A DNA stretch of 64,000 bases from Bacillus zhangzhouensis (lineage in GTDB: Bacteria; Bacillota; Bacilli; Bacillales; Bacillaceae), in assembly GCA_025809375.1 (NCBI GenBank), contig CP099514.1:2356001-2420000 (forward strand), in the 5' to 3' direction. Shown here one piece after another: positions 1-64,000 of the stretch (position 1 is the first letter of the stretch; the number at the start of each line of letters is the position of its first letter). Below the pieces are notes generated by a model. It saw nothing but the letters and a program-made list of their open reading frames with translations. It made no database searches and was not told the origin of the DNA. Both the position numbers and the translations under genes were made by a program.

Positions 1-843
1 AAAAAAATCATGGATTCAGAGTTGAAAAATATGAATAATGATCCAGGCGTCTTGACACTGCCTGTGATCAGTGAGAAAAACGCACCAAATCTTCATGTGG
101 AGAACAACGAAGTCATCTTAAGCGGATACAGTGATCTATTAAAGAAATTCATGCCGATTCAAAACTCAGGCGATGTGAAGCTTCTCATCAAGAAACCGCT
201 TGATTTGAAAGTCATAGATATGAAGAAAGATTATCTCATTTCTTACAACTTCACTTTTGGCGGTCTGCCTGTTGCCGTCGTGAGTCAAAATGTTTTTCAG
301 CAGCTCGATCAACAGAAAGATCCAAAGCTGCAGCTTGAGAATAACCAATATCTCGCAGTCAATATAAAAGATGCTAAAAATCTTGAACAAGCAAACAGCG
401 TGTTTACATCTTTAAAACTAGGTGACAACAGCATGTCACAATTAGCTTCAGTTCAGCAGCAAAAACAAACAATAGGACTGATGATGTTTGTGGTCGGATT
501 TTTAGGTCTCAGCTTCCTTGTCACATCAGGCTGTATTTTATACTTTAAACAAATGAACGAAAGCGAAGAGGAACAAAATGCCTACACGATTTTGCGTAAG
601 CTTGGTTTTACTGAGAAAGATCTATTAAAAGGCATCCGCCTCAAACAGCTATTTAACTTTGGGATTCCGCTTATCATCGGATTGCTGCACAGTTACTTTG
701 CTATACAATCAGGCTGGTTTTTATTCGGCGAAGAATTGTGGACTCCAATGCTCATCGTCATGTCAATTTACACTGTCTTATATTCTGTCTTCGGATTTCT
801 GTCTGTCCAATATTATAAAAAGGTCATTAAAGAATCCTTGTAA
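1..843 (+). CDS. BceB-like ABC transporter permease, C-terminal part
   Basis: This is the C-terminal end of an FtsX-type permease of the bacitracin/antimicrobial-peptide resistance (BceB/YtsD/YvcS) kind. The reading frame is open back to base 1, so the first ATG at 10 is probably internal and the true start lies before the window. About 150 residues of extracellular-type sequence are followed by three hydrophobic segments (roughly residues 157-181, 213-236 and 244-266 counted from base 10), as in the last three helices of the ten-helix BceB fold. Full-length family members are about 620-660 residues. A terminator follows at once, so this is the last gene of its operon. The substrate cannot be told from the tail alone. 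Confidence 0.82.
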   Translation, partial: KKIMDSELKNMNNDPGVLTLPVISEKNAPNLHVENNEVILSGYSDLLKKFMPIQNSGDVKLLIKKPLDLKVIDMKKDYLISYNFTFGGLPVAVVSQNVFQQLDQQKDPKLQLENNQYLAVNIKDAKNLEQANSVFTSLKLGDNSMSQLASVQQQKQTIGLMMFVVGFLGLSFLVTSGCILYFKQMNESEEEQNAYTILRKLGFTEKDLLKGIRLKQLFNFGIPLIIGLLHSYFAIQSGWFLFGEELWTPMLIVMSIYTVLYSVFGFLSVQYYKKVIKESL

Positions 844-849
844 TCAATT

Positions 850-872
850 CCCCATAGGCATCGCCTATGGGG
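850..872 (+). terminator. Terminator after the permease gene
   Basis: A perfect 9-bp GC-rich stem (CCCCATAGG / CCTATGGGG) with a 5-base loop is followed on the + strand by a T-rich run. It sits between the convergent permease and amidohydrolase genes and may serve both. Confidence 0.8.
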
Positions 873-881
873 TTATTTTAT

Positions 882-2234
882 TTATGAAGGTGTCGATTCA
901 AATTTGTGTGATAAAATATGATCTCTTGCCTCATAAGCTTTTCGTTTGACCTCTTCTAGGTTCACACCGACAAGCTTTCCGTTCTGTTTCAGTGCTTTTC
1001 CAGCAACATAAACAGAATCAACATTTGAAGGATGTGCCGTTTGGACAACGGCTCCAGCTGGATCTGTCATCGGAAGAAGATTCATGCTTGTCCGATCGAT
1101 CAGAATGAAATCAGCTTCTTTCCCAGGTGTAAGCGATCCAATTTTATGATCGAGCTGTAATGCACGAGCGCCATTGATCGTCGCAGCCTCGAGCATTTGA
1201 TAAGCAGACAGCCCAAGTTCAGGCCCCGGCATGGTCCCATCCATTAAACACGATTGGTTTTGGATCGCGCGCTCTGCCTGAAGCCCGAATTTCATTTGGG
1301 CAAACAAATCTCCTCCTGTTGCTGTCACTACGTCTACACCGAGCGTTGGAAGAACACCTTGTTCAATCGCAAGTCCTGTGACAGGATAACCGTGCCCCAT
1401 CATCATTTCAATTTCAGGTGTAATGGATATGGAGCTTCCGCTGTCTGCCAGCATCTTCATTTGGTCCGCATCGATTGCATTAATATGCACCATGTTCAAA
1501 TCCGGTCCGAGTAACCCTGCTTTGTGAAGCCGCTCAATCGATCGATCCTCCGTTCCCCAATTCCCAAAGCCGATGTGCATACTGCAGAGAACATCTAGAG
1601 ACCGGGCTGTTTCAATTTCAAATGTCGATGTCTCCCATGAAGAAAACTCTGGACCACGTATCGCAAGTCCCATTGTTAACAGCTGATCTGATGATTGAAA
1701 ATGCTTTTTTTTCACACGTACTGCGTCCTCCATATTAGTGAGCGTACTCTCCCTATTCCAATATTCAGCATCTCCAGAGGAACCAAAAGCAAAAACAGCT
1801 CGTATGCCCGCATCTTTTAATCCTCCAATGAGCTCTTCTGTATGGTCCATTGAATTGATCATCGTCCAATCTAAAAACGTGGTCACGCCTGCATCTAAAG
1901 CCTCTAATGCCCCTAAATAATTGGCAATTCGATCGTCGGATGGGCGTCTCATCGCTCCATAGTTGCCATAATAGATTTTGTTCAAATATGTTTGCAAAGA
2001 CCAATCTGTCCCTATGCCTCTGATGACTGACTGCCACACATGTCGATGTGTATCCACAAGCCCCGGCATGATCACCATATCGGACGCATCGACAATGTCA
2101 GCCTCATTTGCTTCAATGAAAGATCCGACCTCTAAAATGTGTGTCCCTTCAATTAATAAATCTCCTTTTTCTAAAAAACCTACAGTTGGATCAAGTGTTA
2201 AAATCGCGGCACCTTTAAACAATGTTTTCTTCAT
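882..2234 (-). CDS. Amidohydrolase family protein (deaminase/chlorohydrolase type)
   Basis: A 450-residue metal-dependent hydrolase of the amidohydrolase superfamily, in the cytosine deaminase / TrzN / 8-oxoguanine deaminase-like branch. Metal-ligand motifs are visible: GLVDTHRHVWQ near residue 65, a second histidine in LCSMHIGFGN, a third in MVHINA, and the aspartate in LGVDVVTATGGD. The C-terminal composite-sandwich domain ends with the usual GKEADFILID element. The ATG at 2234 is chosen because an AAGGGGG ribosome site lies just upstream; the longer reading from 2252 would begin inside it. It is probably cytoplasmic. Substrate is not predictable beyond a ring amine or halide; nucleobase or pterin deamination is a guess. 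Confidence 0.8.
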   Translation of the reverse strand: MKKTLFKGAAILTLDPTVGFLEKGDLLIEGTHILEVGSFIEANEADIVDASDMVIMPGLVDTHRHVWQSVIRGIGTDWSLQTYLNKIYYGNYGAMRRPSDDRIANYLGALEALDAGVTTFLDWTMINSMDHTEELIGGLKDAGIRAVFAFGSSGDAEYWNRESTLTNMEDAVRVKKKHFQSSDQLLTMGLAIRGPEFSSWETSTFEIETARSLDVLCSMHIGFGNWGTEDRSIERLHKAGLLGPDLNMVHINAIDADQMKMLADSGSSISITPEIEMMMGHGYPVTGLAIEQGVLPTLGVDVVTATGGDLFAQMKFGLQAERAIQNQSCLMDGTMPGPELGLSAYQMLEAATINGARALQLDHKIGSLTPGKEADFILIDRTSMNLLPMTDPAGAVVQTAHPSNVDSVYVAGKALKQNGKLVGVNLEEVKRKAYEARDHILSHKFESTPS

Positions 2235-2337
2235 CCATATCCCCCTTTTCAAATGACGAGGAAGAGTTCTCTCTCCCTCACTGTCATTTTAGAACATAAA
2301 AGGATCAATTTAGAAGAAAAGTGACTCACTAATTGGT

Positions 2338-2925
2338 TTATTTGTTGATATTTCTAAAATAGTTGTAGATTCGTTTTAATTTGACCTCATGTTTTCCTTT
2401 TGGGCTTTCCATCAAGCCGAACTCAAAGAACTTCACTGGTTTGATTCCGACATATTGTAAGAGGGCTCGTTTCATTAACATCTTGTGTGCATTTTGCAAA
2501 AAGAACAAAGGATAATTGGTTGGCCCTTGCATCGTCGATACACAAACAGCACTTTTTCCTTTTAACAGTCCTTCTGGAAGCAGCCCGCCTGTTTGACGAT
2601 AAGCAAAATTCGCAGCAAATATGCGGTCAATAAAGCCAAGCAGCATGGCTGGGGGTCTTCCCCACCAAATAGGATATACGAAAACAATTTTGTCCGCCCA
2701 TTTGATCTTCTCCTGATACACGCGAATATCAGGGTCCTTATGCATGTCACGTCTTTTTTTCTCTTGATTAAAAATGAGTACAGGATCAAATTCTTCTTTG
2801 TATAAATCGATGATTTTCACTTCATGAACTAGTGGATTTTCTTCACTGCCTTTCATGATTTCTTTTAAAAAAGCACCATTTAAACTATTGTGATGGGGGT
2901 GAGTATAAATAATGAGTACATTCAT
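2338..2925 (-). CDS. NAD(P)H-dependent quinone oxidoreductase, flavodoxin-like fold
   Basis: A 195-residue member of the NQO1/KefF/YwrO/MdaB family, which reduces quinones or electrophiles by two electrons using FMN or FAD. The phosphate-binding start IIYTHPHHNSLNGAF and the segment YPIWWGRPPAMLLGF are diagnostic. The start at 2925 follows an AGGAGAT ribosome site 7 bases upstream. It is transcribed divergently from the MarR gene at 3043 through a shared promoter-operator (2942-3010). That arrangement is typical of redox or electrophile sensors controlling a detoxifying reductase. The inducer is unknown. Confidence 0.85.
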   Translation of the reverse strand: MNVLIIYTHPHHNSLNGAFLKEIMKGSEENPLVHEVKIIDLYKEEFDPVLIFNQEKKRRDMHKDPDIRVYQEKIKWADKIVFVYPIWWGRPPAMLLGFIDRIFAANFAYRQTGGLLPEGLLKGKSAVCVSTMQGPTNYPLFFLQNAHKMLMKRALLQYVGIKPVKFFEFGLMESPKGKHEVKLKRIYNYFRNINK

Positions 2926-2941
2926 GTATGATCTCCTTTTA

Positions 2942-3010
2942 TTATCATTTGATAACAAAATGATACACCTCCATTAAATAGTTGTCAAATGATAATTGTT
3001 TTTTGATAAT
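2942..3010. promoter_or_regulatory. Divergent promoters and MarR operators
   Basis: Two related inverted repeats lie here: TTATCATTTGATAA (2942-2955) and TTGTCAAATGATAA (2982-2995), plus a half site TGATAA at 3004. The rightward promoter reads TTGTCA (2982-2987), 17 bp, GATAAT (3005-3010). The leftward promoter reads TTGACA (2988-2983), 17 bp, TATCAT (2965-2960). Both -35 boxes sit inside the second repeat, and the first repeat covers the leftward start region. One MarR dimer could therefore shut both genes. Binding by the adjacent MarR protein is inferred. Confidence 0.75.
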
Positions 3011-3042
3011 AATTTTGGTATGTTACGTAGGAGGTGATAAAC

Positions 3043-3489
3043 ATGAAACATCCCCATTTCTTCAAGGAATTCGTCGCATTTGCTTCTACTTTTTCAGAGC
3101 TGAAGCACGCCCTGATGAACAAAGTCAAACCAGCTAACCTAACAACCTTACAATACTTAATACTAGAGCAACTAGCTGTTAGCGAGCCGCTTACGCCAAG
3201 TGAAATTGCCGACTGTCAACACATGTCTCTTCCGAATGTCAGTAGAGAACTTAAAAAACTGCACGAGAAACAATTCATTGATAGAGAAGAAGACCGTGAT
3301 GACAAACGAAAACATGTCATTAAGCTGTCTGACAAAGGCCGTGCTTGTATGAATGAAGCCTTCCAACATATTGAAGGGGTGCTATTAGACAGCCTATCTT
3401 CCTCCGATATAGAACAAATGGATGATATCATTCAAGCTCTCCGCCTTTTAAATCAAACGATTTTCAAAAAAGAACCTAAAAAAGCATGA
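3043..3489 (+). CDS. MarR-family transcriptional regulator
   Basis: A 148-residue winged-helix regulator of the MarR family. The recognition region reads LTPSEIADCQHMSLPNVSREL, and the wing has the usual DRDDKRKHVIKLSDKG. No conserved redox cysteine pair typical of OhrR is obvious; cysteines occur near residues 58 and 108. The ATG at 3043 lies 8 bases after AGGAGG; the upstream GTG at 3034 overlaps that site and was rejected. Its divergent neighbour is a quinone reductase, so it is likely an autorepressor that responds to quinones or other electrophiles. Confidence 0.85.
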   Translation: MKHPHFFKEFVAFASTFSELKHALMNKVKPANLTTLQYLILEQLAVSEPLTPSEIADCQHMSLPNVSRELKKLHEKQFIDREEDRDDKRKHVIKLSDKGRACMNEAFQHIEGVLLDSLSSSDIEQMDDIIQALRLLNQTIFKKEPKKA

Positions 3490-3517
3490 GCGTATCGTTC
3501 ATGCAAAGGATTTTTTA
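3484..3517 (+). terminator. Terminator of the MarR gene
   Basis: The stem GCATGA / TCATGC (3484-3489 with 3499-3504) is followed by a T-rich run; it overlaps the MarR stop codon. Confidence 0.55.
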
Positions 3518-3522
3518 TTTTA

Positions 3523-3699
3523 TTAATCAAGAGATGCTAAAAGATACGTAATGAGACCAACAATGGGAATGATCGGGATCATGAATTTCAATGTGGTGCT
3601 TGTATCCTTATATAAATTCCACAGCAACACTGGTATACCAAATGTCAACGTATCAAGAATGGCAAGAACTACTCCCTTGCGCTGTTCTTTATGAGCCAT
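3523..3699 (-). CDS. Small two-helix membrane protein, unknown
   Basis: A 58-residue reading frame starts with ATG at 3699 behind a weak AGGGGAG site. The product begins MAHKEQRKG and has two hydrophobic stretches (about residues 10-27 and 39-56) joined by a short charged turn. No family is recognised. The frame, hydrophobic pattern and position just upstream of the MarR terminator on the opposite strand support a real gene, but function is unknown. Confidence 0.5.
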   Translation of the reverse strand: MAHKEQRKGVVLAILDTLTFGIPVLLWNLYKDTSTTLKFMIPIIPIVGLITYLLASLD

Positions 3700-3732
3700 T
3701 CTAAAAACTCCCCTTTTTGGTTGATATGGAAC

Positions 3733-4152
3733 TTATTTTCCATTTTGAAAGAAATATGATTTCAAATTCCCTTTCTCATCGTATTCTGCAAGTTGAATAT
3801 AGTGGGCTTTTATTTGACCTAGTGAAACGGCAATGAAGGAAACATTATTTAATAGCTGATGACCTGTCTCCTTCTTTTTCAGATAAAAATAAACAACATC
3901 CGTTTTAGCAGCGTTCAAATGAACCACTGCACTTTCTCCATTTAATAGATAACCTTGCTTTTCGGCTAATTCTTTTGCCTGTAAAAATTGAGAGCTTCTT
4001 TTTGCCTTTTTAATGCGTTTTTCTGCTACTTTATCATTTTGTATCTTTTTAAAGGGCTCGTTCTCCTTTATGGTAACTGCCTTTCCTACAGGGTATTGTC
4101 CGAATAAAAGTGATATGAACAATAACACACAAAATATTTTTCTTATCTTCAT
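3733..4152 (-). CDS. Predicted secreted protein, unknown function
   Basis: A 139-residue protein with a clear signal peptide: a lysine/arginine start, a hydrophobic core around residues 7-20 (FCVLLFISLLFG) and a probable cleavage near residues 24-27. The mature part is lysine-rich. Its second half resembles a small mixed alpha/beta domain and contains VVYFYLKKKETG. A strong AAGGAGG site precedes two adjacent ATGs; the second (4152) has the better spacing, so the first at 4155 remains possible. I do not recognise a family. Neighbours are a small membrane protein downstream and a decayed exporter upstream. Confidence 0.6.
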   Translation of the reverse strand: MKIRKIFCVLLFISLLFGQYPVGKAVTIKENEPFKKIQNDKVAEKRIKKAKRSSQFLQAKELAEKQGYLLNGESAVVHLNAAKTDVVYFYLKKKETGHQLLNNVSFIAVSLGQIKAHYIQLAEYDEKGNLKSYFFQNGK

Positions 4153-4342
4153 CATTTAACCTCCTTTAGTAAACTTAATCAAAAACCTCTTAAGGAAAAT
4201 AATGTAATATACTTTTTTTACCAATAGGCCAGCTAGAGATAATGTAGCATATATCCTATGTCTTATCATTTCCTCTAGGCAATTGAATGTGATCTTCCTA
4301 TTGAGATCATACTGATACTGGCTAAATAGCCTTTTCAATACA

Positions 4343-4375
4343 CAAAAAAGCGCAGGACCTTTAAGGCCAAACGCT
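4343..4375 (-). terminator. Terminator after the LysE-type pseudogene
   Basis: On the minus strand an AGCG...CGCT stem enclosing GGCC/GGTCC is followed by six T residues. It resembles the hairpin at 5054-5086, including the shared segment AAACGCTTCTC read on the + strand. Confidence 0.6.
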
Positions 4376-4400
4376 TCTCTCTTTTTTTTCTTATGTATTT

Positions 4401-5013
4401 TTATACAATCAATTGATATCCAATGTATAACGCAACAAGCCAAATCATGACTGCTGAAGCTTTATTGATACGGTTCATCCACTTGCCCTTTGTGTCTAAC
4501 TTCCCTAGCATCTTCCCTAAAAGAGCGAGCCCAATAAACCATAATCAGGACACGATGATATACAAGCGAGGGTAAACGCCCATTTTTCTGCCCCGTTATA
4601 TTGAAGGGAATTTGTGCCAATCACGCCAATGGTATCGAGAATGGCATGGGGATTTAAAAGTGAAACTGAACAGGCAAAGAGAATTTGTTTTCTCGCAGGC
4701 ATGAATTCCTGCTTCTCTTTAGCACCTGTTGATGAACTTGTGTTCCACACGGACCATCCCATATATACTAAAAAACAAAATCCAATGAGATAAAGACACA
4801 TTTGCAACATCGGAATGGTGAACACCACAACAGAAACCCCAATGACAGCTAACGCAATTAAAAGTGTGTCACAAAAGCAGTGATAACGACAGGTAAAGCC
4901 TGATATAATCGCGGCTGAAGTGCTCCTTGCTGAAATACAAATACATTTTGTGCGCCCAATGGTAAAATGAGGCCAAAGGCAAGCACAATTCCATGAACGA
5001 TGGTAATGAACAT
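4401..5013 (-). pseudogene. Decayed LysE/ArgO-type amino acid exporter
   Basis: Read with corrections, this encodes a protein of about 204 residues of the LysE/RhtB exporter family, starting MFITIVHGIVLAFGLILPLG (ATG at 5011-5013) and ending at TAA 4401-4403. Three lesions break it. There is a one-base deletion in the A/T run at 4873-4876, where TAFCDTLL is expected, and a one-base deletion near 4555-4563. A TGA lies at 4545-4547 where family members have tryptophan (SWLW). Length, hydrophobic pattern and the LNPHAILDTIGVIGT motif (N-P in helix 3 region) support the family. The first lesion is in a short homopolymer and could be a sequencing error, but three independent lesions argue for real decay. 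Confidence 0.8.
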
Positions 5014-5053
5014 CTTCTAACATTCTCCTTTTCCAGCAGAATTGATTATCCAT

Positions 5054-5086
5054 AAAAAAAGCGCTGGATGCTTCCATCCAAACGCT
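5054..5086 (-). terminator. Terminator of the acyl-CoA ligase gene
   Basis: On the minus strand an AGCG...CGCT stem containing TGGATG / CATCCA with a GAAG-type loop ends in seven T residues. It lies 14 bases beyond the stop codon of the 5100-6680 gene. Confidence 0.7.
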
Positions 5087-5099
5087 TCTCGCTTCTTTA

Positions 5100-6680
5100 T
5101 TATTGACCTTTTCGTGCAAGCTCTCTTTCTCTCAGCTCGACACGACGAATTTTCGCTGACGGTGTTTTTGGCAGTTCGTCAATGAATTCGATTTCTCTTG
5201 GGTATTTGTACGGTGCTGTTGTGTTTTTCACATGTGTTTGCAGCTCTTTGATCAGTTCATCACTTTGATCCGTTCCATCACGAAGGACGACGTATGCTTT
5301 CACGATTGATCCTCTGATTTCATCTGGGCTCGCCACAACTGCACATTCTTTCACTGCTGGATGCTTGATCAGTGCATCTTCTACTTCAAACGGTCCAATC
5401 GTATAGCCTGAGCTGACAATAATGTCATCTCTGCGGCTTTCAAACCAGAAGTACCCATCTTCATCTTTTTTCGCGCGGTCACCCGTAATAAAGTAATTGC
5501 CGCGGCTCTGCGCCTTTGTACGCTCTTCATCTTTGTAATATTCCTTAAATAGAGCCGGTGTTTCTAGATGGACCGCAATGTCACCAATTTCTCCAGGAGC
5601 GCAGACGTTTCCGTCCTCATCAATGATATCGACTTCGTTGCCAGGGGTTGGTTTTCCCATACTGCCTGGCTTGATGTCCATTCCTTTTAGCACCCCTACG
5701 AGCAGTGTGCTTTCAGTTTGGCCATAGCCGTCTCGTACGTCTATATCGAAATGCGTTTTAAAAGTATCAATGACTTCACGGTTCAGCGGCTCTCCTGCAG
5801 AAACAGCACTATGCAGCTTTGGCAGCTCATACTGACTCAAATCATCTACTTTTGCCATAAAGCGATATTCTGTCGGTGTGCAGCATAGGACATTGATTTC
5901 ATTTTTTTGAAGCAGCTCTAAATATGTATTTGGATTGAATTTCCCTCCGTACACAAAGCCTTCTGCCCCGCTTCCTAACACAGATAAAAGCGGGCTCCAC
6001 ACCCATTTTTGCCAGCCTGGTCCTGCTGTTGCCCATACTTTATCTCCTTCATTGATGGAGAGCCATGCTTTGGCAGCTGTGCGTAAATGTGCATACGCCC
6101 ATCCGTGTGTATGAACAACCCCTTTTGGGTTCCCTGTTGTACCTGATGTATAGGATAAAAACGCCATGTCTGTGCGTTTTGTATCTGCCAACTCAAGTTC
6201 GTTTGATTGCTCTTCCTTTTGCGCTAGAATGTTTGGCCAGCCATAGTCGTTTTCACCAATTGAGAATGTTTTAAAATCGTGTGGCTGTTTGATTCCGTCG
6301 AACGATTGAATGAATGAAGAATAAACGATCGCTCCCTTTGCTTCTGCGTGTTCAATTCGGTAATCTAAATCTTTCGCACGCAGCATTTCAGAACAAGGAA
6401 TCACGACCATTCCTGTTTTCAAAATCGCTATATAAATGCTGTATGCCTCGAGCATGCGGGGCACCATCACAATGATTTTATCGCCTTTTTTGAAGCCTGC
6501 ATTTAATAAAACATGTCCAATTTTATTTGCCTCGTCCACTAATGCTGCATATGTTACATGCGATTCGCAGCCATTGCCGTCCTGCCAGTGCAGGGCCATT
6601 TTCTCCTGGTCATGACTGAACGCTTCAATCTCACTGACTAAGTTATATTGTTCTGGTGCAATTAAGTCTTTTCTTTTCAT
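5100..6680 (-). CDS. ytcI: Acyl-CoA synthetase (AMP-forming), YtcI
   Basis: A 526-residue member of the ANL adenylating superfamily, close in length to B. subtilis YtcI. It forms an acyl-adenylate and then the CoA thioester. The phosphate loop YTSGTTGNPKGVVHTH lies around residues 175-190, the GYGQTE adenine motif near 318, the ITGD hinge motif near 400, and the C-terminal catalytic lysine is in PKTPSAKIRR near 510. The ATG follows AAAGGAG by 7 bases. Sequence resembles AcsA (23566-25290) but is shorter, and a medium-chain or fatty acid substrate is more likely than acetate. A palindrome upstream (6714-6725) may be an operator. Confidence 0.88.
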   Translation of the reverse strand: MKRKDLIAPEQYNLVSEIEAFSHDQEKMALHWQDGNGCESHVTYAALVDEANKIGHVLLNAGFKKGDKIIVMVPRMLEAYSIYIAILKTGMVVIPCSEMLRAKDLDYRIEHAEAKGAIVYSSFIQSFDGIKQPHDFKTFSIGENDYGWPNILAQKEEQSNELELADTKRTDMAFLSYTSGTTGNPKGVVHTHGWAYAHLRTAAKAWLSINEGDKVWATAGPGWQKWVWSPLLSVLGSGAEGFVYGGKFNPNTYLELLQKNEINVLCCTPTEYRFMAKVDDLSQYELPKLHSAVSAGEPLNREVIDTFKTHFDIDVRDGYGQTESTLLVGVLKGMDIKPGSMGKPTPGNEVDIIDEDGNVCAPGEIGDIAVHLETPALFKEYYKDEERTKAQSRGNYFITGDRAKKDEDGYFWFESRRDDIIVSSGYTIGPFEVEDALIKHPAVKECAVVASPDEIRGSIVKAYVVLRDGTDQSDELIKELQTHVKNTTAPYKYPREIEFIDELPKTPSAKIRRVELRERELARKGQ

Positions 6681-6713
6681 GGTACAACTCCTTTAGCCTC
6701 TTTCTTATGAAAC

Positions 6714-6725
6714 GAAACATGTTTC
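6714..6725. promoter_or_regulatory. Palindrome upstream of ytcI, candidate operator
   Basis: GAAACATGTTTC is a perfect 12-bp palindrome 34 bases upstream of the ytcI start, with an additional GAAAC just to its left. It fits a dimeric regulator site, but the protein cannot be named from the sequence. Confidence 0.35.
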
Positions 6726-6850
6726 AATTTACCTATTCTAACACTCATAACTGAAAAATGCTTGGATTAGGACCTACTCCTAATATTATGCCATAATTTT
6801 TTTCATCCGTCTCCTTTTTTAAAAATATTCTAACTATTTATCTGTACAAA

Positions 6851-6878
6851 AAGAAAAAGAGCGGGAATGATCCCGCTC
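6851..6878 (-). terminator. Terminator of sspA
   Basis: GAGCGGGA / TCCCGCTC with a 4-base loop (6859-6878) is followed on the minus strand by a T-rich run, 29 bases after the sspA stop. Confidence 0.85.
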
Positions 6879-6906
6879 ATAAGCCATAGCTTTTCAATTG
6901 TGTGTC

Positions 6907-7119
6907 TTAGAAAGATCCGCCACCCATATGTTGTTGAGCGTAAGATACAAGACGCTTAGTGATTTCTCCACCAACTGATCCGTTAGCGCGAGATGTTGTT
7001 TCTGCACCAAGGTTTACACCAAATTCAGAAGCGATTTCATACTTCATTTGGTCGATAGCTTGTGCAGCGCCTGGTACTAGTAATTGGTTAGAACTGCTTT
7101 GTCTGTTTTGTTGAGCCAT
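6907..7119 (-). CDS. sspA: Alpha/beta-type small acid-soluble spore protein
   Basis: This 70-residue SASP coats DNA in the forespore core and protects it from UV and hydrolysis. The two family signatures are present: [20 protein letters not shown], which includes the germination protease (GPR) cleavage motif [15 protein letters not shown] region, and [10 protein letters not shown] near the C-terminus. It aligns end to end with B. subtilis SspA and has the same neighbours (ytcI, thiI). An AAGGAGGTG site precedes the ATG. A sigma-G promoter lies upstream, so expression should be limited to the late forespore. Confidence 0.96.
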
Positions 7120-7142
7120 GTGTTCTCACCTCCTTGTGAATA

Positions 7143-7172
7143 TAGAATGTGTAGAAACACATGACTTCATGC
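7143..7172 (-). promoter_or_regulatory. Sigma-G promoter of sspA
   Basis: On the minus strand GCATGA (7172-7167), 17 bp, CATTCTA (7149-7143) matches the forespore sigma-G pattern GNATR / CATNNTA, upstream of a SASP gene as expected. Confidence 0.75.
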
Positions 7173-7208
7173 GATTGATTTTATGGTAATTATTATGAAA
7201 TGTTCGTT

Positions 7209-8414
7209 TTAGAATAAATCAGCGAATTCGTCTGACGCTTTCTTTTCATTTGTCACGGTAATTGTTTCAATTTGCTCTACTGCCTCGTTCAGCATCGGCT
7301 CGAAATCAGCAAAGCTTTCGTAGCGTTCTACCTTCTCAAGCTTTGGTTTTGTTTTAGGGGACGGCGGCGTAAAAATCGTACAGCAATCCTCGAAAGGCAA
7401 AATGCTTGTATCGTATGTACCAATTCTTCTCGCTTCATTAATAATGTCATTTTTATCGACAGCAATGAGCGGGCGGATGATTGGTGTATTGGTCACATGG
7501 TTAATGGCATACATGCTTTCAAGTGTCTGACTTGCCACTTGACCAAGGCTTTCACCGGTAATAATTGCAAGGGCATTTCGCTTTTCTCTTATTTTGTCAG
7601 CTATTTTCAGCATCATTCTTCTTGTTGATGTCATCGTATAGTTTTCAGGTACTTGTTTGTGGATCAGCTCTTGAATTTTTGTAAAAGGTACGATGTGAAG
7701 CTTCACTTCGCCTCCATATGCTGCTAGGCATTCTGCAAGATCAATGACCTTTTGCTTGGCACGTTCACTTGTATACGGCGGACTAAAGAAATGCACAGCT
7801 TCAATTTCAATTCCCCGTTTCATCGCTTGATAGCCGGCAACCGGGCTGTCAAAGCCGCCTGAAAGCATAAGCATCGCTCTTCCGCTAGAACCAACCGGCA
7901 GGCCGCCTGCACCTTTGACATCTTTAAATGTCATGTACGTGGCATGTTCTCTTATTTCTATGCGTAAATGCACATCCGGCTGTTTCACATTGACTGTTAA
8001 GTTTTCTGTATTCCTTAGAACATATCCGCCAATTTCACGGTTCATTTCATTTGAATCAAGTTCAAATTGTTTATAAGAGCGTTTCGTTGAGACTTTAAAT
8101 GTATTTCCTTGTTCATACACTTCCTGTACCGCTGTTAATGCTGCTTCTTTCATCGCATCCAGATTCGTCTCACATTTAACCGCAAGACTAAAGCTCTGGA
8201 TGCCAAATACACGTTTGAGCTGTTCTGTAATCGGTTCAGGATCTTCGCCGTTTAGCATAATCGTGATGCGGTCTCTATCAGATGCATACTTTAAAGCTTT
8301 AAAATCCTTTAAGACGAATCGAATGTGCTGTCTTAGTTTGTCAATGAATTTCTTTCTATTCTTCCCTTTTGTTGAGATCTCACCAAAACGGACTAAAATA
8401 TGATCATATTTCAT
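7209..8414 (-). CDS. thiI: tRNA 4-thiouridine synthase ThiI
   Basis: A 401-residue ThiI. It adenylates U8 of tRNA and transfers persulfide sulfur to make 4-thiouridine, and can serve thiazole synthesis. The order is a ferredoxin-like domain, a THUMP domain (to about residue 165) and the PP-loop ATPase domain with MLMLSGGFDSPVAGY near residue 180. As in other bacilli the C-terminal rhodanese domain is absent, and CCTIF near residue 345 contains the conserved cysteine. It starts 4 bases after the stop of the cysteine desulfurase gene, with which it forms an operon and which supplies its sulfur. Confidence 0.95.
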   Translation of the reverse strand: MKYDHILVRFGEISTKGKNRKKFIDKLRQHIRFVLKDFKALKYASDRDRITIMLNGEDPEPITEQLKRVFGIQSFSLAVKCETNLDAMKEAALTAVQEVYEQGNTFKVSTKRSYKQFELDSNEMNREIGGYVLRNTENLTVNVKQPDVHLRIEIREHATYMTFKDVKGAGGLPVGSSGRAMLMLSGGFDSPVAGYQAMKRGIEIEAVHFFSPPYTSERAKQKVIDLAECLAAYGGEVKLHIVPFTKIQELIHKQVPENYTMTSTRRMMLKIADKIREKRNALAIITGESLGQVASQTLESMYAINHVTNTPIIRPLIAVDKNDIINEARRIGTYDTSILPFEDCCTIFTPPSPKTKPKLEKVERYESFADFEPMLNEAVEQIETITVTNEKKASDEFADLF

Positions 8415-8418
8415 GCTG

Positions 8419-9561
8419 TTATCTCATTCCTTTTAATTTTTTCACACTTTGTGCGATCGATGTGATGATTTGCGGCGTTAGCTCTGGTCCTTGTCCATAC
8501 GTTAAGCTGATTCTCATACTGCTTTTGGCTACTTCCTCTGGTTTTCCCATTGCCAGAAGTACACGGCTCGGCTCTTTTTTCTTGGCTGAGCATGCAGAGG
8601 TTGTAGAAACATATATGCCTTCTTTTTCAAGCATATGGAGGAGGACTTCAATTTGAATACCCGGCACTGAAAAATTCACAATGTGCGGGGCACTTTGCGC
8701 CCTCGGTGTGTTTATCACAATACCTTCAATGTCTCCAAGCTGTTTTTGCAGCTGCGTTTTTAAGTTCAGCATCTCATCATGATGCTTGTCAAGCTGTTCA
8801 AATGATTGTTTCATGGCTTTTGCTAAGCTGACAGCTCCAGCAGGGTTTTCAGTACCTGAACGAAGCCCTAATTCCTGCTCTCCCCCAGTAATGAAAGGGG
8901 TGAGAATGACATCTTTCTTTAAAAAGAGTGCTCCTGTGCCTTTTAACCCATGAATTTTATGACCTGACACCGTCAAAAGGTCCACATCCAGCTGTTTATT
9001 GAGTGCTACCTTGCACATTCCCTGCACACCGTCGACATGAAAAAGTGCGTTTTCGGCATGCTCACGAATGATGCCAGCAGCTTCTTCAATCGGCTGGATG
9101 GCACCCGTTTCGTTATTAACGTGCATCATGCTGACAAGCACTGTATCAGGGCGAAGCACTTCTTTTAAATGAATCATATCTGCATGACCATGCTCATTTA
9201 CTTGAATATAGGAGATGTCAAAGCCAAATAACGCCTTCAGCTGTTTAAACGATTCAATAACAGACGGATGCTCTATTTCGGTGGTCACAATATGCTTTCC
9301 ACGGTTCATTTTGGCAAGTGCTGCTCCTTTAATGGCAATATTATTTGCTTCTGTTGCACCAGAAGTAAAAATAATCTCATATTGTTTCAAACCCGTGTAA
9401 TGAAGCATTTGTTTTCTCGTTTCATTTAGCAGCCGGCTTGCATCTATTCCGAGCTGATGAAGCGAAGATGGATTTCCAAAATAACGCTCACTCACTTGCT
9501 GGTATACTTGTAAAACCTCAGGGTACGGTTTTGTGGTTGCACTATTATCAAGATAGATCAT
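8419..9561 (-). CDS. nifZ: Cysteine desulfurase NifZ/IscS-type partner of ThiI
   Basis: A 380-residue pyridoxal-phosphate enzyme that takes sulfur from cysteine and forms a persulfide for ThiI. The start MIYLDNSATTKPYPEVL (ATG at 9561 behind AAGGAG) is standard; an in-frame extension to 9600 lacks a ribosome site. The PLP lysine is in SGHKIHGLKG near residue 200 and the active cysteine in STTSACSAKKKEP near residue 325. B. subtilis has the same nifZ-thiI pair. It is a dedicated enzyme rather than the general SufS, judged from context. Confidence 0.92.
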   Translation of the reverse strand: MIYLDNSATTKPYPEVLQVYQQVSERYFGNPSSLHQLGIDASRLLNETRKQMLHYTGLKQYEIIFTSGATEANNIAIKGAALAKMNRGKHIVTTEIEHPSVIESFKQLKALFGFDISYIQVNEHGHADMIHLKEVLRPDTVLVSMMHVNNETGAIQPIEEAAGIIREHAENALFHVDGVQGMCKVALNKQLDVDLLTVSGHKIHGLKGTGALFLKKDVILTPFITGGEQELGLRSGTENPAGAVSLAKAMKQSFEQLDKHHDEMLNLKTQLQKQLGDIEGIVINTPRAQSAPHIVNFSVPGIQIEVLLHMLEKEGIYVSTTSACSAKKKEPSRVLLAMGKPEEVAKSSMRISLTYGQGPELTPQIITSIAQSVKKLKGMR

Positions 9562-9631
9562 ATTGTAACTCCTTACAAAAAGCTTAAAAAATAAATGCAT
9601 TTATATGTTACCATAATGAAGTCAGACAGAG

Positions 9632-9723
9632 AATTTTCTGAAAATGACAGTTGACAATTTTCTATTTTCACTATATCATCCTTAGTGCAATTGTCACATA
9701 AGCATCTAAATTGTCAGAATATT
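9632..9723 (+). promoter_or_regulatory. Promoter and CodY-box-like sites of first braB gene
   Basis: A promoter TTGACA (9651-9656), 17 bp, TATCAT (9674-9679) is preceded by AATTTTCTGAAAATG (9632-9646), 14 of 15 bases of the CodY consensus AATTTTCWGAAAATT. A second site AATTGTCAGAATATT (9709-9723, 13 of 15) lies in the leader. Repression by CodY when branched-chain amino acids and GTP are plentiful is known for B. subtilis braB; applying it here is inference. Confidence 0.75.
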
Positions 9724-9761
9724 TAAACTTGATACACTACACTAATTGAGGAGGGGCTGTT

Positions 9762-11105
9762 TTGAAACATAGTTTAAGTATAAAAGAGACGCTAGCCATT
9801 GGTCTCATGCTTTTTGCATTATTCTTTGGTGCAGGAAATATGATATTCCCGCCCGTTCTTGGACAATATGCGGGTGAGAATGTGTGGCTTGCCATCGGAG
9901 GATTTTTACTCACAGGAGTAGGCCTGCCACTTCTAGGGGTGATTGCAGTCGCCCTTACAGGTACAGGTGCAAAAGGACTTGCGGATAAAGCACATCCTAA
10001 ATTCGGAACCATTTTCACCGTCATTCTGTATTTATCCATCGGACCATTTTTCGCTATTCCGCGAACTGGTACTGTTTCGTACGAGATAGGATTAGCTCCA
10101 TTTCTATCAGAGGCACAATCCTCTTCATGGATACCACTATTCATCTTTACCATTGTGTTTTTCATTATTTCATATCTGCTTGCCTTAAATCCTTCAAAGC
10201 TAGTTGATCGAATTGGTAAAATATTGACACCGATCTTATTAATTGTTATTGCTATTATTGTCATTAAAGCCATTGCTACGCCAATGGGAGTGATCGGTGC
10301 TCCTGATGCAACATATGAAGCAAACCCGCTCTTTACTGGATTTTTAGAAGGTTATAAAACAATGGATGCCCTTGCTTCTATTGTATTTGGGATTGTCGTG
10401 GTGACAGCTGTTAAGGACAGAGGTATCACAGAACGGAAGTCTCTTGCGGCAGCTTGTATTAAAGCAGGACTCGTGGCAGCTGTTGGGCTAGCACTCGTGT
10501 ACATTTCACTTGCTTATGTGGGTGCTTCAAGTCCAGATGCAACGGGAATCGTTGGAGCAAATGAAGGCGGTAAACTGCTTTCACTTTCTGCTAACTTTTT
10601 ATTCGGTTCTTCTGGTAACATTGTTCTTGGCGCAGCTATTTTATTTGCTTGCCTAACGACTAGTGTTGGGCTTATATCGTCTTGTGGGGAATATTTTTCA
10701 AAGCTCTTCCCTAGCCTTTCTTATCGCACAGTCGTTCTGATTGTATCTTTATTTAGTACACTGGTTGCAAACCTTGGATTGACACAAATCATCTCTCTAT
10801 CTGTTCCAGTTCTTGTGACCATCTATCCTTTGGCCATTGTCATTATTTTATTGTCATTCCTTGACCGCTGGATTAACAGTAGAAGACTCATTTATATCGT
10901 ATCTCTCATCTTTACTGGTTTCTTTGCCATCGTTGATGGATTATTAGCAGCCGAAGTCAGTCTAGGGGGCTTGCCTAAGATCTTAGGTTCAATCGTTCCA
11001 TTTTACGATTTAGGCATTGGCTGGATCATACCAGCTATTATCGGTGCTGTGGTTGGTTTCCTTATTTCGATGTTTACCAGCCCACCAAAACAGCACGTAT
11101 CCTAG
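9762..11105 (+). CDS. braB: Branched-chain amino acid carrier, first tandem copy
   Basis: A 447-residue LIVCS-family cation symporter for isoleucine, leucine and valine with about twelve membrane helices. The family motif FFGAGNMIFPP is near residues 23-33 and FAIPRTGTVSYE near residue 93. The TTG at 9762 is the start, 5 bases after GAGGAGGGG. It sits between nifZ and ezrA as B. subtilis braB does, but here a paralogue follows at 11318. A terminator separates the two copies and each has its own promoter, so they are regulated separately. Which copy is the direct braB orthologue is uncertain. Confidence 0.9.
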   Translation: MKHSLSIKETLAIGLMLFALFFGAGNMIFPPVLGQYAGENVWLAIGGFLLTGVGLPLLGVIAVALTGTGAKGLADKAHPKFGTIFTVILYLSIGPFFAIPRTGTVSYEIGLAPFLSEAQSSSWIPLFIFTIVFFIISYLLALNPSKLVDRIGKILTPILLIVIAIIVIKAIATPMGVIGAPDATYEANPLFTGFLEGYKTMDALASIVFGIVVVTAVKDRGITERKSLAAACIKAGLVAAVGLALVYISLAYVGASSPDATGIVGANEGGKLLSLSANFLFGSSGNIVLGAAILFACLTTSVGLISSCGEYFSKLFPSLSYRTVVLIVSLFSTLVANLGLTQIISLSVPVLVTIYPLAIVIILLSFLDRWINSRRLIYIVSLIFTGFFAIVDGLLAAEVSLGGLPKILGSIVPFYDLGIGWIIPAIIGAVVGFLISMFTSPPKQHVS

Positions 11106-11119
11106 TTGTCGTAAAGCCA

Positions 11120-11157
11120 AAACATCCTCATCTTCTTTAAAAGGGGATGTTTTTTTA
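11120..11157 (+). terminator. Terminator of first braB copy
   Basis: AAACATCC ... GGATGTTT with a loop of about 17 bases is followed by seven T residues. Confidence 0.75.
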
Positions 11158-11211
11158 TGTTTTTCATATATTAAAATAGAAAAATTCATGACTTTTGTAT
11201 GAAAACAGATG

Positions 11212-11288
11212 TTGACATCAGGCGTACATCCTTTATAATTAGTGAATGTTAATGAAGAACCGTTTTAGCAGCTAATTAACAGAATATT
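11212..11288 (+). promoter_or_regulatory. Promoter and CodY-like site of second braB gene
   Basis: TTGACA (11212-11217), 16 bp, TATAAT (11234-11239) is a strong sigma-A promoter. AATTAACAGAATATT (11274-11288), 12 of 15 bases of the CodY box, lies in the leader at the place matching the second site of the upstream copy. The leaders share the segment CAGAATATTTAAAC. Confidence 0.65.
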
Positions 11289-11317
11289 TAAACATAATAT
11301 TGGAGGCTTTATATTCA

Positions 11318-12661
11318 ATGAAGGCAACATTGTCGACGAAAGATACGATTATTATAGGTTTTATGCTATTTGCTTTATTCTTCGGCGCCGGAAATATGAT
11401 TTATCCACCAGAGCTTGGGCAATATGCCGGAACAAATGTATGGAAAGCAATGGGCGGATTTTTATTAACAGGTGTCGGTTTACCTCTACTCGGAATTATT
11501 GCGATTGCTTTAACAGGACGTGATGCAAAAGGACTTGCAGATAAGGCTCATCCAGTGTTTGGTACAGCATTCACTGTCATTTTATATTTATCCATTGGGC
11601 CGCTTTTCGCTATTCCACGTACAGGAACAGTTTCATATGAGATTGGGGCATTACCATTTGTATCAAGTGTGCCAGCTTGGCTGTCCCTTCTTTTATTTAC
11701 ACTAGTCTTTTTTAGTATTACGTATTATCTTGCTTTAAATCCAACGAAAATCGTGGATCGTGTAGGGAAAATATTAACACCAATTAAATTTACGATTATT
11801 TTTATTATCATTGTTAAAGCAATTTTGACGCCGATGGGCGTGATTGGTACACCAGATGTATCTTATAGCAACGGATCGTTTTTCAAAGGATTTTTAGAGG
11901 GCTATAAAACGATGGATGCTCTTGCGTCTATTGTATTTGGAATTGTTGTGATCAACGCGATTAAAGGACGCGGTGTGACAAGTAAAAAGGCACTGGCTTC
12001 TGCTTGTATCAAAGCGGGTTTGATTGCAGCTGCTGGATTAACCTTCGTTTACCTGTCACTTGCATATCTAGGTGCTTCTAGTACACACACCATTGGATTC
12101 GTTGGTGATGGAAGCAAAATCTTAGCTCAGTCTTCTCAATTCCTTTTCGGCAGTCTAGGAAATATTGTATTAGGTGCTGCCATCACAGTCGCTTGTTTAA
12201 CAACAAGTATCGGCCTTGTCACATCATGCGGAGAGTATTTCTCAAATTTACTTCCTAAACTTTCTTATAAAATGGTCGTGACACTTGTCACATTATTTAG
12301 TTTTATCATTTCTAACTTTGGACTTGCCCATATTGTTGCTTTCTCTGTTCCAGTATTAACAGCGATTTATCCGCTGGCGATTGTGATCATCGTTCTATCA
12401 CTTGCTGATAAATGGTTTGGACATAGAAGACCTGTATATGTCCTCTCGTTAATTTTAACAGGCTGCGTCAGCTTATTTGACGGCTTAGCAGCAGCAAAAC
12501 TTCCAATCGGTCCAGTAAAAGACATCTTCCAAACAGTGTTGCCTTTTTATGACCTTGGCATCGGCTGGCTTGTCCCTGCTATACTTGGAGTCGTCATTGG
12601 GTTCGTGATCTCACTTTTCACTTCTTCTGCTTCAGAAGAACACCAAAAACAGGTGTCATAA
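11318..12661 (+). CDS. Branched-chain amino acid carrier, second tandem copy
   Basis: A 447-residue paralogue of the preceding carrier with the same motifs (FFGAGNMIYPP, FAIPRTGTVSYEIG) and the same twelve-helix pattern. ATG at 11318 follows GGAGG by 11 bases; an in-frame TTG at 11300 is part of the ribosome site and was rejected. Similarity runs along the whole length and into the leader, so this is a tandem duplication followed by divergence, not a recent copy. Substrate preference among Ile, Leu and Val may differ between copies. Confidence 0.9.
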   Translation: MKATLSTKDTIIIGFMLFALFFGAGNMIYPPELGQYAGTNVWKAMGGFLLTGVGLPLLGIIAIALTGRDAKGLADKAHPVFGTAFTVILYLSIGPLFAIPRTGTVSYEIGALPFVSSVPAWLSLLLFTLVFFSITYYLALNPTKIVDRVGKILTPIKFTIIFIIIVKAILTPMGVIGTPDVSYSNGSFFKGFLEGYKTMDALASIVFGIVVINAIKGRGVTSKKALASACIKAGLIAAAGLTFVYLSLAYLGASSTHTIGFVGDGSKILAQSSQFLFGSLGNIVLGAAITVACLTTSIGLVTSCGEYFSNLLPKLSYKMVVTLVTLFSFIISNFGLAHIVAFSVPVLTAIYPLAIVIIVLSLADKWFGHRRPVYVLSLILTGCVSLFDGLAAAKLPIGPVKDIFQTVLPFYDLGIGWLVPAILGVVIGFVISLFTSSASEEHQKQVS

Positions 12662-12663
12662 TA

Positions 12664-12704
12664 TAAAAAAGCTGAAGTCCTATCAATGGACTTCAGCTTT
12701 TTTA
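12664..12704. terminator. Bidirectional terminator between braB copy 2 and ezrA
   Basis: A perfect 12-bp stem AAGCTGAAGTCC / GGACTTCAGCTT with T runs on both strands separates the convergent genes. Confidence 0.9.
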
Positions 12705-14405
12705 TTAATGTTGATATTCATTTTCTTGCTGAGCTAATAGCTTCTGAACGGCTCCAGGTGATGCTTTTTCAACAGCTGCTGCTGCTACATCAAATGAACC
12801 GTTATAATCGTACGCATAAAATCTTCGCTCTGCCTCTTTTAATTGTTCTGAAAGAATATGATTTTGACTTCTAAAACGATTGCCGTATTGAATGATTCGT
12901 TCAATTTGATCTGATTTAGTGAGCATTTCTTCCGTCTCATCCACAACATGTCTCACTGTGTCAGATGCTTCTTTTAATTGCTGATTTACGGCTGGCATGT
13001 TGAGCGGCAGGTTCTCAAGCTGCTCGTGCACTTGCTGAATCATCTCCTGCGCTTTTTCGGTCTTCACTTTCATGTCAGCAGGTACACCTGGAATATTGCT
13101 TTTTTGCAGCTGACGCACTGTATCTGTCAGCATCGTTTTCAGCTCAGCCAGTGTTTCTCTCGCTTGCAGCTCTTCTTTTCTTAATGATTGAAGATGATCT
13201 TTAAACGTATCATGCAATACTTTTGCATCATCGATAAAGGTCTCAAGCTGATTGATTTCATTCATTAATACTGAATATGCGACATGGTCACGATCAAGCT
13301 TCCCACGAATTTGTTTCATGAGCTTTTCAATTTCTTCTAAGCGTTTTTCGAACGCCTTCTGTTGATCAAGCTCTCCGGCTGTCAGTTTGTAGCTTTCTTT
13401 TACAAGAGCTGTTTCTGCCTTTGTTTGGGTGTGATCCTGCTCGAGTTTTTCAAATGCTTCCGTCAGCTCAGGCATTTTGCTTTTGATTTCCTGACCTGCT
13501 TCTACTTCAGCTTCCAGCTGATCATACAGCGTCTGAATGGCATCATCAATCATTTGCAAAATGCTTGATGCTTCATCTAGATTGAGTTCATCAATAAGCA
13601 GTTTTTCCGCACGAGTCAGCTGCTTGTTTAAGTTCTCAAGCTCTTTAGTGATCTGGATGTGCTCGAGCTTGTAGCCTTTGTCTGTCATTTCTTTATATCC
13701 GTCTTTCAGCTTCGTCAGCTGGCCTGGTACGGTTTGTTTGCAGTCTGCAATGAGCTTCGGTACATCATTGATATACAGTTGAAGCTGATCGAGTCTGCGG
13801 TCTTGCTCAAGCAAAATCTTTCTTGCCTTCATGTAGTTTCCGTTTTCTGTCTCTTCCTCGTACTGTTTGATCCCTTCCCAGGCCTCATCCAAGTCCTGCT
13901 CCATTTTGTCATAAAGGGTGCCGTATAAATGGCTGTACGCAAGCAGATTTTTTCGAACTGTTTGATATTGTTCTTTGACCTTTTCAATGTCCTTGCGATT
14001 TTGCTCCTCGCTTGTAACAAGGTCTGCAATTTCTTTTAAAATGTCTTCAATGTTCGAATCAGCAGCACTCAGCAAGTCCTCAATGTGCGTAAGAACCTGT
14101 TTGGCTTTGGAGAATCGATATTTATCAGAATACTCTTCTGCATCATATAATAGCTCCTCTACCTTTGGAAGATGGGCTGTGACGATATCGTCCCACTCTG
14201 CACGCCATCTTTCAAAAAATTGCTCTGTTTCTCCGGTCATTTTTAAATGTTTGATCTTTGAAATTTCTTCTACAATTGATCTGTTTAGAATTTCAATTTT
14301 CCATGCTTCCAATCGGTCAATCTCTTTATATATATTTTTTCGTAGGAAATAACCGACTGAAAACAAAGCAAGCAAAATGACAATTAAACCGATGATTAAC
14401 TCCAT
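12705..14405 (-). CDS. ezrA: Septation ring formation regulator EzrA
   Basis: A 566-residue membrane-anchored inhibitor of FtsZ ring assembly and divisome component. One N-terminal membrane helix (about residues 2-20) is followed by a long cytoplasmic run of coiled-coil, spectrin-like repeats rich in Glu, Lys, Gln and Leu. The conserved YGNRFRS stretch near the C-terminus corresponds to the QNR patch needed for mid-cell retention in B. subtilis. Size (562 in B. subtilis) and position between braB and hisJ agree. Confidence 0.95.
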   Translation of the reverse strand: MELIIGLIVILLALFSVGYFLRKNIYKEIDRLEAWKIEILNRSIVEEISKIKHLKMTGETEQFFERWRAEWDDIVTAHLPKVEELLYDAEEYSDKYRFSKAKQVLTHIEDLLSAADSNIEDILKEIADLVTSEEQNRKDIEKVKEQYQTVRKNLLAYSHLYGTLYDKMEQDLDEAWEGIKQYEEETENGNYMKARKILLEQDRRLDQLQLYINDVPKLIADCKQTVPGQLTKLKDGYKEMTDKGYKLEHIQITKELENLNKQLTRAEKLLIDELNLDEASSILQMIDDAIQTLYDQLEAEVEAGQEIKSKMPELTEAFEKLEQDHTQTKAETALVKESYKLTAGELDQQKAFEKRLEEIEKLMKQIRGKLDRDHVAYSVLMNEINQLETFIDDAKVLHDTFKDHLQSLRKEELQARETLAELKTMLTDTVRQLQKSNIPGVPADMKVKTEKAQEMIQQVHEQLENLPLNMPAVNQQLKEASDTVRHVVDETEEMLTKSDQIERIIQYGNRFRSQNHILSEQLKEAERRFYAYDYNGSFDVAAAAVEKASPGAVQKLLAQQENEYQH

Positions 14406-14746
14406 AATGAGCCCCCTTGTTGTGATCTAAATGATGTCAGGGTAAAAGTGTCCCGAGTAGACCTGAGAACCCTTTCGTGTCCGCTTTGCATTTGTTTTTT
14501 ATAAGCTGGATCGTATGTTTTCCAATACCATCCATTCACGGTTTTATGTATGTTTTATCAAAAAAAGATTTTTACGCTTTGTATCATTTGATCACACGTA
14601 TCCATGTGACCTGCTTTTATGTATGCGGAAGCTGTCGTTTTCATTGTTATTATGATACCATGTAACCAGCATTTTTGGTCATGATTTTTCATTATTTTCG
14701 CTGATAAAACATCACGTTTTTCAAAATATCGACAAGAGGTGACGAC
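14406..14746. other. Intergenic region ezrA-hisJ
   Basis: This 341-base AT-rich stretch between divergent genes must hold both promoters. I see no strong sigma-A pair, no good hairpin and no coding signal; short open frames here lack ribosome sites. Confidence 0.5.
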
Positions 14747-15562
14747 ATGCTGAAACAAGATGCACATCTACATACACCGTTTTGCCCGCACGGTTCGCTT
14801 GATCCTTTTCATTCTTATATTGAAAAAGCCATCAAAAAGGGATTTGATTCCATAACCTTTACCGAGCATGCCCCGCTGCCTCCATCGTTTCAAGATCCAA
14901 CACCTGAGCAGGATAGTGCCATGAAGCTCCAAGACCTTGAAGCGTATATAACGAAACTGGCTCAGCTGAAACAAGAATACAAAGGACAATTAATAGTAAA
15001 AACTGGACTTGAGGTTGACTTTATCAAAAAGTATGAAGAAGAAACAAGATCCTTTTTAGACTGCTACGGTCCAGAACTGGACGACAGCATTTTATCTGTT
15101 CACTTTCTTCCTGCTGGCGATGATTATATGTGCCTTGATTTTGACGAGCATGCCTTCCAGCAGCTAATAAGCATCTATGGCAGCATTGAACAGGTCTATC
15201 AAAGCTACTATGACCAAATTCATTCTTCTATTCTATCATCTTTAGGTCAATATAAGCCAAAGAGAATCGGTCATATCACCCTTGTCCAAAAATTCAAACA
15301 GCTTTTTCCATATGAAATGTCACCTGAACTTTGTCAAAAGGTCACCCTTTGCCTTGAAGAAACGGCAAAAAAAGGCATGTCCTTAGATTTTAATACATCA
15401 GGTCTGCGTAAAACATATGCCAGAAGTATCTATTTAGATCAATGGATGATTGACTTTGCAAAAACGAAAAAAATTCCGCTCGTATTCGGCTCTGATGCCC
15501 ATCAAGCGGAAGATCTCGGATATGCGTATGATCAATTCGAGGACATCATGAGATTCAGATGA
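14747..15562 (+). CDS. hisJ: Histidinol-phosphatase, PHP family
   Basis: A 271-residue enzyme that removes phosphate from histidinol phosphate, the eighth step of histidine biosynthesis. The PHP metal motif DAHLHTPFCPHGS starts at residue 5, TFTEHAPLP gives a further histidine ligand near residue 39, and FGSDAHQAEDLG supplies Asp/His near residue 247. ATG at 14747 follows AGAGGTG. It lies apart from the main his operon, as in B. subtilis. Its last 31 bases overlap the convergent refZ reading frame. Confidence 0.93.
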   Translation: MLKQDAHLHTPFCPHGSLDPFHSYIEKAIKKGFDSITFTEHAPLPPSFQDPTPEQDSAMKLQDLEAYITKLAQLKQEYKGQLIVKTGLEVDFIKKYEEETRSFLDCYGPELDDSILSVHFLPAGDDYMCLDFDEHAFQQLISIYGSIEQVYQSYYDQIHSSILSSLGQYKPKRIGHITLVQKFKQLFPYEMSPELCQKVTLCLEETAKKGMSLDFNTSGLRKTYARSIYLDQWMIDFAKTKKIPLVFGSDAHQAEDLGYAYDQFEDIMRFR

Positions 15563-16197
15563 GAATCTAGTGCCGGCTCTTTTGGTTCTAACAGATAATG
15601 AAGCGAACGGCTCAGCTCCTTAAAGTACATTTGATAGAAATAGGGCTCACTTGGGTTCAAATAAAGCACCTCTGTTAAATATTGCGGCTGTAAATATGGC
15701 ATCATGAGAAGTGATTTTAGCTGAATCATAAAAGATGCGAGTGATAGCTGCTCACAAATGACATGGGTGCTTTTTCCTTTTTCAATGATGAGCTGAAACA
15801 AATACTTTTCTTTCGTTAAATATGTCGACATGATTTCTCTGATGAGTGTCGAATCAATCGTCACCTCCCGATAAACGAAACGGGTTAATTGACGGTGCTT
15901 GTGCTGATAAGATAAAATATCAAAAACCACATGTAGTAAGCATTCTTTTGCATGACGGGTTTCCATGTGATGGAGATGTGATTCAATCATGTGAATGTAG
16001 CCTTCATAAAAATCGGATACAAGTTGCTCAAGCAGCCCTCCTTTTCCTTGAAAGTAATAAGAAATATGGGCAACGTTGACGTTTGCTTCCTTCGCAATCT
16101 CACGGACAGAGGTTCCAGAAAATCCTTTTTGGTTAAAAAGTCTGATGGCAGCATCCATAATACGGTCTTTTGTTTGCACGGTTGTTGATGTTTTCAT
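15532..16197 (-). CDS. refZ: TetR-family regulator of FtsZ, RefZ
   Basis: A 221-residue TetR-type DNA-binding protein matching B. subtilis RefZ (YttP), which affects FtsZ positioning and chromosome capture at the onset of sporulation. The N-terminal helix-turn-helix GFSGTSVREIAKEANVNVAH and the core RQLTRFVYREVTIDSTLIRE are nearly identical to that protein. The ATG at 16197 follows AGGGGTG; the longer frame to 16332 has no ribosome site. The C-terminus overlaps the end of hisJ by 31 bases, tail to tail. In B. subtilis I recall ytrP (dgcP) lying between refZ and ytsP; nothing like it is present here. Confidence 0.92.
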   Translation of the reverse strand: MKTSTTVQTKDRIMDAAIRLFNQKGFSGTSVREIAKEANVNVAHISYYFQGKGGLLEQLVSDFYEGYIHMIESHLHHMETRHAKECLLHVVFDILSYQHKHRQLTRFVYREVTIDSTLIREIMSTYLTKEKYLFQLIIEKGKSTHVICEQLSLASFMIQLKSLLMMPYLQPQYLTEVLYLNPSEPYFYQMYFKELSRSLHYLLEPKEPALDSHLNLMMSSN

Positions 16198-16323
16198 CCG
16201 CTCACCCCTCTTCATGTGTACATACTTCAAGATGGAGGAGGAAGTTCCTTTTACAATTGCTCGACAAATCCCACATGCAAGACGCAAGTTATGTATTTTT
16301 AAGATAGAAAGTAGGAGATTTTC

Positions 16324-16821
16324 ATGTTTCATGTCGAAAAACAGTCTGGCGATCCTTCAAAAGACTATCAATTGCTTGTCAAACAGATAGAAGCCATGAC
16401 AGATGGTGAACCTGATCTGATTGCCAACTTGGCAAATGCAGCTGCGCTACTCTATCACTCACTTCCTGAAGTCAATTGGGCAGGTTTTTATTTAGCAAAG
16501 GGCAGCGAGCTCGTGCTTGGACCATTTAACGGACTGCCTGCATGTGTGCGCATTCCTTCTGGAAAAGGCGTTTGCGGTACAGCGTTTGCGACAGGTGAAG
16601 TGCAGCGTATCGCAGATGTCCATGCATTCCCTGGACATATTGCATGTGATGCCGCATCGCAATCTGAAATAGTCATTCCGCTCAAGGTTAATGGACAGAT
16701 CATTGGGGTGCTCGATATTGACAGCCCCGTGAAAAACCGCTTCAGTGAAGTCGATGAGACCTATCTTATTCAATTTACAGAAATTCTTCAACGGGCGTTA
16801 TCCGTCTCTACGGATGCGTAA
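16324..16821 (+). CDS. ytsP: Free methionine-(R)-sulfoxide reductase, GAF domain
   Basis: A 165-residue fRMsr that reduces free L-methionine-(R)-sulfoxide with thioredoxin. It is a single GAF domain with the three conserved redox cysteines at residues 74, 84 and 108 (PACVRI, KGVCGTA, HIACDA). The start is preceded by TAGGAG. The gene is divergent from refZ and is followed by a repeat element and then a terminator (17025-17050), so the transcript probably carries the repeat in its 3' end. Confidence 0.92.
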   Translation: MFHVEKQSGDPSKDYQLLVKQIEAMTDGEPDLIANLANAAALLYHSLPEVNWAGFYLAKGSELVLGPFNGLPACVRIPSGKGVCGTAFATGEVQRIADVHAFPGHIACDAASQSEIVIPLKVNGQIIGVLDIDSPVKNRFSEVDETYLIQFTEILQRALSVSTDA

Positions 16822-16830
16822 TCATGCAAA

Positions 16831-16850
16831 AAGCAGACACATTGTCTGCT
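16831..16850 (+). repeat. 20-bp direct repeat, left copy (terminator half)
   Basis: AAGCAGACACATTGTCTGCT is identical to 17025-17044. It can form the AGCAGACA/TGTCTGCT stem but lacks the T run, which follows only the right copy. The two copies flank the 174-base repeat element exactly. Confidence 0.85.
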
Positions 16851-17024
16851 CAGATTGTTGACAAAGGGCTAAAATGATGTTGATTTTAGCCCTTTGTCTT
16901 CTTTTCAGCGTGATAGAAAACCTTTGCAGCCTAGGAAGAACGAGCACTGCGCGGAGCGAATCTGATATTCGTGAGCACCAGCGCGCAGGACTGACACCGA
17001 ATGCGAGGGTTTGTCTACACGCTG
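16851..17024 (+). repeat. Intergenic stem-loop repeat, copy 1 (long form)
   Basis: Domain 1 is a perfect 15-bp stem GACAAAGGGCTAAAA / TTTTAGCCCTTTGTC (16860-16874, 16884-16898) with a 9-base loop, followed by TTCTTTTCAGCGTGATAG. Domain 2 is bounded by CAGCGTG (16906-16912) and CACGCTG (17018-17024), which pair together with the adjoining AAACCTTTGC / GCGAGGGTTT. Compared with copy 2 (39997-40106) it has about 60 extra bases inside domain 2, forming a further hairpin (CTGCGC...GCGCAG). It lies between ytsP and its terminator. Function unknown. Confidence 0.8.
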
Positions 17025-17050
17025 AAGCAGACACATTGTCTGCTTTTTTA
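17025..17050 (+). terminator. Terminator of ytsP (right copy of 20-bp repeat)
   Basis: The AGCAGACA / TGTCTGCT stem with a CAT loop is followed by six T residues. The left half of the presumed ancestral terminator region is now at 16831-16850. Confidence 0.8.
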
Positions 17051-17095
17051 TGTTTCTTTATATAATGGAGAACGTCACCTCTGCCTCTAAATAGG

Positions 17096-17313
17096 TTGAC
17101 TTCTCCTACTCAGCGTCATATAATAGAGTTTGTGTGAAATATGGCAGCCTTTTTGTTCGGCTTTTTTGTATCATTTTGTTCCTTCTATATGAAGGTGCAT
17201 CTTGTAACTCCCTGCTGCTGGAGCGAGGATGCATGAAAACATAATGACAAAAAAGAGGAAGAACAGACGGTTTTTATTTTTCACAAATAAAAACAATAAG
17301 GAGGAGTCACATT
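17096..17313 (+). promoter_or_regulatory. rpsD promoter and long leader
   Basis: TTGACT (17096-17101), 17 bp, TATAAT (17119-17124) is a strong sigma-A promoter. The leader of about 180 bases contains a stem TGCATC / GATGCA (near 17193-17235) and a GTTTTTATTT / AAATAAAAAC stem just before the AAGGAGGAG ribosome site. In B. subtilis S4 protein binds the rpsD leader and represses its own translation; the long structured leader here is consistent, though I did not verify the pseudoknot. Confidence 0.7.
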
Positions 17314-17916
17314 ATGGCTCGCTATACAGGTCCAAGCTGGAAGATTTCCCGCCGTTTAGGCATTTCATTAAGCGGAACAGGTAAGGAACTTGAAAAACGC
17401 CCTTACGCTCCAGGACAACATGGTCCAGGACAACGCAAAAAACTATCTGAATACGGTTTACAATTACAAGAGAAGCAAAAGCTTCGTCACATGTACGGTG
17501 TCAACGAACGTCAATTCCGTACACTCTATGACAGAGCTGCTAAACTTCCTGGTAAACAAGGTGAAAACTTCATGATCCTTCTTGAAACTCGCCTTGACAA
17601 CCTAGTATACCGTCTTGGCCTTGCTCGTACTCGCCGCCAAGCTCGTCAGCTAGTAAACCATGGTCACATCCTTGTTGATGGAAGCCGTGTAGACATCCCA
17701 TCTTTCTCTGTGAAACCAGGTCAAACGATCGCTCTTCGTGAGAAATCTCAAAACCTTGCAGTAGTGAAAGAATCAGTTGAAGTAAACAACTTCGTTCCTG
17801 AGTACCTTTCTTTCGATGCTGAAAAGCTTGAAGGAACTTTCACTCGTCTTCCAGAGCGTTCTGAATTAGCACCTGAAATCAGCGAACAACTAATCGTTGA
17901 GTTCTACTCTCGTTAA
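17314..17916 (+). CDS. rpsD: 30S ribosomal protein S4
   Basis: A 200-residue S4, the primary 16S rRNA-binding protein that nucleates assembly of the 30S body. It has the N-terminal conserved [16 protein letters not shown] and an S4 RNA-binding domain (about residues 90-155, [20 protein letters not shown]). It lacks the N-terminal zinc-type cysteines, so it is the Zn-independent form. It is monocistronic with its own promoter and terminator, as in B. subtilis. Codon use is strongly biased, as for highly expressed genes. Confidence 0.98.
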
Positions 17917-17942
17917 GAGAAATGCTCTGTAAAGGGCACTGA

Positions 17943-17990
17943 AAAACCCTCTAGAAACGTTGACTTCAATGTTTCTAGGGGGTTTTCTTT
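17943..17990 (+). terminator. Terminator of rpsD
   Basis: A 16-bp stem, AAAACCCTCTAGAAAC pairing with GTTTCTAGGGGGTTTT, with a 12-base loop, ends in a T-rich tail. Confidence 0.9.
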
Positions 17991-18224
17991 ACTCTTTGTA
18001 GAATATGGCATTCTCCTTCAATGATTTGGGAGAGGTTTAGGGACAATATTACACAAGTGGGCAGACACACTGATTTATGGCCTGATATAAACTTCTTAGG
18101 GATTAAAGAAACAAGTTAAGTTTTTAATTTTAAAACAAGAACAAAAGTGCAGATATATTCATATCAAGCTAGCTGTTCCACGTTGTAGATTCAAAAGTAG
18201 AAACTAATCTCATTGATGTAATAT
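17991..18224. other. Start of decay island, no gene seen
   Basis: AT-rich sequence after rpsD with no open frame of note and no promoter I can support. In B. subtilis rpsD and tyrS are near neighbours; here about 4 kb of accessory material begins. Confidence 0.5.
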
Positions 18225-18256
18225 AAATACCCCCTTCGCCAAAAAAGGGGGTATTT
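18225..18256 (-). terminator. Terminator of small hypothetical gene
   Basis: AAATACCCCC / GGGGGTATTT is a perfect 10-bp stem directly downstream of the minus-strand gene ending at 18258. Confidence 0.65.
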
Positions 18257-18257
18257 A

Positions 18258-18461
18258 TTACTTATTATTCTCTTCATCCTTATTTAAGTCTGGAAAATTC
18301 TCAATCATTGAACGAATATCTTCGACAAACTCTTTCTCTGTATATTGACCACCCGCGTGTTTTAGATTATCCAGTTTTCCATAAATAATCTTAATAATTC
18401 CCTTTGCATGCTCTTCTTTTAAGCCGTTTACTTTGTTTATCATCTTATCCAATTCAAGCAT
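18258..18461 (-). CDS. Small charged protein, unknown
   Basis: A 67-residue, highly charged, helical protein (ending LNKDEENNK) with no membrane segment or signal peptide. ATG at 18461 follows AAGGAGGAAATTTTTG, a strong ribosome site, and a terminator hairpin abuts the stop codon, so the gene looks functional. The K/E-rich helical pattern recalls small immunity or bacteriocin-associated proteins, but that is only an impression; no family is recognised. Confidence 0.65.
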   Translation of the reverse strand: MLELDKMINKVNGLKEEHAKGIIKIIYGKLDNLKHAGGQYTEKEFVEDIRSMIENFPDLNKDEENNK

Positions 18462-18668
18462 CAAAAATTTCCTCCTTCTCCTTATTGTTCACGCCAATAT
18501 TAACATATCCACTTTGATTAGTATTTAGTTCTTTTGATCACTTTTGCCGCGAAAAACCAACATGATTAAACAGAACAAAACTCCCTCTCCACAGAAGTAA
18601 AATACTAACAATGAATCATTTGCAATTTTAATTAAAAATATAGATTAAATTAACATATATAGGGGGTA

Positions 18669-18863
18669 ATGAAGTTAAAAAAAATTCTAGCTAGCATCTT
18701 AGCTGTGGCGATTCTATTCACCTTTGTCATTCCAACTATGAATTCAGCCGCTGCTACAAATGGTGTCGAAAGAAACATACAAGTAAAAAATGAAGTAGCT
18801 CACTAAGCCACTGATGTAAAGACCGATGATGCTATTGCAAAAGTTGTAATGGCACTGGCTTAA
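18669..18863 (+). pseudogene. Secreted small peptide precursor interrupted by stop
   Basis: The frame opens with a lysine-rich start and hydrophobic core typical of a signal peptide (MKLKKILASILAVAILFTFV), then an Ala-rich cleavage region near residues 27-30. TAA at 18804-18806 ends it after 45 residues. The same frame continues open for 18 more codons (ATDVKTDDAIAKVVMALA) to TAA at 18861-18863, then a terminator. The continuation suggests a 63-residue ancestor with one nonsense change. A run GGGGG lies only 2-3 bases before the ATG, which is too close for a good ribosome site. Family unknown; a Phr-like or antimicrobial peptide precursor is possible. Confidence 0.5.
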
Positions 18864-18880
18864 TTCAACCATGAATAAGT

Positions 18881-18904
18881 CTTTCTCAAGCGAGAAGGGT
18901 TTTA
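18881..18904 (+). terminator. Terminator after peptide gene
   Basis: CTTTCTC / GAGAAGG stem with AAGC loop followed by GTTTT. Confidence 0.6.
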
Positions 18905-19134
18905 CTCTTCATATATCCGGTATTTTTCGGCCAGCACCAAGTTCTTTCTTTTGAACCTCTTAAACGCTGTCTTCTAGTCTCCCTCTTCTGAAACTGTCAA
19001 AACTTTATCCTGTATAACTTAATTTTTTCGTTTTCCTTCATGCCTTTTATCACTCCAAATCAGAATTAATATTTATGAAAAAAGCTCCTAGATCTGGGAC
19101 TGACCCCCGTTTTTGAGACAGGGTCAAAACACCT

Positions 19135-19947
19135 TTATACAGCCAATTGCCGATAGTTTATCGGTGATTGGTTGTTTAGTTTAGTTTGAATACGAATGTT
19201 GTTATAATAATAAATGTAATCTTTGACAGTGCGTTCTACGATGGAAGTTGTAGTTCGGTCAATCCTGTTAAGATAGAACGTTTCAGACTTTAGCGTGGAA
19301 TGAAACGATTCGATGGAGGCATTATCAGCGGGTGTCCCTTTACGGGACATGCTCATGGTAATGCCTTTTATATGAACAGCTTTCTGATACTCGTAAGATG
19401 TATACACAGAACCTTGGTCGCTATGTAACACGCAGTTCTCAGGCAGTGCTGGGAGCTGATCAAGTGTGTTTAAGATAAAGTCTGTGTCCTGCTTATCACC
19501 AATCGTAAAAGCAATCACTTCTCCATTATATAAATCCAATATACTGGAAAGGTACAATGGTTTCTGTCCATAAGGCAAATATGTGATGTCCGTTACTAGT
19601 TTTTCAAGAGGGCGATCAGACTGAAAGTTTCGATCCAGTACATGACCGGCCACGGCATAGGGCTGCCCATTCTTCTTACGCTTTTTCATTTTAACCCGGC
19701 ACTGCCACTGGTTTTTCTGCATAATACGTTGAACAGTTTTATGGTTAATACGCATTCTCATTTTTAGTAGGGCTGTGATTTTTCGATATCCATATCGATA
19801 CTTGTGCTCTCGGCACAACGTGCCGATTTGTTTCTCTAGCTGTCTTTTAGAATGATTCTGAGTCCGATCCTTTTTCCATCTATAGTACGAACTACGTGAG
19901 ATGCCTAAATGGACACAAATGTCCTGTACTGTCATCGTTTTGCACAA
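19135..19947 (-). CDS. IS3-family transposase OrfB (DDE integrase domain)
   Basis: A 270-residue catalytic half of the transposase with an rve integrase core. The DDE triad is visible: Asp in KLVTDITYLPYG near residue 119, Asp in VLHSDQGSVYTS near residue 178, and Glu in NASIESFHSTLK near residue 213. The frame upstream of its first ATG is open back through the slippery site at 20004-20010. A -1 ribosomal shift from orfA would thus yield the OrfAB fusion used for transposition. Confidence 0.93.
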   Translation of the reverse strand: MCKTMTVQDICVHLGISRSSYYRWKKDRTQNHSKRQLEKQIGTLCREHKYRYGYRKITALLKMRMRINHKTVQRIMQKNQWQCRVKMKKRKKNGQPYAVAGHVLDRNFQSDRPLEKLVTDITYLPYGQKPLYLSSILDLYNGEVIAFTIGDKQDTDFILNTLDQLPALPENCVLHSDQGSVYTSYEYQKAVHIKGITMSMSRKGTPADNASIESFHSTLKSETFYLNRIDRTTTSIVERTVKDYIYYYNNIRIQTKLNNQSPINYRQLAV

Positions 19948-19952
19948 TTCTT

Positions 19953-20285
19953 CTACCAGTTTGATTGATGTTTCCTTATCAACTTCCTTTCCAATTCGTT
20001 GTACTTTTTTAAAACTTCATTCTGTTGACTCAGATAGCGATTTTCTGCCTGTAGTCTCTCTAATTCGGAAGAGTACTCGGGACCCTTTCCATAGGTATAT
20101 TGTTTTCCAACAGGCTGTTCGAACCGGTGTGTATCCCCAGCCTTATGCCACCTCACCCATGTCTGAACCTGCGTCTTATTCTTGATATTCAATTCCTCCA
20201 TGATCTCTTTCATAGATACGCCTGCCAATCTCATGTCTACAGCCTTCTGTTTGACTTCAATCGGATAACTTATTCTTGTCCCCAT
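19953..20285 (-). CDS. IS3-family OrfA (helix-turn-helix)
   Basis: A 110-residue DNA-binding half of the transposase, starting MGTRISYPIEVKQKAVDMRL at the ATG at 20285, which follows GGAGGTG. The N-terminal helix-turn-helix (about residues 10-55, MKEIMEELNIKNKTQVQTW) recognises the inverted repeats. A leucine-zipper-like segment (LERLQAENRYLSQQNEVLKK) follows and would drive dimerisation. Confidence 0.9.
   Translation of the reverse strand: MGTRISYPIEVKQKAVDMRLAGVSMKEIMEELNIKNKTQVQTWVRWHKAGDTHRFEQPVGKQYTYGKGPEYSSELERLQAENRYLSQQNEVLKKYNELERKLIRKHQSNW
20004..20010 (-). other. Programmed -1 frameshift site of the IS
   Basis: On the minus strand the heptamer A-AAA-AAG lies near the end of orfA. 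Slipping back one base gives an open path into orfB (KKVQRIGKEVDKE...CKTMTVQD), as expected for IS3 elements. Confidence 0.7.
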
Positions 20286-20379
20286 GAAAAAACACCTCCA
20301 TGTTTTATTTCGGATCACAACGATCCGTTTTCAAACTTGAAGGTGTTTTTTATTAGTCTCATCTTATGGGGTCAGTCCC

Positions 20380-20596
20380 ATCTCTTTCTAGGAGCTTTCA
20401 AACTTTTATTATTAACTGTCCATTTTGTGATAAGCTGCTCTGTTGTCATAACAGTCGCAAATTCATCATGCAGCGTTGCAAGTGAGAGCCGGTGGATCGT
20501 TTCTAGGTCAAAATATGTACCGTTTTGATCTATTAGTCCAAAGACAGTTGTTGCATCTGAGATCAGATACGTATCAAACCCAAGATTTCCGCTCAT
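20380..20596 (-). pseudogene. Isochorismatase-like hydrolase, C-terminal fragment
   Basis: About 70 residues match the C-terminal third of cysteine hydrolases of the isochorismatase/nicotinamidase fold. The piece begins at the conserved RMSGNLGFDTYLISDAT, just after the position of the catalytic cysteine, and continues through FDLETIHRLSLATLHDEFATV. A TGA occurs four codons before the first methionine and no N-terminal part follows in any frame, so the gene is 5'-truncated. Its 3' end now runs into the IS, where the new stop is supplied by the inverted repeat. Not expected to be functional. Confidence 0.75.
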
Positions 20597-20644
20597 TCTT
20601 GTCCCTTTTCAATATCTCTTAGCTGCCATATGCCAGTTGACATC

Positions 20645-20675
20645 AAAAAAGACAGCATAAGCCGCTGTCTTTTTC
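20645..20675 (-). terminator. Terminator of the lipase pseudogene
   Basis: AAAAAGACAGC / GCTGTCTTTTT, a perfect 11-bp stem with a 7-base loop, follows 6 bases after the lipase stop. Confidence 0.85.
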
Positions 20676-20680
20676 GTTTT

Positions 20681-21329
20681 TTAATTCGTATTCTGTCCTC
20701 CGCCGTTCAGTCCTTCTTTAATATAGCCTTTCACTTGGCTTGAGGTTAATAGACCGATATGGCCAGCGCCATGGATCAGGACGTTTCTTGCGCCAATTAA
20801 ACGTGAGAGGCTGTTGACGACGATAAGATCAGCTGAGCTGTAGACAGATGTGTAAAGAATTTTTTGATTTGGATCTGTGCCTGGTAATGCTCTGCTTGAA
20901 ACGAGTCCGTTTGCTCCACCAATTGTGACAACGTTTTCGATTTTATCGCCGCCATCTAGATTCTTGATATAGTATAATGTGTTCGCTCCGCCCATACTAT
21001 GAGCCACAATATCTACTTTTTTGGCACCCGTTTTGTCTAACACATCTTTGACGAATCTGGATAGACGCGGACCATTGTTGCGGTTATTTCCTGTTTTGTC
21101 TATGAAATCGATCGCATATTATTGGTTTCGATCCCAGCCTTGTCCAACCAAATAACTTTTAATAGAAAAAAAGTTATAAGAGGCACCGCCAATGCCGTGT
21201 ATCATCACAACCCGATTATGCTCAGCCGCCTTCATCTCTTTCGGCTGGATAAAAGCCATTGAATCAATTACCAATGCAAGCGCAATGAGAATTTACAAAC
21301 TCCTTTTTCTTAACAAAAATCGCTTTCAT
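20681..21329 (-). pseudogene. Secreted lipase (LipA/EstA type), inactivated
   Basis: The sequence reads as a family I.4 Bacillus lipase close to B. subtilis LipA. The oxyanion motif [14 protein letters not shown], nucleophile serine in [13 protein letters not shown], catalytic Asp region [12 protein letters not shown], histidine in GAGHIGLL and the ending [10 protein letters not shown] are all recognisable. Two lesions inactivate it: TAA at 21119-21121 where LYAIDF-type residues are expected (NQ*YAIDF), and a frameshift within the signal peptide near 21290-21300 after the ATG at 21327-21329. A 120-residue C-terminal frame (20681-21043) stays open but lacks the oxyanion half and the signal peptide. 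Confidence 0.88.
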
Positions 21330-21530
21330 TCCCCCTTATTCATCTTATACGACTCTATTTTATACAAAAAAATATGTAAGAAACGTGAACAAGGTAATGT
21401 TTATGAGATGATTTTACAAAAGTATAAATAATCAAAAAGCACCTTAGACTTTTTTAAATTAAAAAAAGACTACGAGACCTTCTTTCTTTCATATATAATA
21501 TATATCAATAGACAAAGGAGGTTCTACTAG

Positions 21531-21887
21531 ATGCTATTTACTCAAACACCTGCGCCACCCTACTATGCCGCGATTTTTACATCAAAACGAACAAATGTCG
21601 AGCAAAAAGAATACGCTGTAGCTGCTCAAAAAATGGAAGAATTAGCGAAAAACCTAGACGGGTTTCTTGGAATAGAAAGTGTAAGAAATGAACATGGTGT
21701 TGGAATCACTGTCTCTTACTGGGATTCATTAGATGCCATCAAAGAATGGAAAGCTCATACAGCACATCAGCGTGTTCAAAAAAAGGGGAAAAAAGATTGG
21801 TATGAATCCTATACAACCCGAATTTGTAAGGTAGAACATGCTTATACAAACAATGATTCACTCCTTGAACAAGAAGTAAACGAATGA
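21531..21887 (+). CDS. ABM-domain protein, YqjZ-like
   Basis: A 118-residue protein with an antibiotic biosynthesis monooxygenase (ABM) dimeric alpha/beta-barrel fold, like B. subtilis YqjZ. The typical pattern is present: an N-terminal beta strand (YYAAIFTSKRT), a central GFLGIESVR and ITVSYWDSLDAIKEWKAH. Members range from heme-degrading enzymes to quinol monooxygenases; the reaction here is unknown. The ATG follows AAGGAGG by 9 bases and a TATAATATATA stretch lies about 40 bases upstream. It marks the right edge of the rpsD-tyrS accessory island. Confidence 0.8.
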   Translation: MLFTQTPAPPYYAAIFTSKRTNVEQKEYAVAAQKMEELAKNLDGFLGIESVRNEHGVGITVSYWDSLDAIKEWKAHTAHQRVQKKGKKDWYESYTTRICKVEHAYTNNDSLLEQEVNE

Positions 21888-21900
21888 GCTACTTCTACAT

Positions 21901-21941
21901 AAAAAAACACCTCAATGTATACGAACATTTGAGATGCTTTT
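21901..21941. terminator. Terminator between ABM gene and tyrS
   Basis: An imperfect stem ACCTCAATG / CATTTGAGAT with an A7 run on the left and T run on the right can stop transcription from both convergent genes. Confidence 0.65.
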
Positions 21942-21954
21942 CAACGATGCTTAC

Positions 21955-23229
21955 TTATTTATACGTTACGAGGAAGTATTTCTTCTTCCCTCTTCTTAAA
22001 ACAGTAAATTGGTTTTCAATTCGGTCTTCAGCTGAAAGAACATAGTCTTTATTTGTTTGTCTCTCTCCGTTGATGGAGACAGCACCATTTGTGATATCTT
22101 CACGTGCTTGACGTTTTGATGGAGACAGCTTTGATTCTACGAGGATATCGACTAGTGTTAATTCTTCTGTGCTGCTTTTCTCCATTGATGGTACATCTTT
22201 AAAGCCTACTTTCACTTCTTCAGCTGTAAGAGATCTGATCTCGCCCTTAAACAGCGCATTTGAGATGTTGACAGCCTGTTCCAGTGATTCACGGCCATGG
22301 ACAAGTGTTGTCACTTCCTCTGCTAGACGGCGCTGCGCTTCACGCTTTTCAGGGGCTGTTTGCACTTTTTCTTCGTACGATGCGATCTCTTCTTTTGATA
22401 AGAACGTAAAGTATTTTAAGTATTTCACGACATCACGGTCATCTGTGTTGATCCAGAATTGGTAGAATTCATATGGTGATGTTTTTTCTTTATCTAACCA
22501 AATGGCGCCGCCTTCTGTTTTCCCAAACTTTGTGCCGTCTGCTTTTGTGACAAGCGGCATCGTCAGACCAAATGCTTTTGCCCCTTCTGCTTCAGACTTA
22601 CGGATCAGCTCAAGTCCAGATGTGATATTTCCCCACTGGTCACTTCCGCCGATTTGCAGCTTACAATTTTCATTTCTGTAAAGATTTAAGAAGTCTAAAG
22701 ACTGAAGGATAACGTAGCTGAATTCTGTGTAAGAAATCCCTGTTTCGATACGTGAGCTCACGATATCTTTTGCCAGCATGAAATTCACACCGAAGTTCTT
22801 TCCAATATCACGAAGGAACGTGATGACATTCATTTGGCTGATCCAGTCATAGTTATTCACGATGACGGCTGGATTCTCGCCTGCTTCAAAATCAAGAAAT
22901 TGAGACAGCTGCCCTTTGATTTTTTCTGACCACTGCTCTACGATTTCTGCTGGGTTGAGTGAACGTTCTGCTTTTTTGAAGCTAGGGTCGCCAATGAGTC
23001 CAGTTGCGCCGCCAACAAGAGCAATCGGATGATGACCTGCTTCTTGGAATCTGCGTAATGTTAAAATTGGCAATAGATGTCCAATGTGTAAGCTGTCAGC
23101 TGTTGGATCAAAGCCGGAGTAAAGCTTGATTTTTTCTTCTGCTAATAATTTTGTTAAACCTTCTTCATCTGTTTGCTGCTGAATTAATCCTCTGAACGAA
23201 AGCTCTTCCATCAATTGACTCATTTCCAA
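21955..23229 (-). CDS. tyrS: Tyrosyl-tRNA synthetase
   Basis: A 424-residue class I synthetase that charges tRNA-Tyr. The HIGH-type motif HIGHLLPI is near residue 48, the KMSKS equivalent is KFGKT near residue 230, and an S4-like RNA-binding domain occupies the last 70 residues (SKRQAREDITNGAVSING). Length and sequence agree with B. subtilis TyrS. It is transcribed alone behind a T-box leader (23252-23500) and ends at a bidirectional terminator. Confidence 0.97.
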   Translation of the reverse strand: MEMSQLMEELSFRGLIQQQTDEEGLTKLLAEEKIKLYSGFDPTADSLHIGHLLPILTLRRFQEAGHHPIALVGGATGLIGDPSFKKAERSLNPAEIVEQWSEKIKGQLSQFLDFEAGENPAVIVNNYDWISQMNVITFLRDIGKNFGVNFMLAKDIVSSRIETGISYTEFSYVILQSLDFLNLYRNENCKLQIGGSDQWGNITSGLELIRKSEAEGAKAFGLTMPLVTKADGTKFGKTEGGAIWLDKEKTSPYEFYQFWINTDDRDVVKYLKYFTFLSKEEIASYEEKVQTAPEKREAQRRLAEEVTTLVHGRESLEQAVNISNALFKGEIRSLTAEEVKVGFKDVPSMEKSSTEELTLVDILVESKLSPSKRQAREDITNGAVSINGERQTNKDYVLSAEDRIENQFTVLRRGKKKYFLVTYK

Positions 23230-23251
23230 ATCTCCTTTGTTTAAAATGAAA

Positions 23252-23500
23252 CATAAAAAACGCCCCTTCGAATGAACGAAGGGACGATATATATCGCGGT
23301 ACCACCCTGCTTAAAAGACAAAAATTTTGTCTTTTCACTTACATTGATAACGGACAGTTCCGTTCTTTCACTAATCAGGGCATGCTCCTTTTCGTAAAAG
23401 CGGTTCGTGAGGGTAATTCGAATATCTCTTTGTACTGACTCACACCAGCCGTCAGCTCTCTTCAACAGGGAAAGATTATTCTACTGAATCTCAGTCAAAA
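23252..23500 (-). promoter_or_regulatory. T-box riboswitch of tyrS
   Basis: The invariant T-box AGCAGGGTGGTACCGCG is on the minus strand at 23311-23295, followed by the leader terminator stem CGTCCCTTCG / CGAAGGGGCG with a T run (23286-23255). Upstream are the AGAGAG and GCTGGTGTGAGTC elements of stem I. The specifier TAC (Tyr) is at 23415-23413 in the context GAATTACCC, like the GAATTAC of B. subtilis tyrS. Uncharged tRNA-Tyr would favour the antiterminator and switch tyrS on. The exact 5' end is estimated. Confidence 0.93.
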
Positions 23501-23565
23501 CCTTTACATATTCAACTAATGTCATTTTTAACATACTTTTGATATCAAGTCAACTGAGGGAAAAA

Positions 23566-25290
23566 TTAATCTTCCATTGTCGATAGGTCGCCAGCCGGTA
23601 AATTCAGCTCCCACGCCTTTAGTACACGTCTCATAATTTTTCCGCTGCGCGTTTTTGGCAGTTTGTCTTTAAACTCAATTTCTCTCGGTGCTGCATGTGC
23701 AGCGAGTCCTTTTTTCACAAAGGTACGAATCTCTTCTTTCAGCTCATCTGTCGGCTCATAACCGCTTCTGAGCGCAATGAAGGCTTTAATAATTTCACCA
23801 CGGACTGGGTCAGGTTTTCCAATGACCCCAGCCTCTGCAATGGCGGGATGCTCGACCAGTTTACTTTCCACCTCAAATGGACCGACCCGTTCTCCTGACG
23901 TCATGATCACATCATCCACACGCCCCTGGAACCAAAAGTATCCGTCTTCGTCCATATAAGCTGAATCTCCTGAAACATACCAATCTCCCGGCATAAAGTA
24001 AGATTCATATTTTTCAGGATTGTTCCAGATCGTATGCATCATAGAAGGCCAGCCTTTTTTGATCGCAAGGTTGCCCATCCGGTATGGCGGAAGTTCATTT
24101 CCAGCATTATCCACAATTGCCGCTTCTACGCCTGGAATTGGTTTTCCCATCGAGCCTGGCTTGATGTCCATACATGGATAATTACAAATCAGCTGTGCAC
24201 CGGTTTCTGTCATCCACCAAGTGTCGTGAATTCGCTTGCCAAAAACAGCATCTCCCCAGCGGATGACTTCCGGATTAAGCGGCTCCCCTACACTTAACAC
24301 ATGACGGAGTGAGCTGAGGTCATATTTTTGAATGAGGTCATCCCCTGCCCCCATTAGCATTCTAAAGGCGGTCGGGGCACTGTACCAAACGGTCACACCG
24401 AGTGATTCAATCGTTTCATACCATGTATCAGGGTTAAATCTGCCGCCCAAAATGACATTCGTTGCCCCATTTAACCATGGTGAAAAAATGCCATACACAG
24501 TGCCGGTCACCCATCCCGGGTCAGCTGTACACCAGTAGACGTCGTCTTCTTTCAGATCAAGCACCCATTTACCAGTCTGGCCTTGCTGGACCATTGCACC
24601 ATGGACATGCAGCACACCTTTTGGCGTACCTGTAGACCCTGATGTGTAATGAAGCAGGAAACCGTCTTTTTCATCCATCCATTCCATTTCAAGGTCTTTC
24701 GCCGCCTGCTCAAATGCCTCTTCGTAATGAATTGTCCGCACGCCATCGACATCTTCATTTGCACCGCCGACAATAATGACAGATTCAAGCTTCGGCAGCT
24801 CTGCAAATGGAATTCGTTCAAGCAGATCAGGAGTTGTCACAATGACCTTTGCCTCACTGTTTTCTAAACGGTCTTTGACGGCGCCTTCCATAAATGCCTC
24901 AAATAACGGACCAACGATCGCCCCAATTTTCACTGCGCCAAGCAGAAGAAAATAGAGTTCAGGTGATCTTGGCATAAAGATAAACACGCGATCTCCTTTT
25001 TGGACATGCGCCCTTTCTTTGAATAGATTTCCCGCTTTGTTTGTGTTGATTTTCATATCCTTGAACGTATACTTTTCATCCCGCTGTGAATCTTTGTAGT
25101 AAAGCGCCACCTTGTTCTGACGAGACGAGTCCGCATGTCTGTCAATCGCTTCATAGGCGGCATTTATTTTTCCTGTTTCATACCAGGAGAAGTTTTTTCT
25201 AGCTTCCTCCCATGAAAAATTTTTGTATGTCTGCTCATAATCATTTAAATGATAATCCCCTTTTACTGATGGTAGCGTTTCCAATTTCAT
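23566..25290 (-). CDS. acsA: Acetyl-CoA synthetase AcsA
   Basis: A 574-residue AMP-forming acetate-CoA ligase. The P-loop YTSGSTGTPKGVLHVH lies near residues 220-235, WWMTETGAQ near 370, the hinge SGDSAYMDEDGYFW near 440, and the lysine in PKTRSGKIMRR near 548 is the residue acetylated by AcuA in B. subtilis. ATG at 25290 follows AGGGGG; the 25311 extension reads through the cre-like site and was rejected. It is divergent from acuABC, whose products switch it off and on. The promoter and cre site are at 25306-25388. Confidence 0.97.
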   Translation of the reverse strand: MKLETLPSVKGDYHLNDYEQTYKNFSWEEARKNFSWYETGKINAAYEAIDRHADSSRQNKVALYYKDSQRDEKYTFKDMKINTNKAGNLFKERAHVQKGDRVFIFMPRSPELYFLLLGAVKIGAIVGPLFEAFMEGAVKDRLENSEAKVIVTTPDLLERIPFAELPKLESVIIVGGANEDVDGVRTIHYEEAFEQAAKDLEMEWMDEKDGFLLHYTSGSTGTPKGVLHVHGAMVQQGQTGKWVLDLKEDDVYWCTADPGWVTGTVYGIFSPWLNGATNVILGGRFNPDTWYETIESLGVTVWYSAPTAFRMLMGAGDDLIQKYDLSSLRHVLSVGEPLNPEVIRWGDAVFGKRIHDTWWMTETGAQLICNYPCMDIKPGSMGKPIPGVEAAIVDNAGNELPPYRMGNLAIKKGWPSMMHTIWNNPEKYESYFMPGDWYVSGDSAYMDEDGYFWFQGRVDDVIMTSGERVGPFEVESKLVEHPAIAEAGVIGKPDPVRGEIIKAFIALRSGYEPTDELKEEIRTFVKKGLAAHAAPREIEFKDKLPKTRSGKIMRRVLKAWELNLPAGDLSTMED

Positions 25291-25305
25291 CAAAACAGTC
25301 CCCCT

Positions 25306-25388
25306 TTGCATACGTTTACAATGACCATTATAGTATAGATGACTTTTTTTCTCAATTTTTAAAAAACTTATGATGAAACCGTTTTAAT
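25306..25388. promoter_or_regulatory. acsA/acuA control region with cre-like sites
   Basis: TTGCATACGTTTACAA (25306-25321) matches the CcpA site consensus WTGNAARCGNWWNCAW with one mismatch. It lies just downstream of a minus-strand promoter with -10 TATAAT (25332-25327) and -35 TTGAGA 17 bp upstream, so CcpA binding would block acsA. ATGAAACCGTTTTAAT (25373-25388) has two mismatches and faces acuA. CcpA control of both operons is established in B. subtilis; site use here is inferred. Confidence 0.75.
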
Positions 25389-25446
25389 TCTTACAAGATT
25401 TAAGATAAAATAGAGACGACTCACTAGAATTAGGGGCGGTGGATAC

Positions 25447-26079
25447 GTGGAGCATCCTAAAACTTATTATTCAAAAACCATTGAGCGAGAGGCAGGTTCC
25501 ATCCTGATTGAAGGACCGGTACCTGCATCAGCGCTTGCGAACTATACATTTCATGAAGGACTAACAGCATTTCGCACGCCTGAGGAACAGAAACAAGCAC
25601 TTGTTGAAATAGCAAATCTTCCAGAAGGACGTATTATCATTGCAAGAGTGAATGAGCTTGTCATAGGCTATGTCACGTATTTGTATCCTGATCCACTTGA
25701 GCGCTGGTCAGAGGGCAAAATGGACAATTTAATTGAGCTTGGCGCAATTGAGGTCACTCCTCCATTTAGAGGGTGCTCACTTGGTGAGCATTTACTTGAT
25801 GTGAGCATGATGGATGAGCAAATGGAGCATTACATCATCATTACAACTGAATATTACTGGCATTGGGATTTAAAGGGGACAAAGAAAAACGTTTGGGAGT
25901 ACCGCAAAATGATGGAGAAAATGATGAACGCAGGCGGGCTTGTCTGGTTTGCAACAGACGAGCCAGAGATCAGCTCACATCCAGCCAATTGTTTAATGGC
26001 CAGAATTGGGAAACATGTGAGTCCTGATTCGATCGAACGTTTCGATCGTCTTCGCTTCCATCAGCGCTTTATGTATTAA
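25447..26079 (+). CDS. acuA: Protein acetyltransferase AcuA
   Basis: A 210-residue GNAT-fold enzyme that acetylates the catalytic lysine of AcsA and inactivates it. The acetyl-CoA-binding region IEVTPPFRGCSLGEHLL is near residues 99-115. GTG at 25447 is the start, giving MEHPKTYY as in B. subtilis (MEHHKTYH). First gene of acuABC, divergent from its target gene acsA. Confidence 0.95.
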   Translation: MEHPKTYYSKTIEREAGSILIEGPVPASALANYTFHEGLTAFRTPEEQKQALVEIANLPEGRIIIARVNELVIGYVTYLYPDPLERWSEGKMDNLIELGAIEVTPPFRGCSLGEHLLDVSMMDEQMEHYIIITTEYYWHWDLKGTKKNVWEYRKMMEKMMNAGGLVWFATDEPEISSHPANCLMARIGKHVSPDSIERFDRLRFHQRFMY

Positions 26080-26118
26080 CGTTCAATTCGTTTTTTTGGC
26101 AAAGGGGATTGGTAAACA

Positions 26119-26760
26119 ATGATGATTGAACAAATTATGGAGCGTGATGTGATCACGCTGCGAAAAACCGATACGATTGAAGAAGCCATTCAAAAAATGA
26201 GTGCACACCACATCCGGCATATTCCGATCGTATCTGAACAAGGATCTGTTATTGGGATGGTGACAGATCGGGATATTAAAAATGCCAGTCCAAGTATTTT
26301 TGAAACAGAGAAAAGAAAGCTCTTTATTCAGCGGCCAGTAGAAGAGATCATGGTATTAGAGACGATCACTGCTCACCCGCTTGATTTCGTTGAGGAGATT
26401 TCTAGTGTCTTTTTTGAACACGAAATTGGTTGTCTTCCAGTGGTAAGACGCGGCAAGCTTGTAGGCATTATCACAAAAACAGATCTGCTTCGTACGTTTG
26501 TAAGACTGACAGGTGCAGATCAGCCTGGATCGCACTTAGAGGTTGAAGTGGAGCAGATGACGGAAGGTCTCGCAGACATTATGGCCATTTTAAAGGAGCA
26601 GCATATTCAATTGCTGAGTGTGCTTGTGTACCCGCATGCCAATGAGACGTCTAAAGTGCTCGTATTCCGACTTCAAACCATTCATGCAAATCATGTGGCG
26701 AAGCTGATCCGCGCAAAAGGCTATAAGGTACTCTGGCCTATGGAGCAGACGATCAAATGA
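26119..26760 (+). CDS. acuB: CBS-ACT domain protein AcuB
   Basis: A 213-residue protein with two CBS motifs (about residues 1-60 and 75-135; HIRHIPIVSEQGSVIGMVTD and GCLPVVRRGKLVGIITKTD) and a C-terminal ACT-like domain. It is required for normal acetoin and acetate use in B. subtilis; its biochemical role, probably nucleotide sensing in the AcsA acetylation circuit, is not settled. ATG at 26119 or 26122 is possible. Its stop overlaps the acuC start (ATGA). Confidence 0.94.
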   Translation: MMIEQIMERDVITLRKTDTIEEAIQKMSAHHIRHIPIVSEQGSVIGMVTDRDIKNASPSIFETEKRKLFIQRPVEEIMVLETITAHPLDFVEEISSVFFEHEIGCLPVVRRGKLVGIITKTDLLRTFVRLTGADQPGSHLEVEVEQMTEGLADIMAILKEQHIQLLSVLVYPHANETSKVLVFRLQTIHANHVAKLIRAKGYKVLWPMEQTIK

Positions 26761-27917
26761 AGGAAGCGACCTTTGTTTTTTCACCATCTTTTCAAACGTA
26801 CCAATTTAATCAAGATCATCCCTTCAATCAGCTTCGTGTCTACTTAACTTATGATCTTCTTCAAAAAATGAAGGCGTTAACAGAAGATGAAATCGTCGCA
26901 CCGCGTATGGCGACTCTGGAGGAATTAAAGCTCGTCCATACAGCAGATTATATCCAGGCTGTGCAGCGGGCAAGTGAAGGAAAGCTGACTACGGCTGAGG
27001 GTGAACGCTACGGTCTTGGCACGGAGGATACACCGATGTTCGCAGGCATGCATGAGGCGGCATCTCTCCTTGTTGGCGGAACATTAACAGCGGTTGATCA
27101 AGTGATGCTCGGTCATTCTCAGCATGCACTCAATCTTGGGGGCGGGCTTCACCACGGATTCAAAGGGCGTGCATCTGGCTTTTGTATTTATAATGACAGC
27201 TCTGTGGCGATTCAATATATTCAAAAGACATATGGCGCTAGAATTTTATATATTGATACGGATGCTCATCACGGCGATGGTGTCCAGTTCAGCTTCTATG
27301 ACGACCCAGAGGTATGTACGGTCTCCATTCATGAAACGGGACGCTACTTGTTCCCTGGAACCGGACAAGTACAGGAAAGAGGTCACGATAAAGGCTATGG
27401 CTATGCCTACAATATTCCGCTTGATGCCTTTACAGAAGACGAATCGTTCCTCGAAGCATACCGAACAGCAGTGACTGAAATTGCTGCTTTTTTTAAACCA
27501 GATGTGATTTTGACGCAAAACGGAGCAGATGCACACTACTATGATCCGTTAACTCATTTATCTGCCACTATGAAAATATATGAAGAAATTCCTAGACTTG
27601 CCCATAAGCTTGCGCATCAATATTGTGACGGCAAGTGGATCGCTGTTGGCGGAGGGGGATATGATATTTGGCGTGTCGTTCCAAGAGCGTGGAGCCGTAT
27701 TTGGCTTGAGATGAAAGGCATTACACCGCCAGATGAGCTTCCTCAGGACTGGATTGAGGCATGGAATAAGCAATCGCCTGTTACCCTTCCACACACGTGG
27801 AGAGACCCTGACGATTTATATCCACCGATCCCAAGAAAAGCAGAAATCACAGAAAAGAATGCTCAAACAGTAGAAAAAGCACTCATGCCTGTTAGAAGAG
27901 AAAAGAAAAAGGCATAA
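26757..27917 (+). CDS. acuC: Protein deacetylase AcuC
   Basis: A 386-residue member of the class I/II histone deacetylase family that removes acetyl groups from AcsA, so reversing AcuA. The zinc-binding and charge-relay motifs are intact: LNLGGGLHHGFKGRASGFC near residue 125 and YIDTDAHHGDGVQ near residue 165, with Asp in ADAHYYDPLTHL near 262. It overlaps acuB by 4 bases and shares its transcript; a terminator follows at once. Confidence 0.96.
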   Translation: MKEATFVFSPSFQTYQFNQDHPFNQLRVYLTYDLLQKMKALTEDEIVAPRMATLEELKLVHTADYIQAVQRASEGKLTTAEGERYGLGTEDTPMFAGMHEAASLLVGGTLTAVDQVMLGHSQHALNLGGGLHHGFKGRASGFCIYNDSSVAIQYIQKTYGARILYIDTDAHHGDGVQFSFYDDPEVCTVSIHETGRYLFPGTGQVQERGHDKGYGYAYNIPLDAFTEDESFLEAYRTAVTEIAAFFKPDVILTQNGADAHYYDPLTHLSATMKIYEEIPRLAHKLAHQYCDGKWIAVGGGGYDIWRVVPRAWSRIWLEMKGITPPDELPQDWIEAWNKQSPVTLPHTWRDPDDLYPPIPRKAEITEKNAQTVEKALMPVRREKKKA

Positions 27918-27918
27918 G

Positions 27919-27955
27919 AAAAGCAGGCATTCACTAACATGTGAGCCTGCTTTTT
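27919..27955. terminator. Bidirectional terminator acuC / ccpA
   Basis: AAAAGCAGGC / GCCTGCTTTT stem with flanking A and T runs between convergent genes. Confidence 0.88.
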
Positions 27956-27959
27956 CGTT

Positions 27960-28961
27960 TTATTTCGTTGATTGTCTTTCTTCAATTCTGTGCGGAAGCT
28001 CAACAATTTGATCGTCCACTTGTTCTTTATTCATCAGCTTTGTGAGCAGTCTCATGGCAACAGCACCAATATCATATGTCGGCTGAACAACTGTTGTCAG
28101 CTGAGGACGCACCATGAGAGAAAGTCTTGTGTTATCAAAGCCAATCACTTCTAAATCTTCAGGAATGGATACCCCTCTGTCTTGTGCTCCATGAATAACA
28201 CCTAGAGCCATTTCATCTGTAGCTGCGATAACAGCTGTTGGCTTGTCAGACTGCTCAAGCAGATGAGCAAGCGCTTCAATTCCAGAATCATAAGAGTAAT
28301 CACCTTCGGCGACGAGTGCATCGTCAAACACAATCCCTGCTTCTTCAAGCGCACGCTTATAACCTGCAAGCTTTCTCACGGAATTAATTGGTTCTGACAT
28401 TGGACCAGAAACAAACGCAATTCGTTTATGTCCTTTTTCAACGAACAGCTGAACTGAATCATAAATGGCCTGCTCATAATTGATGTTGACAGATGGTGTT
28501 TGAGCCTGCTCTTCAACAGATGCTGCAAGAACAATCGGCACAGGAGAGCGCTTAAATTCTTCCACATGCACATCTGTGATGTTTCCGCCCATAAAGACAA
28601 TTCCGTCTACTTGTTTGCCGAGCATCGTATTTAACAAATGAAGCTCTTTATCTGTATTTTGATCTGAGTTGCTCAAAATGATGTTGTATTTATACATCGT
28701 AGCGATATCTTCAATACCACGTGCTAATTCCGAATAGAAGATACTAGAAATATCAGGGATGATAACCCCGACTGTCGTTGTTTTTTTACTTGCAAGGCCT
28801 CGTGCCACTGCATTCGGACGATAGCCAAGTCGGGCAATCGCTTCAAGCACCTTTTTTCTTGTTGTAGGTTTTACGTTTGGATTACCATTTACTACGCGTG
28901 ATACCGTTGCCATACTTACATTTGCTTCTCTTGCTACATCATATATTGTAACATTATTCAC
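27960..28961 (-). CDS. ccpA: Catabolite control protein A
   Basis: A 333-residue LacI-family global regulator that binds cre sites with HPr-Ser46-P. The helix-turn-helix [20 protein letters not shown] starts at residue 4, followed by the hinge [14 protein letters not shown] and the periplasmic-binding-protein-like core. GTG at 28961 is preferred: it stands 8 bases after AAGGAG and gives MNNVTIYDV, like B. subtilis MSNITIYDV. The GTG at 28970 overlaps the ribosome site. Likely cre targets in this window include the acsA/acuA region. Confidence 0.97.
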
Positions 28962-29366
28962 ATAAATCACTCCTTCAAATACACTTCATATCTATAGCAT
29001 TCACCAATTGGATAGAGACATGTCAGATACGAGGAAAATAATATCCTATTTGTCATTAAAACGATGAAAAGAGACACATAATTTTTCAATCTACATCAAA
29101 ATGACATTCTTTTTGAAATTATACACGTTTTTTTATCATATGAAAACGTTCCCTTTCTTTTTATAACTAAATTAAACAAACTTTAATCAGCTTGTTACCT
29201 GTAATTTGAATCATATTTCATAAAAGATCGTCGAGAACGCCAGCTATGACAATGATCTTAGCAGATTCTATCGAATTTTAAAAATGAAAACATTGTGAAC
29301 AAGCACTTTTTGGGCTTGCAATGTGCTTTCTTCCTTTCATTCCCAAACGTCATGGTATTTTCTCCA
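28962..29366. other. Long upstream region of ccpA
   Basis: About 400 AT-rich bases hold the ccpA promoter, which I cannot place with confidence. ATGAAAACGTTCCCTT (29140-29155) resembles a cre site with two mismatches. A CATTGCAAGC / GCTTG...CAATG hairpin lies near 29290-29330. No coding signal was found. Confidence 0.45.
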
Positions 29367-29397
29367 TAAAAAAACCGCCGGGCAGTCATCCGGCGGC
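29367..29397 (-). terminator. Terminator of aroA
   Basis: CCGCCGG / CCGGCGG stem (29375-29396) followed on the minus strand by eight T residues. Confidence 0.9.
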
Positions 29398-29412
29398 TAT
29401 TTCTATTTATGA

Positions 29413-30489
29413 TTACGCGTGAATGTTGACAAGTGGTCTTAACGCATCTAACCATTTTTCGAATTGTGGAATGTCCATTTGCTGTGCTGAATCAGACAGA
29501 GCAACAGATGGATCTGGATGTACTTCTGCCATGACACCGTCTGCTCCAATCGCAAGAGCTGCTTTTGCTGTTGGAAGGAGAAGATCTCTACGTCCAGTTG
29601 AATGTGTCACATCAACGAAGACTGGTAAATGTGTCTCTTGTTTCAAGATTGGCACTGCCGAGATATCCAGTGTATTTCTTGTCGCTGTTTCGTATGTGCG
29701 GATACCGCGCTCGCAAAGGATGATTTGATCATTTCCTTGGGCGATGATGTATTCAGCTGCATTGATGAATTCTGAAATGGTCGCTGCAAGACCGCGTTTT
29801 AAAAGAACTGGTTTCTTCACGGAACCGGCTTCTTTTAACAGCTCGAAGTTTTGCATGTTACGTGCACCAATTTGGATGACATCAATATGCTCAATCGCTT
29901 CTTCAATATGAGCAGGATTGACAATTTCACTAATGACAGCAAGACCGTATTCATCCGCTACACGCTTTAGAATTTTTAGACCGTCTACACCAAGTCCTTG
30001 AAAGTCGTATGGACTTGTGCGAGGTTTAAATGCGCCGCCGCGAAGTAGTTTTAGACCCTGCTGTTTCGCTGCTGCCGCTACTTCTGCGACTTGTTCGTAG
30101 CTTTCAACGGCACATGGTCCGACGATGAAGCGCTGCTTCCCATCACCGATCGCTTCCCCATTGATGTTCACGATTGTGTTTTCTGGTTTTTTCTTACGAG
30201 AAACAAGAAGTGCTTTGCTGTGGTCATCTTCTTGAAGCTCTAGACCCGCTTTGAAAATCTCTTTGAAAATATGCTGAATCGTTGAGTTTTCAAATGGCCC
30301 ATCATTTTCTTCAAGAATTTGGTTCAGCATTGTGCGCTCTCTGACAGGATCATAACGGTTGACACCTTGCGCTTCTTTCGCTTTTCCAATTTCTTTTACA
30401 ATGTTTCCTCTTTCATTGATCAGTTTTAAGATTTGAAGATTTAGTTCATCTGCTTGCTGCCTCAATTTTTCTAGTTCATTGTTGCTCAT
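29413..30489 (-). CDS. aroA: Chorismate mutase-DAHP synthase fusion AroA
   Basis: A 358-residue bifunctional enzyme. The N-terminal AroQ chorismate mutase domain (about residues 1-90, [20 protein letters not shown]) is fused to a type I-beta 3-deoxy-D-arabino-heptulosonate 7-phosphate synthase with [13 protein letters not shown] near 110, [15 protein letters not shown] near 140 and [12 protein letters not shown] near 325. It makes the first shikimate-pathway product, and the mutase domain senses chorismate/prephenate for feedback. ATG at 30489 fits AAAGG spacing and the B. subtilis start MSNTELE. Promoter at 30637-30664. Confidence 0.97.
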
Positions 30490-30636
30490 TTTTGTCATCC
30501 TTTCCTCTGCCTGCTCTCGCTTTTTATTTTTTCATTCTTTCATGATAGGGTTTATTATAAACAAAGATTTCGGAATTGTCACGGAAATTTTCTTTATTAC
30601 CCAAACGCTTTTAAGTGATAAAGCATTGTATGTAAG

Positions 30637-30664
30637 ATTATAGCATACTTTTCGTTCAAGTAAA
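30637..30664 (-). promoter_or_regulatory. aroA promoter
   Basis: Minus strand TTTACT (30664-30659), 16 bp, TATAAT (30642-30637), about 150 bases upstream of the start codon. Confidence 0.65.
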
Positions 30665-30674
30665 CCTTTTTTTA

Positions 30675-30702
30675 TAAAAAAACGTCAGCCTCTGCTGACG
30701 TT
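30675..30702 (-). terminator. Terminator of ytxGHJ operon
   Basis: AACGTCAGC / GCTGACGTT stem with a 4-base loop and minus-strand T run, just after ytxJ. Confidence 0.88.
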
Positions 30703-30706
30703 TCTT

Positions 30707-31030
30707 TTAAAGATTATGTTCAAGCGCTTCTTTTGTAATGCTTGAGTGAGATGCATGCCATTTTACTTTTCCACCACTAAAGATAAGTGCCTGCGGACTT
30801 TCATGCTTTACTCCAGACTTTTCCGTCACATAGGATGAAAGCTCTCTCGTGTTTTGAATTTGTAAGAAATACGCAGGTATGTCTTCATGTGCAGACGCAA
30901 ATGCTTCAAACTCTTGAAAAGCCGCTTGGCTGATCGGACATGTCAAACTGTGCTTAAAAAAGACAAAGGTCCCATCTTGATTCGTTAGTTGATCAAACTG
31001 TTCTTCTGTTTCAATGAGTTGTTTTGACAT
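30707..31030 (-). CDS. ytxJ: Monothiol bacilliredoxin YtxJ (BrxC)
   Basis: A 107-residue thioredoxin-fold protein of the BrxC family that acts in bacillithiol redox chemistry. The single active-site cysteine is in HSLTCPISQAAF near residue 30; a TCPI motif replaces the CxxC of thioredoxin. ATG at 31030 follows GAAGGAG, giving MSKQLIETEEQ like B. subtilis. Last gene of the ytxGHJ general-stress operon. Confidence 0.93.
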   Translation of the reverse strand: MSKQLIETEEQFDQLTNQDGTFVFFKHSLTCPISQAAFQEFEAFASAHEDIPAYFLQIQNTRELSSYVTEKSGVKHESPQALIFSGGKVKWHASHSSITKEALEHNL

Positions 31031-31063
31031 GATGTTCTCCTTCTTCACTTCGAGCAGTGGTAG

Positions 31064-31534
31064 TTAGCTTTTAGTCGATTGTTTTACTTTTTCTGTGACA
31101 TCTTTGATGCCGTCTTCAATTTCTGATTTCGCTTCTTGTGCTCGTACTTTTGCTTCGTCTGCTACATCTGATGCTTCGCTAGCCAAATCTGCTGCCGCAT
31201 CTTCTGCTTCACTTTTCACTTTAGTAGCTTTTCCACCCGCACGCTCTTTTATGTCTTTCACTTTGTCTAAAATCTGGTTTGACTGCTCTGCTACAAGCTG
31301 AGACAATTCAGACGTTTTATCTTTCGCAATCGTCACATATTCAGTGCCTCTTTCTTTTGCATCTGTTGTGAACCGATCTGTTTTTTCTTTTAACGCATTC
31401 GCTTGGGTGTTCAAATCATCGCGAAGCTCTTTCCCTGACTTCGGTGCTAAAAATAATGCTGTTGTTGCACCAACAATTCCACCAATAAGTGTTCCGATCA
31501 AAAAGTCTTTGCTATTGATTCCGTCTTTGCTCAT
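31064..31534 (-). CDS. ytxH: General stress protein YtxH
   Basis: A 156-residue protein with one glycine-rich membrane helix near the N-terminus (FLIGTLIGGIVGATTALFLA), the conserved PKSGKELRDDLN, and a long Ala/Lys/Glu-rich amphipathic tail resembling LEA/apolipoprotein repeats. Middle gene of the operon; its ribosome site AGGAGGAAT is clear. The precise function is unknown, but the tail suggests membrane or protein protection under stress. Confidence 0.92.
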   Translation of the reverse strand: MSKDGINSKDFLIGTLIGGIVGATTALFLAPKSGKELRDDLNTQANALKEKTDRFTTDAKERGTEYVTIAKDKTSELSQLVAEQSNQILDKVKDIKERAGGKATKVKSEAEDAAADLASEASDVADEAKVRAQEAKSEIEDGIKDVTEKVKQSTKS

Positions 31535-31560
31535 GATTATTCCTCCTATGCAAATATGGT

Positions 31561-31980
31561 TTATTTTTGGTGCTTACGCTGTTTCCATTTTTTATAAATT
31601 TCAAGTGCTGCGTTACTCCAGCTTACCACATCCGTCACTTTTTCTTGATTTCTTTCAACGGATGAAGAAACCGCACCAGCTGCCTGCTTTATGCTTGTAT
31701 TAAATTGGTTGATTGAGCCGCCAATTCCTTGCACCGCATCCACAACTGTGCCTAGTTTTGCTGATTTGTCTTGAATATCTTCAGCAAGCTGATTCGTCTT
31801 ATGTAGCAACTGTGCTGTCTCTGTGGTGATGCCTTGCATCTGACCTTCAAGACCTTCTAAAGTTGATGCAACATTCTTTAATGTCAGCTGTAAGGATTTT
31901 AATGTTTTGGACAAATAGATAACAAGAATGAGAAAAGCAATTGCGATCAGTGCAACGCTTAGATATAGAATAATAATCAT
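31561..31980 (-). CDS. ytxG: General stress protein YtxG (DUF948)
   Basis: A 139-residue protein with an N-terminal membrane helix (residues 2-24) and a cytoplasmic or surface helical tail, DUF948 family. AAAGGAGGTATCAG precedes the ATG. First gene of ytxGHJ; a sigma-B-type promoter lies 36 bases upstream. B. subtilis ytxGHJ is induced by heat, salt and stationary phase. Molecular role unknown. Confidence 0.92.
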
Positions 31981-32015
31981 CTGATACCTCCTTTGCTGCG
32001 GGCATATTCAATTGA

Positions 32016-32041
32016 TTACCCTCTCGTTGTATCATTCAAAC
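32016..32041 (-). promoter_or_regulatory. Sigma-B promoter of ytxGHJ
   Basis: Minus strand GTTTGA (32041-32036), 14 bp, GGGTAA (32021-32016) fits the sigma-B pattern GTTTAA-N12-14-GGGWAW upstream of a known stress operon. Confidence 0.8.
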
Positions 32042-32162
32042 ATCGCCTAGAATGACCAATTGAATAATAATTCTACACTTATTCGCTAATTCCTGTCCAC
32101 AGCGAACGAAAAAAAGCGGCACATGTTGACACATTTAGCCCTTTTGTCACATTTTATTCAAA

Positions 32163-32193
32163 ATAAAAAAAGTGCCGTTCAACATGGCACTTT
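32163..32193 (-). terminator. Terminator of murC
   Basis: AAAGTGCC / GGCACTTT stem (32166-32193) with seven T residues on the minus strand, downstream of repeat copy 3. Confidence 0.85.
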
Positions 32194-32201
32194 AGATGAT
32201 G

Positions 32202-32247
32202 GACAAAAGGCTAAAATGTTCTTTTTAGCCTTTTGTCTTCTTTTCAG
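32202..32247 (+). repeat. Intergenic stem-loop repeat, copy 3 (short form)
   Basis: Domain 1 only: a perfect 15-bp stem GACAAAAGGCTAAAA / TTTTAGCCTTTTGTC (32202-32216, 32223-32237) with a 6-base loop, followed by TTCTTTTCAGC, identical to copies 1 and 2. Relative to copy 1, GGGC/GCCC has become AGGC/GCCT on both arms, a compensatory change. It sits between the murC stop and the murC terminator, in the opposite orientation to the gene. Confidence 0.75.
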
Positions 32248-32250
32248 CAT

Positions 32251-33549
32251 TTATACAGCGACTTTTTCATAAGCACGCAAATATTTTTGAATGTCTCCTG
32301 CTCCCATAAAGATCAGAATCGCATCTTCGTGCGCTTTCAGCACAGATGTATCTTCTTCCTCAATCAATTGGGCCTGTGGGATTTTTTCTTGTAAATCTTC
32401 AATGCTCAGCTTCCCAATGTTTTCACGGGCTGAACCGAAAATATCACAAAGATAGATATAATCGGCTTTCTTTAGACTGTCAGCAAATTCACTTAAGAAT
32501 TGCTGTGTACGTGTAAACGTATGCGGCTGGAAGACAGCCACAATATCACGGTCCGGATATTTTTGGCGAGCTGCTTCAATCGTGACTTCAATTTCAGTTG
32601 GGTGATGTGCATAATCGTCAATTAAGACCTGCTCACCGACCACTTTTTCATTAAAGCGTCGTTTCACACCGCCAAATGTCCTTAATGCCCCTTTGATAAG
32701 CTCTACATCAATGGACTCATAGTGACATAATGCAATGACAGCTAACGAGTTGAGGACATTATGATTTCCGTAGGCAGGAATGTAGAATGTATCATAAAAC
32801 GTATTGCGTACAAATACATCAAATGTAGTGCCTTCCGTATTTTTCACAACATTGCGAGCTTGGAAATCATTTTCTTCGTTGAAACCGTAGTACACAACAG
32901 GTACCTTCGCTTGAATCTTTGGCAGATGCTCATCATCACCACAAGCAATAATCGCTTTTTTCACTTGAAGCGCCATGTTTTGAAACGCATCAAACACGTC
33001 ATCAATATCCGAGAAATAATCCGGGTGATCAAAATCAATATTGGTCATGATCGCATAATCTGGGTGGTAGCTGAGGAAGTGTCTTCGGTATTCGCATGCC
33101 TCAAACACAAAATACTCGCTGTTTTCTTTCCCCATTCCAGATCCATCACCGATTAAGTACGAAGTGGGTTTTGCTGCCTGCATGACGTGAGCAAGCAGTC
33201 CTGTTGTCGATGTTTTGCCATGAGCACCAGTAATCGCAACGTTTGTGAATGAATTCATGTATTCCCCAAGGAATTTATGGTAGCGAATGACAGGAATTCC
33301 TTCAGAAAGGGCACGTTCAATCTCAGGGTGTGTATCAGGAAATGCATTTCCTGCAATGACCGTCATCCCTGGCTGAATATTATCTGGGTCAAATGGAAGG
33401 ATTTTAATATTTCGTTCTTCTAATGCTTTTTGTGTAAAGATATGTTTTTCGATATCCGATCCTTGGACAGTATACCCAGTATCATGAAGAATTTGGGCCA
33501 GTGGACTCATACCTGTCCCTTTTATTCCAACAAAATGATAAACAGTCAT
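32251..33549 (-). CDS. murC: UDP-N-acetylmuramate-L-alanine ligase
   Basis: A 432-residue Mur ligase that adds the first alanine of the peptidoglycan stem peptide in the cytoplasm. The UDP-binding start [15 protein letters not shown], the ATP loop [12 protein letters not shown] near residue 105 and [10 protein letters not shown] near residue 305 are present. Like other bacilli it lies outside the dcw cluster. It ends in an unusual 3' region with repeat copy 3 between the stop codon and the terminator. Confidence 0.97.
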
Positions 33550-33850
33550 AATTGTACCTCCAACAAACGTCTATCTGACTTACAGTATATGACGCTCATT
33601 TCAATTTGCAACTTGTGATTTTTGCCTCTGGCTGATCACAGATCGCAGCTCTAAATAAAGATTTTTCCGATCTTCCTATTCTAATCAATATTAACTATGA
33701 TTAGTATCCGACAACTTTCCCATTTCTAACACCTGCTTCCGCTTATTTTACATAAAAAAGCGTTCTGGCAGACATGCGAAAAGCGTCCAATGACAAAATT
33801 GCACCTATGTGCTATCATACCATGTTTATAAAAAAAATGAAGTGGTTTGT

Positions 33851-36364
33851 TCAGATCAACTGTTCTAAGTCACTCAGCGTCATGAGCACTTCTCTTGGCT
33901 TACTGCCTTTCGCTCCAGAGATCATGCCCTCGCGCTCCATCATGTCAATCAATCTGGCTGCACGATTGTAGCCAATTCTAAATCTTCGCTGCAAACTTGA
34001 TGTGCTAGCGCTATTTTGCTCGATGGCAAAACGGCAGGCATCTATAAACAATTCATCTTCGTCTGTAATCGCAGAGCCTTGGAGCATTAGTTCCTCCTGT
34101 TCAAAAAGGAACACTGGCTTGCGCTGCTTTCTCACATGGGCCACCACTTGATCAATCTCACGGTCTGATACAAAGTTTCCTTGCAGCCTTGTCGGCTTGC
34201 CGGAACCATTTTCTAAGAAGAGCATGTCCCCTTTTCCGAGAAGCTTTTCTGCACCCGCCATGTCAATAATGGTTCTTGAATCAACCTGACTTGAAACAGA
34301 AAATGCAATTCTTGTTGGGATATTGGCTTTAATGAGACCTGTAATGACATCAACAGAAGGTCTTTGTGTCGCAATCAATAAGTGAATGCCGCATGCTCTT
34401 GCTTTTTGTGCGATTCGGCAGATGCTTTCTTCGACTTCATTTGGAGCGACCATCATTAAATCAGCCAGCTCATCGATCACCACGACGAGATAAGGCAGTT
34501 TTTCACCCATTTGTTTTTCTTTCACAAGCTCATTGAATCGTTTAATTTCTCTCACGCCAGCGTGTGCAAACAGTTCATAGCGTCTTTCCATTTCATCTAC
34601 TACCCATTTCAGAGCAGCTGTCGCTGTCTTGGCATCCGTAATGACGGGACTCACAAGATGCGGAATGTGATTATACGGTGCTAATTCAACCATTTTAGGG
34701 TCAATTAAGAGCATTTTCACTTCATCTGGTGATGCTTTAAACATTAAGCTGACTAAAATAGTATTAATGCAGACGCTTTTTCCTGAACCAGTTGCTCCAG
34801 CAATTAAGCCATGCGGCATTTTTTGCAGATCAACTACGACAGGATGACCTGAAATATCTAATCCGAGTGCTGCTGTTAAAGGAGATGGATTGTCTCGAAA
34901 CGCACTGCTTCTAATCATTTCTCTTAAGAACACCATTTTACTGTGCAGGTTTGGCACTTCGATCCCGATCGTGTTCTTTCCTGGAATTGGTGCTTCAATT
35001 CGAATATCCTTTGCGGACAAACTAAGTTTAATATCGTCTGACAGGTTCGTGATTTTGTTCACTTTGACACCTGGTTCAGGATGTACTTCAAACCTTGTCA
35101 CAGAAGGACCCTGGGTGACATGAACCACACTTGCTCTTACATTGAAATTTTTAAGCGTCGCATTGAGCAGCTCTGCCCGCTCTTTCACCCATGTCCCGTC
35201 CTCTTCTTTTTGAGCTGGCGGTACGTCTAAAAGAGCAAGACTTGGAAAAACATACCCTTGTCTATCGGCTGCTTTCTTTTGCGCCTGCACGCGCTGATCG
35301 CTTTTTAGCATCATGACATTAAACGGAACCGTAGCGGTTTGACCGCTTGCTCGTTGTGGCTGCGGTGATGTCTGTTTTGGTTCTTCTTGTTTGTCTTCTA
35401 TTGGACCCGCTTCTACTTCTTCCACGGGTTCTGCTGGAATGTTTTCTGTTAACGCCGCTTCTTCTGTCATTTCAATTGCAGGCTGTGAAGGTTCAGGTGT
35501 GTCGAAGGTCAACATGTCTATTTCCTCAGTATGATTTTCAAACGGATTGACAGGCTCGTCTTTTATTTCTTCGTCATTGCTTGAGACAGCCTGTTCCGGC
35601 TTAGACTCTACCGGCTGTTCCTGATATTCTTCAGCTTGCTGTTTATGTAAGTCAGCTTCATTATGATCTTCTGGCTCATTTTCTGCTGGTTGGATGAAAG
35701 GCTCGTCAGTTAAACGTTCCATCGTTGATTGAACATGATCTTGATAAGTGAGTTCATCTTGCAATGCATGCGGGGTTACTGCGGACTCCTTGTCCGCTCT
35801 CTCTTCTGCTGACGCTGAAACCATTTCCTCGATACGTTTTTCTTTCTGTATAGACGGGATGTTCATTTGCTGTCTGACATTCCGTTCACGCTCTGCCTCT
35901 TCTGATAACAGTGTGACACGCTGAGCCGTTTCTTCTGCTGCTTTCCTTTGAACTGAAGCTGTTTTTTCTTTTACTTCTGCCTTTTTTGGACGCATATCCT
36001 GATGATAGCCATAGATCGGTGATGGAATTTGCTCTGGTTTGAATGGCTTTTTATTCATATCAGGCTGATGCGTTTGTTTAGGCTGATAGGTTGTCTGTCT
36101 GGTCTTTGACTGGCTTGGTTTGGCGCGTCTTCTCTCCGGCTTCATTCCATCACGCAGAGGTTCATCTGGAACGAGCGGAAAGCGAAAGTTGCCTTTTGGA
36201 TACTCATAATACACTTTCGTATCTTCGATTTTTTTATATTCTTTATGTTGTTCAAAAGCTGGCTGCTTTGGTGCAGCTAGATCTTCTTCAGGTCTCGCAG
36301 CCTTTTCTTCTTTCTTTTCTTCTCCTAAAAATACACTAAAGAATTTATCTAACCAACTCATCAT
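33851..36364 (-). CDS. sftA: Soluble DNA translocase SftA (FtsK/SpoIIIE family)
   Basis: An 837-residue DNA motor that clears chromosome DNA from the division site. It has no membrane helices, unlike SpoIIIE. A short N-terminal segment (MMSWLDKFFSVFLGEEKK) is followed by a long acidic, Pro/Glu/Gln-rich linker (about residues 30-350), then the FtsK motor with Walker A GATGSGKSVCINT near residue 525 and a C-terminal gamma winged helix (SLQRRFRIGYNRAARLID). B. subtilis SftA is about 950 residues, so the linker here is shorter. The ribosome site is weak. Confidence 0.93.
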   Translation of the reverse strand: MMSWLDKFFSVFLGEEKKEEKAARPEEDLAAPKQPAFEQHKEYKKIEDTKVYYEYPKGNFRFPLVPDEPLRDGMKPERRRAKPSQSKTRQTTYQPKQTHQPDMNKKPFKPEQIPSPIYGYHQDMRPKKAEVKEKTASVQRKAAEETAQRVTLLSEEAERERNVRQQMNIPSIQKEKRIEEMVSASAEERADKESAVTPHALQDELTYQDHVQSTMERLTDEPFIQPAENEPEDHNEADLHKQQAEEYQEQPVESKPEQAVSSNDEEIKDEPVNPFENHTEEIDMLTFDTPEPSQPAIEMTEEAALTENIPAEPVEEVEAGPIEDKQEEPKQTSPQPQRASGQTATVPFNVMMLKSDQRVQAQKKAADRQGYVFPSLALLDVPPAQKEEDGTWVKERAELLNATLKNFNVRASVVHVTQGPSVTRFEVHPEPGVKVNKITNLSDDIKLSLSAKDIRIEAPIPGKNTIGIEVPNLHSKMVFLREMIRSSAFRDNPSPLTAALGLDISGHPVVVDLQKMPHGLIAGATGSGKSVCINTILVSLMFKASPDEVKMLLIDPKMVELAPYNHIPHLVSPVITDAKTATAALKWVVDEMERRYELFAHAGVREIKRFNELVKEKQMGEKLPYLVVVIDELADLMMVAPNEVEESICRIAQKARACGIHLLIATQRPSVDVITGLIKANIPTRIAFSVSSQVDSRTIIDMAGAEKLLGKGDMLFLENGSGKPTRLQGNFVSDREIDQVVAHVRKQRKPVFLFEQEELMLQGSAITDEDELFIDACRFAIEQNSASTSSLQRRFRIGYNRAARLIDMMEREGMISGAKGSKPREVLMTLSDLEQLI

Positions 36365-36485
36365 TTATCACTCACTTTAACTCCCCTTACGTTTTCTTGG
36401 GCGATTTTTAGTATACCATTGCTTTTTCATGCAGAAAAGCGAGAAAAGTGCCGCTTTTTGCTGTGCATGCAGCCTGTAGATGAAA

Positions 36486-36517
36486 AAAAGTCACTAAGTA
36501 CGTACTTAGTGACTTTT
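36486..36517 (-). terminator. 32-bp perfect palindrome, terminator of ytpR
   Basis: AAAAGTCACTAAGTAC is followed directly by its reverse complement, giving a 32-base perfect palindrome with no loop. A further T run on the minus strand fits a terminator for the ytpPQR operon. Confidence 0.75.
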
Positions 36518-36559
36518 GGTATAACACATTCTTCGCTCCTATGTGCCCGTTTATGGGAG

Positions 36560-37165
36560 TTAAGCCTTAAAGGGTTCACCAGCTTGACGGCTTCCATCTA
36601 AGACAAGAATCCCTTTTTCAGCAGGTGCGTCTGGAAGATTTAACTCTTTTGCTGAACAAATCATTCCGCTTGATGGAACACCTCTTAGTTCAGCATCTTT
36701 GATGACCATACCGTTTGGCATCACTGCACCGACCTTCGCCACCACGACATATTGGCCTTGCTCAACGTTTGGTGCACCGCACACGATTTGTAATGTTTCA
36801 TCGCCAACATCTACTTGGCAAATATTTAATTTATCTGCATTCGGATGCTTTTCTTTTTCCTTTACATAACCGACAACAAATTTTGGTGATAAATCCGCAG
36901 TCAAGGTTTCATTGACACCATTGCGGTTTAATATTTCATTGATATCTTGAACAAGTGTTTCAGAAAGCGGTACAGACCCGTTTTCTTCGATTTTCATGTA
37001 GGTGGATGCGTTGAAGATATTAAACCCTGTTGTTTCTTTTGTTTCTTGATTGAAGATTCTTACGACATCTCCAAACGTCTCATGACCTACTTCTTCTCTC
37101 GGTACATCTTTCAATGAAATAAGGAGTGTGTCGCCTACACCTTCTGCATTATAAAAAACGTTCAT
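36560..37165 (-). CDS. ytpR: tRNA-binding domain protein YtpR
   Basis: A 201-residue protein related to the N-terminal part of the PheRS beta subunit. The EMAP/tRNA-binding OB fold covers about residues 95-198 ([20 protein letters not shown] and [19 protein letters not shown]). The first 90 residues are a separate small domain. It may bind tRNA or structured RNA in trans; no enzymatic motif is visible. ATG at 37165 follows GAAAGGA. Part of the ytpP-Q-R run on the minus strand. Confidence 0.9.
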
Positions 37166-37181
37166 TCTTCAAAATTCCTTT

Positions 37182-37994
37182 CTACTGCTGTTTTGGTCTG
37201 CTTTTTGCAAGTATAAAGATCGGTTCAAGCTTACCCTCGTCATATAAAAATGACAATGCGGTAATCGGAACCGTGCCGCTGGCGAAGAAGCTCATCGACA
37301 TCTGACCTAAAATATCATAGCCTGAATCATTGCGAACATCTGCAATGATGAATACATCTTGATGGGGAACAGAAATCGCCATCTGCCCTTCTACTTTTTG
37401 CGCGTATTCTTGTAATAACGATTCATTTAAAAGTCTGCTGGCGTCATACCCGTCATTTGCACGGAAGAAATAAAACCGGTTGCCTGCCACTTCATCCATT
37501 TTCACCACAGTTTCAAGCGAACGGACGTTGAAGCTTGCAGTTTCTCTGATTCGTTCTTTTGTCCAGTTTTCCTTTTGAAGCATCTTTTCATCAATTAATC
37601 GGTAGGTGCTTCCAAGGTCAAGTGCATAGTAGATTCTCGTTTCAGCTGTATGCTCATCAAACACCAGCGGAATCCCATGAGATGATGCCTCAGGAAAGGA
37701 AGTGGATCGAATGACCGGATAAATCAGCTTTTCTTTTCCTGAGATGTGCTGCGCTTCGCCTGTCATGGCACTCAGCGCTTCTTTCACATAATAAACGATC
37801 TCATCGATGGTTTCATCAGGCTTTACTTCCCACTTTGCAATGATTGGCGGGAGCTCTAGTGTGATGCCTTTGCCTGTTTGTTTATCTTCAATCCGAAGCG
37901 TATCTTTTTCCCGGTCAAACTGGTGTGACCAGCTGCCATTTGTCAGACGGCTTTTCAGTTCGTTCGCAAGCTGTCTTGATGTCATTTTTGCCAT
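37182..37994 (-). CDS. ytpQ: DUF1444 protein YtpQ
   Basis: A 270-residue cytoplasmic protein of the UPF0354/DUF1444 family, recognised by [20 protein letters not shown] near the C-terminus and [11 protein letters not shown] near residue 113. No catalytic motif or membrane segment is visible and function is unknown. It lies 16 bases before ytpR and 20 bases after ytpP, so it is co-transcribed with a thioredoxin-like protein and a tRNA-binding protein. Confidence 0.9.
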
Positions 37995-38014
37995 CGTTAT
38001 AGACTCTCCTTTCG

Positions 38015-38335
38015 TTATTTAGAAAGAGAATCTGTTAAAAATGCTTCAATCTCTTCCTTTGTCTTACGATCTTTGCTAACAAAGCGGTTAATCTCTTGTC
38101 CGTTTTTAAAGACTAAAAAGCTTGGAATGCCGTAAATTTCCCACTCTGCACAAGTGTCAATGAACTTGTCTCTATCGACATAGAAGTACTCAAATTCTGG
38201 GTAGTTTGCTTCAAGCTCTGGCAAGAATGGCTCAATAAATGTGCAGTCCGGACACCAGTCAGCTGAAAATAGCAATACCGTTAAGTCTTCTTGAATCACT
38301 TTTTGTAATTCTTCGTTTGATTCAATTTTTTTCAT
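38015..38335 (-). CDS. ytpP: Thioredoxin-like protein YtpP
   Basis: A 106-residue thioredoxin-fold protein with active site [10 protein letters not shown] near residue 26 and the cis-proline region [12 protein letters not shown] near residue 70. The WCPDC motif differs from the WCGPC of housekeeping TrxA, suggesting a specialised redox partner. Its ATG overlaps the upstream PTS-like gene by 14 bases, so translation may be coupled. Confidence 0.92.
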
Positions 38336-39350
38336 GTTTCATTCCTCCAGTTTGTATGGTTAAATCTCCGAATTGTATATAGCCTTTCTTTCTCATCCAT
38401 TCTGATACTACCAAACTAATCACTGCCGGGCCAACAATATGCAAGAGACCGATCGCGAGGAAAACAGATGGATGAAACCCCATGACGGTTAGTGTCATGA
38501 GCTGACCGACAAGGCCGCTCGTTCCCATCCCTGCCCCTGCCGCATTATTGACCATCCCAAAGCCCATAATACCAATTGGCGCGAGAATCAGACCTGCAAT
38601 CGTCGGCGGAATCAGAATGAGAGGGTTTTTCACAATGTTCGGCAGCTGCAATTTTGACGTCCCAATGCCGACAGCCGCAAGGCCGCCAAAACGATTTTCT
38701 CGAAAGCCTGCAGCGGCAAACCCGACCATTTGAGCGCAGCAGCCAATCGTTGCCGCACCAGCAGCAAGACCGCTTAAGTCAAGCATGAGCGCAAGGGCAG
38801 CACTTGAGATCGGAGAACTGAGAGCAAGTCCAACAATGGTCGCTACTAGCATACCCATGATCAGCGGGCTTTGGTCTGTCCCCCACATGATCAGCCTGCC
38901 AAGCCCTGTCATCATGGCTTCAATCCCAGGTCCAATTAAAGCAGCGGTGAAAAAGCCAGTGATAATGGTGACAAGCGGCGTTAAAATAATATCAATTCTT
39001 GTCTCACCACTGACCATCTTGCCGAGTTCCACCCCAATTAAAGCAGCGGCAAAGCTTCCAGCAGGCCCCCCAAGTTCTGCTCCTGCAGCGCCTGAGACAA
39101 CACTTGCAAAAATGATCAAAGGAGATGCATGTAAACCGTATGCTACCGCTACGCCGATCGCCGGTCCCATGAGCCCCATGGCGAGGGTTCCCATTTTAAT
39201 GATGAGCGGAAGTGATAACAGACCGCCTGCTGTTTTTAAAATCAGACCTACCACTAATGTAGCAAATAGACCTAAAGCCATATAAGAAAGTGCATCAATG
39301 AAATATACCTTTGGCGAAAGGGAGATCCCCTTTCTTTTCAAATAAGTCAT
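38322..39350 (-). CDS. PTS EIIC_2-type membrane protein
   Basis: A 342-residue integral membrane protein of the PTS_EIIC_2 family with about ten hydrophobic segments and glycine/alanine-rich loops ([31 protein letters not shown]). No EIIA or EIIB domain is present here or nearby, so it is not a complete phosphotransferase system. Substrate is unknown and it may work without phosphorylation. ATG at 39350 follows AGGA. It overlaps ytpP by 14 bases. I do not recall this gene in the B. subtilis ytpPQR cluster, so it may be lineage-specific here. Confidence 0.78.
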
Positions 39351-39549
39351 CAACGTCGTCTTCCTGCTTTCTCATAGGAAAGACGACGAGGCCTGTCTTT
39401 CCCATTATATGTAGTATTCTTACGATGAAAAATATCTCTACCATGAATATCATAATCATATTTTTTTTGCTTTATCAAGCACTTCTTGTGTAACATGAAA
39501 AGAAACAGGACAAACCTTGACTAAGTTTGTACAAAAGGAGGAGAGCGTT

Positions 39550-39996
39550 ATGCAATTAACTGTCTATTTAGCTGGAGAAATTCATAGCCAGTGGCGTGAT
39601 GAAATCAAGGAGAAAAGCCAATCTTTGAAGCTGCCGGTGACATTTGTTGGTCCAATGGAGAATCATGACCGATCAGATAACATCGGTGAGGATATTTTAG
39701 GTGAGCAGCCGAATGCCATGTTCAAAGATGATGCAGCTTCTGATTTGAACAATTTTCGTACTGAAATTTTATTAAACAAAGCAGATGTCGTCATTGCGCG
39801 GTTTGGTGAGAAATATAAACAGTGGAACACAGCCATGGATGCATCTGCTGCGATTGTAAAAGGAAAACCTCTTATTTTAATCCGCCCAAAAGAGCTGCAC
39901 CATCCGTTAAAAGAACTCTCAAACAGAGCAAATATCACTGTGGAAACGGTGAACCAAGCGATCAAGGCGTTATCTTATGTGTTTGAACAGCAATAA
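39550..39996 (+). CDS. ytoQ: YtoQ family protein
   Basis: A 148-residue protein related to nucleoside 2-deoxyribosyltransferase-like folds (YtoQ family). MQLTVYLAGEIHSQWRDEI opens it, FVGPMENHDRSDNIGEDILG is near residue 35 and the C-terminal NITVETVNQAIKALSYVFE is conserved with B. subtilis. ATG at 39550 follows AAGGAGGAG; the 39517 extension was rejected. The substrate is unknown. Repeat copy 2 begins at the base after its stop codon. Confidence 0.9.
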   Translation: MQLTVYLAGEIHSQWRDEIKEKSQSLKLPVTFVGPMENHDRSDNIGEDILGEQPNAMFKDDAASDLNNFRTEILLNKADVVIARFGEKYKQWNTAMDASAAIVKGKPLILIRPKELHHPLKELSNRANITVETVNQAIKALSYVFEQQ

Positions 39997-40106
39997 GAAA
40001 AAGGGCTAAAATGATGTTGATTTTAGCCTTTTGTCTTCTTTTCAGCGTGATAGAAAACCTTTGCAGCAAGACCTGACACCGAATGCGAGGGTTTATCTAC
40101 ACGCTG
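39997..40106 (+). repeat. Intergenic stem-loop repeat, copy 2 (medium form)
   Basis: Domain 1 has stem arms GAAAAAGGGCTAAAA (39997-40011) and TTTTAGCCTTTTGTC (40021-40035) with the same 9-base loop TGATGTTGA as copy 1, then TTCTTTTCAGCGTGATAGAA. Domain 2 runs to CACGCTG (40100-40106) with CTGACACCGAATGCGAGGG identical to copy 1, but lacks the 60-base inner hairpin. It starts directly after the ytoQ stop and is followed by a separate terminator. Confidence 0.8.
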
Positions 40107-40137
40107 GGGCTGCTCTCATTGAAGAGGCAGCCTTTTT
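40107..40137 (+). terminator. Terminator of ytoQ
   Basis: GGCTGCTCT / AGAGGCAGCC stem (imperfect) with T5 tail, downstream of repeat copy 2. Confidence 0.75.
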
Positions 40138-40146
40138 CTATTCTAT

Positions 40147-41220
40147 TTAAACTTGTTGATAAATAGAATCCACTGTGCTTTGATCACAATTTTTGATAAG
40201 GCGGACCATTAACTCTTTTGCCGCTGCGTAATCATCCACATGCAAAACAGAATGACTTGTATGAATGTAGCGTGCGCAAACCCCAATCACAGCAGAAGGC
40301 ACACCTTGGTTTGAAATATGAACACGTCCAGCGTCCGTACCACCCGGTGATACGAAATATTGATATGGAATGTTGTTTGTCTCAGCAGTATCGAGCACAA
40401 AGTCTCTCATTCCGCGGTGCGTAATCATTGTCCGATCAAAAATACGCAGAAGTGCACCTTTTCCAAGCTGGCCGAACTGTGTTTTGTCACCTGTCACATC
40501 GTTTGCAGGACTCGCATCTAAAGCGAAGAAAAGATCTGGCTGAATCATATTCGCAGCGACCTCAGCCCCTCTAAGCCCTACTTCCTCTTGAACAGTTGCT
40601 CCTGAATACAGCTGACATGAAAGGGATTCATCTTTTAATTCTTTTAATAATTCAATGGCAAGGCCGCAGCCATAGCGGTTATCCCAAGCCTTTGCTAAGA
40701 TCTTTTTTGGATTTGCCATTGGAGTAAAAACCGTTGCAGGAACGATTTGCTGTCCTGGGCGAACGCCAAGCTCTTTTGCCTCTTCTTCACTGTCTGCGCC
40801 AATATCGATGAGCATATCTGACGGCTTCACAGGTTTGCTTTTTTGTTCTGGCGTCAGAAGGTGAGGAGGTGTACTAGAGACGACACCAGGAATTCGCCCG
40901 TGATCGGTATGGACGTCGACACGCTGCGCCAGCATGACTTGACTCCACCAGCCGCCAAGTGTTTGAAAACGAATCATCCCGTTTTTCGTAATCGATGAGA
41001 CCATGAATCCGACTTCATCCATATGACCCGCTACCATAATTTTCGGTGCGTTTTCCTGCCCCTTGCGTACGCCAAACACCCCGCCAAGACGGTCTTGAAT
41101 GAGTTCATCAGAATATTTCTCAAGTTCCTTTTTCATAAAAGCACGCACATGGTGCTCATTTCCTGGAGTTCCCTGTAATTCTGTTAAATTTCGGAAAAGT
41201 GACAATGTTTCTTCGTTCAT
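40147..41220 (-). CDS. ytoP: M42 family glutamyl aminopeptidase-type YtoP
   Basis: A 357-residue metalloaminopeptidase of family M42 (tetrahedral aminopeptidases). Metal ligands are seen in [11 protein letters not shown] near residue 65, [11 protein letters not shown] near residue 180, [10 protein letters not shown] near residue 213, ALDASPAND near 237 and the C-terminal histidine in [11 protein letters not shown] near residue 320. It trims acidic or other N-terminal residues from peptides in the cytoplasm. Divergent from ytzB. Confidence 0.93.
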
Positions 41221-41359
41221 TCTAGAGTTTACCTCGTTTCTATGTAATGACCATATATATTCCTATAAAAATAACACTCACTTTATACTATAAGAATTCT
41301 TTCGATTTTCCAAGTATCTCTCCAGAATTTTTGAATATGCTTTCAAGTATTCGGATTCC

Positions 41360-41388
41360 TTAACATCAATGGACAAGTTTTGTATAAT
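41360..41388 (+). promoter_or_regulatory. ytzB promoter
   Basis: TTAACA (41360-41365), 17 bp, TATAAT (41383-41388). Confidence 0.7.
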
Positions 41389-41419
41389 GGAAAAAACAGC
41401 AATACGGAGGTGCAGCACG

Positions 41420-41734
41420 TTGAAGTTAAAACATGTTCTGATTGGTGCGAGTATTGGCGTAACCGCTGCAATTGTTGCAAAAAAAGTATTTTTCCCAACG
41501 TATATCTCGTCTGAAAAAGCATTAAAAATTGTGAAATCTGCTTTTAAACAGCGCGGCCCTATTGATGGCTCTTGGATTTATACTGTACCAGAACCGTATA
41601 CCGTAAATGGTGAAACGATTGATGTGTACAAATCTGGCATTACCCGCTCTGCCTTTGGCGAGCTTGAACAGTATGAAGTGATGATTGATGCCAAAACAGG
41701 CATGATCGTGGATGTGATTGATTCTGTTGCTTGA
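41420..41734 (+). CDS. ytzB: PepSY-domain protein YtzB
   Basis: A 104-residue protein with an N-terminal membrane or signal-anchor helix (HVLIGASIGVTAAIVAKKVF) and a PepSY-like domain (SSEKALKIVKSAFKQRGPID ... YEVMIDAKTGMIVDVID). TTG at 41420 follows CGGAGGTG by 7 bases and gives MKLKHVLIGAS; a longer frame from 41369 lies within the promoter and was rejected. PepSY domains often inhibit or sense peptidases at the membrane, which would suit the neighbouring aminopeptidase gene, but that link is speculative. Confidence 0.85.
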   Translation: MKLKHVLIGASIGVTAAIVAKKVFFPTYISSEKALKIVKSAFKQRGPIDGSWIYTVPEPYTVNGETIDVYKSGITRSAFGELEQYEVMIDAKTGMIVDVIDSVA

Positions 41735-41739
41735 TCAAG

Positions 41740-41777
41740 AAAGCTTCGCAAAGACATGTCCTTGCGAAGCTTTTTTT
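41740..41777. terminator. Bidirectional terminator ytzB / malS
   Basis: AAAGCTTCGCAA / TTGCGAAGCTTT, a perfect 12-bp stem with a 10-base loop and T tail; it touches the malS stop codon. Confidence 0.9.
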
Positions 41778-43473
41778 AAATGGCTTTGATTTTTTTGTAC
41801 ACAGGATGCCACATAGCGTCCTGCACAGCCTGAATGAGGTCATCAGGCGTTTCTTCTGCAATGCCTTCATCAATGGCTGCCTGCGCCACACGGACGGCAA
41901 CTGTCGCTGAAACAGTTCGAAGCTGATCGACGCTTGGCAGCATCGCTGCACCCGGCTTCCCAACATTGACCATGCTTGCAATGGCTTCAGCACTCGCAAC
42001 AAACATACTGTCTGTCATCAACCTTGCTTTGGACACAATCGTGCCTAGACCAAGACCTGGGAAGACAAGGGCATTATTCGCTTGTCCAATTTCATATGTG
42101 ACGCCGCCATATTCGACAGGATCAAATGGACTTCCCGTTGTCACAAGGGCGCGTCCTTCAGTCCACTCGATCAGATCTTCCGGCTTTGCTTCTGAAAGAG
42201 GTGTCGGATTCGACATCGGTAAAATCGCAGGGCGCTCCACATGTGACGCCATTTCTTTCACAATTTCTTCTGTAAATGCTCCTCCTACCGTCGAGGTGCC
42301 AATTAAAATTGTTGGTTTCGCCTGCTTGACGACCTCTAATAGATCAATCGAATGCTTTGGACCATTACGGGCATAATCCTTTACTTCATCAGAACGCCTT
42401 GCATATGGCTTTTGAAATGGCTGAATGTCAGGTGAATCATCTGTGAGCAGCCCCGTTTTATCAATACACCAGAAATGATCGTAGGACGCCTCTTCTTTGA
42501 CTCCGTCTCGGACGATCGCATCACGAATTTGCTCGGCTATGCCAATACCTGCCGTACCCGCTCCAAAAATGACGATACGGTGATCTTTCAGCGGAATCTT
42601 CGTTGCTTTTGCACATGCCATAACTGCAGCTAGTGAAACGGCGCCAGTTCCTTGAATATCATCGTTAAATGTACAGATACGGTCCTTATATTTTTCCAAT
42701 ATCGCACGGGCATTCTTTGTACCGAAGTCTTCCCAGTGAAGGAGTGCGTTTGGAAAAGTAGCACGGGCAAGCTCGACATATTGATCAATGAACTGATCAT
42801 AGCGTTCTCCGCGAACGCGGGAGTGCTGATTTCCAACATAAAGCGGATCATTCAAGAGACTTTCCTGGTTCGTCCCCGCATCAAGCACTACTGCCAGCAC
42901 GCGGCTGGGATCAATGCCTGCTGCAGCTGTATAAACAGCAAGTTTCCCGACTGAAATGGCAATCCCGCCAACGCCCCAGTCTCCAATGCCTAAAATGCCT
43001 TCTGCATCAGTTGCAACGATTAAATCAATTGATTCATCGACACCATAAGAGGCGAAAATTTCTTCCATGCCTTCTAGATCATCTATTGATAAATACAGCC
43101 CTCTTGGCTTTCGATACTCATGGCTATAACGCTGAATAGCCGTTCCTACAGTCGGTGTGTAGACAATCGGAAGCATTTCCGCCAAGTGCTCATATAGCAG
43201 TTTGTAAAAAAGCACTTCGTTTCTATCATGAAGCGCTGTTAAATACACATTTTTCCCCATTTCATCCGGCTGTGCCTTAAACTGCTCATATGCACGCTTT
43301 GCCTGATCCTCTAAGGTTAAAACCTTAGGCGGAAGAAATCCCTTTAAACCTAGCTCCTCCCGCTCTTCCTTTGTAAATGCAACCCCTTTGTTTAAATAAG
43401 GGACTGACATGACTTCCATCCCTCTTAATGGTGTTTCGATTACATCACCATGTACACGATAAAATTGGTTCAC
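41776..43473 (-). CDS. malS: NAD-dependent malic enzyme MalS
   Basis: A 565-residue malic enzyme converting malate to pyruvate, CO2 and NADH. Malate-site motifs [20 protein letters not shown] near residue 100 and [15 protein letters not shown] near 170, and the dinucleotide fold [15 protein letters not shown] near 310, are present. GTG at 43473 is chosen because AAGGAAG lies upstream and the product MNQFYRV matches B. subtilis MKQFRV; the 43491 GTG overlaps the ribosome site. Cytoplasmic, anaplerotic/gluconeogenic balance. Confidence 0.95.
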
Positions 43474-43546
43474 CTGCACTCTTCCTTTCACAAGTTCATT
43501 TTGTCGTTATTTTGTGTGAAAGGCGAAAAAACATACAGATGATCTT

Positions 43547-44395
43547 TTATTTTCCTGTTTCTCTTTTGATTTCGTGTGTGATCTGCCCATCTTCGTCCCA
43601 TTTTACAGCACGATAAATGGCATCATGATAAAACAAGTACCACGCATTTTTTTCTTGTGCATATGCCTGCCACTTTTGCTTGGCTGGAATCGAAGTCATT
43701 GGGTAATCATCATACGCCAGAACCCAAAGTGGATTTTTATGAGCATGTGTTGGCATGATATCCGCTAAATGAATCGCTGTTTCGCCCTCACTTGTGAGCG
43801 TTAAAATACTATGGCCATTGCTGTGGCCGCCTGTATGATGCAGCTCGATGCCTTCTGTCACTTCGATACTGTCTTCAAATGTGACCACTTGATCTGCCAC
43901 AGGCTCCCAGTTTTCTTTCCAATATGTATTTCTTGAGCGAATGTTCGGCGATCTCATTTCATCCCATTCGATTTTCGATGTCATGATTTCTGCCTGCTGA
44001 AAAACAGACACGAGCTTATCACCCTCACGTTTTGTTAACCCGCTGGCATGATCGAAGTGAAGGTGTGTCATTAAAACGTAATCAATATCTGATGGGCGCA
44101 AGCCGAGGTGCGCTAGACATTCTTCTAATTTGGTTTCCTCTGTCACCCCATAATTGCGTTTTTGTTTATCCGTCAGCTTTCCTGATCCGATACCTGAGTC
44201 CACTAGCAGATGGAGACCCTTCCACCGAATGAGAATGGGATCACATCGTAATTCAATTTGATTGCGGTCATTTACCGGGTATTTTTTTGACCATAATGGC
44301 TTTGGCACGACACCGAACATTGCACCGCCATCCATATGAGTATCTCCACCATTTAACCAAAACAGTTCCATTTCACCTATTTTCATTGTCTCCAT
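43547..44395 (-). CDS. ytnP: Metallo-beta-lactamase-fold lactonase YtnP
   Basis: A 282-residue metallo-hydrolase matching B. subtilis YtnP, reported to quench N-acyl homoserine lactone and Streptomyces signalling. The zinc motif [11 protein letters not shown] is near residue 112, with further ligands in [10 protein letters not shown] and [12 protein letters not shown] at 44395 (METMKIG) stands 10 bases after AGGAGG; the ATG at 44404 is too close to it. Cytoplasmic, no signal peptide. Confidence 0.92.
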
Positions 44396-44462
44396 TGCTG
44401 TCATCCCTCCTTTTTCTATCGTAGCAAATACAGTCAAAAATCGCATGCACCCATCTTTTCAT

Positions 44463-44502
44463 AAAAAAACTGACTGCAATTTTGATTTGCAACCAGCTTG
44501 AT
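44463..44502 (-). terminator. Terminator of trmB
   Basis: Imperfect stem CTGACTGCAA / TTGCAACCAG with seven T residues on the minus strand. Confidence 0.6.
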
Positions 44503-44510
44503 GTCACTTG

Positions 44511-45152
44511 TTATTCTGGGAATTTAACTTCTGATCGATAGATGGGTTTCCCCATAGAAGAGAACTTCTCTTCATATTCAGTCATCACGTTTCCTTCTAA
44601 GCCGTCCTCATGTAAATCTAGGCTGACATACGTTAAAAGAAGGCCATAGGCAGAAAAACTTTTTAAGGAATATTCAAATAACCCGCGGTTATCTGTTTTG
44701 AAATGTAATTCACTGCCTGGACGAAGAATATGTTCATATCGTTCTAAAAAGGTTTTAAACGTCAATCTACGCTTTTCGTGTCTTGCTTTTGGCCACGGAT
44801 CAGAGAAATTCAAATACACCCGGTCTATTTCGTTTTCTGCAAACACATCTGTCAGTGTCTCAGCATTAATGTTCAAAAGCTTTACATTTTCAACATCTGT
44901 CTCTTTGATTTTATCTACTGCCGTCACAATGACGCTTTTAAATAATTCAATGCCAATATAGTTGATATGAGGATGAAGCTTGCCCATTCCAGCAATAAAA
45001 CTCCCTTTTCCTGTCCCAACTTCGATATGGATTGGATGATCATTTCCAAACAGCTCATGCCATTTCCCTTTATATTGCTCGGGATTTGCTAAAACAAGTT
45101 GAGCATTCTCAGCTAAGTAATCATCAGCCCATGGTTTATGTCGCATTCTCAA
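44511..45152 (-). CDS. trmB: tRNA (guanine-N7)-methyltransferase
   Basis: A 213-residue SAM-dependent enzyme that methylates G46 in the variable loop of tRNA. SAM motif [13 protein letters not shown] is near residue 40, [12 protein letters not shown] near 68, and the catalytic [17 protein letters not shown] near 114. TTG at 45152 gives MRMRHKPW as in B. subtilis and has GAGGTG at 7 bases; the internal ATG is spaced less well. Confidence 0.95.
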
Positions 45153-45233
45153 TTTGATACACCTCTATTTTCTTTACATTTTATCAAGATACCATGAAAC
45201 ATAAAGACCCGCAAGACAGCATCTCATGTCCAT

Positions 45234-45266
45234 ATAAAAAGACCAGCCCTTCGCTTGAGCTGGTCT
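45234..45266 (-). terminator. Minus-strand terminator beyond ytzH
   Basis: AGACCAGC / GCTGGTCT stem with T5 on the minus strand. It lies upstream of trmB and downstream of ytmP on that strand, so a ytmP transcript would stop here after crossing ytzH in antisense. Confidence 0.75.
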
Positions 45267-45338
45267 GCCGCATGTATAAATTAGGCGCTGAATGCACAGT
45301 TTAACCTCATAAATGACACGCAGGAAAGGAGCATTTGT

Positions 45339-45614
45339 ATGGGTTTAAACCGTCAACATCAGCTGCAATTAATCAAAGATATTTTAACCGATCACCAGCT
45401 GGATTGCTGCGGGACTGTTGCAGAATATGAACAGGTGGGACGCGTGATTCAATTAATGCTGGCAAAAGAAGATCTGGATGTCGACATTCGACAGCTGTTA
45501 ACAGATATTTATGATTACAGCCAAAAGGGCACCTCTGTCAGTTCAATTGATGCACATATCGAGGAGCATCAATCACATCTGTCTGAGTGGGTCGAGAACA
45601 TTCCACTGTCTTAA
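45339..45614 (+). CDS. ytzH: YtzH-like protein
   Basis: A 91-residue acidic, helical cytoplasmic protein of the YtzH family (begins MGLNRQHQLQLIKDILTDHQ). AGGAAAGGAG precedes the ATG. No catalytic motif; function unknown. Its stop codon overlaps the convergent ytmP stop by 4 bases, with no terminator between. Confidence 0.85.
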   Translation: MGLNRQHQLQLIKDILTDHQLDCCGTVAEYEQVGRVIQLMLAKEDLDVDIRQLLTDIYDYSQKGTSVSSIDAHIEEHQSHLSEWVENIPLS

Positions 45615-46411
45615 TGGATGTTTAACCGTTTTAAGAGTGCGTTTAGCTCCGCTTGCACTTCTTTTTGCGCCTTTTCATTTCCTTTTCTTTTATGCCAAAC
45701 GACAAACGATACGGTTTCAGCGAGCACGTACCACGCCATGCGCTTTCGCAAATTATCCGTCAGCGGGGCGCCGTACATAGAGAGCCAGCTTTCCCAGTTC
45801 TCTTCCTCAACATAATGGTATAAAAGCGGTCCAAGATCAATCGCTGGGTCTGCAATCATTGCCCCATCCCAATCGATCAAATAGAGCTGGTTTTCATCTG
45901 TCAGCAGCCAATTATTATGATTGAGATCACAATGACAGACGACCTTGTCCTCAAAATGGACAGCCTCCACTTGCTTCTCTAAATACTGGATGGCACGCGT
46001 GATGTCTTGTGAATCAATTTGCTCGTTTAAAATAGACTGTTTCAGATGCATCAGAATGGATTCTGGGTCTAGAGAGTGCTTCTCTAATCGTTTCAGCATA
46101 TCGAGCAATTCTTTTGATGTATGAATTTTTCTTAGCTGCTCTGCTACAGGACGTTCATTCATGTCCTTTGGTTTCAGCTCTCTGCCGCTCAGCCAGTGCT
46201 GTGCAGTAATGACATCTCCATTTTCCATCCGTTTTGTCCAGACAAGCTTCGGCACAATGCCTTCAGCTGACAAAACCGCAAGAAACGGTGACGTATTGCG
46301 TTTTAAAAATAGCTTTTGGTCATTGTGTGTTGCGAAGTACGCATCTCCCGTAGCGCCTCCAGCCGGAGAGATGTGCCATTCGCTACCTAATATTTGTCCC
46401 AACCAGTTCAT
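45611..46411 (-). CDS. ytmP: Phosphotransferase (APH/choline kinase fold) YtmP
   Basis: A 266-residue small-molecule kinase of the aminoglycoside phosphotransferase fold. The Brenner-type catalytic motif VCHCDLNHNNWLL is near residue 165 and the DFG-like metal motif YLIDWDGAMIADPAIDLG near 185. The substrate is not known; a sugar or choline-like alcohol is typical. ATG at 46411 (MNWLGQIL) matches the B. subtilis start, with a weak GATGGG site. Confidence 0.9.
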   Translation of the reverse strand: MNWLGQILGSEWHISPAGGATGDAYFATHNDQKLFLKRNTSPFLAVLSAEGIVPKLVWTKRMENGDVITAQHWLSGRELKPKDMNERPVAEQLRKIHTSKELLDMLKRLEKHSLDPESILMHLKQSILNEQIDSQDITRAIQYLEKQVEAVHFEDKVVCHCDLNHNNWLLTDENQLYLIDWDGAMIADPAIDLGPLLYHYVEEENWESWLSMYGAPLTDNLRKRMAWYVLAETVSFVVWHKRKGNEKAQKEVQAELNALLKRLNIH

Positions 46412-46474
46412 ATCAATTTTCAACCCATCATTTCTTAAAATATTTTAAATCATGCTTTTTTAGTCGACAAAATT

Positions 46475-46510
46475 CAGCCGATTGAAGGTCAATTGGCTGT
46501 ATCTTTTTTT
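46475..46510 (+). terminator. Plus-strand terminator upstream of ytmP
   Basis: CAGCC-ATTG / CAAT-GGCTG stem followed by T7. It is the first + strand terminator after ytzH, so the ytzH transcript may run antisense through all of ytmP. Confidence 0.7.
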
Positions 46511-46530
46511 ATTTATATGATCATAAAAAC

Positions 46531-46576
46531 AAAAAGGACAGCTATTGAGAATGAGATGCTAAACAATAGCCGTCCT
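46531..46576 (-). terminator. Terminator of ytlR
   Basis: GGAC-GCTATTG / CAATAGC-GTCC stem with T5 on the minus strand. Confidence 0.7.
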
Positions 46577-46668
46577 ATAGATTTTATCGTTACCTTCTTA
46601 TACTCGTCAAGCAAAACTAAAAAATCAGGACAAGAACCTTACTTTGACTGCGGACAAACCGCAAGTTA

Positions 46669-47598
46669 TTAAGCACGTAATTTTAAGGATCGTTTACTTG
46701 CCTTGACAAAGACAGGCGTTGCACCGATCACTTCTCCATCTGCGTGAAAGAAGATTTTTTCATCTGCTTCTAAGTAGGCTTCCTCATGTTGAAACAGGGT
46801 AACCCCCTTCATCCCAAGGTGCTTTTGAAACACCATTGCACTTAGAAACAAAAGGACTTTAAATGGATTCAAATCTGTGACAACCATCGTTTGAAAACCT
46901 GGCTGCCTCGCACTCACTTCTGGCGCTGCTTCCAGTCCTCCTCCGTAATACGGGTGATTGCATACGAGCACAAACCACACTTTGCGAAAGACCTTTTTCT
47001 CATTTTTAATAAATAACGCAAGATCAAACGGTTTAAACGACCATAAAGAATGGAGAAATGACAGCGGGTAGATAATAAAGCCAAGCTTAAGCCGTTTCAG
47101 CCACTTTTCCCCTCTAAAATGCACCATTTTCCTCAGCACATGTGCGTCAAACCCCACACCGATATGATTGAGAAAGAGAACAGATTGTGGACTTTCGGCA
47201 TGATCTTGAAAGGAGCCGAGAGAAAATGTTTTGGTGAGCATTCTCTTTTGCTTTCTCACTTCTTTTAGGACATCATGACGATGGATACCAAGACCCTTTG
47301 CAGCATCATTCCAATGACCAGCAGGGACAAAACTAAGCTGCACATGATCAATTTCCTTTAAGCCATTTAGTACTTCATGAATAGTGCCGTCACCGCCAAT
47401 GACAATCAAGCGCTTCAGCCTGTCATCCTGCATGGCACTGATTTGTCTTGCCAAAACTTCTGCATGGCCTTCATACTGGGTGAGAAATGATCGATAAGAG
47501 ACCTCCACCTTTTGTAATTCTTTCTCTATGCTCCTCCATGTGCGGAGTCCTTTCCCATGTCCTGCTTCTGGGTTAACGATAAAGTACCATTCATTCAT
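46669..47598 (-). CDS. ytlR: Diacylglycerol/sphingosine kinase-like lipid kinase YtlR
   Basis: A 309-residue member of the DAGK_cat lipid kinase family. The ATP-binding VIGGDGTIHEVLNGL is near residue 67 and FVPAGHWNDAAKGLG near residue 94; family members usually have GTxND there and this protein has GHWND. The C-terminal beta domain contains FHADGEVIGATPVFV. It probably phosphorylates a membrane lipid or polyprenol; the substrate is unknown. Clustered with ytlQ and ytlP. Confidence 0.88.
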   Translation of the reverse strand: MNEWYFIVNPEAGHGKGLRTWRSIEKELQKVEVSYRSFLTQYEGHAEVLARQISAMQDDRLKRLIVIGGDGTIHEVLNGLKEIDHVQLSFVPAGHWNDAAKGLGIHRHDVLKEVRKQKRMLTKTFSLGSFQDHAESPQSVLFLNHIGVGFDAHVLRKMVHFRGEKWLKRLKLGFIIYPLSFLHSLWSFKPFDLALFIKNEKKVFRKVWFVLVCNHPYYGGGLEAAPEVSARQPGFQTMVVTDLNPFKVLLFLSAMVFQKHLGMKGVTLFQHEEAYLEADEKIFFHADGEVIGATPVFVKASKRSLKLRA

Positions 47599-47647
47599 AT
47601 ATTAGCTCCACTCAGGTCTCATTTTTTCGTGACCTTCCATTATGCCT

Positions 47648-48583
47648 TTAATCGAGCCATTCCTGCCTTCTTTTGCTGTCTGATTCACCATAAGCAAGTA
47701 ATGCCTTTGTCGCCTTAAATTGCTGATGCTTTGTCGGTGCCGTATTTTTCCGCTGCTTTTCAAACCACTCTTCTGCCTTCTTCTTATCGACAATCTCCAT
47801 CCCGTATGGTACTTCAGATAAATCAATATAAGAGGTTCGGCTGATGAGGATTTTTTTCACAGGAAGGTCTACACCACTTTGCTGTAAAATCTTTGATACG
47901 ACGGTGCCAGAGCGCAGGAGGCTTGCGCAAGGATTTAAAACGGATTGAACAGCTTTCCCAGTTGCCCGTTTTTCCCAAAAACGTTCCTTCGTTCCGATAT
48001 AAACGCTGTCTGGCTCGGCCTCTAAAAAAGATAAACAGATCACTTCGAGCGGCGTAATGACTATCGGACATAATTCCATCTCAGCTTTTTGAATGAGCAG
48101 CACCGGCTTGTACATGACAAAATAAGAATCCGGAAGCTGTCTAGCAAGCATCCGCAGCTTTTCATCATATCGAATATGATGGGAGACGGTTGAAATATGT
48201 GAAATCGTTGAGCTCGCCCATTTTAATTGCACTTCAAAGAGATGATCCTTAAAAAAGTGAATCAGCTTCGTTTCATCGGTAGGAACGTTTCTGAAAACCC
48301 CTTGCTCTATATCTGTCGGCTCGTTAAAAAGACTCAGGTCCCGTTCTTTTTTCATATCGGCTGATTTTTGCTTTCTCTTTAAGGAGAATTTCTTTCTCTT
48401 TTCTTCCTCTTGTTCAGGCGCTTGTTGAGGAATTTGGTCAAATGGTTGCTGTGCCTCCTCTTTTGAAGCCTTTTTTAATTCATCCCATCTTTGTTTTTTC
48501 AACCGAATGAATTGATTGATGTAGTGATGCGGGTCTTGTTCATATCGTGATATATAATCTTGAATTTTGATAATTTGCGCCAT
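47648..48583 (-). CDS. ytlQ: YtlQ family protein, nuclease-like
   Basis: A 311-residue protein of the Bacillus YtlQ family. Residues 1-20 (MAQIIKIQDYISRYEQDPHH) and the C-terminal PTKHQQFKATKALLAYG are conserved with B. subtilis. A charged Lys/Glu/Gln linker covers about residues 40-85. A region around VYIGTKERFWE suggests a NERD/restriction-like fold, but this is tentative. ATG at 48583 follows TGGAG; the longer frame to 48673 overlaps ytlP and lacks support. Confidence 0.8.
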   Translation of the reverse strand: MAQIIKIQDYISRYEQDPHHYINQFIRLKKQRWDELKKASKEEAQQPFDQIPQQAPEQEEEKRKKFSLKRKQKSADMKKERDLSLFNEPTDIEQGVFRNVPTDETKLIHFFKDHLFEVQLKWASSTISHISTVSHHIRYDEKLRMLARQLPDSYFVMYKPVLLIQKAEMELCPIVITPLEVICLSFLEAEPDSVYIGTKERFWEKRATGKAVQSVLNPCASLLRSGTVVSKILQQSGVDLPVKKILISRTSYIDLSEVPYGMEIVDKKKAEEWFEKQRKNTAPTKHQQFKATKALLAYGESDSKRRQEWLD

Positions 48584-48608
48584 CTGCTGCTCACTCCAAC
48601 TTCTAGAA

Positions 48609-49160
48609 TCATTTATGTAGTGTAAATTGTTTGATTGTGTGATAACGAGGGGTTTCTTTCGGACGTATTTCAAATAAAGTGATACGTGAAACCTCCATCA
48701 TATATGGCTCTTTGCATAAAGGCGCTTGTTCTTCATAAGGGTCATCCGCATTCCATTTGCGCGCAATCGTCATATGCGGATGAAACGGTCTCTTTTCAAC
48801 AGGGTGTCCTGCTGACAAGACGGCTTCCTTTACCTTTTCTCTTAAATGCATGAGCGGCTCACTTTTATGAGGTTTTGCAAAAAAGACTCGCGGACGTTCC
48901 TTCGCACCAAACTGCCCGACCTCCTTCAGCTCTAGTGGAAATGCAGACGCTTCATTTGAAAGGATGTCAAGCAACTGGATCATCTTTTTTAAACGCTCTT
49001 GTGGAATAGCGCCTAAAAATACAAGGGTCACATGATAATCATGTGGTGCTGTCCATTTTTGAAAGAACAGTCCGCTCCTTTGATCAATGTCTTGTTTGAT
49101 TTGATGCGCAAGTTGTTCAGGGATGCGAATCCCTATAAAATAATGACGGTTTTCTGACAC
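48609..49160 (-). CDS. ytlP: RNA 2',3'-cyclic phosphodiesterase (2H family) YtlP
   Basis: A 183-residue ThpR/LigT-type 2H phosphoesterase that opens 2',3'-cyclic phosphates on RNA ends. Both catalytic H-x-T motifs are visible: DYHVTLVFLG near residue 42 and HPHMTIARKW near residue 130. The start is GTG at 49160 behind AGGTGAT. It lies 25 bases before ytlQ on the same strand. Confidence 0.9.
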   Translation of the reverse strand: MSENRHYFIGIRIPEQLAHQIKQDIDQRSGLFFQKWTAPHDYHVTLVFLGAIPQERLKKMIQLLDILSNEASAFPLELKEVGQFGAKERPRVFFAKPHKSEPLMHLREKVKEAVLSAGHPVEKRPFHPHMTIARKWNADDPYEEQAPLCKEPYMMEVSRITLFEIRPKETPRYHTIKQFTLHK

Positions 49161-49254
49161 AATATCACCTGCCCTTTTTTAACAAACTTTACGAATCCCC
49201 ATTGATGATAGTATAACTAAAGAAATGCGGAATGAGAAGAAAGGGTGTCATCTG

Positions 49255-50184
49255 ATGAAAGTTGCACAAAATATGGCTGAGCTGATTGGCAATACACCGC
49301 TTGTCAAATTGCAGCGGCTCCAGCCAGAAAATGCGGCGGCTGTTTACTTAAAGCTGGAATCATTTAATCCCAGCGGAAGTGTAAAAGACCGCGCGGCTTA
49401 TAATATGATTGTCGAAGCAGAAAAACAAGGGAAACTCACAAAAGGAGCAACCATGATTGAACCTACGAGCGGGAATACAGGGATTGGTTTAGCCATGAAT
49501 GCCGCCGCAAGAGGCTACAAAGCCATCCTTGTCATGCCTGATACGATGACAAAGGAAAGAATCAATCTATTGAAGGCATACGGGGCGGAGGTCGTCTTAA
49601 CCCCAGGAGAGGAAAAAATGCCAGGCTGCATCCGCAAGGCTGAGGAACTGGCTGCTCAAATTCCTCATAGCTTTATTCCCATGCAATTTGACAATAGGGC
49701 GAACCCAGATGCACATAGAGGAACAACAGCAGCCGAAATCATAGAAGCTATAAAACAACTTGGACAACCTCTTGGAGCCTTTGTTGCAACAGCTGGGACT
49801 GGCGGTACAATTACAGGAACAGGAGAAGAATTAAAGAAGGCATTCCCTCATTTGAGCATCCGTGTGGCAGAACCGAAGGGATCTCCTGTCTTATCTGGGG
49901 GGAAACCCGGCAAGCATAAGCTCGTTGGCACAAGCCCAGGATTTATCCCCCCTATTTTAAACGAGAACGCCTATGATGAAATCGTGCAAGTAAGTGACGA
50001 AGATGCTTATCACATCACACGGCAGCTCGCTAAGCTTGAAGGTATTTTAGCAGGCCCCTCCTCTGGGGCGGCTTGCTATGCAGCCATTGAAACAGCCAAG
50101 CAATTGCCGGCAGATCAAATCGTAATCTGTATGACAGCAGATACGGGCGAACGATACTTGTCTAGTGATGTTTTTCAAGATTAA
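49255..50184 (+). CDS. ytkP: Cysteine synthase paralogue YtkP
   Basis: A 309-residue PLP enzyme of the O-acetylserine sulfhydrylase family. The PLP lysine is in NPSGSVKDRAAYNMI near residue 41, the substrate loop EPTSGNTGIGLAMN near residue 70, and the phosphate-binding VATAGTGGTITGTG near residue 175. GPSSGAACYA is near 275. ATG at 49255 follows AAGGGTG. It is not the main cysK, which lies near the origin in bacilli; an alternative sulfur donor or amino acceptor is possible. Confidence 0.9.
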   Translation: MKVAQNMAELIGNTPLVKLQRLQPENAAAVYLKLESFNPSGSVKDRAAYNMIVEAEKQGKLTKGATMIEPTSGNTGIGLAMNAAARGYKAILVMPDTMTKERINLLKAYGAEVVLTPGEEKMPGCIRKAEELAAQIPHSFIPMQFDNRANPDAHRGTTAAEIIEAIKQLGQPLGAFVATAGTGGTITGTGEELKKAFPHLSIRVAEPKGSPVLSGGKPGKHKLVGTSPGFIPPILNENAYDEIVQVSDEDAYHITRQLAKLEGILAGPSSGAACYAAIETAKQLPADQIVICMTADTGERYLSSDVFQD

Positions 50185-50219
50185 AAAAGGAACAGGGCGG
50201 TGAATCCCTGTTCCTTTTT
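50184..50219. terminator. Bidirectional terminator ytkP / peptidase E
   Basis: AAAAAGGAACAGGG / CCCTGTTCCTTTTT, a perfect 14-bp stem with an 8-base loop. Confidence 0.9.
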
Positions 50220-50232
50220 CTTCATTTCACGG

Positions 50233-50856
50233 TTAAGATGCTTTGACAGATTTCACCTCAGCCTGATCCCCTCTGATGAGTAAAACCTGTTCATCCGTAA
50301 GCGGGCATAAGTTGAGCGTCTGCTGATGCTTCTCCATGATTTGCTGCGCCGCATCGCCTAAATAGGCATTGTGCATATGTGGTACTGGATAGCGGCTGAT
50401 TTCATTAAAACCTTGAAATGATGAAAGCTCCGGTGCCTTCTCTCGATCATCCATCAGGGAGATATATTGAATGCTTGGCGCCATGATGATACTCCCCGCA
50501 GACTCTCCAATGTAGAGCTTGCCGTTGTTGATTTCTTCTTTCAACACGTCATCGAGACGATGCTTTCTTAACTCCTGCAATAAATAAAAAGTGTTGCCTC
50601 CTGAAACGTAGATCACATCATTTTGTTGGATCATCTGTATGATCTTTTCAGTGGACTCTTCTATTTGCGCAATGTCAAGTTGCATACCTAATTGCTGAAA
50701 GACTTCCTTCGCTGCCTTCACATAATGCGTGACTTCTTCTACAGCACTTGCCGTTGCAAAAAAAGCCACGCGCTTTCCTTTTAATGATTCACCTGTAAAG
50801 TCAGATAAGAGAGAATAACTGTCTTTGAATGAAGAGCATAAGAACATTTTTTTCAC
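50233..50856 (-). CDS. Peptidase E-like serine peptidase (family S51)
   Basis: A 207-residue S51 peptidase of the dipeptidase E/cyanophycinase group, related to B. subtilis YgaJ. The nucleophile elbow IGESAGSIIMAPS is near residue 115, YVSGGNTFYLLQEL near residue 80, and the histidine region VPHMHNAYLG near residue 158. It would cleave aspartyl dipeptides in the cytoplasm. It stands between ytkP and pepV, where I do not recall it in B. subtilis, and forms a peptidase pair with pepV. Confidence 0.85.
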   Translation of the reverse strand: MKKMFLCSSFKDSYSLLSDFTGESLKGKRVAFFATASAVEEVTHYVKAAKEVFQQLGMQLDIAQIEESTEKIIQMIQQNDVIYVSGGNTFYLLQELRKHRLDDVLKEEINNGKLYIGESAGSIIMAPSIQYISLMDDREKAPELSSFQGFNEISRYPVPHMHNAYLGDAAQQIMEKHQQTLNLCPLTDEQVLLIRGDQAEVKSVKAS

Positions 50857-50885
50857 TATGAATTCCCTCTTCTCTTTTCCAATTT

Positions 50886-52286
50886 CTATTTTGCTAATTC
50901 ATACATAGCTTGAGCATAAAGTGCTGTTGCCCTCAGTAAGTCATCAATTTCAATATATTCATCCTTTTGATGGGCGCAGTCTGGTCTCCCAGGAAATAGA
51001 GGTCCGAAGGCAACACCTGCTTCTAAAGATCTCGCATACGTTCCTCCCCCAATGGCAATAAGGGTTGCAGGCTCTTCCGTTTGTTCCTCATATACCCGCT
51101 GCAAGGTTTTCACAAGCGGATGATCTTTTGAGACGTGATGCGGAGGACTGTCTTCGAATTTTAGAAGGACCGCCCCTTTTATACTTTCAATTCCTTTTTT
51201 GACGTCCTTGCCGTCTGCTGTTACTGGATAGCGGACATTTAACCCTAGTTTTGCTTCCTCGTTATATGTATAGCGGATTATCCCAACATTGAGCGTCAAA
51301 TCTCCACTAATCTCATCTTTGCAAGCAATTCCCAGCTTTTGTCCTCTTGTATCCTGATCAAATAAAGCGCTGATTTGAGAAGTAAAGGCAAGTCCCTGCT
51401 CATCTAATTCATGTCCGCATAAGAAATTCGCCATATGAATGCCTGCATTTGTCCCATACGCCGGCTCCATGGCATGAACAGATACCCCTTTTAATGTAAA
51501 ATGCAGTCCATCCGCTGTGTTCTTTACCTCACCAGATAATTGATGATCAGCAAGATAGGCTTCGAAAGCTGTTTTTATTAATTCAGCATCGTGTTCCTGT
51601 GAAGCAGTCACAATAGCAGCAGCCTCATCTGGCACCATATTGAGCCTCATACCCGATGTAAATTGTTTCAGCGTATAGCGCTGATGATTCGCTGTTTGTT
51701 GATATGTAAATGACAGGGTGGCATCAATAATCCCTTTTTCCGCATGAATAATCGGAAAATCGGCGTCAGGTGCAAATCCGATTTGCGGCATCGCTTCATG
51801 CTTGAAATAATGGTCCACACAGCGCCAATCGCTTTCTTCATCTGTTCCAATGATCATTCGAATTCTTTTCGACAGCTGCAGACCAGAATCTTTTAAAATC
51901 TTCAGCGCATAAAACGCTGCCATGGTTGGGCCTTTATCATCAATAGCGCCGCGTGCAAAAATTTTATTTTCTCTGATATCCGCTGAAAATGGCGGGGTTG
52001 TCCAGCCGTCGCCAGCAGGCACTACGTCCACATGGCACAGCACGCCTACGATGTCTTCGCCTTCCCCGTATTCAATATGACCTGCATAGCCATCAACATT
52101 CTTAACTGTGAAGCCTTCGTCTTCCCCTTTTTTCAGCATATACTGCAGGGCATCATCGACTTTTTCACCAAATGGCTTTCCTTCTTTGCCGCCTTCTTCA
52201 TCAAGGACACTTTCAATTTGTAAGAAAGATTGTGTGTCCTTGATCAAGTCGTCTTTTTTTCGTATCACTTCAGCTTTCCAATTCAT
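50886..52286 (-). CDS. ytjP: Dipeptidase PepV (YtjP)
   Basis: A 466-residue M20 metallopeptidase of the PepV type. Zinc ligands appear in GVLCHVDVVPAGDGW near residue 86, RGAIDDKGPTMAAFYAL near 117 and IIGTDEESDWRCVDHY near 152, with the late histidine in PDCAHQKDEYI near 440. It cleaves dipeptides released inside the cell. ATG at 52286 follows GGAGG by 8 bases; the 500-residue frame reads across the divergent pbuO promoter and was rejected. Confidence 0.93.
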   Translation of the reverse strand: MNWKAEVIRKKDDLIKDTQSFLQIESVLDEEGGKEGKPFGEKVDDALQYMLKKGEDEGFTVKNVDGYAGHIEYGEGEDIVGVLCHVDVVPAGDGWTTPPFSADIRENKIFARGAIDDKGPTMAAFYALKILKDSGLQLSKRIRMIIGTDEESDWRCVDHYFKHEAMPQIGFAPDADFPIIHAEKGIIDATLSFTYQQTANHQRYTLKQFTSGMRLNMVPDEAAAIVTASQEHDAELIKTAFEAYLADHQLSGEVKNTADGLHFTLKGVSVHAMEPAYGTNAGIHMANFLCGHELDEQGLAFTSQISALFDQDTRGQKLGIACKDEISGDLTLNVGIIRYTYNEEAKLGLNVRYPVTADGKDVKKGIESIKGAVLLKFEDSPPHHVSKDHPLVKTLQRVYEEQTEEPATLIAIGGGTYARSLEAGVAFGPLFPGRPDCAHQKDEYIEIDDLLRATALYAQAMYELAK

Positions 52287-52329
52287 TTTTCCATTCCTCC
52301 TTGAAAAAAGGTTGCAATCCACCCTTAAA

Positions 52330-52365
52330 ACGAATATTATATTATTTTTTTGTAATAATGTTCGT
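52330..52365 (+). promoter_or_regulatory. PurR-box-like inverted repeat before pbuO
   Basis: ACGAATAT (52330-52337) and ATGTTCGT (52358-52365) are inverted copies of a CGAAYAT core, resembling paired PurBoxes. B. subtilis pbuO (ytiP) belongs to the PurR regulon. Site use here is inferred. Confidence 0.6.
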
Positions 52366-52379
52366 AAATGGAGGATTTT

Positions 52380-53441
52380 ATGTTCCATTTAAAAGAAAAT
52401 CAAACCAACATAAAGCAAGAAATCATCGCTGGTATGACGACATTCTTTACTATGGTCTATATTGTTGCCGTCAACCCGGGAATTCTTTCAAAAGCAGGCA
52501 TTCCTTTTGACCAAGTGTTTATTGCAACAATCATTGCTGCTGTCGTCGGTACACTCTGGATGGCCCTATTTGCAAACTATCCGATTGCCATCGCACCTGG
52601 CATGGGGCTGAATGTCTATTTCACCTTTACCGTTGTCGGCGGTGGCGGCATCAGCTATCAAACAGCGTTTAGTGCGGTATTTGTTGCTAGTATACTCTTT
52701 ATTATTTTATCGTTAACATCCCTTAGAAAACAACTGATTCAAGCTATTCCAGATAATTTAAAGTATGGCATTACAGCAGGAATCGGGCTTTTTATTGCGT
52801 TCATCGGCCTCCGTCAGTCTGGGATTATTGCTCCTGATTCAGAAAACCTTTTAAAGCTTGGTAATGTAAGTACGCCTGTTGTCATTTTAACGTTTGTCGG
52901 CTTAACGATTTCGGTTATTTTAATGGTTCTAGAAATAAATGGTGCACTGTTTGTCGGCATGTTAGCGACCACATTGATTGCGCTCGCAACAGGCCAGCTT
53001 CATTTCCCTAAAATGCTGATGGATGTCCCTGCACTGCCTGAAGGCATGCTGCTTCCAAATCCAACCACTGCCTTTGGTGACGTGTTTTCTCATCATTTGT
53101 ATGCTGTCGTCTTCTCCTTCTTACTGGTGACGATTTATGTTTTGGCCCGCTCGTTCAGGCTATTTCTTCTTTACCATCCATCACCTGTTTTAATCATTGT
53201 TGGCTGCTTGATGATGAACTCAGTGTCACGCATTCGCTGGAACGAATTAGATGAAGCATTCCCTGCTTTTCTTATTATTCTGTCGATGCCGCTGACTTCT
53301 AGTATCTCTACAGGAATCTCACTTGGATTTATTTCATATCCGTTTGTGAAATTGGCGAAAGGGAAATGGAGGGAAGTACATGTGCTTGTTCTCATTTTTG
53401 CGGTCTTATTTTTCATTCAGCTCTTTTTCTTAGAAGGATAA
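52380..53441 (+). pseudogene. pbuO: Purine permease PbuO (YtiP) with large internal deletion
   Basis: The frame (353 residues) begins like the AzgA/PbuG-type hypoxanthine-guanine permease PbuO (MFHLKENQTNIKQEI) and ends like it (PLTSSISTGISLGFISYPFV). Family members have about 430-440 residues. At VFSFLLVTI (about 53139) the sequence jumps to the region after the missing core. Bases 53143-53180 read correctly only in another frame (GPLVQAISSLPSIT), and the original frame returns at PVLIIVG. About 80 residues are lost, including the DTTGTMIG and GTSPTSAYIE regions of the substrate site. The ORF stays open, so an inactive protein may still be made. Confidence 0.82.
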
Positions 53442-53450
53442 CAGAAACAA

Positions 53451-53483
53451 AAAAGGCACATCCTAACATGGAATGTGCCTTTT
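53451..53483 (+). terminator. Terminator of pbuO
   Basis: AAAAGGCACAT / ATGTGCCTTTT, a perfect 11-bp stem. Confidence 0.88.
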
Positions 53484-53809
53484 GCCTTCACTGCATTTTT
53501 TAATTTGTACATTTTCTGTTTATGATTCGGGTGTTTGAAAGTGTCAGCTTCTATCACATTCCTTATCATTATTGGGTTGTAACCGGATTCAAATCATGAT
53601 ATATACCATATTTCATTTCATGAAGACAAGTTTAAAAAAACGTAAATTTGACTTTTTGGTGGAACTTGATGCATAATAACGTGTATAATAGAATAAAACA
53701 TTAAGAAACACGAACATTTACCATTGTTGCATGTCCTTATTTCGCAGTTTTAGTGTAGTAAGTTGTGGTTAGTCAAGTCCATCCGATCTTATTGATAGGG
53801 AGTGGTTTT
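53484..53809. other. Intergenic region pbuO-ytzE
   Basis: This stretch holds the ytzE promoter. TATAAT at 53684-53689 is a good -10, but no clear -35 lies 17 bp upstream (GGAACT). TTGACT at 53648-53653 lies too far upstream. No gene or strong hairpin was found. Confidence 0.5.
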
Positions 53810-54031
53810 TTGAAACCTTCAACAAACCGTATGATGACTCGAATTAAATCAGTTTATATGTTCATTCAAGAGAAAGGTCTTGTGACGACACAAGAGCTGG
53901 TTGATGAATTCGGGATCACACCTAGAACCATTCAAAGAGACTTAAACGTGCTTGCCTATAACGATCTTGTTCATAGTCCAAGCAGAGGCAAATGGGAAAC
54001 AACGAGAAAAAAAGTCAAAATATCATCTTAA
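53810..54031 (+). CDS. ytzE: DeoR-type helix-turn-helix protein YtzE
   Basis: A 73-residue protein consisting of little more than a DeoR-family winged helix (TTQELVDEFGITPRTIQRDL near residues 25-44). It lacks any ligand-binding domain. TTG at 53810 follows AGGGAGTGG and gives MKPSTNRM as in B. subtilis; the 53765 ATG frame would add an unconserved extension. It is nearly identical to B. subtilis YtzE, so it is under strong constraint, but its targets are unknown. Confidence 0.9.
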   Translation: MKPSTNRMMTRIKSVYMFIQEKGLVTTQELVDEFGITPRTIQRDLNVLAYNDLVHSPSRGKWETTRKKVKISS

Positions 54032-54057
54032 GCGTATAATAAATTGTCTATATAACA

Positions 54058-54086
54058 AAAAGAACCGGCGATATGCCGGTTCTTTT
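54058..54086. terminator. Bidirectional terminator ytzE / ytzG
   Basis: AAAAGAACCGGC / GCCGGTTCTTTT, a perfect 12-bp stem with a 5-base loop. Confidence 0.9.
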
Positions 54087-54100
54087 CTTTTGTCCTTATG

Positions 54101-54817
54101 TTATTCACGATGCATTAAGCTGTCTAATTCTTCATCTGTCAATTCACGGTACTCTCCCGGTGCTAGATTTTCATCTAAAGAGACAGCTCCCATCGAGAGC
54201 CTTTTTAAAAAGATCACTTCATTTCCCACCGCTTGCGCCATCAGCTTCACTTGATGATACTTCCCTTCAGTAATCGTCAAACGGATACGTGTATCTTCGT
54301 CTTCATTTGCAACTACTTCAACCTTTGCAGGTTTTGTGTGATAATCATCTAAGATAACAACGCCCTCTTCAAGACGCTTAATGTCTTGGTCTCCTAAAGG
54401 ATATTTCAAATGAACTTCGTACGTTTTTGGCACATGCTTTTTGGGAGAAAGTAACTGATGAGCAAGCTGGCCATCATTTGTGAGGAGAAGGAGACCGACC
54501 GTATCCTTATCCAGTCTCCCCACAGGGAATGGCTCCCTTGCGATATCCTCCGGTCCTAATAAATCGACAACCGTTTCATCCCGCAGATCTTCAGTTGCTG
54601 AAATCACCCCGTCCGGCTTGTTCATCATTAAGTAAATGAATTCTTTATATTCTACACGCTCTCCGTGTACAAGCACTTCATCATTTGATGGATCAACATG
54701 ATCTTTCACCTGCTTCGCCGCTTCTCCATTCACTGTGACCGCCCGGGCCTTGACAAGCTTTTTCACATCTTTTCTTGAACCAAAGCCGCTGTTAGCAAGC
54801 AATTTATCAAGCCTCAT
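54101..54817 (-). CDS. ytzG: RsuA-family rRNA pseudouridine synthase YtzG
   Basis: A 238-residue pseudouridine synthase of the RsuA/RluB group. An N-terminal S4 domain (MRLDKLLANSGFGSRKDVKK) is followed by the catalytic domain with the Asp motif FPVGRLDKDTVGLLLLTNDG near residue 98. It modifies a uridine in 16S (RsuA type) or 23S rRNA; the short S4-plus-catalytic layout fits RsuA. It is 16 bases downstream of murJ on the same strand. Confidence 0.92.
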   Translation of the reverse strand: MRLDKLLANSGFGSRKDVKKLVKARAVTVNGEAAKQVKDHVDPSNDEVLVHGERVEYKEFIYLMMNKPDGVISATEDLRDETVVDLLGPEDIAREPFPVGRLDKDTVGLLLLTNDGQLAHQLLSPKKHVPKTYEVHLKYPLGDQDIKRLEEGVVILDDYHTKPAKVEVVANEDEDTRIRLTITEGKYHQVKLMAQAVGNEVIFLKRLSMGAVSLDENLAPGEYRELTDEELDSLMHRE

Positions 54818-54833
54818 GAATATCTACCTCTTC

Positions 54834-56456
54834 TTAACTCTTTTTTCTTAAAAATTTCGGCATACGGCTGCCAAGTACACGCTCTAGTAATCCCACCTTA
54901 TATGATAAGTACATATACACACCGCCGCCAGTGATCATGGAAATCAAAATGACGATACCCGCTTGAATAATTCCGCCTTCATAGGAAATCACGTGGCTCA
55001 CAAGCTGACATGTCACATAAGCCACCACAGCCATGATCGCTGTTAAAATACCAATGAGAATAAAACGTTTGAAAATCCTGCGGAACGAATAGCCGGCATG
55101 GCGTTTAATCATGATAAACATATACAAGATGGACGCACTGTAGCCTAATGCCGTTGCCAGTACAGAACCATTTCCTTGAAGCCAGCTGATCAGCGGGATG
55201 TTCAGAACCGTTTTAATGAGGATTCCTAACAAAAGACTGACGATAGCAAATTTTTGTTTGTTAATCCCTTGCAGAATCGCTGCATTAATGGTGAATAAAG
55301 AAAACAATAATGCAACAGGTGCATACCAGAACAAAATGGAGATCCCAATCTCAGGATGAACAGACGGATAGAAAAACCAATAAATCGGTCCAGCCAATGC
55401 CGCGATACCAAATGAAGCAGGCAGCACAAAAAATAAAATTACTTGCATCGTCTGATCAATTTGTCTATTGAGCAGCTTGTAATTACGTGCTGTAAATGAT
55501 TCTGTAATCGTCGGAATCAAGGTTAAGCCAAACGCTGTTGCAAGTGACACAGGAATCATCACGAGCTTCGGTAAATATAACGTCACAATGGACAATACCG
55601 CTGTACTAATATCCTGATGTCCGGACGCAATCATGGCTCTATTAATTGTATTTGTATCGATATAAGAATAAATTGGAATCGCAAGTCCAACAAATACATA
55701 CGGCGCCGCATAGCTAAACAGCTCTGTAAACATTTGCTTATAAGATAAATCAGAGTGCGCGCCTGTATTCGGTTGCATGGATAAGAGCCTGTCCTTCCGC
55801 TTCAGCCAATATAAATAAAGCGTGAATAAACCGCCAAATGCACCGATCAGTGCGGCAAATGTTGCATATCCGACAGCAATGACAAGCCCGCCGTCAAGCA
55901 CCTTTAAAATAACAAACGTCGCCGTTAATAAGAAGATAATTCTGACAAGCTGTTCAACCACTTGGGAAACAGCTGTCGGTCCCATCATGGAGTGTCCTTG
56001 GAAGAACCCGCGTACAAGACTCATGATCGGCACAACCAAAAGACCTAAGCTGACCATCCGAATCACATAGACTACTTGATCGACAGTCAAACCGCCTGTT
56101 TCAGTTGATCCACCAAGCTGAATCTTGGCAAAAATCGGTGCGGACAAATATAAAATAGAAAAGGCGATAATCCCGGTGACAAGCATGACCGACATACCCG
56201 CCCTGAACATTTTTCTTGTTGTCTCATAATCGCCGATTGCATTATATTTGGAAACAAATTTTGATACCGCTGTTGGAAAACCAAGCGTAGCAATACTTAA
56301 AAAGATCGTATACTGATTGTATCCATATTGGAATAGCGCACCACCAGTAGCTCCAACCATTGCGCTAAATGGAATTAAATAAATCATACCAATAATACGA
56401 GAGAGATACGTCCCTATCGTTAGAACCAACGTACCACGAAGCAGTTTATTAGACAT
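54834..56456 (-). CDS. murJ: Lipid II flippase MurJ (YtgP)
   Basis: A 540-residue MOP-superfamily membrane protein with about fourteen helices, orthologous to B. subtilis YtgP, which is MurJ, the flippase moving lipid II across the membrane for peptidoglycan synthesis. Conserved stretches include GTYLSRIIGMIYLIPFSAMV near residue 15 and SLVRGFFQGHSMMGPTAVSQ near residue 155. ATG at 56456 (MSNKLLRG) is 9 bases after GGTGG; the 56471 start overlaps it. It pairs with ytzG downstream. Confidence 0.94.
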   Translation of the reverse strand: MSNKLLRGTLVLTIGTYLSRIIGMIYLIPFSAMVGATGGALFQYGYNQYTIFLSIATLGFPTAVSKFVSKYNAIGDYETTRKMFRAGMSVMLVTGIIAFSILYLSAPIFAKIQLGGSTETGGLTVDQVVYVIRMVSLGLLVVPIMSLVRGFFQGHSMMGPTAVSQVVEQLVRIIFLLTATFVILKVLDGGLVIAVGYATFAALIGAFGGLFTLYLYWLKRKDRLLSMQPNTGAHSDLSYKQMFTELFSYAAPYVFVGLAIPIYSYIDTNTINRAMIASGHQDISTAVLSIVTLYLPKLVMIPVSLATAFGLTLIPTITESFTARNYKLLNRQIDQTMQVILFFVLPASFGIAALAGPIYWFFYPSVHPEIGISILFWYAPVALLFSLFTINAAILQGINKQKFAIVSLLLGILIKTVLNIPLISWLQGNGSVLATALGYSASILYMFIMIKRHAGYSFRRIFKRFILIGILTAIMAVVAYVTCQLVSHVISYEGGIIQAGIVILISMITGGGVYMYLSYKVGLLERVLGSRMPKFLRKKS

Positions 56457-56630
56457 GCGCTTAACCACCATTTTTCTAATGAATATTCAACTTAATTATT
56501 TTACCACATCAATTCAACACACAGGTAACAAATACAATACTGAAGTCACAAAACCATCAATTCATATTTCAGCCTTCCCTAATCTTCGTTATAATAGAAA
56601 AATGACTGAAAGTAGAAAGAGGAATGTCAC

Positions 56631-57902
56631 ATGAACCATTATGATGTCATTGTCATTGGAGGCGGACCTTCTGGACTGATGGCTGCGATTGCATCAGCAG
56701 AGCACGGCGCTACTGTTCTGTTAATTGACAAAGGAAACAAACTTGGCAGAAAGCTGGCCATTTCTGGCGGCGGACGCTGTAACGTCACCAATCGCCTTCC
56801 AGTAGAAGAAATCATCAAGCATATTCCGGGAAACGGCCGTTTTCTATATAGTGCATTTTCTGAGTTCAACAACGAGGATATTATTTCGTTTTTTGAAAAC
56901 CTTGGCATTGAACTAAAAGAAGAAGACCATGGACGTATGTTCCCTGTCTCAAATAAAGCACAATCTGTTGTGGATGCCCTTCTAGACAGGCTCCGCGCCC
57001 TCAATGTCACCATTCGAACGAACGAAAAGATTAAAACGGTTCTGTATCAAGACGGACAAGCAGCTGGAATTGTTACAAATAATGATGAAAAAATTTCAAG
57101 TAAAGCTGTCGTCATTGCTGTAGGCGGAAAAAGTGTGCCGCATACCGGTTCTACTGGTGACGGCTATGCATGGGCAGAAGCAGCCGGTCATACTATCACA
57201 GAGCTCTTCCCAACGGAGGTACCGGTCACATCAGATGAACGATTTATTAAAGAAAAAGTGCTTCAAGGTCTTTCTTTAAGAAGTGTGGCTGTCAGTGTTT
57301 TAAATAAAAAAGGGAAACCTGTCGTCACACATGTCATGGATATGATCTTTACTCACTTTGGTTTATCAGGTCCTGCTGTTCTTAGATGCAGCGGATTTGT
57401 TGTGAAAGAATTGAAAAAACAGCAGGTCGTCCGTCTTCAAATTGACTTATATCCGAAGCTAAATGACGAGGAACTATTCCAAAAGCTTCAACGAGACCTA
57501 AAAAATGAACCGAAGAAAGCCATTAAAAATGTCCTTAAATCTTGGATGCAAGAACGCTATTTATTGTTTCTGTTAGAACGGAACGATATTGATCCACAAG
57601 ACACATTTTCTGGTTTAGCCAAGGATAAACTGCGTGCATTTGCCCATGATTGCAAACATTTTATTGTTCATGCAAATGGGACGCTATCCTTGGACAAAGC
57701 GTTTGTGACAGGAGGCGGCGTTTCTGTAAAGGAAATTGACCCGAAGAAAATGGCATCTAAAAAAATGCCAGGTCTTTATTTCTGCGGAGAAATTCTAGAC
57801 ATTCACGGTTACACAGGCGGATACAATATCACGTCAGCACTTGTGACAGGCAGGCTTGCCGGTATGAATGCTGCACTAGAAGCAAAGGAGAGAGATCAAT
57901 GA
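56631..57902 (+). CDS. ytfP: HI0933-family flavoprotein YtfP
   Basis: A 423-residue FAD/NAD(P)-binding oxidoreductase of the HI0933 (BaiN-like) family. The N-terminal Rossmann motif [20 protein letters not shown] at residue 5, [14 protein letters not shown] near residue 43 and the C-terminal [19 protein letters not shown] near residue 383 are diagnostic. A TATAAT at 56591-56596 with TTTCAG 17 bp upstream may be the promoter. Reaction in Bacillus is unknown. Its last four bases overlap the next gene. Confidence 0.92.
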
Positions 57903-58096
57903 TCAGACGTGCACTGCCGATTGTTCTTGCGGTCGTTATCAGTTTGACTGCCGCTGTTTTCTTGAAGCTGTCCATTTCCCCGTTAAAAATCGCCATTGTT
58001 TTGGCGTTTACCATTTTCGCTGTATGTTTAAAAGAATATGTTTACCGTCTTCGCAAACGAATTGAGGAAAAGTCGTCTTCCCATATCAATAGTTGA
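57899..58096 (+). CDS. Small membrane protein downstream of ytfP
   Basis: A 65-residue protein with two hydrophobic segments (about residues 5-22 and 28-46) and a basic, charged tail. Its ATG overlaps the ytfP stop (ATGA), which indicates translational coupling, and AAAGGAGAG lies at good spacing inside the ytfP end. No family is recognised. In B. subtilis I recall opuD after ytfP; that transporter gene is not here. Confidence 0.7.
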
Positions 58097-58375
58097 TAAA
58101 TGGAAACAAAACCTGTTACGGTAAGTCACCAACAGGTGGGACTGAACCTGCGCAGGCTTTTCGCGATTCCCTTCGCTATACATTTTTATTGATTAAGTCA
58201 TTGCGTAAATTTTTGCGCAATCGTCCAGTCTGTGGGCTGGAAAGAGATTGAACATCTAGAGGAAGAACTCGCCGAGGATATCGAAGACATATGCAGCGGT
58301 GAAGGATTAACGATAGAGAACCTAATGTATTCACTGCAACAAGCACCGTTTATATAATGACGCCAGCTAATCAAA
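58097..58375. other. Intergenic region with possible small acidic ORF
   Basis: After the small membrane protein there are short inverted repeats (CCTGTT / AACAGG near 58112-58135; TTGCG...CGCAA near 58201-58220). From GTG 58232 to TAA 58357 a 41-residue acidic frame (MGWKEIEHLEEELAEDIEDI...) is open, but it has no ribosome site, so I do not call it a gene. Confidence 0.4.
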
Positions 58376-58407
58376 GAAAAAGAACCCTTCAAGCAGGGTT
58401 CTTTTTT
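58376..58407. terminator. Bidirectional terminator upstream of yteV end
   Basis: AAAAAGAACCCT / AGGGTTCTTTTTT stem between convergent transcription units. Confidence 0.85.
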
Positions 58408-58415
58408 GATGCCGT

Positions 58416-58598
58416 CTATTTTTTATATAAAATGAGAGCAGAAAAACAGTAGAGCTGTTCCCCTCCTTGCTCACAGATCACCGCTACATTGTACTTGATG
58501 TCAATGATTTGGTCGTCATCCATTCCTTTTAAAAAATGATTGATTTCGCTCTGCAAATCTTTCTCATGTTCTTCATCAAATACAGCTACCTTTAGCAC
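58416..58598 (-). CDS. yteV: Sporulation protein Cse60 (YteV)
   Basis: A 60-residue protein matching the sporulation-specific Cse60/YteV family (VFDEEHEKDLQSEINHFL and IKYNVAVICEQGGEQLYCFS). In B. subtilis it is made under sigma-E in the mother cell; its role is unknown. GTG at 58598 follows GGGAGAG by about 9 bases. I did not find an unambiguous sigma-E promoter. Confidence 0.85.
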   Translation of the reverse strand: MLKVAVFDEEHEKDLQSEINHFLKGMDDDQIIDIKYNVAVICEQGGEQLYCFSALILYKK

Positions 58599-58660
58599 CT
58601 ATGCCACTCTCCCTTCTCTCGCTACACTATCTTTATGCACATAGAGAGAGACATATGAAC

Positions 58661-58692
58661 AAAAAAACCTTTCATCTCATTGATGAAAGGCT
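58661..58692 (-). terminator. Terminator of the rhodanese gene
   Basis: CCTTTCATC / GATGAAAGG stem with T7 on the minus strand. Confidence 0.85.
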
Positions 58693-58698
58693 TTCTGT

Positions 58699-59010
58699 TT
58701 ACAGTTTCGGTTTTGTTTCTCCTGTCCAAGCGAGCATCCCGCCTGCGACATTGGTCGCACGGTAGCCTTGATCTTCTAGGTAATAGCAGACATTTTCACT
58801 GCGTTTACCAGAGCGGCAAATAATATAATATTCCTGCGTTTGATCAAATGCATCCAGTTTCTCAGGGATATCACCCATTCGAATGTGTACCGCTTCCGGG
58901 ATCATACCTTCTGCTACCTCTTCATCCTCACGTACATCAACAAGCTGAATGGCATCTTCCTGCTCCAGCTTTTGTTTTAATTCTTCTATTGAAATTTCTT
59001 TCACTGACAC
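58699..59010 (-). CDS. Single-domain rhodanese (YtwF-like)
   Basis: A 103-residue rhodanese-fold sulfurtransferase. The active-site loop YIICRSGKRSENV carries the catalytic cysteine near residue 68, and IQLVDVREDEEVAEGMIPEA is the CH2A-type motif. GTG at 59010 follows GGAGAATC. Such proteins carry persulfide sulfur in the cytoplasm. It resembles B. subtilis YtwF, but the position next to yteV/yteU differs from what I recall, so orthology is not claimed. Confidence 0.87.
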   Translation of the reverse strand: MSVKEISIEELKQKLEQEDAIQLVDVREDEEVAEGMIPEAVHIRMGDIPEKLDAFDQTQEYYIICRSGKRSENVCYYLEDQGYRATNVAGGMLAWTGETKPKL

Positions 59011-59064
59011 GATTCTCCTCTCTCCTTTTCATCACGGTGACACCATTATAGCAAATGATTCACT

Positions 59065-59748
59065 TCACTGCGTATCCACCTGCTTCGATTGAAGGAAAGA
59101 CGGCAGACGTTTCTTCACTTCGGCTGTCTGTAGTTCACATTCAAACTCTACTTTTTTAAAGATTTGATAGGCCAGCCACATATGACCGTAGGCGAGTATG
59201 CTCACGCTAAAAAACGGCACGATTCCCGGTAAATAAGCAAACAGAACAAACAGCACAGCCGAGAAAACAAGCATAGACAGTGTATATTGCAAATATGAGA
59301 CACCAAGCAGAAGAGAGAATTTCAGATAGAGACGTTTTTTCCAATCATAATGAGCAAGCAGCGGAAAAATATAAAATAAACTCACAATAAACAGAAAACC
59401 GAAAATATATATAAAAAAGCGAAGCACATGTAAGAGCCAGCTGGTCGGATAAATATAAGCAAGGTCTACATAAATAATCGTTCCAATGATGAATAGCATT
59501 ACTCCAATGATGTTAGAGCGTACAAACTCCTCCCGGTATACCTTCCAAAAAGTACGGGAAACATTGACCTGCTCATGTCCTTGTATCCACTTTCTCATCA
59601 CGGAAAATAACGCAGTGGTCGCAGGCATCAAGCCAAAGATGCCAAGCCCCAGGATAGTGAACAAAAGCCATAACAAATTCGTATAGGCGAGTCTCATGAT
59701 CCACTCACACATCCTCAGCATTCTGCTCATTGAACCATCATGATCCAT
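59065..59748 (-). CDS. yteU: DUF624 membrane protein YteU
   Basis: A 227-residue integral membrane protein of the DUF624/YesL family with about five hydrophobic segments. The family opening is visible around LLWLLFTILGLGIFGLMPAT. Such proteins accompany ABC sugar uptake systems of the MalFG-like type in Firmicutes; their role is unclear. It is the last gene of the yteP-R-S-T-U run. Confidence 0.9.
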   Translation of the reverse strand: MDHDGSMSRMLRMCEWIMRLAYTNLLWLLFTILGLGIFGLMPATTALFSVMRKWIQGHEQVNVSRTFWKVYREEFVRSNIIGVMLFIIGTIIYVDLAYIYPTSWLLHVLRFFIYIFGFLFIVSLFYIFPLLAHYDWKKRLYLKFSLLLGVSYLQYTLSMLVFSAVLFVLFAYLPGIVPFFSVSILAYGHMWLAYQIFKKVEFECELQTAEVKKRLPSFLQSKQVDTQ

Positions 59749-59772
59749 CTCTTTCCCCTCCTCACTTTCTCT

Positions 59773-61071
59773 TTACACCTTCTCTTTATGAAACAATTCA
59801 TCAATTTCAATTGGACGCTTTTCTGCGACAGATCGCCACATGCCCTCCCCAAGTGCAATCGAATAAGCACCAGCCTCTGCTCCTGCTAAGATGTCATAGT
59901 GAATCAAGGGATCTTTTCCCATAAATAAATCAGCCAAAAGCAGGGGATCTCCTCCGCCATGTCCGCCTGGCTGCTTTACGACTTCAATCGTCTCCTTTGA
60001 TCCAAACATCGGATAATAAGAAATGGTTTGTTCTGGGAATTGAAAAGGAATTCTTGACGGCACATGAAACTCATTTGTTTCAATACGCCCCTTTGTCCCA
60101 TTAATAGCCAGACGATAGCCTTCATATGGCGCTGAGAATTGAATCGAATAGCTGAGCAAAGCCCCTTGGTCGTAAGCGACTGACGCCACATATGTATCCT
60201 CAATATCAATTTCCTGATCAAAAATGCAGGCATCCGAACGATAATTTGAGTACTGCTGCGTTTGCTCCTGACCGGATTCAATATGGTCGTCCTCCACCTT
60301 CGAGCGCTCAACCCGCGGATTCCACCTTGCTTCATAATGACATGTATCTTTCACATGACATGTTCCGCAAAATCTATTTTCCTTCCCCTGCAAGGGATTC
60401 CAAGGACTTTCGCTGCCGTAATAGTTCAGCGCCCCGTAGGCAAATACTTGCCTCGGCTTTTGATCAATCCACCAGTTGACTAGATCAAAATGATGCGTCG
60501 ACTTATGAATGGACAGTCCCCCAGAGAATTGACGTGTACGGTTCCATCTTTTGAAATAACTAGCGCCATGGTACGTATCAATGAGCCAGCTCAGTTCAAC
60601 AGATGTGATCCTTCCAATTTTCCCGTCTAAAATGAGTTCTTTTACCTTTCGATGGAAAGGATTGTAGCGATAATTAAAGGTGACCGTAACCGTTCCTTTA
60701 CTTCCCGCCTCTTTTTCCATCACTTTTTTGGCGTCTTTTGCTGTTGTCACCATCGGCTTTTCGGTGATGACATCAAGATCATGGTCAAGTGCCTGCATAA
60801 TATACGTGACATGTGTGTCATCCCTGCCTGCCACAATCACAATATCTGGATTTACTTCCTTGACCATCTGATCAAATGCATCTTCATGAAAAAACGGAAC
60901 GCCCCGTAGTGATGGAAAACGCTCCTGACAACGTGTATACCGCTGATCATCTATATCTAGGAGCCCTGTAATCTTATAATGTTCATTGAAATCCACTGTG
61001 AGCGGTTTAATAAACATATTGAACGCACGATGACTCAGCCCGCAAATCACGACCCGTTTCACATTCCCCAC
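59773..61071 (-). CDS. yteT: Gfo/Idh/MocA-family oxidoreductase YteT
   Basis: A 432-residue NAD(P)-dependent sugar oxidoreductase or hydrolase-like protein. The Rossmann motif VVICGLSHRAFNMFIK starts at residue 6, with EKPMVTTAKDAKKVM near residue 100 (the family EKP motif). A four-cysteine-rich insert CGTCHVKDTCHYE near residue 237 suggests a bound zinc. It lies in the rhamnogalacturonan-use operon and probably acts on an unsaturated uronic or rhamnose derivative; this is inferred from context. Confidence 0.9.
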   Translation of the reverse strand: MGNVKRVVICGLSHRAFNMFIKPLTVDFNEHYKITGLLDIDDQRYTRCQERFPSLRGVPFFHEDAFDQMVKEVNPDIVIVAGRDDTHVTYIMQALDHDLDVITEKPMVTTAKDAKKVMEKEAGSKGTVTVTFNYRYNPFHRKVKELILDGKIGRITSVELSWLIDTYHGASYFKRWNRTRQFSGGLSIHKSTHHFDLVNWWIDQKPRQVFAYGALNYYGSESPWNPLQGKENRFCGTCHVKDTCHYEARWNPRVERSKVEDDHIESGQEQTQQYSNYRSDACIFDQEIDIEDTYVASVAYDQGALLSYSIQFSAPYEGYRLAINGTKGRIETNEFHVPSRIPFQFPEQTISYYPMFGSKETIEVVKQPGGHGGGDPLLLADLFMGKDPLIHYDILAGAEAGAYSIALGEGMWRSVAEKRPIEIDELFHKEKV

Positions 61072-61079
61072 CCCATTTT

Positions 61080-62719
<1,640 letters not shown>

Positions 62720-62730
62720 TCATCCCCTTT

Positions 62731-63696
62731 TTAATAAATCCCTTCTTCCCCGAATTTCTTCGCTAAACGGTTTGCCAGCATGACCAAAATAAGTCCAACG
62801 GCTGCTTTAAATAAACCAACAGCAGTACTATAGCTGAATTGTCCTTGCTTAAGACCTGCTGTATAAACATACGTATCAAAAATCTCCGCTACTTCCCGGT
62901 TCGTTGCGTTCAGTAATAGATAGACATGCTCAAAGCCAAGCTCAAGCGTATCACCAATTTTTAAAATGAGCAGAACCACAATGACACTTTTAATGGCAGG
63001 AAGTGTGATGTGCCACATTTGTCTCAGTCTCCCGGCACCATCCATTTTTGCTGCTTCATATAGCTGCGGATCTACCGCTATAATCGCCGCAAGGTAAATG
63101 ATCGTCGACCATCCTGCTTCCCGCCAGATCACTTGCAGAATGTACATCGGTCTAAACCATTCCTGACTAAGGAGGAAGTTAATCTTTTCCCCTCCAAAGA
63201 AAGCAATCAATTCATTAATTAACCCGCCATCTACTGTTAACAAAACAAAAGATAAGGACACGACAATGACCCATGACATGAAGTGAGGGATATAAATCAT
63301 CGTCTGTACAAATTTCTTAAACAATGCCAATCTCACTTCGTTTAAAAGAAGGGCTAGTAAGATCGGAATTGGAAAGAAAATCACGACATTCATGGCAAAT
63401 AAAATCAGCGTATTTTTTAATAAGATGAAAAATGTTGGTTCAGTAAACAATCGAATAAAGTGTTTGAAACCAACCCACTCACTGCCAAGAATGCCGAGAA
63501 ACGGCTGGTAATCTTGAAAGGCAATGATGAGCCCCCACATTGGTACATATTTAAAGACAATAAAATAAATGAGCCCCGGCAAAATCATTAAATACAAAAA
63601 TTTTTGACTAAGCAGCTGATTTAGTAAGCGCTTTCTTTTTTCGTTTTTCAAAGCTGCCGCAGGCACACCCTTGGCAGTGACATCCTCTGTTTTCAT
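62731..63696 (-). CDS. yteP: ABC transporter permease YteP
   Basis: A 321-residue permease of the LplB/YtmL type for complex oligosaccharides, here probably rhamnogalacturonan fragments. It has six membrane helices after a basic cytoplasmic start, and the EAA loop EAAKMDGAGRLRQMWHITLP lies near residue 215. GGGGAGG precedes the ATG. The partner permease and binding protein (ytcP, ytcQ in B. subtilis) are not in this window, and the regulator ytdP starts divergently. Confidence 0.93.
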   Translation of the reverse strand: MKTEDVTAKGVPAAALKNEKRKRLLNQLLSQKFLYLMILPGLIYFIVFKYVPMWGLIIAFQDYQPFLGILGSEWVGFKHFIRLFTEPTFFILLKNTLILFAMNVVIFFPIPILLALLLNEVRLALFKKFVQTMIYIPHFMSWVIVVSLSFVLLTVDGGLINELIAFFGGEKINFLLSQEWFRPMYILQVIWREAGWSTIIYLAAIIAVDPQLYEAAKMDGAGRLRQMWHITLPAIKSVIVVLLILKIGDTLELGFEHVYLLLNATNREVAEIFDTYVYTAGLKQGQFSYSTAVGLFKAAVGLILVMLANRLAKKFGEEGIY

Positions 63697-63927
63697 TAAT
63701 AAAACCTCCCCTCATGCTAATGCATGTGTTCACTGTATCTTAAGGATGAAAAATCCGTCTACAATCATATCAACAGATCATATTTTCATAGATGAAGCTA
63801 CTAAAAATGTTACATAAAACATAAGAAAATGATCCTAAACTCAGAAAATGATTATTGACAAACCTACCAATTTTTTGGATTAATGAATTAAGGGGAAAAG
63901 ATTGTTTGGTTTGAAATGGGGGGTTTT
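63697..63927. other. Divergent control region yteP-ytdP
   Basis: About 230 AT-rich bases must hold both promoters. No convincing cre site or sigma-A pair was found by eye. Confidence 0.45.
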
Positions 63928-64000
63928 ATGAAAAGAAGGCAGTATAAATTTTATTACAAGCTTGTGACGTTTTTTTTCATACTTAGTACGATTCCTGTTA
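63928..64000 (+). CDS. ytdP: AraC-family regulator YtdP, N-terminal start (partial)
   Basis: The last 73 bases begin a gene with ATG at 63928 behind ATGGGGGG. The first residues (MKRRQYKFYYKLVTFFFILS) form a basic start and membrane helix like B. subtilis YtdP, a large membrane-anchored AraC-type activator of the rhamnogalacturonan genes. The rest is outside the window, so the assignment leans on position. Confidence 0.7.
   Translation, partial: MKRRQYKFYYKLVTFFFILSTIPV

What the first reader, a model, noticed from the sequence alone, without database searches (positions are those of the whole stretch)
16851..17024. Family of structured intergenic repeats with compensatory changes
Three loci (16851-17024, 32202-32247, 39997-40106) share a 15-bp stem-loop followed by TTCTTTTCAGC. 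The two longer copies also share a second paired domain bounded by CAGCGTG and CACGCTG. Between copies 1 and 3 the stem changes GGGC/GCCC to AGGC/GCCT on both arms, so pairing is kept while sequence changes. All three lie after a stop codon and before that gene's own terminator. This looks like a small mobile or regulatory RNA-forming element, not just a terminator, because a separate terminator is always present.
Basis: seen in the sequence. Interest (0 to 1): 0.75.

Follow-up and report, generated by a model that had tools for sequence, protein, structure and literature searches.

The report
Terminator-invading mini-transposon family in Bacillus
The repeats are copies of a small non-coding mobile DNA element that jumps into the hairpin 'stop signs' at the ends of bacterial genes and leaves a copy of the hairpin on both of its sides, so that the gene ends probably keep working; it looks like a stripped-down passenger of a known insertion-sequence family (IS1182).

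Summary
Copy 1 (16851-17024) is one of 40 places found in its own genome; 38 of 44 genus genomes match. It is a ~175-bp MITE-like element, CAG...CTG, with imperfect 15-bp inverted ends, lying inside intrinsic terminators. In 91 of 119 copies with both ends (80 of 103 after merging similar sites), it is flanked by a direct repeat of 12-30 bp that is the terminator hairpin. Hairpin and repeat centres agree within 0.5 nt in 83 of 91. Copy 1's site is empty in all 29 relatives read. IS1182-family insertion sequences in the same genomes have similar ends (up to 14/15); 25 of 29 copies have flanking repeats of 14-29 bp, mostly whole hairpins. Best explanation: a non-autonomous element moved by IS1182 transposase; the mover is inferred. 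The left hairpin covaries, but the reported compensatory change is between copies 1 and 2, not 1 and 3. Orientation follows the replichore in 33-35 of 43 copies. Hairpin targeting by IS1182 members is known; whole-hairpin duplication by them, this MITE family and the orientation bias I did not find described.

The parts
16851..17024 (+). Copy 1: complete MITE, CAG...CTG, 174 bp
   Evidence: ends fixed by comparison with empty sites
16831..16850 (+). Left target duplication AAGCAGACACATTGTCTGCT (host terminator hairpin, A-tract side)
17025..17044 (+). Right target duplication, identical 20 bp, followed by the T-tract
   Evidence: terminator-like hit 17024-17046
16860..16898 (+). Left subterminal hairpin of the MITE with T-rich tail TTCTTTT: terminator-like; covaries across copies
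16324..16821 (+). Upstream 165-aa ORF (function from recall only: free-Met-R-sulfoxide reductase/GAF type) whose terminator was hit; matched in 44 of 44 genus genomes
32194..32248 (+). Copy 2: left-end remnant (hairpin AGGC/GCCT plus TCTTCTTTTCAGC), 2 nt from the stop codon of the minus-strand ORF 32251-33549
32170..32192 (.). Terminator-like hairpin AAGTGCC...GGCACTT beside copy 2
   Evidence: read by eye
39997..40106 (+). Copy 3: MITE lacking its outermost left end and much of the centre
40108..40132 (+). Terminator hairpin GGCTGC...GCAGCC after the ORF 39517-39996; also hit in other genomes

Best explanation
The repeats are a MITE: a short, protein-less transposon with CAG...CTG ends, most likely moved by an IS1182-family transposase acting in trans. 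The two element ends are joined to the two sides of an intrinsic-terminator palindrome, one strand at each base of the hairpin, and repair leaves a full copy of the hairpin on either side. The hairpin-length duplications are shown by the sequences; the enzyme's role is inferred. Because the hairpin is duplicated, the right copy keeps the T-tract for rightward transcripts and the left copy keeps the A-tract, which is a T-tract for leftward ones. The neighbouring genes should therefore keep a working terminator and merely gain a longer 3' UTR (inferred). The simplest physical reason why the duplication is centred on the palindrome and varies with it is attack on an extruded hairpin or cruciform, where the two strand sites lie next to each other (inferred, not shown).
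For: Duplications: 40 of 56 testable copies exceed the 1% level of mismatched flank pairs. In a larger, partly overlapping set 91 of 119 do, 12-30 bp, hairpin centre within 0.5 nt of the repeat centre in 83 of 91; after merging similar sites 80 of 103, 73 of 80 centred. With the hairpin chosen without reference to the repeat ends, the G-C core lies inside the repeat with margins of 0-5 nt in 79 of 91, the margins are equal in 65 of 91, and length follows core length (Spearman 0.57, Pearson 0.32). Pairing runs 6 or more bases inward from the repeat ends in 57%, against 0.7% of random flank windows. Empty site: 29 of 29 other genomes read lack copy 1. At copy 3's terminator 5 of 29 other genomes give a match, L115 and L122 in opposite orientations, L117 in tandem. 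Partner: IS1182 transposase (NF033551, 304 bits, cutoff 270); nine open copies plus one with a split frame in the own genome. IS-B left end matches the MITE ends at 14 and 13 of 15. 25 of 29 IS copies with both ends have repeats of 14-29 bp, 22 of them complete centred hairpins. MITE and IS share a terminator in L142 and L183; IS-A sits in a MITE hairpin in L184.
Against: No transposition was observed. 28 of 119 copies show no duplication, and at copy 3's terminator L115 and L122 show the hairpin on one side only. Presence does not track the IS: 12 of 13 genomes with an IS1182 match above the cutoff carry the MITE, but so do 26 of the 31 others, and G009 has an intact IS1182 but no MITE match. 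MITE-rich G004 has no IS1182 match, and G001, G024 and G025 only weak fragments. IS-B, closest in its ends, is broken in the own genome. The IS-A ends match MITE ends at only 11-13 of 15. Apart from the ends, MITE and IS share almost no sequence. Own-genome remnants keep the left end more often than the right.
Confidence: 0.85

Rival explanations
1. Structured 3'-UTR regulatory RNA family maintained by selection, spread by duplication rather than transposition.
For: Pairs covary: 98.3% of cells paired against a shuffle maximum of 93.7%; 7 pairs with double changes against a shuffle maximum of 6. Copy 1 with its flanks folds with z=-8.6. Copies lie at gene 3' ends.
Against: Precise ends, hairpin duplications, empty sites, both orientations at one terminator, location tied to the terminator. 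No Rfam match here.
Confidence: 0.05
2. Same mobile element, but moved by a different enzyme, for example an IS30-type transposase like IS1630, which also duplicates inverted repeats, or an unknown one.
For: IS1630 copies are flanked by 16-, 23-, 25- and 26-bp duplications (PMC3317919 passage). MITE presence does not track IS1182 presence.
Against: IS30 family (NF033563) found in 0 of 44 genus genomes; IS1182 members with similar ends and the same target rule are present. Other transposase families were not searched.
Confidence: 0.08
3. Tandem terminators or gene conversion produced the two hairpins; the insert is not a transposon.
For: 28 of 119 copies have no matching flanks, and L002 has two different terminators on its two sides.
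Against: Empty orthologous sites have one hairpin, and the two hairpins match each other site by site, not between sites.
Confidence: 0.02

Closest known systems
IS1182-family insertion sequences (ISBpu1 of B. pumilus; IS1272 and TnSha1 of staphylococci)
   Same: IS1182 transposase; hairpins, among them terminators, targeted with no primary sequence rule; several independent insertions in one terminator, in both orientations (PMC4923244 passages). ISBpu1 is named as an IS1182-like element of B. pumilus (PMC7820076 passage); its sequence was not compared.
   Different: IS1272/TnSha1 delete part of the hairpin and make no duplication (PMC4923244 passages; PMC5678879 abstract). Here the hairpin is duplicated. 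The MITE has no gene. Orientation follows the replichore here, whereas PMC4923244 infers no orientation bias.
IS1630 (IS30 type, Mycoplasma fermentans)
   Same: Targets inverted repeats and duplicates them with variable length (title of the 1999 paper seen in a reference list; duplications of 16-26 bp, PMC3317919 passage).
   Different: Different transposase family, not found in the 44 genus genomes.
Other structured intergenic repeats (bcr1 of the B. cereus group, RUP/BOX, REP)
   Same: Short, palindromic, intergenic, multicopy.
   Different: No sequence relation was tested. The part of PMC2267715's family table that I saw lists no B. subtilis family. From recall only: a 190-bp B. subtilis repeat of the 1997 genome paper may be related; not tested.

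Membership tests
MITE (non-autonomous DNA transposon) | Short, no coding capacity, terminal inverted repeats | tested here: met
   96 of 119 are 174-177 bp; ends 12/15 alike
MITE (non-autonomous DNA transposon) | Target-site duplication and empty sites | tested here: met
   91 of 119, 80 of 103 merged sites; copy 1's site empty in 29 of 29 read
MITE (non-autonomous DNA transposon) | Related autonomous element with the same ends | tested here: met
   IS-A and IS-B, IS1182 family; ends 11-14 of 15 alike, best 14
IS1182-derived MITE | Mobilised by the IS1182 transposase | not testable with these tools
   Only similar ends and the same target rule are shown
IS1182-derived MITE | Presence tracks the IS across genomes | tested here: inconclusive
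   MITE in 12 of 13 genomes with an IS above cutoff and in 26 of 31 without
IS1182-derived MITE | Internal sequence derived from an IS by deletion | tested here: not met
   Only the ends align with IS-A/IS-B; deleted IS-B relatives exist in L165, L166
IS1272-type inverted-repeat replacement | Hairpin partly deleted, no duplication | tested here: not met
   Hairpin duplicated in 91 of 119 MITEs and 25 of 29 ISs
IS30/IS1630 | IS30-family transposase in the genome | tested here: not met
   0 of 44 genomes
Known Rfam RNA family | Match above gathering score | tested here: not met
   Only a T-box elsewhere in the window
REP/RAYT system | Y1/RAYT transposase | not tested
   Not searched

The most novel reading that the evidence does not exclude
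The transposase recognises the DNA shape of an extruded terminator hairpin at the replication fork, not a sequence. It attacks both strands at the base of the palindrome, so that the target duplication is the hairpin itself, and the fork fixes the element's orientation. Insertion is thereby self-neutralising: it duplicates the terminator that it invades. This would be a structure-guided, replication-coupled transposition pathway that lets a MITE fill a genome without breaking genes or terminators.
Probability: 0.35. Interest if true: 0.75.

Novelty: new variant of a known kind. Interest (0 to 1): 0.55.

Why it matters
It gives about a hundred readable insertions in which the duplication is centred on a hairpin and varies with it. 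That makes the question 'does a DDE transposase read DNA secondary structure in the cell?' directly testable. It also explains a large class of 3'-UTR repeats in relatives of Bacillus pumilus, licheniformis and subtilis that could otherwise be mistaken for regulatory RNAs, and it suggests terminators as safe havens for mobile DNA.

Tried and rejected
Regulatory RNA family as the main reading: set aside because of duplications, empty sites and both orientations at one terminator. IS30/IS1630-type mover: family found in 0 of 44 genomes; other transposase families were not searched. Composite transposons formed by two nearby MITE copies (L043, L059): the ORFs between them look like ordinary host genes by eye; no family search was run on them. 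The IS3-family element in the window (orfB 19135-19947 minus, PF00665/HTH_21): its ends are TGGGACTGACCCC, unlike the MITE. L168 as an IS with one MITE end: it proved to be a longer MITE and, downstream, a deleted IS-B-type element. Phage carriage: no match in phage records. Plasmid hits (4 records) include Stutzerimonas and Klebsiella records, which I suspect are Bacillus sequence mixed in; not followed. Consensus folding of the centre: the alignment supports only the left hairpin and a short stem at the right end, although copy 1 alone folds the centre.

Limits and corrections. Orientation in the own genome is 33, 34 or 35 of 43 with the terminus set at 1.50, 1.64 or 1.75 Mb; two fragments inside an IS3 element were left out. 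GC skew over the fetched loci turns between the 1.25- and 1.5-Mb bins. Convergent sites alone: 18 of 21. Codirectional: 15 of 21 (leading-strand genes 12 of 17, lagging-strand genes 3 of 4), so replication and transcription are not separated. Four other genomes: 49 of 60, from the best-scoring rows only, assuming numbering from the origin. G022, also one contig, was dropped because its numbering differs. Insertions shared by descent are not removed there, so these p-values are too small. The r=0.65 between repeat length and hairpin core was measured inside the repeat with the centre held within half a base, so it is partly built in; the equal margins of the IS copies in the same call rest on the same measure. 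The unconstrained test is (Pearson 0.32, Spearman 0.57). Repeat detection allowed 0-2 nt of jitter at each end. The cut at 14 bp for IS copies was set after seeing them: one further copy has 10 bp, one a weak match, two none. Site merging is by shared flank words. One search stopped with an error after its first part, whose results are used; redid the rest. The covariation control does not correct for relatedness. The odds for the best explanation went from 0.87 to 0.85 after counting that MITE presence does not track the IS.

Full report
What was checked. Copy 1 is complete and its reported coordinates, 16851-17024, are exactly the ends of the element. Copy 2 keeps only the left-end hairpin; copy 3 lacks the outermost left end and much of the centre. 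The compensatory change reported between copies 1 and 3 is in fact between copies 1 and 2; copy 3 has a G.U pair. Rfam has no family here; the only gathering-level match in the window is a T-box at 23277-23507.

Copy number and range. A search of the own genome (3.28 Mb, one contig) with 172 bp around copy 1 lists 81 matches at 40 places; the other rows are split pieces or the palindrome matching itself. Leaving out two identical fragments inside an IS3-type element (L066, L067) and adding five weaker places, I used 43 for orientation. 38 of 44 genus genomes match. No phage record matches.

Anatomy. The element reads CAGATTGTTGACAAA ... TTTGTCTACACGCTG; 96 of 119 copies are 174-177 bp, and several begin TAG. 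The ends are an imperfect 15-bp inverted repeat (12 of 15). Just inside the left end lies a long hairpin with a T-rich tail that scores as terminator-like. Across 67 copies thinned to under 95% identity (from 119), 16 consensus pairs, 12 of them in this hairpin, are 98.3% paired (shuffles mean 92.6%, maximum 93.7%). Seven pairs show double changes (shuffle maximum 6), with 50 double-change cells (shuffle maximum 15). Relatedness is not controlled, so this shows a maintained palindrome, not a particular function. Copy 1 with flanks folds with z=-8.6.

Where it inserts. Of 44 own-genome copies classed by a crude reading-frame caller, 20 lie between convergent genes, 22 between genes in one direction and 2 between divergent ones. 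No enclosing frame was called for any of them, although two lie in a broken IS3 orfB. The flanks show the rule: on the left an A-tract and a hairpin, then the element, then the same hairpin again and a T-tract. With mismatched left/right pairs as control, 40 of 56 testable copies exceed the 1% level. In the enlarged set, which includes many of these, 91 of 119 do; 22 of the 119 are from the own genome and 70 from named records. Merging sites with similar flanks leaves 103, of which 80 are positive. The duplications are 12-30 bp, median 24. The hairpin centre lies within 0.5 nt of the centre of the duplication in 83 of 91, or 73 of 80 merged sites. With the hairpin chosen without reference to the repeat ends, its G-C core lies inside the repeat with margins of 0-5 nt in 79 of 91, and the margins are equal in 65 of 91. 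Repeat length follows core length (Spearman 0.57, p=5e-9; Pearson 0.32, p=0.002). The outermost bases are complementary in 82 of 91. So the palindrome, rather than one fixed stagger, sets the place and, to a good part, the length.

Empty and occupied sites. The gene before copy 1 matches in 44 of 44 genus genomes. In the 29 others whose downstream DNA was held, the element is absent, and the close relatives have a single hairpin of the type GCAGGCACATTGTCTGC. Hence the doubled AAGCAGACACATTGTCTGCT around copy 1 is a target duplication, and the insertion is young. At copy 3's terminator, 5 of 29 other genomes give a match: L115 in one orientation, L122 in the other, L117 a tandem with repeated hairpins, L125, and a weak right-end piece in L113; L120 shows the first bases before its contig ends. 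L115 and L122 show the hairpin on one side only, so not every insertion keeps both copies.

The partner. A pattern for the inverted repeat in the own genome revealed pairs of ends about 1.55 kb apart (its list was cut). They bound an IS1182-family insertion sequence (NF033551, 304 bits, cutoff 270), here IS-A: nine open copies in the own genome and one (L068) whose frame is split. A second type, IS-B (1505 bp, 478-aa frame), is intact in G021 and G022 and broken in the own genome. IS-B's left end matches the MITE right end at 14 of 15 and the left end at 13; the other IS ends match at 11-13. Of 29 IS copies with both ends, 25 have duplications of 14-29 bp; in 22 of these it is a complete hairpin with equal margins of 1-3 bp, by a measure that holds the centre within half a base. 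At L142 MITE and IS-A share one terminator with three hairpin copies; at L183 an IS-A and a MITE flank one hairpin; at L184 an IS-A sits in the MITE's own left hairpin. The IS-A ends and the left end of IS-B begin with hairpins followed by T-rich stretches, the same design as the MITE left end.

Against a simple partnership. IS1182 is detected in 37 of 44 genomes (13 above the cutoff). The MITE is in 12 of these 13 and in 26 of the other 31, so presence does not track an intact IS; G004 is MITE-rich without any match. The MITE centre is not visibly IS-derived. An IS30-type mover was not found (0 of 44); other families were not searched.

Orientation. In the own genome 33-35 of 43 copies point the same way relative to the replichore, depending on where the terminus is set (Fisher p 7e-4 to 8e-5; skew). 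Convergent sites alone give 18 of 21 (p=0.0015). In four other genomes, from the best listed rows only, 49 of 60 agree (nominal p=8e-7; shared insertions not removed, G022 dropped). The fork, or the stronger transcription of leading-strand genes, may fix orientation; the data do not separate them.

How it most likely works. Shown: precise ends, duplications centred on the palindrome, empty sites, IS elements with similar ends and the same rule. Inferred: IS1182 transposase moves the MITE; it attacks both strands at the base of an extruded terminator hairpin; repair duplicates the hairpin. Read from the sequence, the T-tract stays next to one hairpin copy and the A-tract next to the other, so termination in both directions should survive.

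What is known. Furi et al. 2016 (PMC4923244, passages) report that IS1272 and TnSha1, of the IS1182 family, target hairpins, among them terminators, with partial deletion and no duplication; they cite a 2015 review that some IS1182 members target palindromes, and infer no orientation bias. Wan et al. 2017 (PMC5678879, abstract) describe inverted-repeat replacement without duplications. IS1630, IS30-type, duplicates inverted repeats (PMC3317919 passages; the 1999 paper was not held). ISBpu1 is named as IS1182-like in B. pumilus (PMC7820076 passage). In the listings of my ten searches I saw no description of this MITE family, but four of those listings were cut, the library lacks most subscription papers, and ISfinder was not available.

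Verdict. A new MITE family with a likely IS1182 partner: a variant of a known kind, notable for duplicating whole terminator hairpins and for its replichore-linked polarity. The regulatory-RNA reading is not needed.

Noticed in passing
window 23277-23507 (-): T-box leader, 140 bits, the only Rfam gathering-level match in the window.
   Followed up: no
window about 19070-20385: IS3-family element (orfB 19135-19947 minus; rve, HTH_21) with ends TGGGACTGACCCC / GGGGTCAGTCCCA.
   Followed up: partly
window about 32134-32150: ATTTAGCCCTTTTGTCA near copy 2 resembles the right arm of the MITE left hairpin; perhaps another remnant (by eye).
   Followed up: no
L066 ~3001-3062 and L067 ~5281-5342 (G000 2666055 and 223394): Two identical sites where a MITE left-end fragment lies inside the orfB of this IS3 type.
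   Followed up: partly
L117: Tandem MITE insertions in one terminator with repeated hairpin copies.
   Followed up: no
L170 (G021 about 1480900-1483940): IS-A and IS-B abut end to end, with one terminator hairpin on both outer sides of the pair.
   Followed up: no
L165, L166 (G017, G010): About 0.53-kb internally deleted IS-B relatives with both ends kept: possible step from IS to MITE.
   Followed up: partly
own-genome remnants L068, L069, L070, L076, window copy 2: Left-end-only remnants are common; no right-end-only one was seen in the BLAST list: an unexplained asymmetry.
   Followed up: no
plasmid records NZ_CP078511.1, NZ_CP078512.1, CP063894.1: The MITE appears in records labelled Stutzerimonas and Klebsiella plasmids; perhaps Bacillus DNA mixed into the assemblies.
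   Followed up: no
G000 804958, 1528760, 2866742, 3038826: Further exact left-end matches listed that were not among the copies studied.
   Followed up: no
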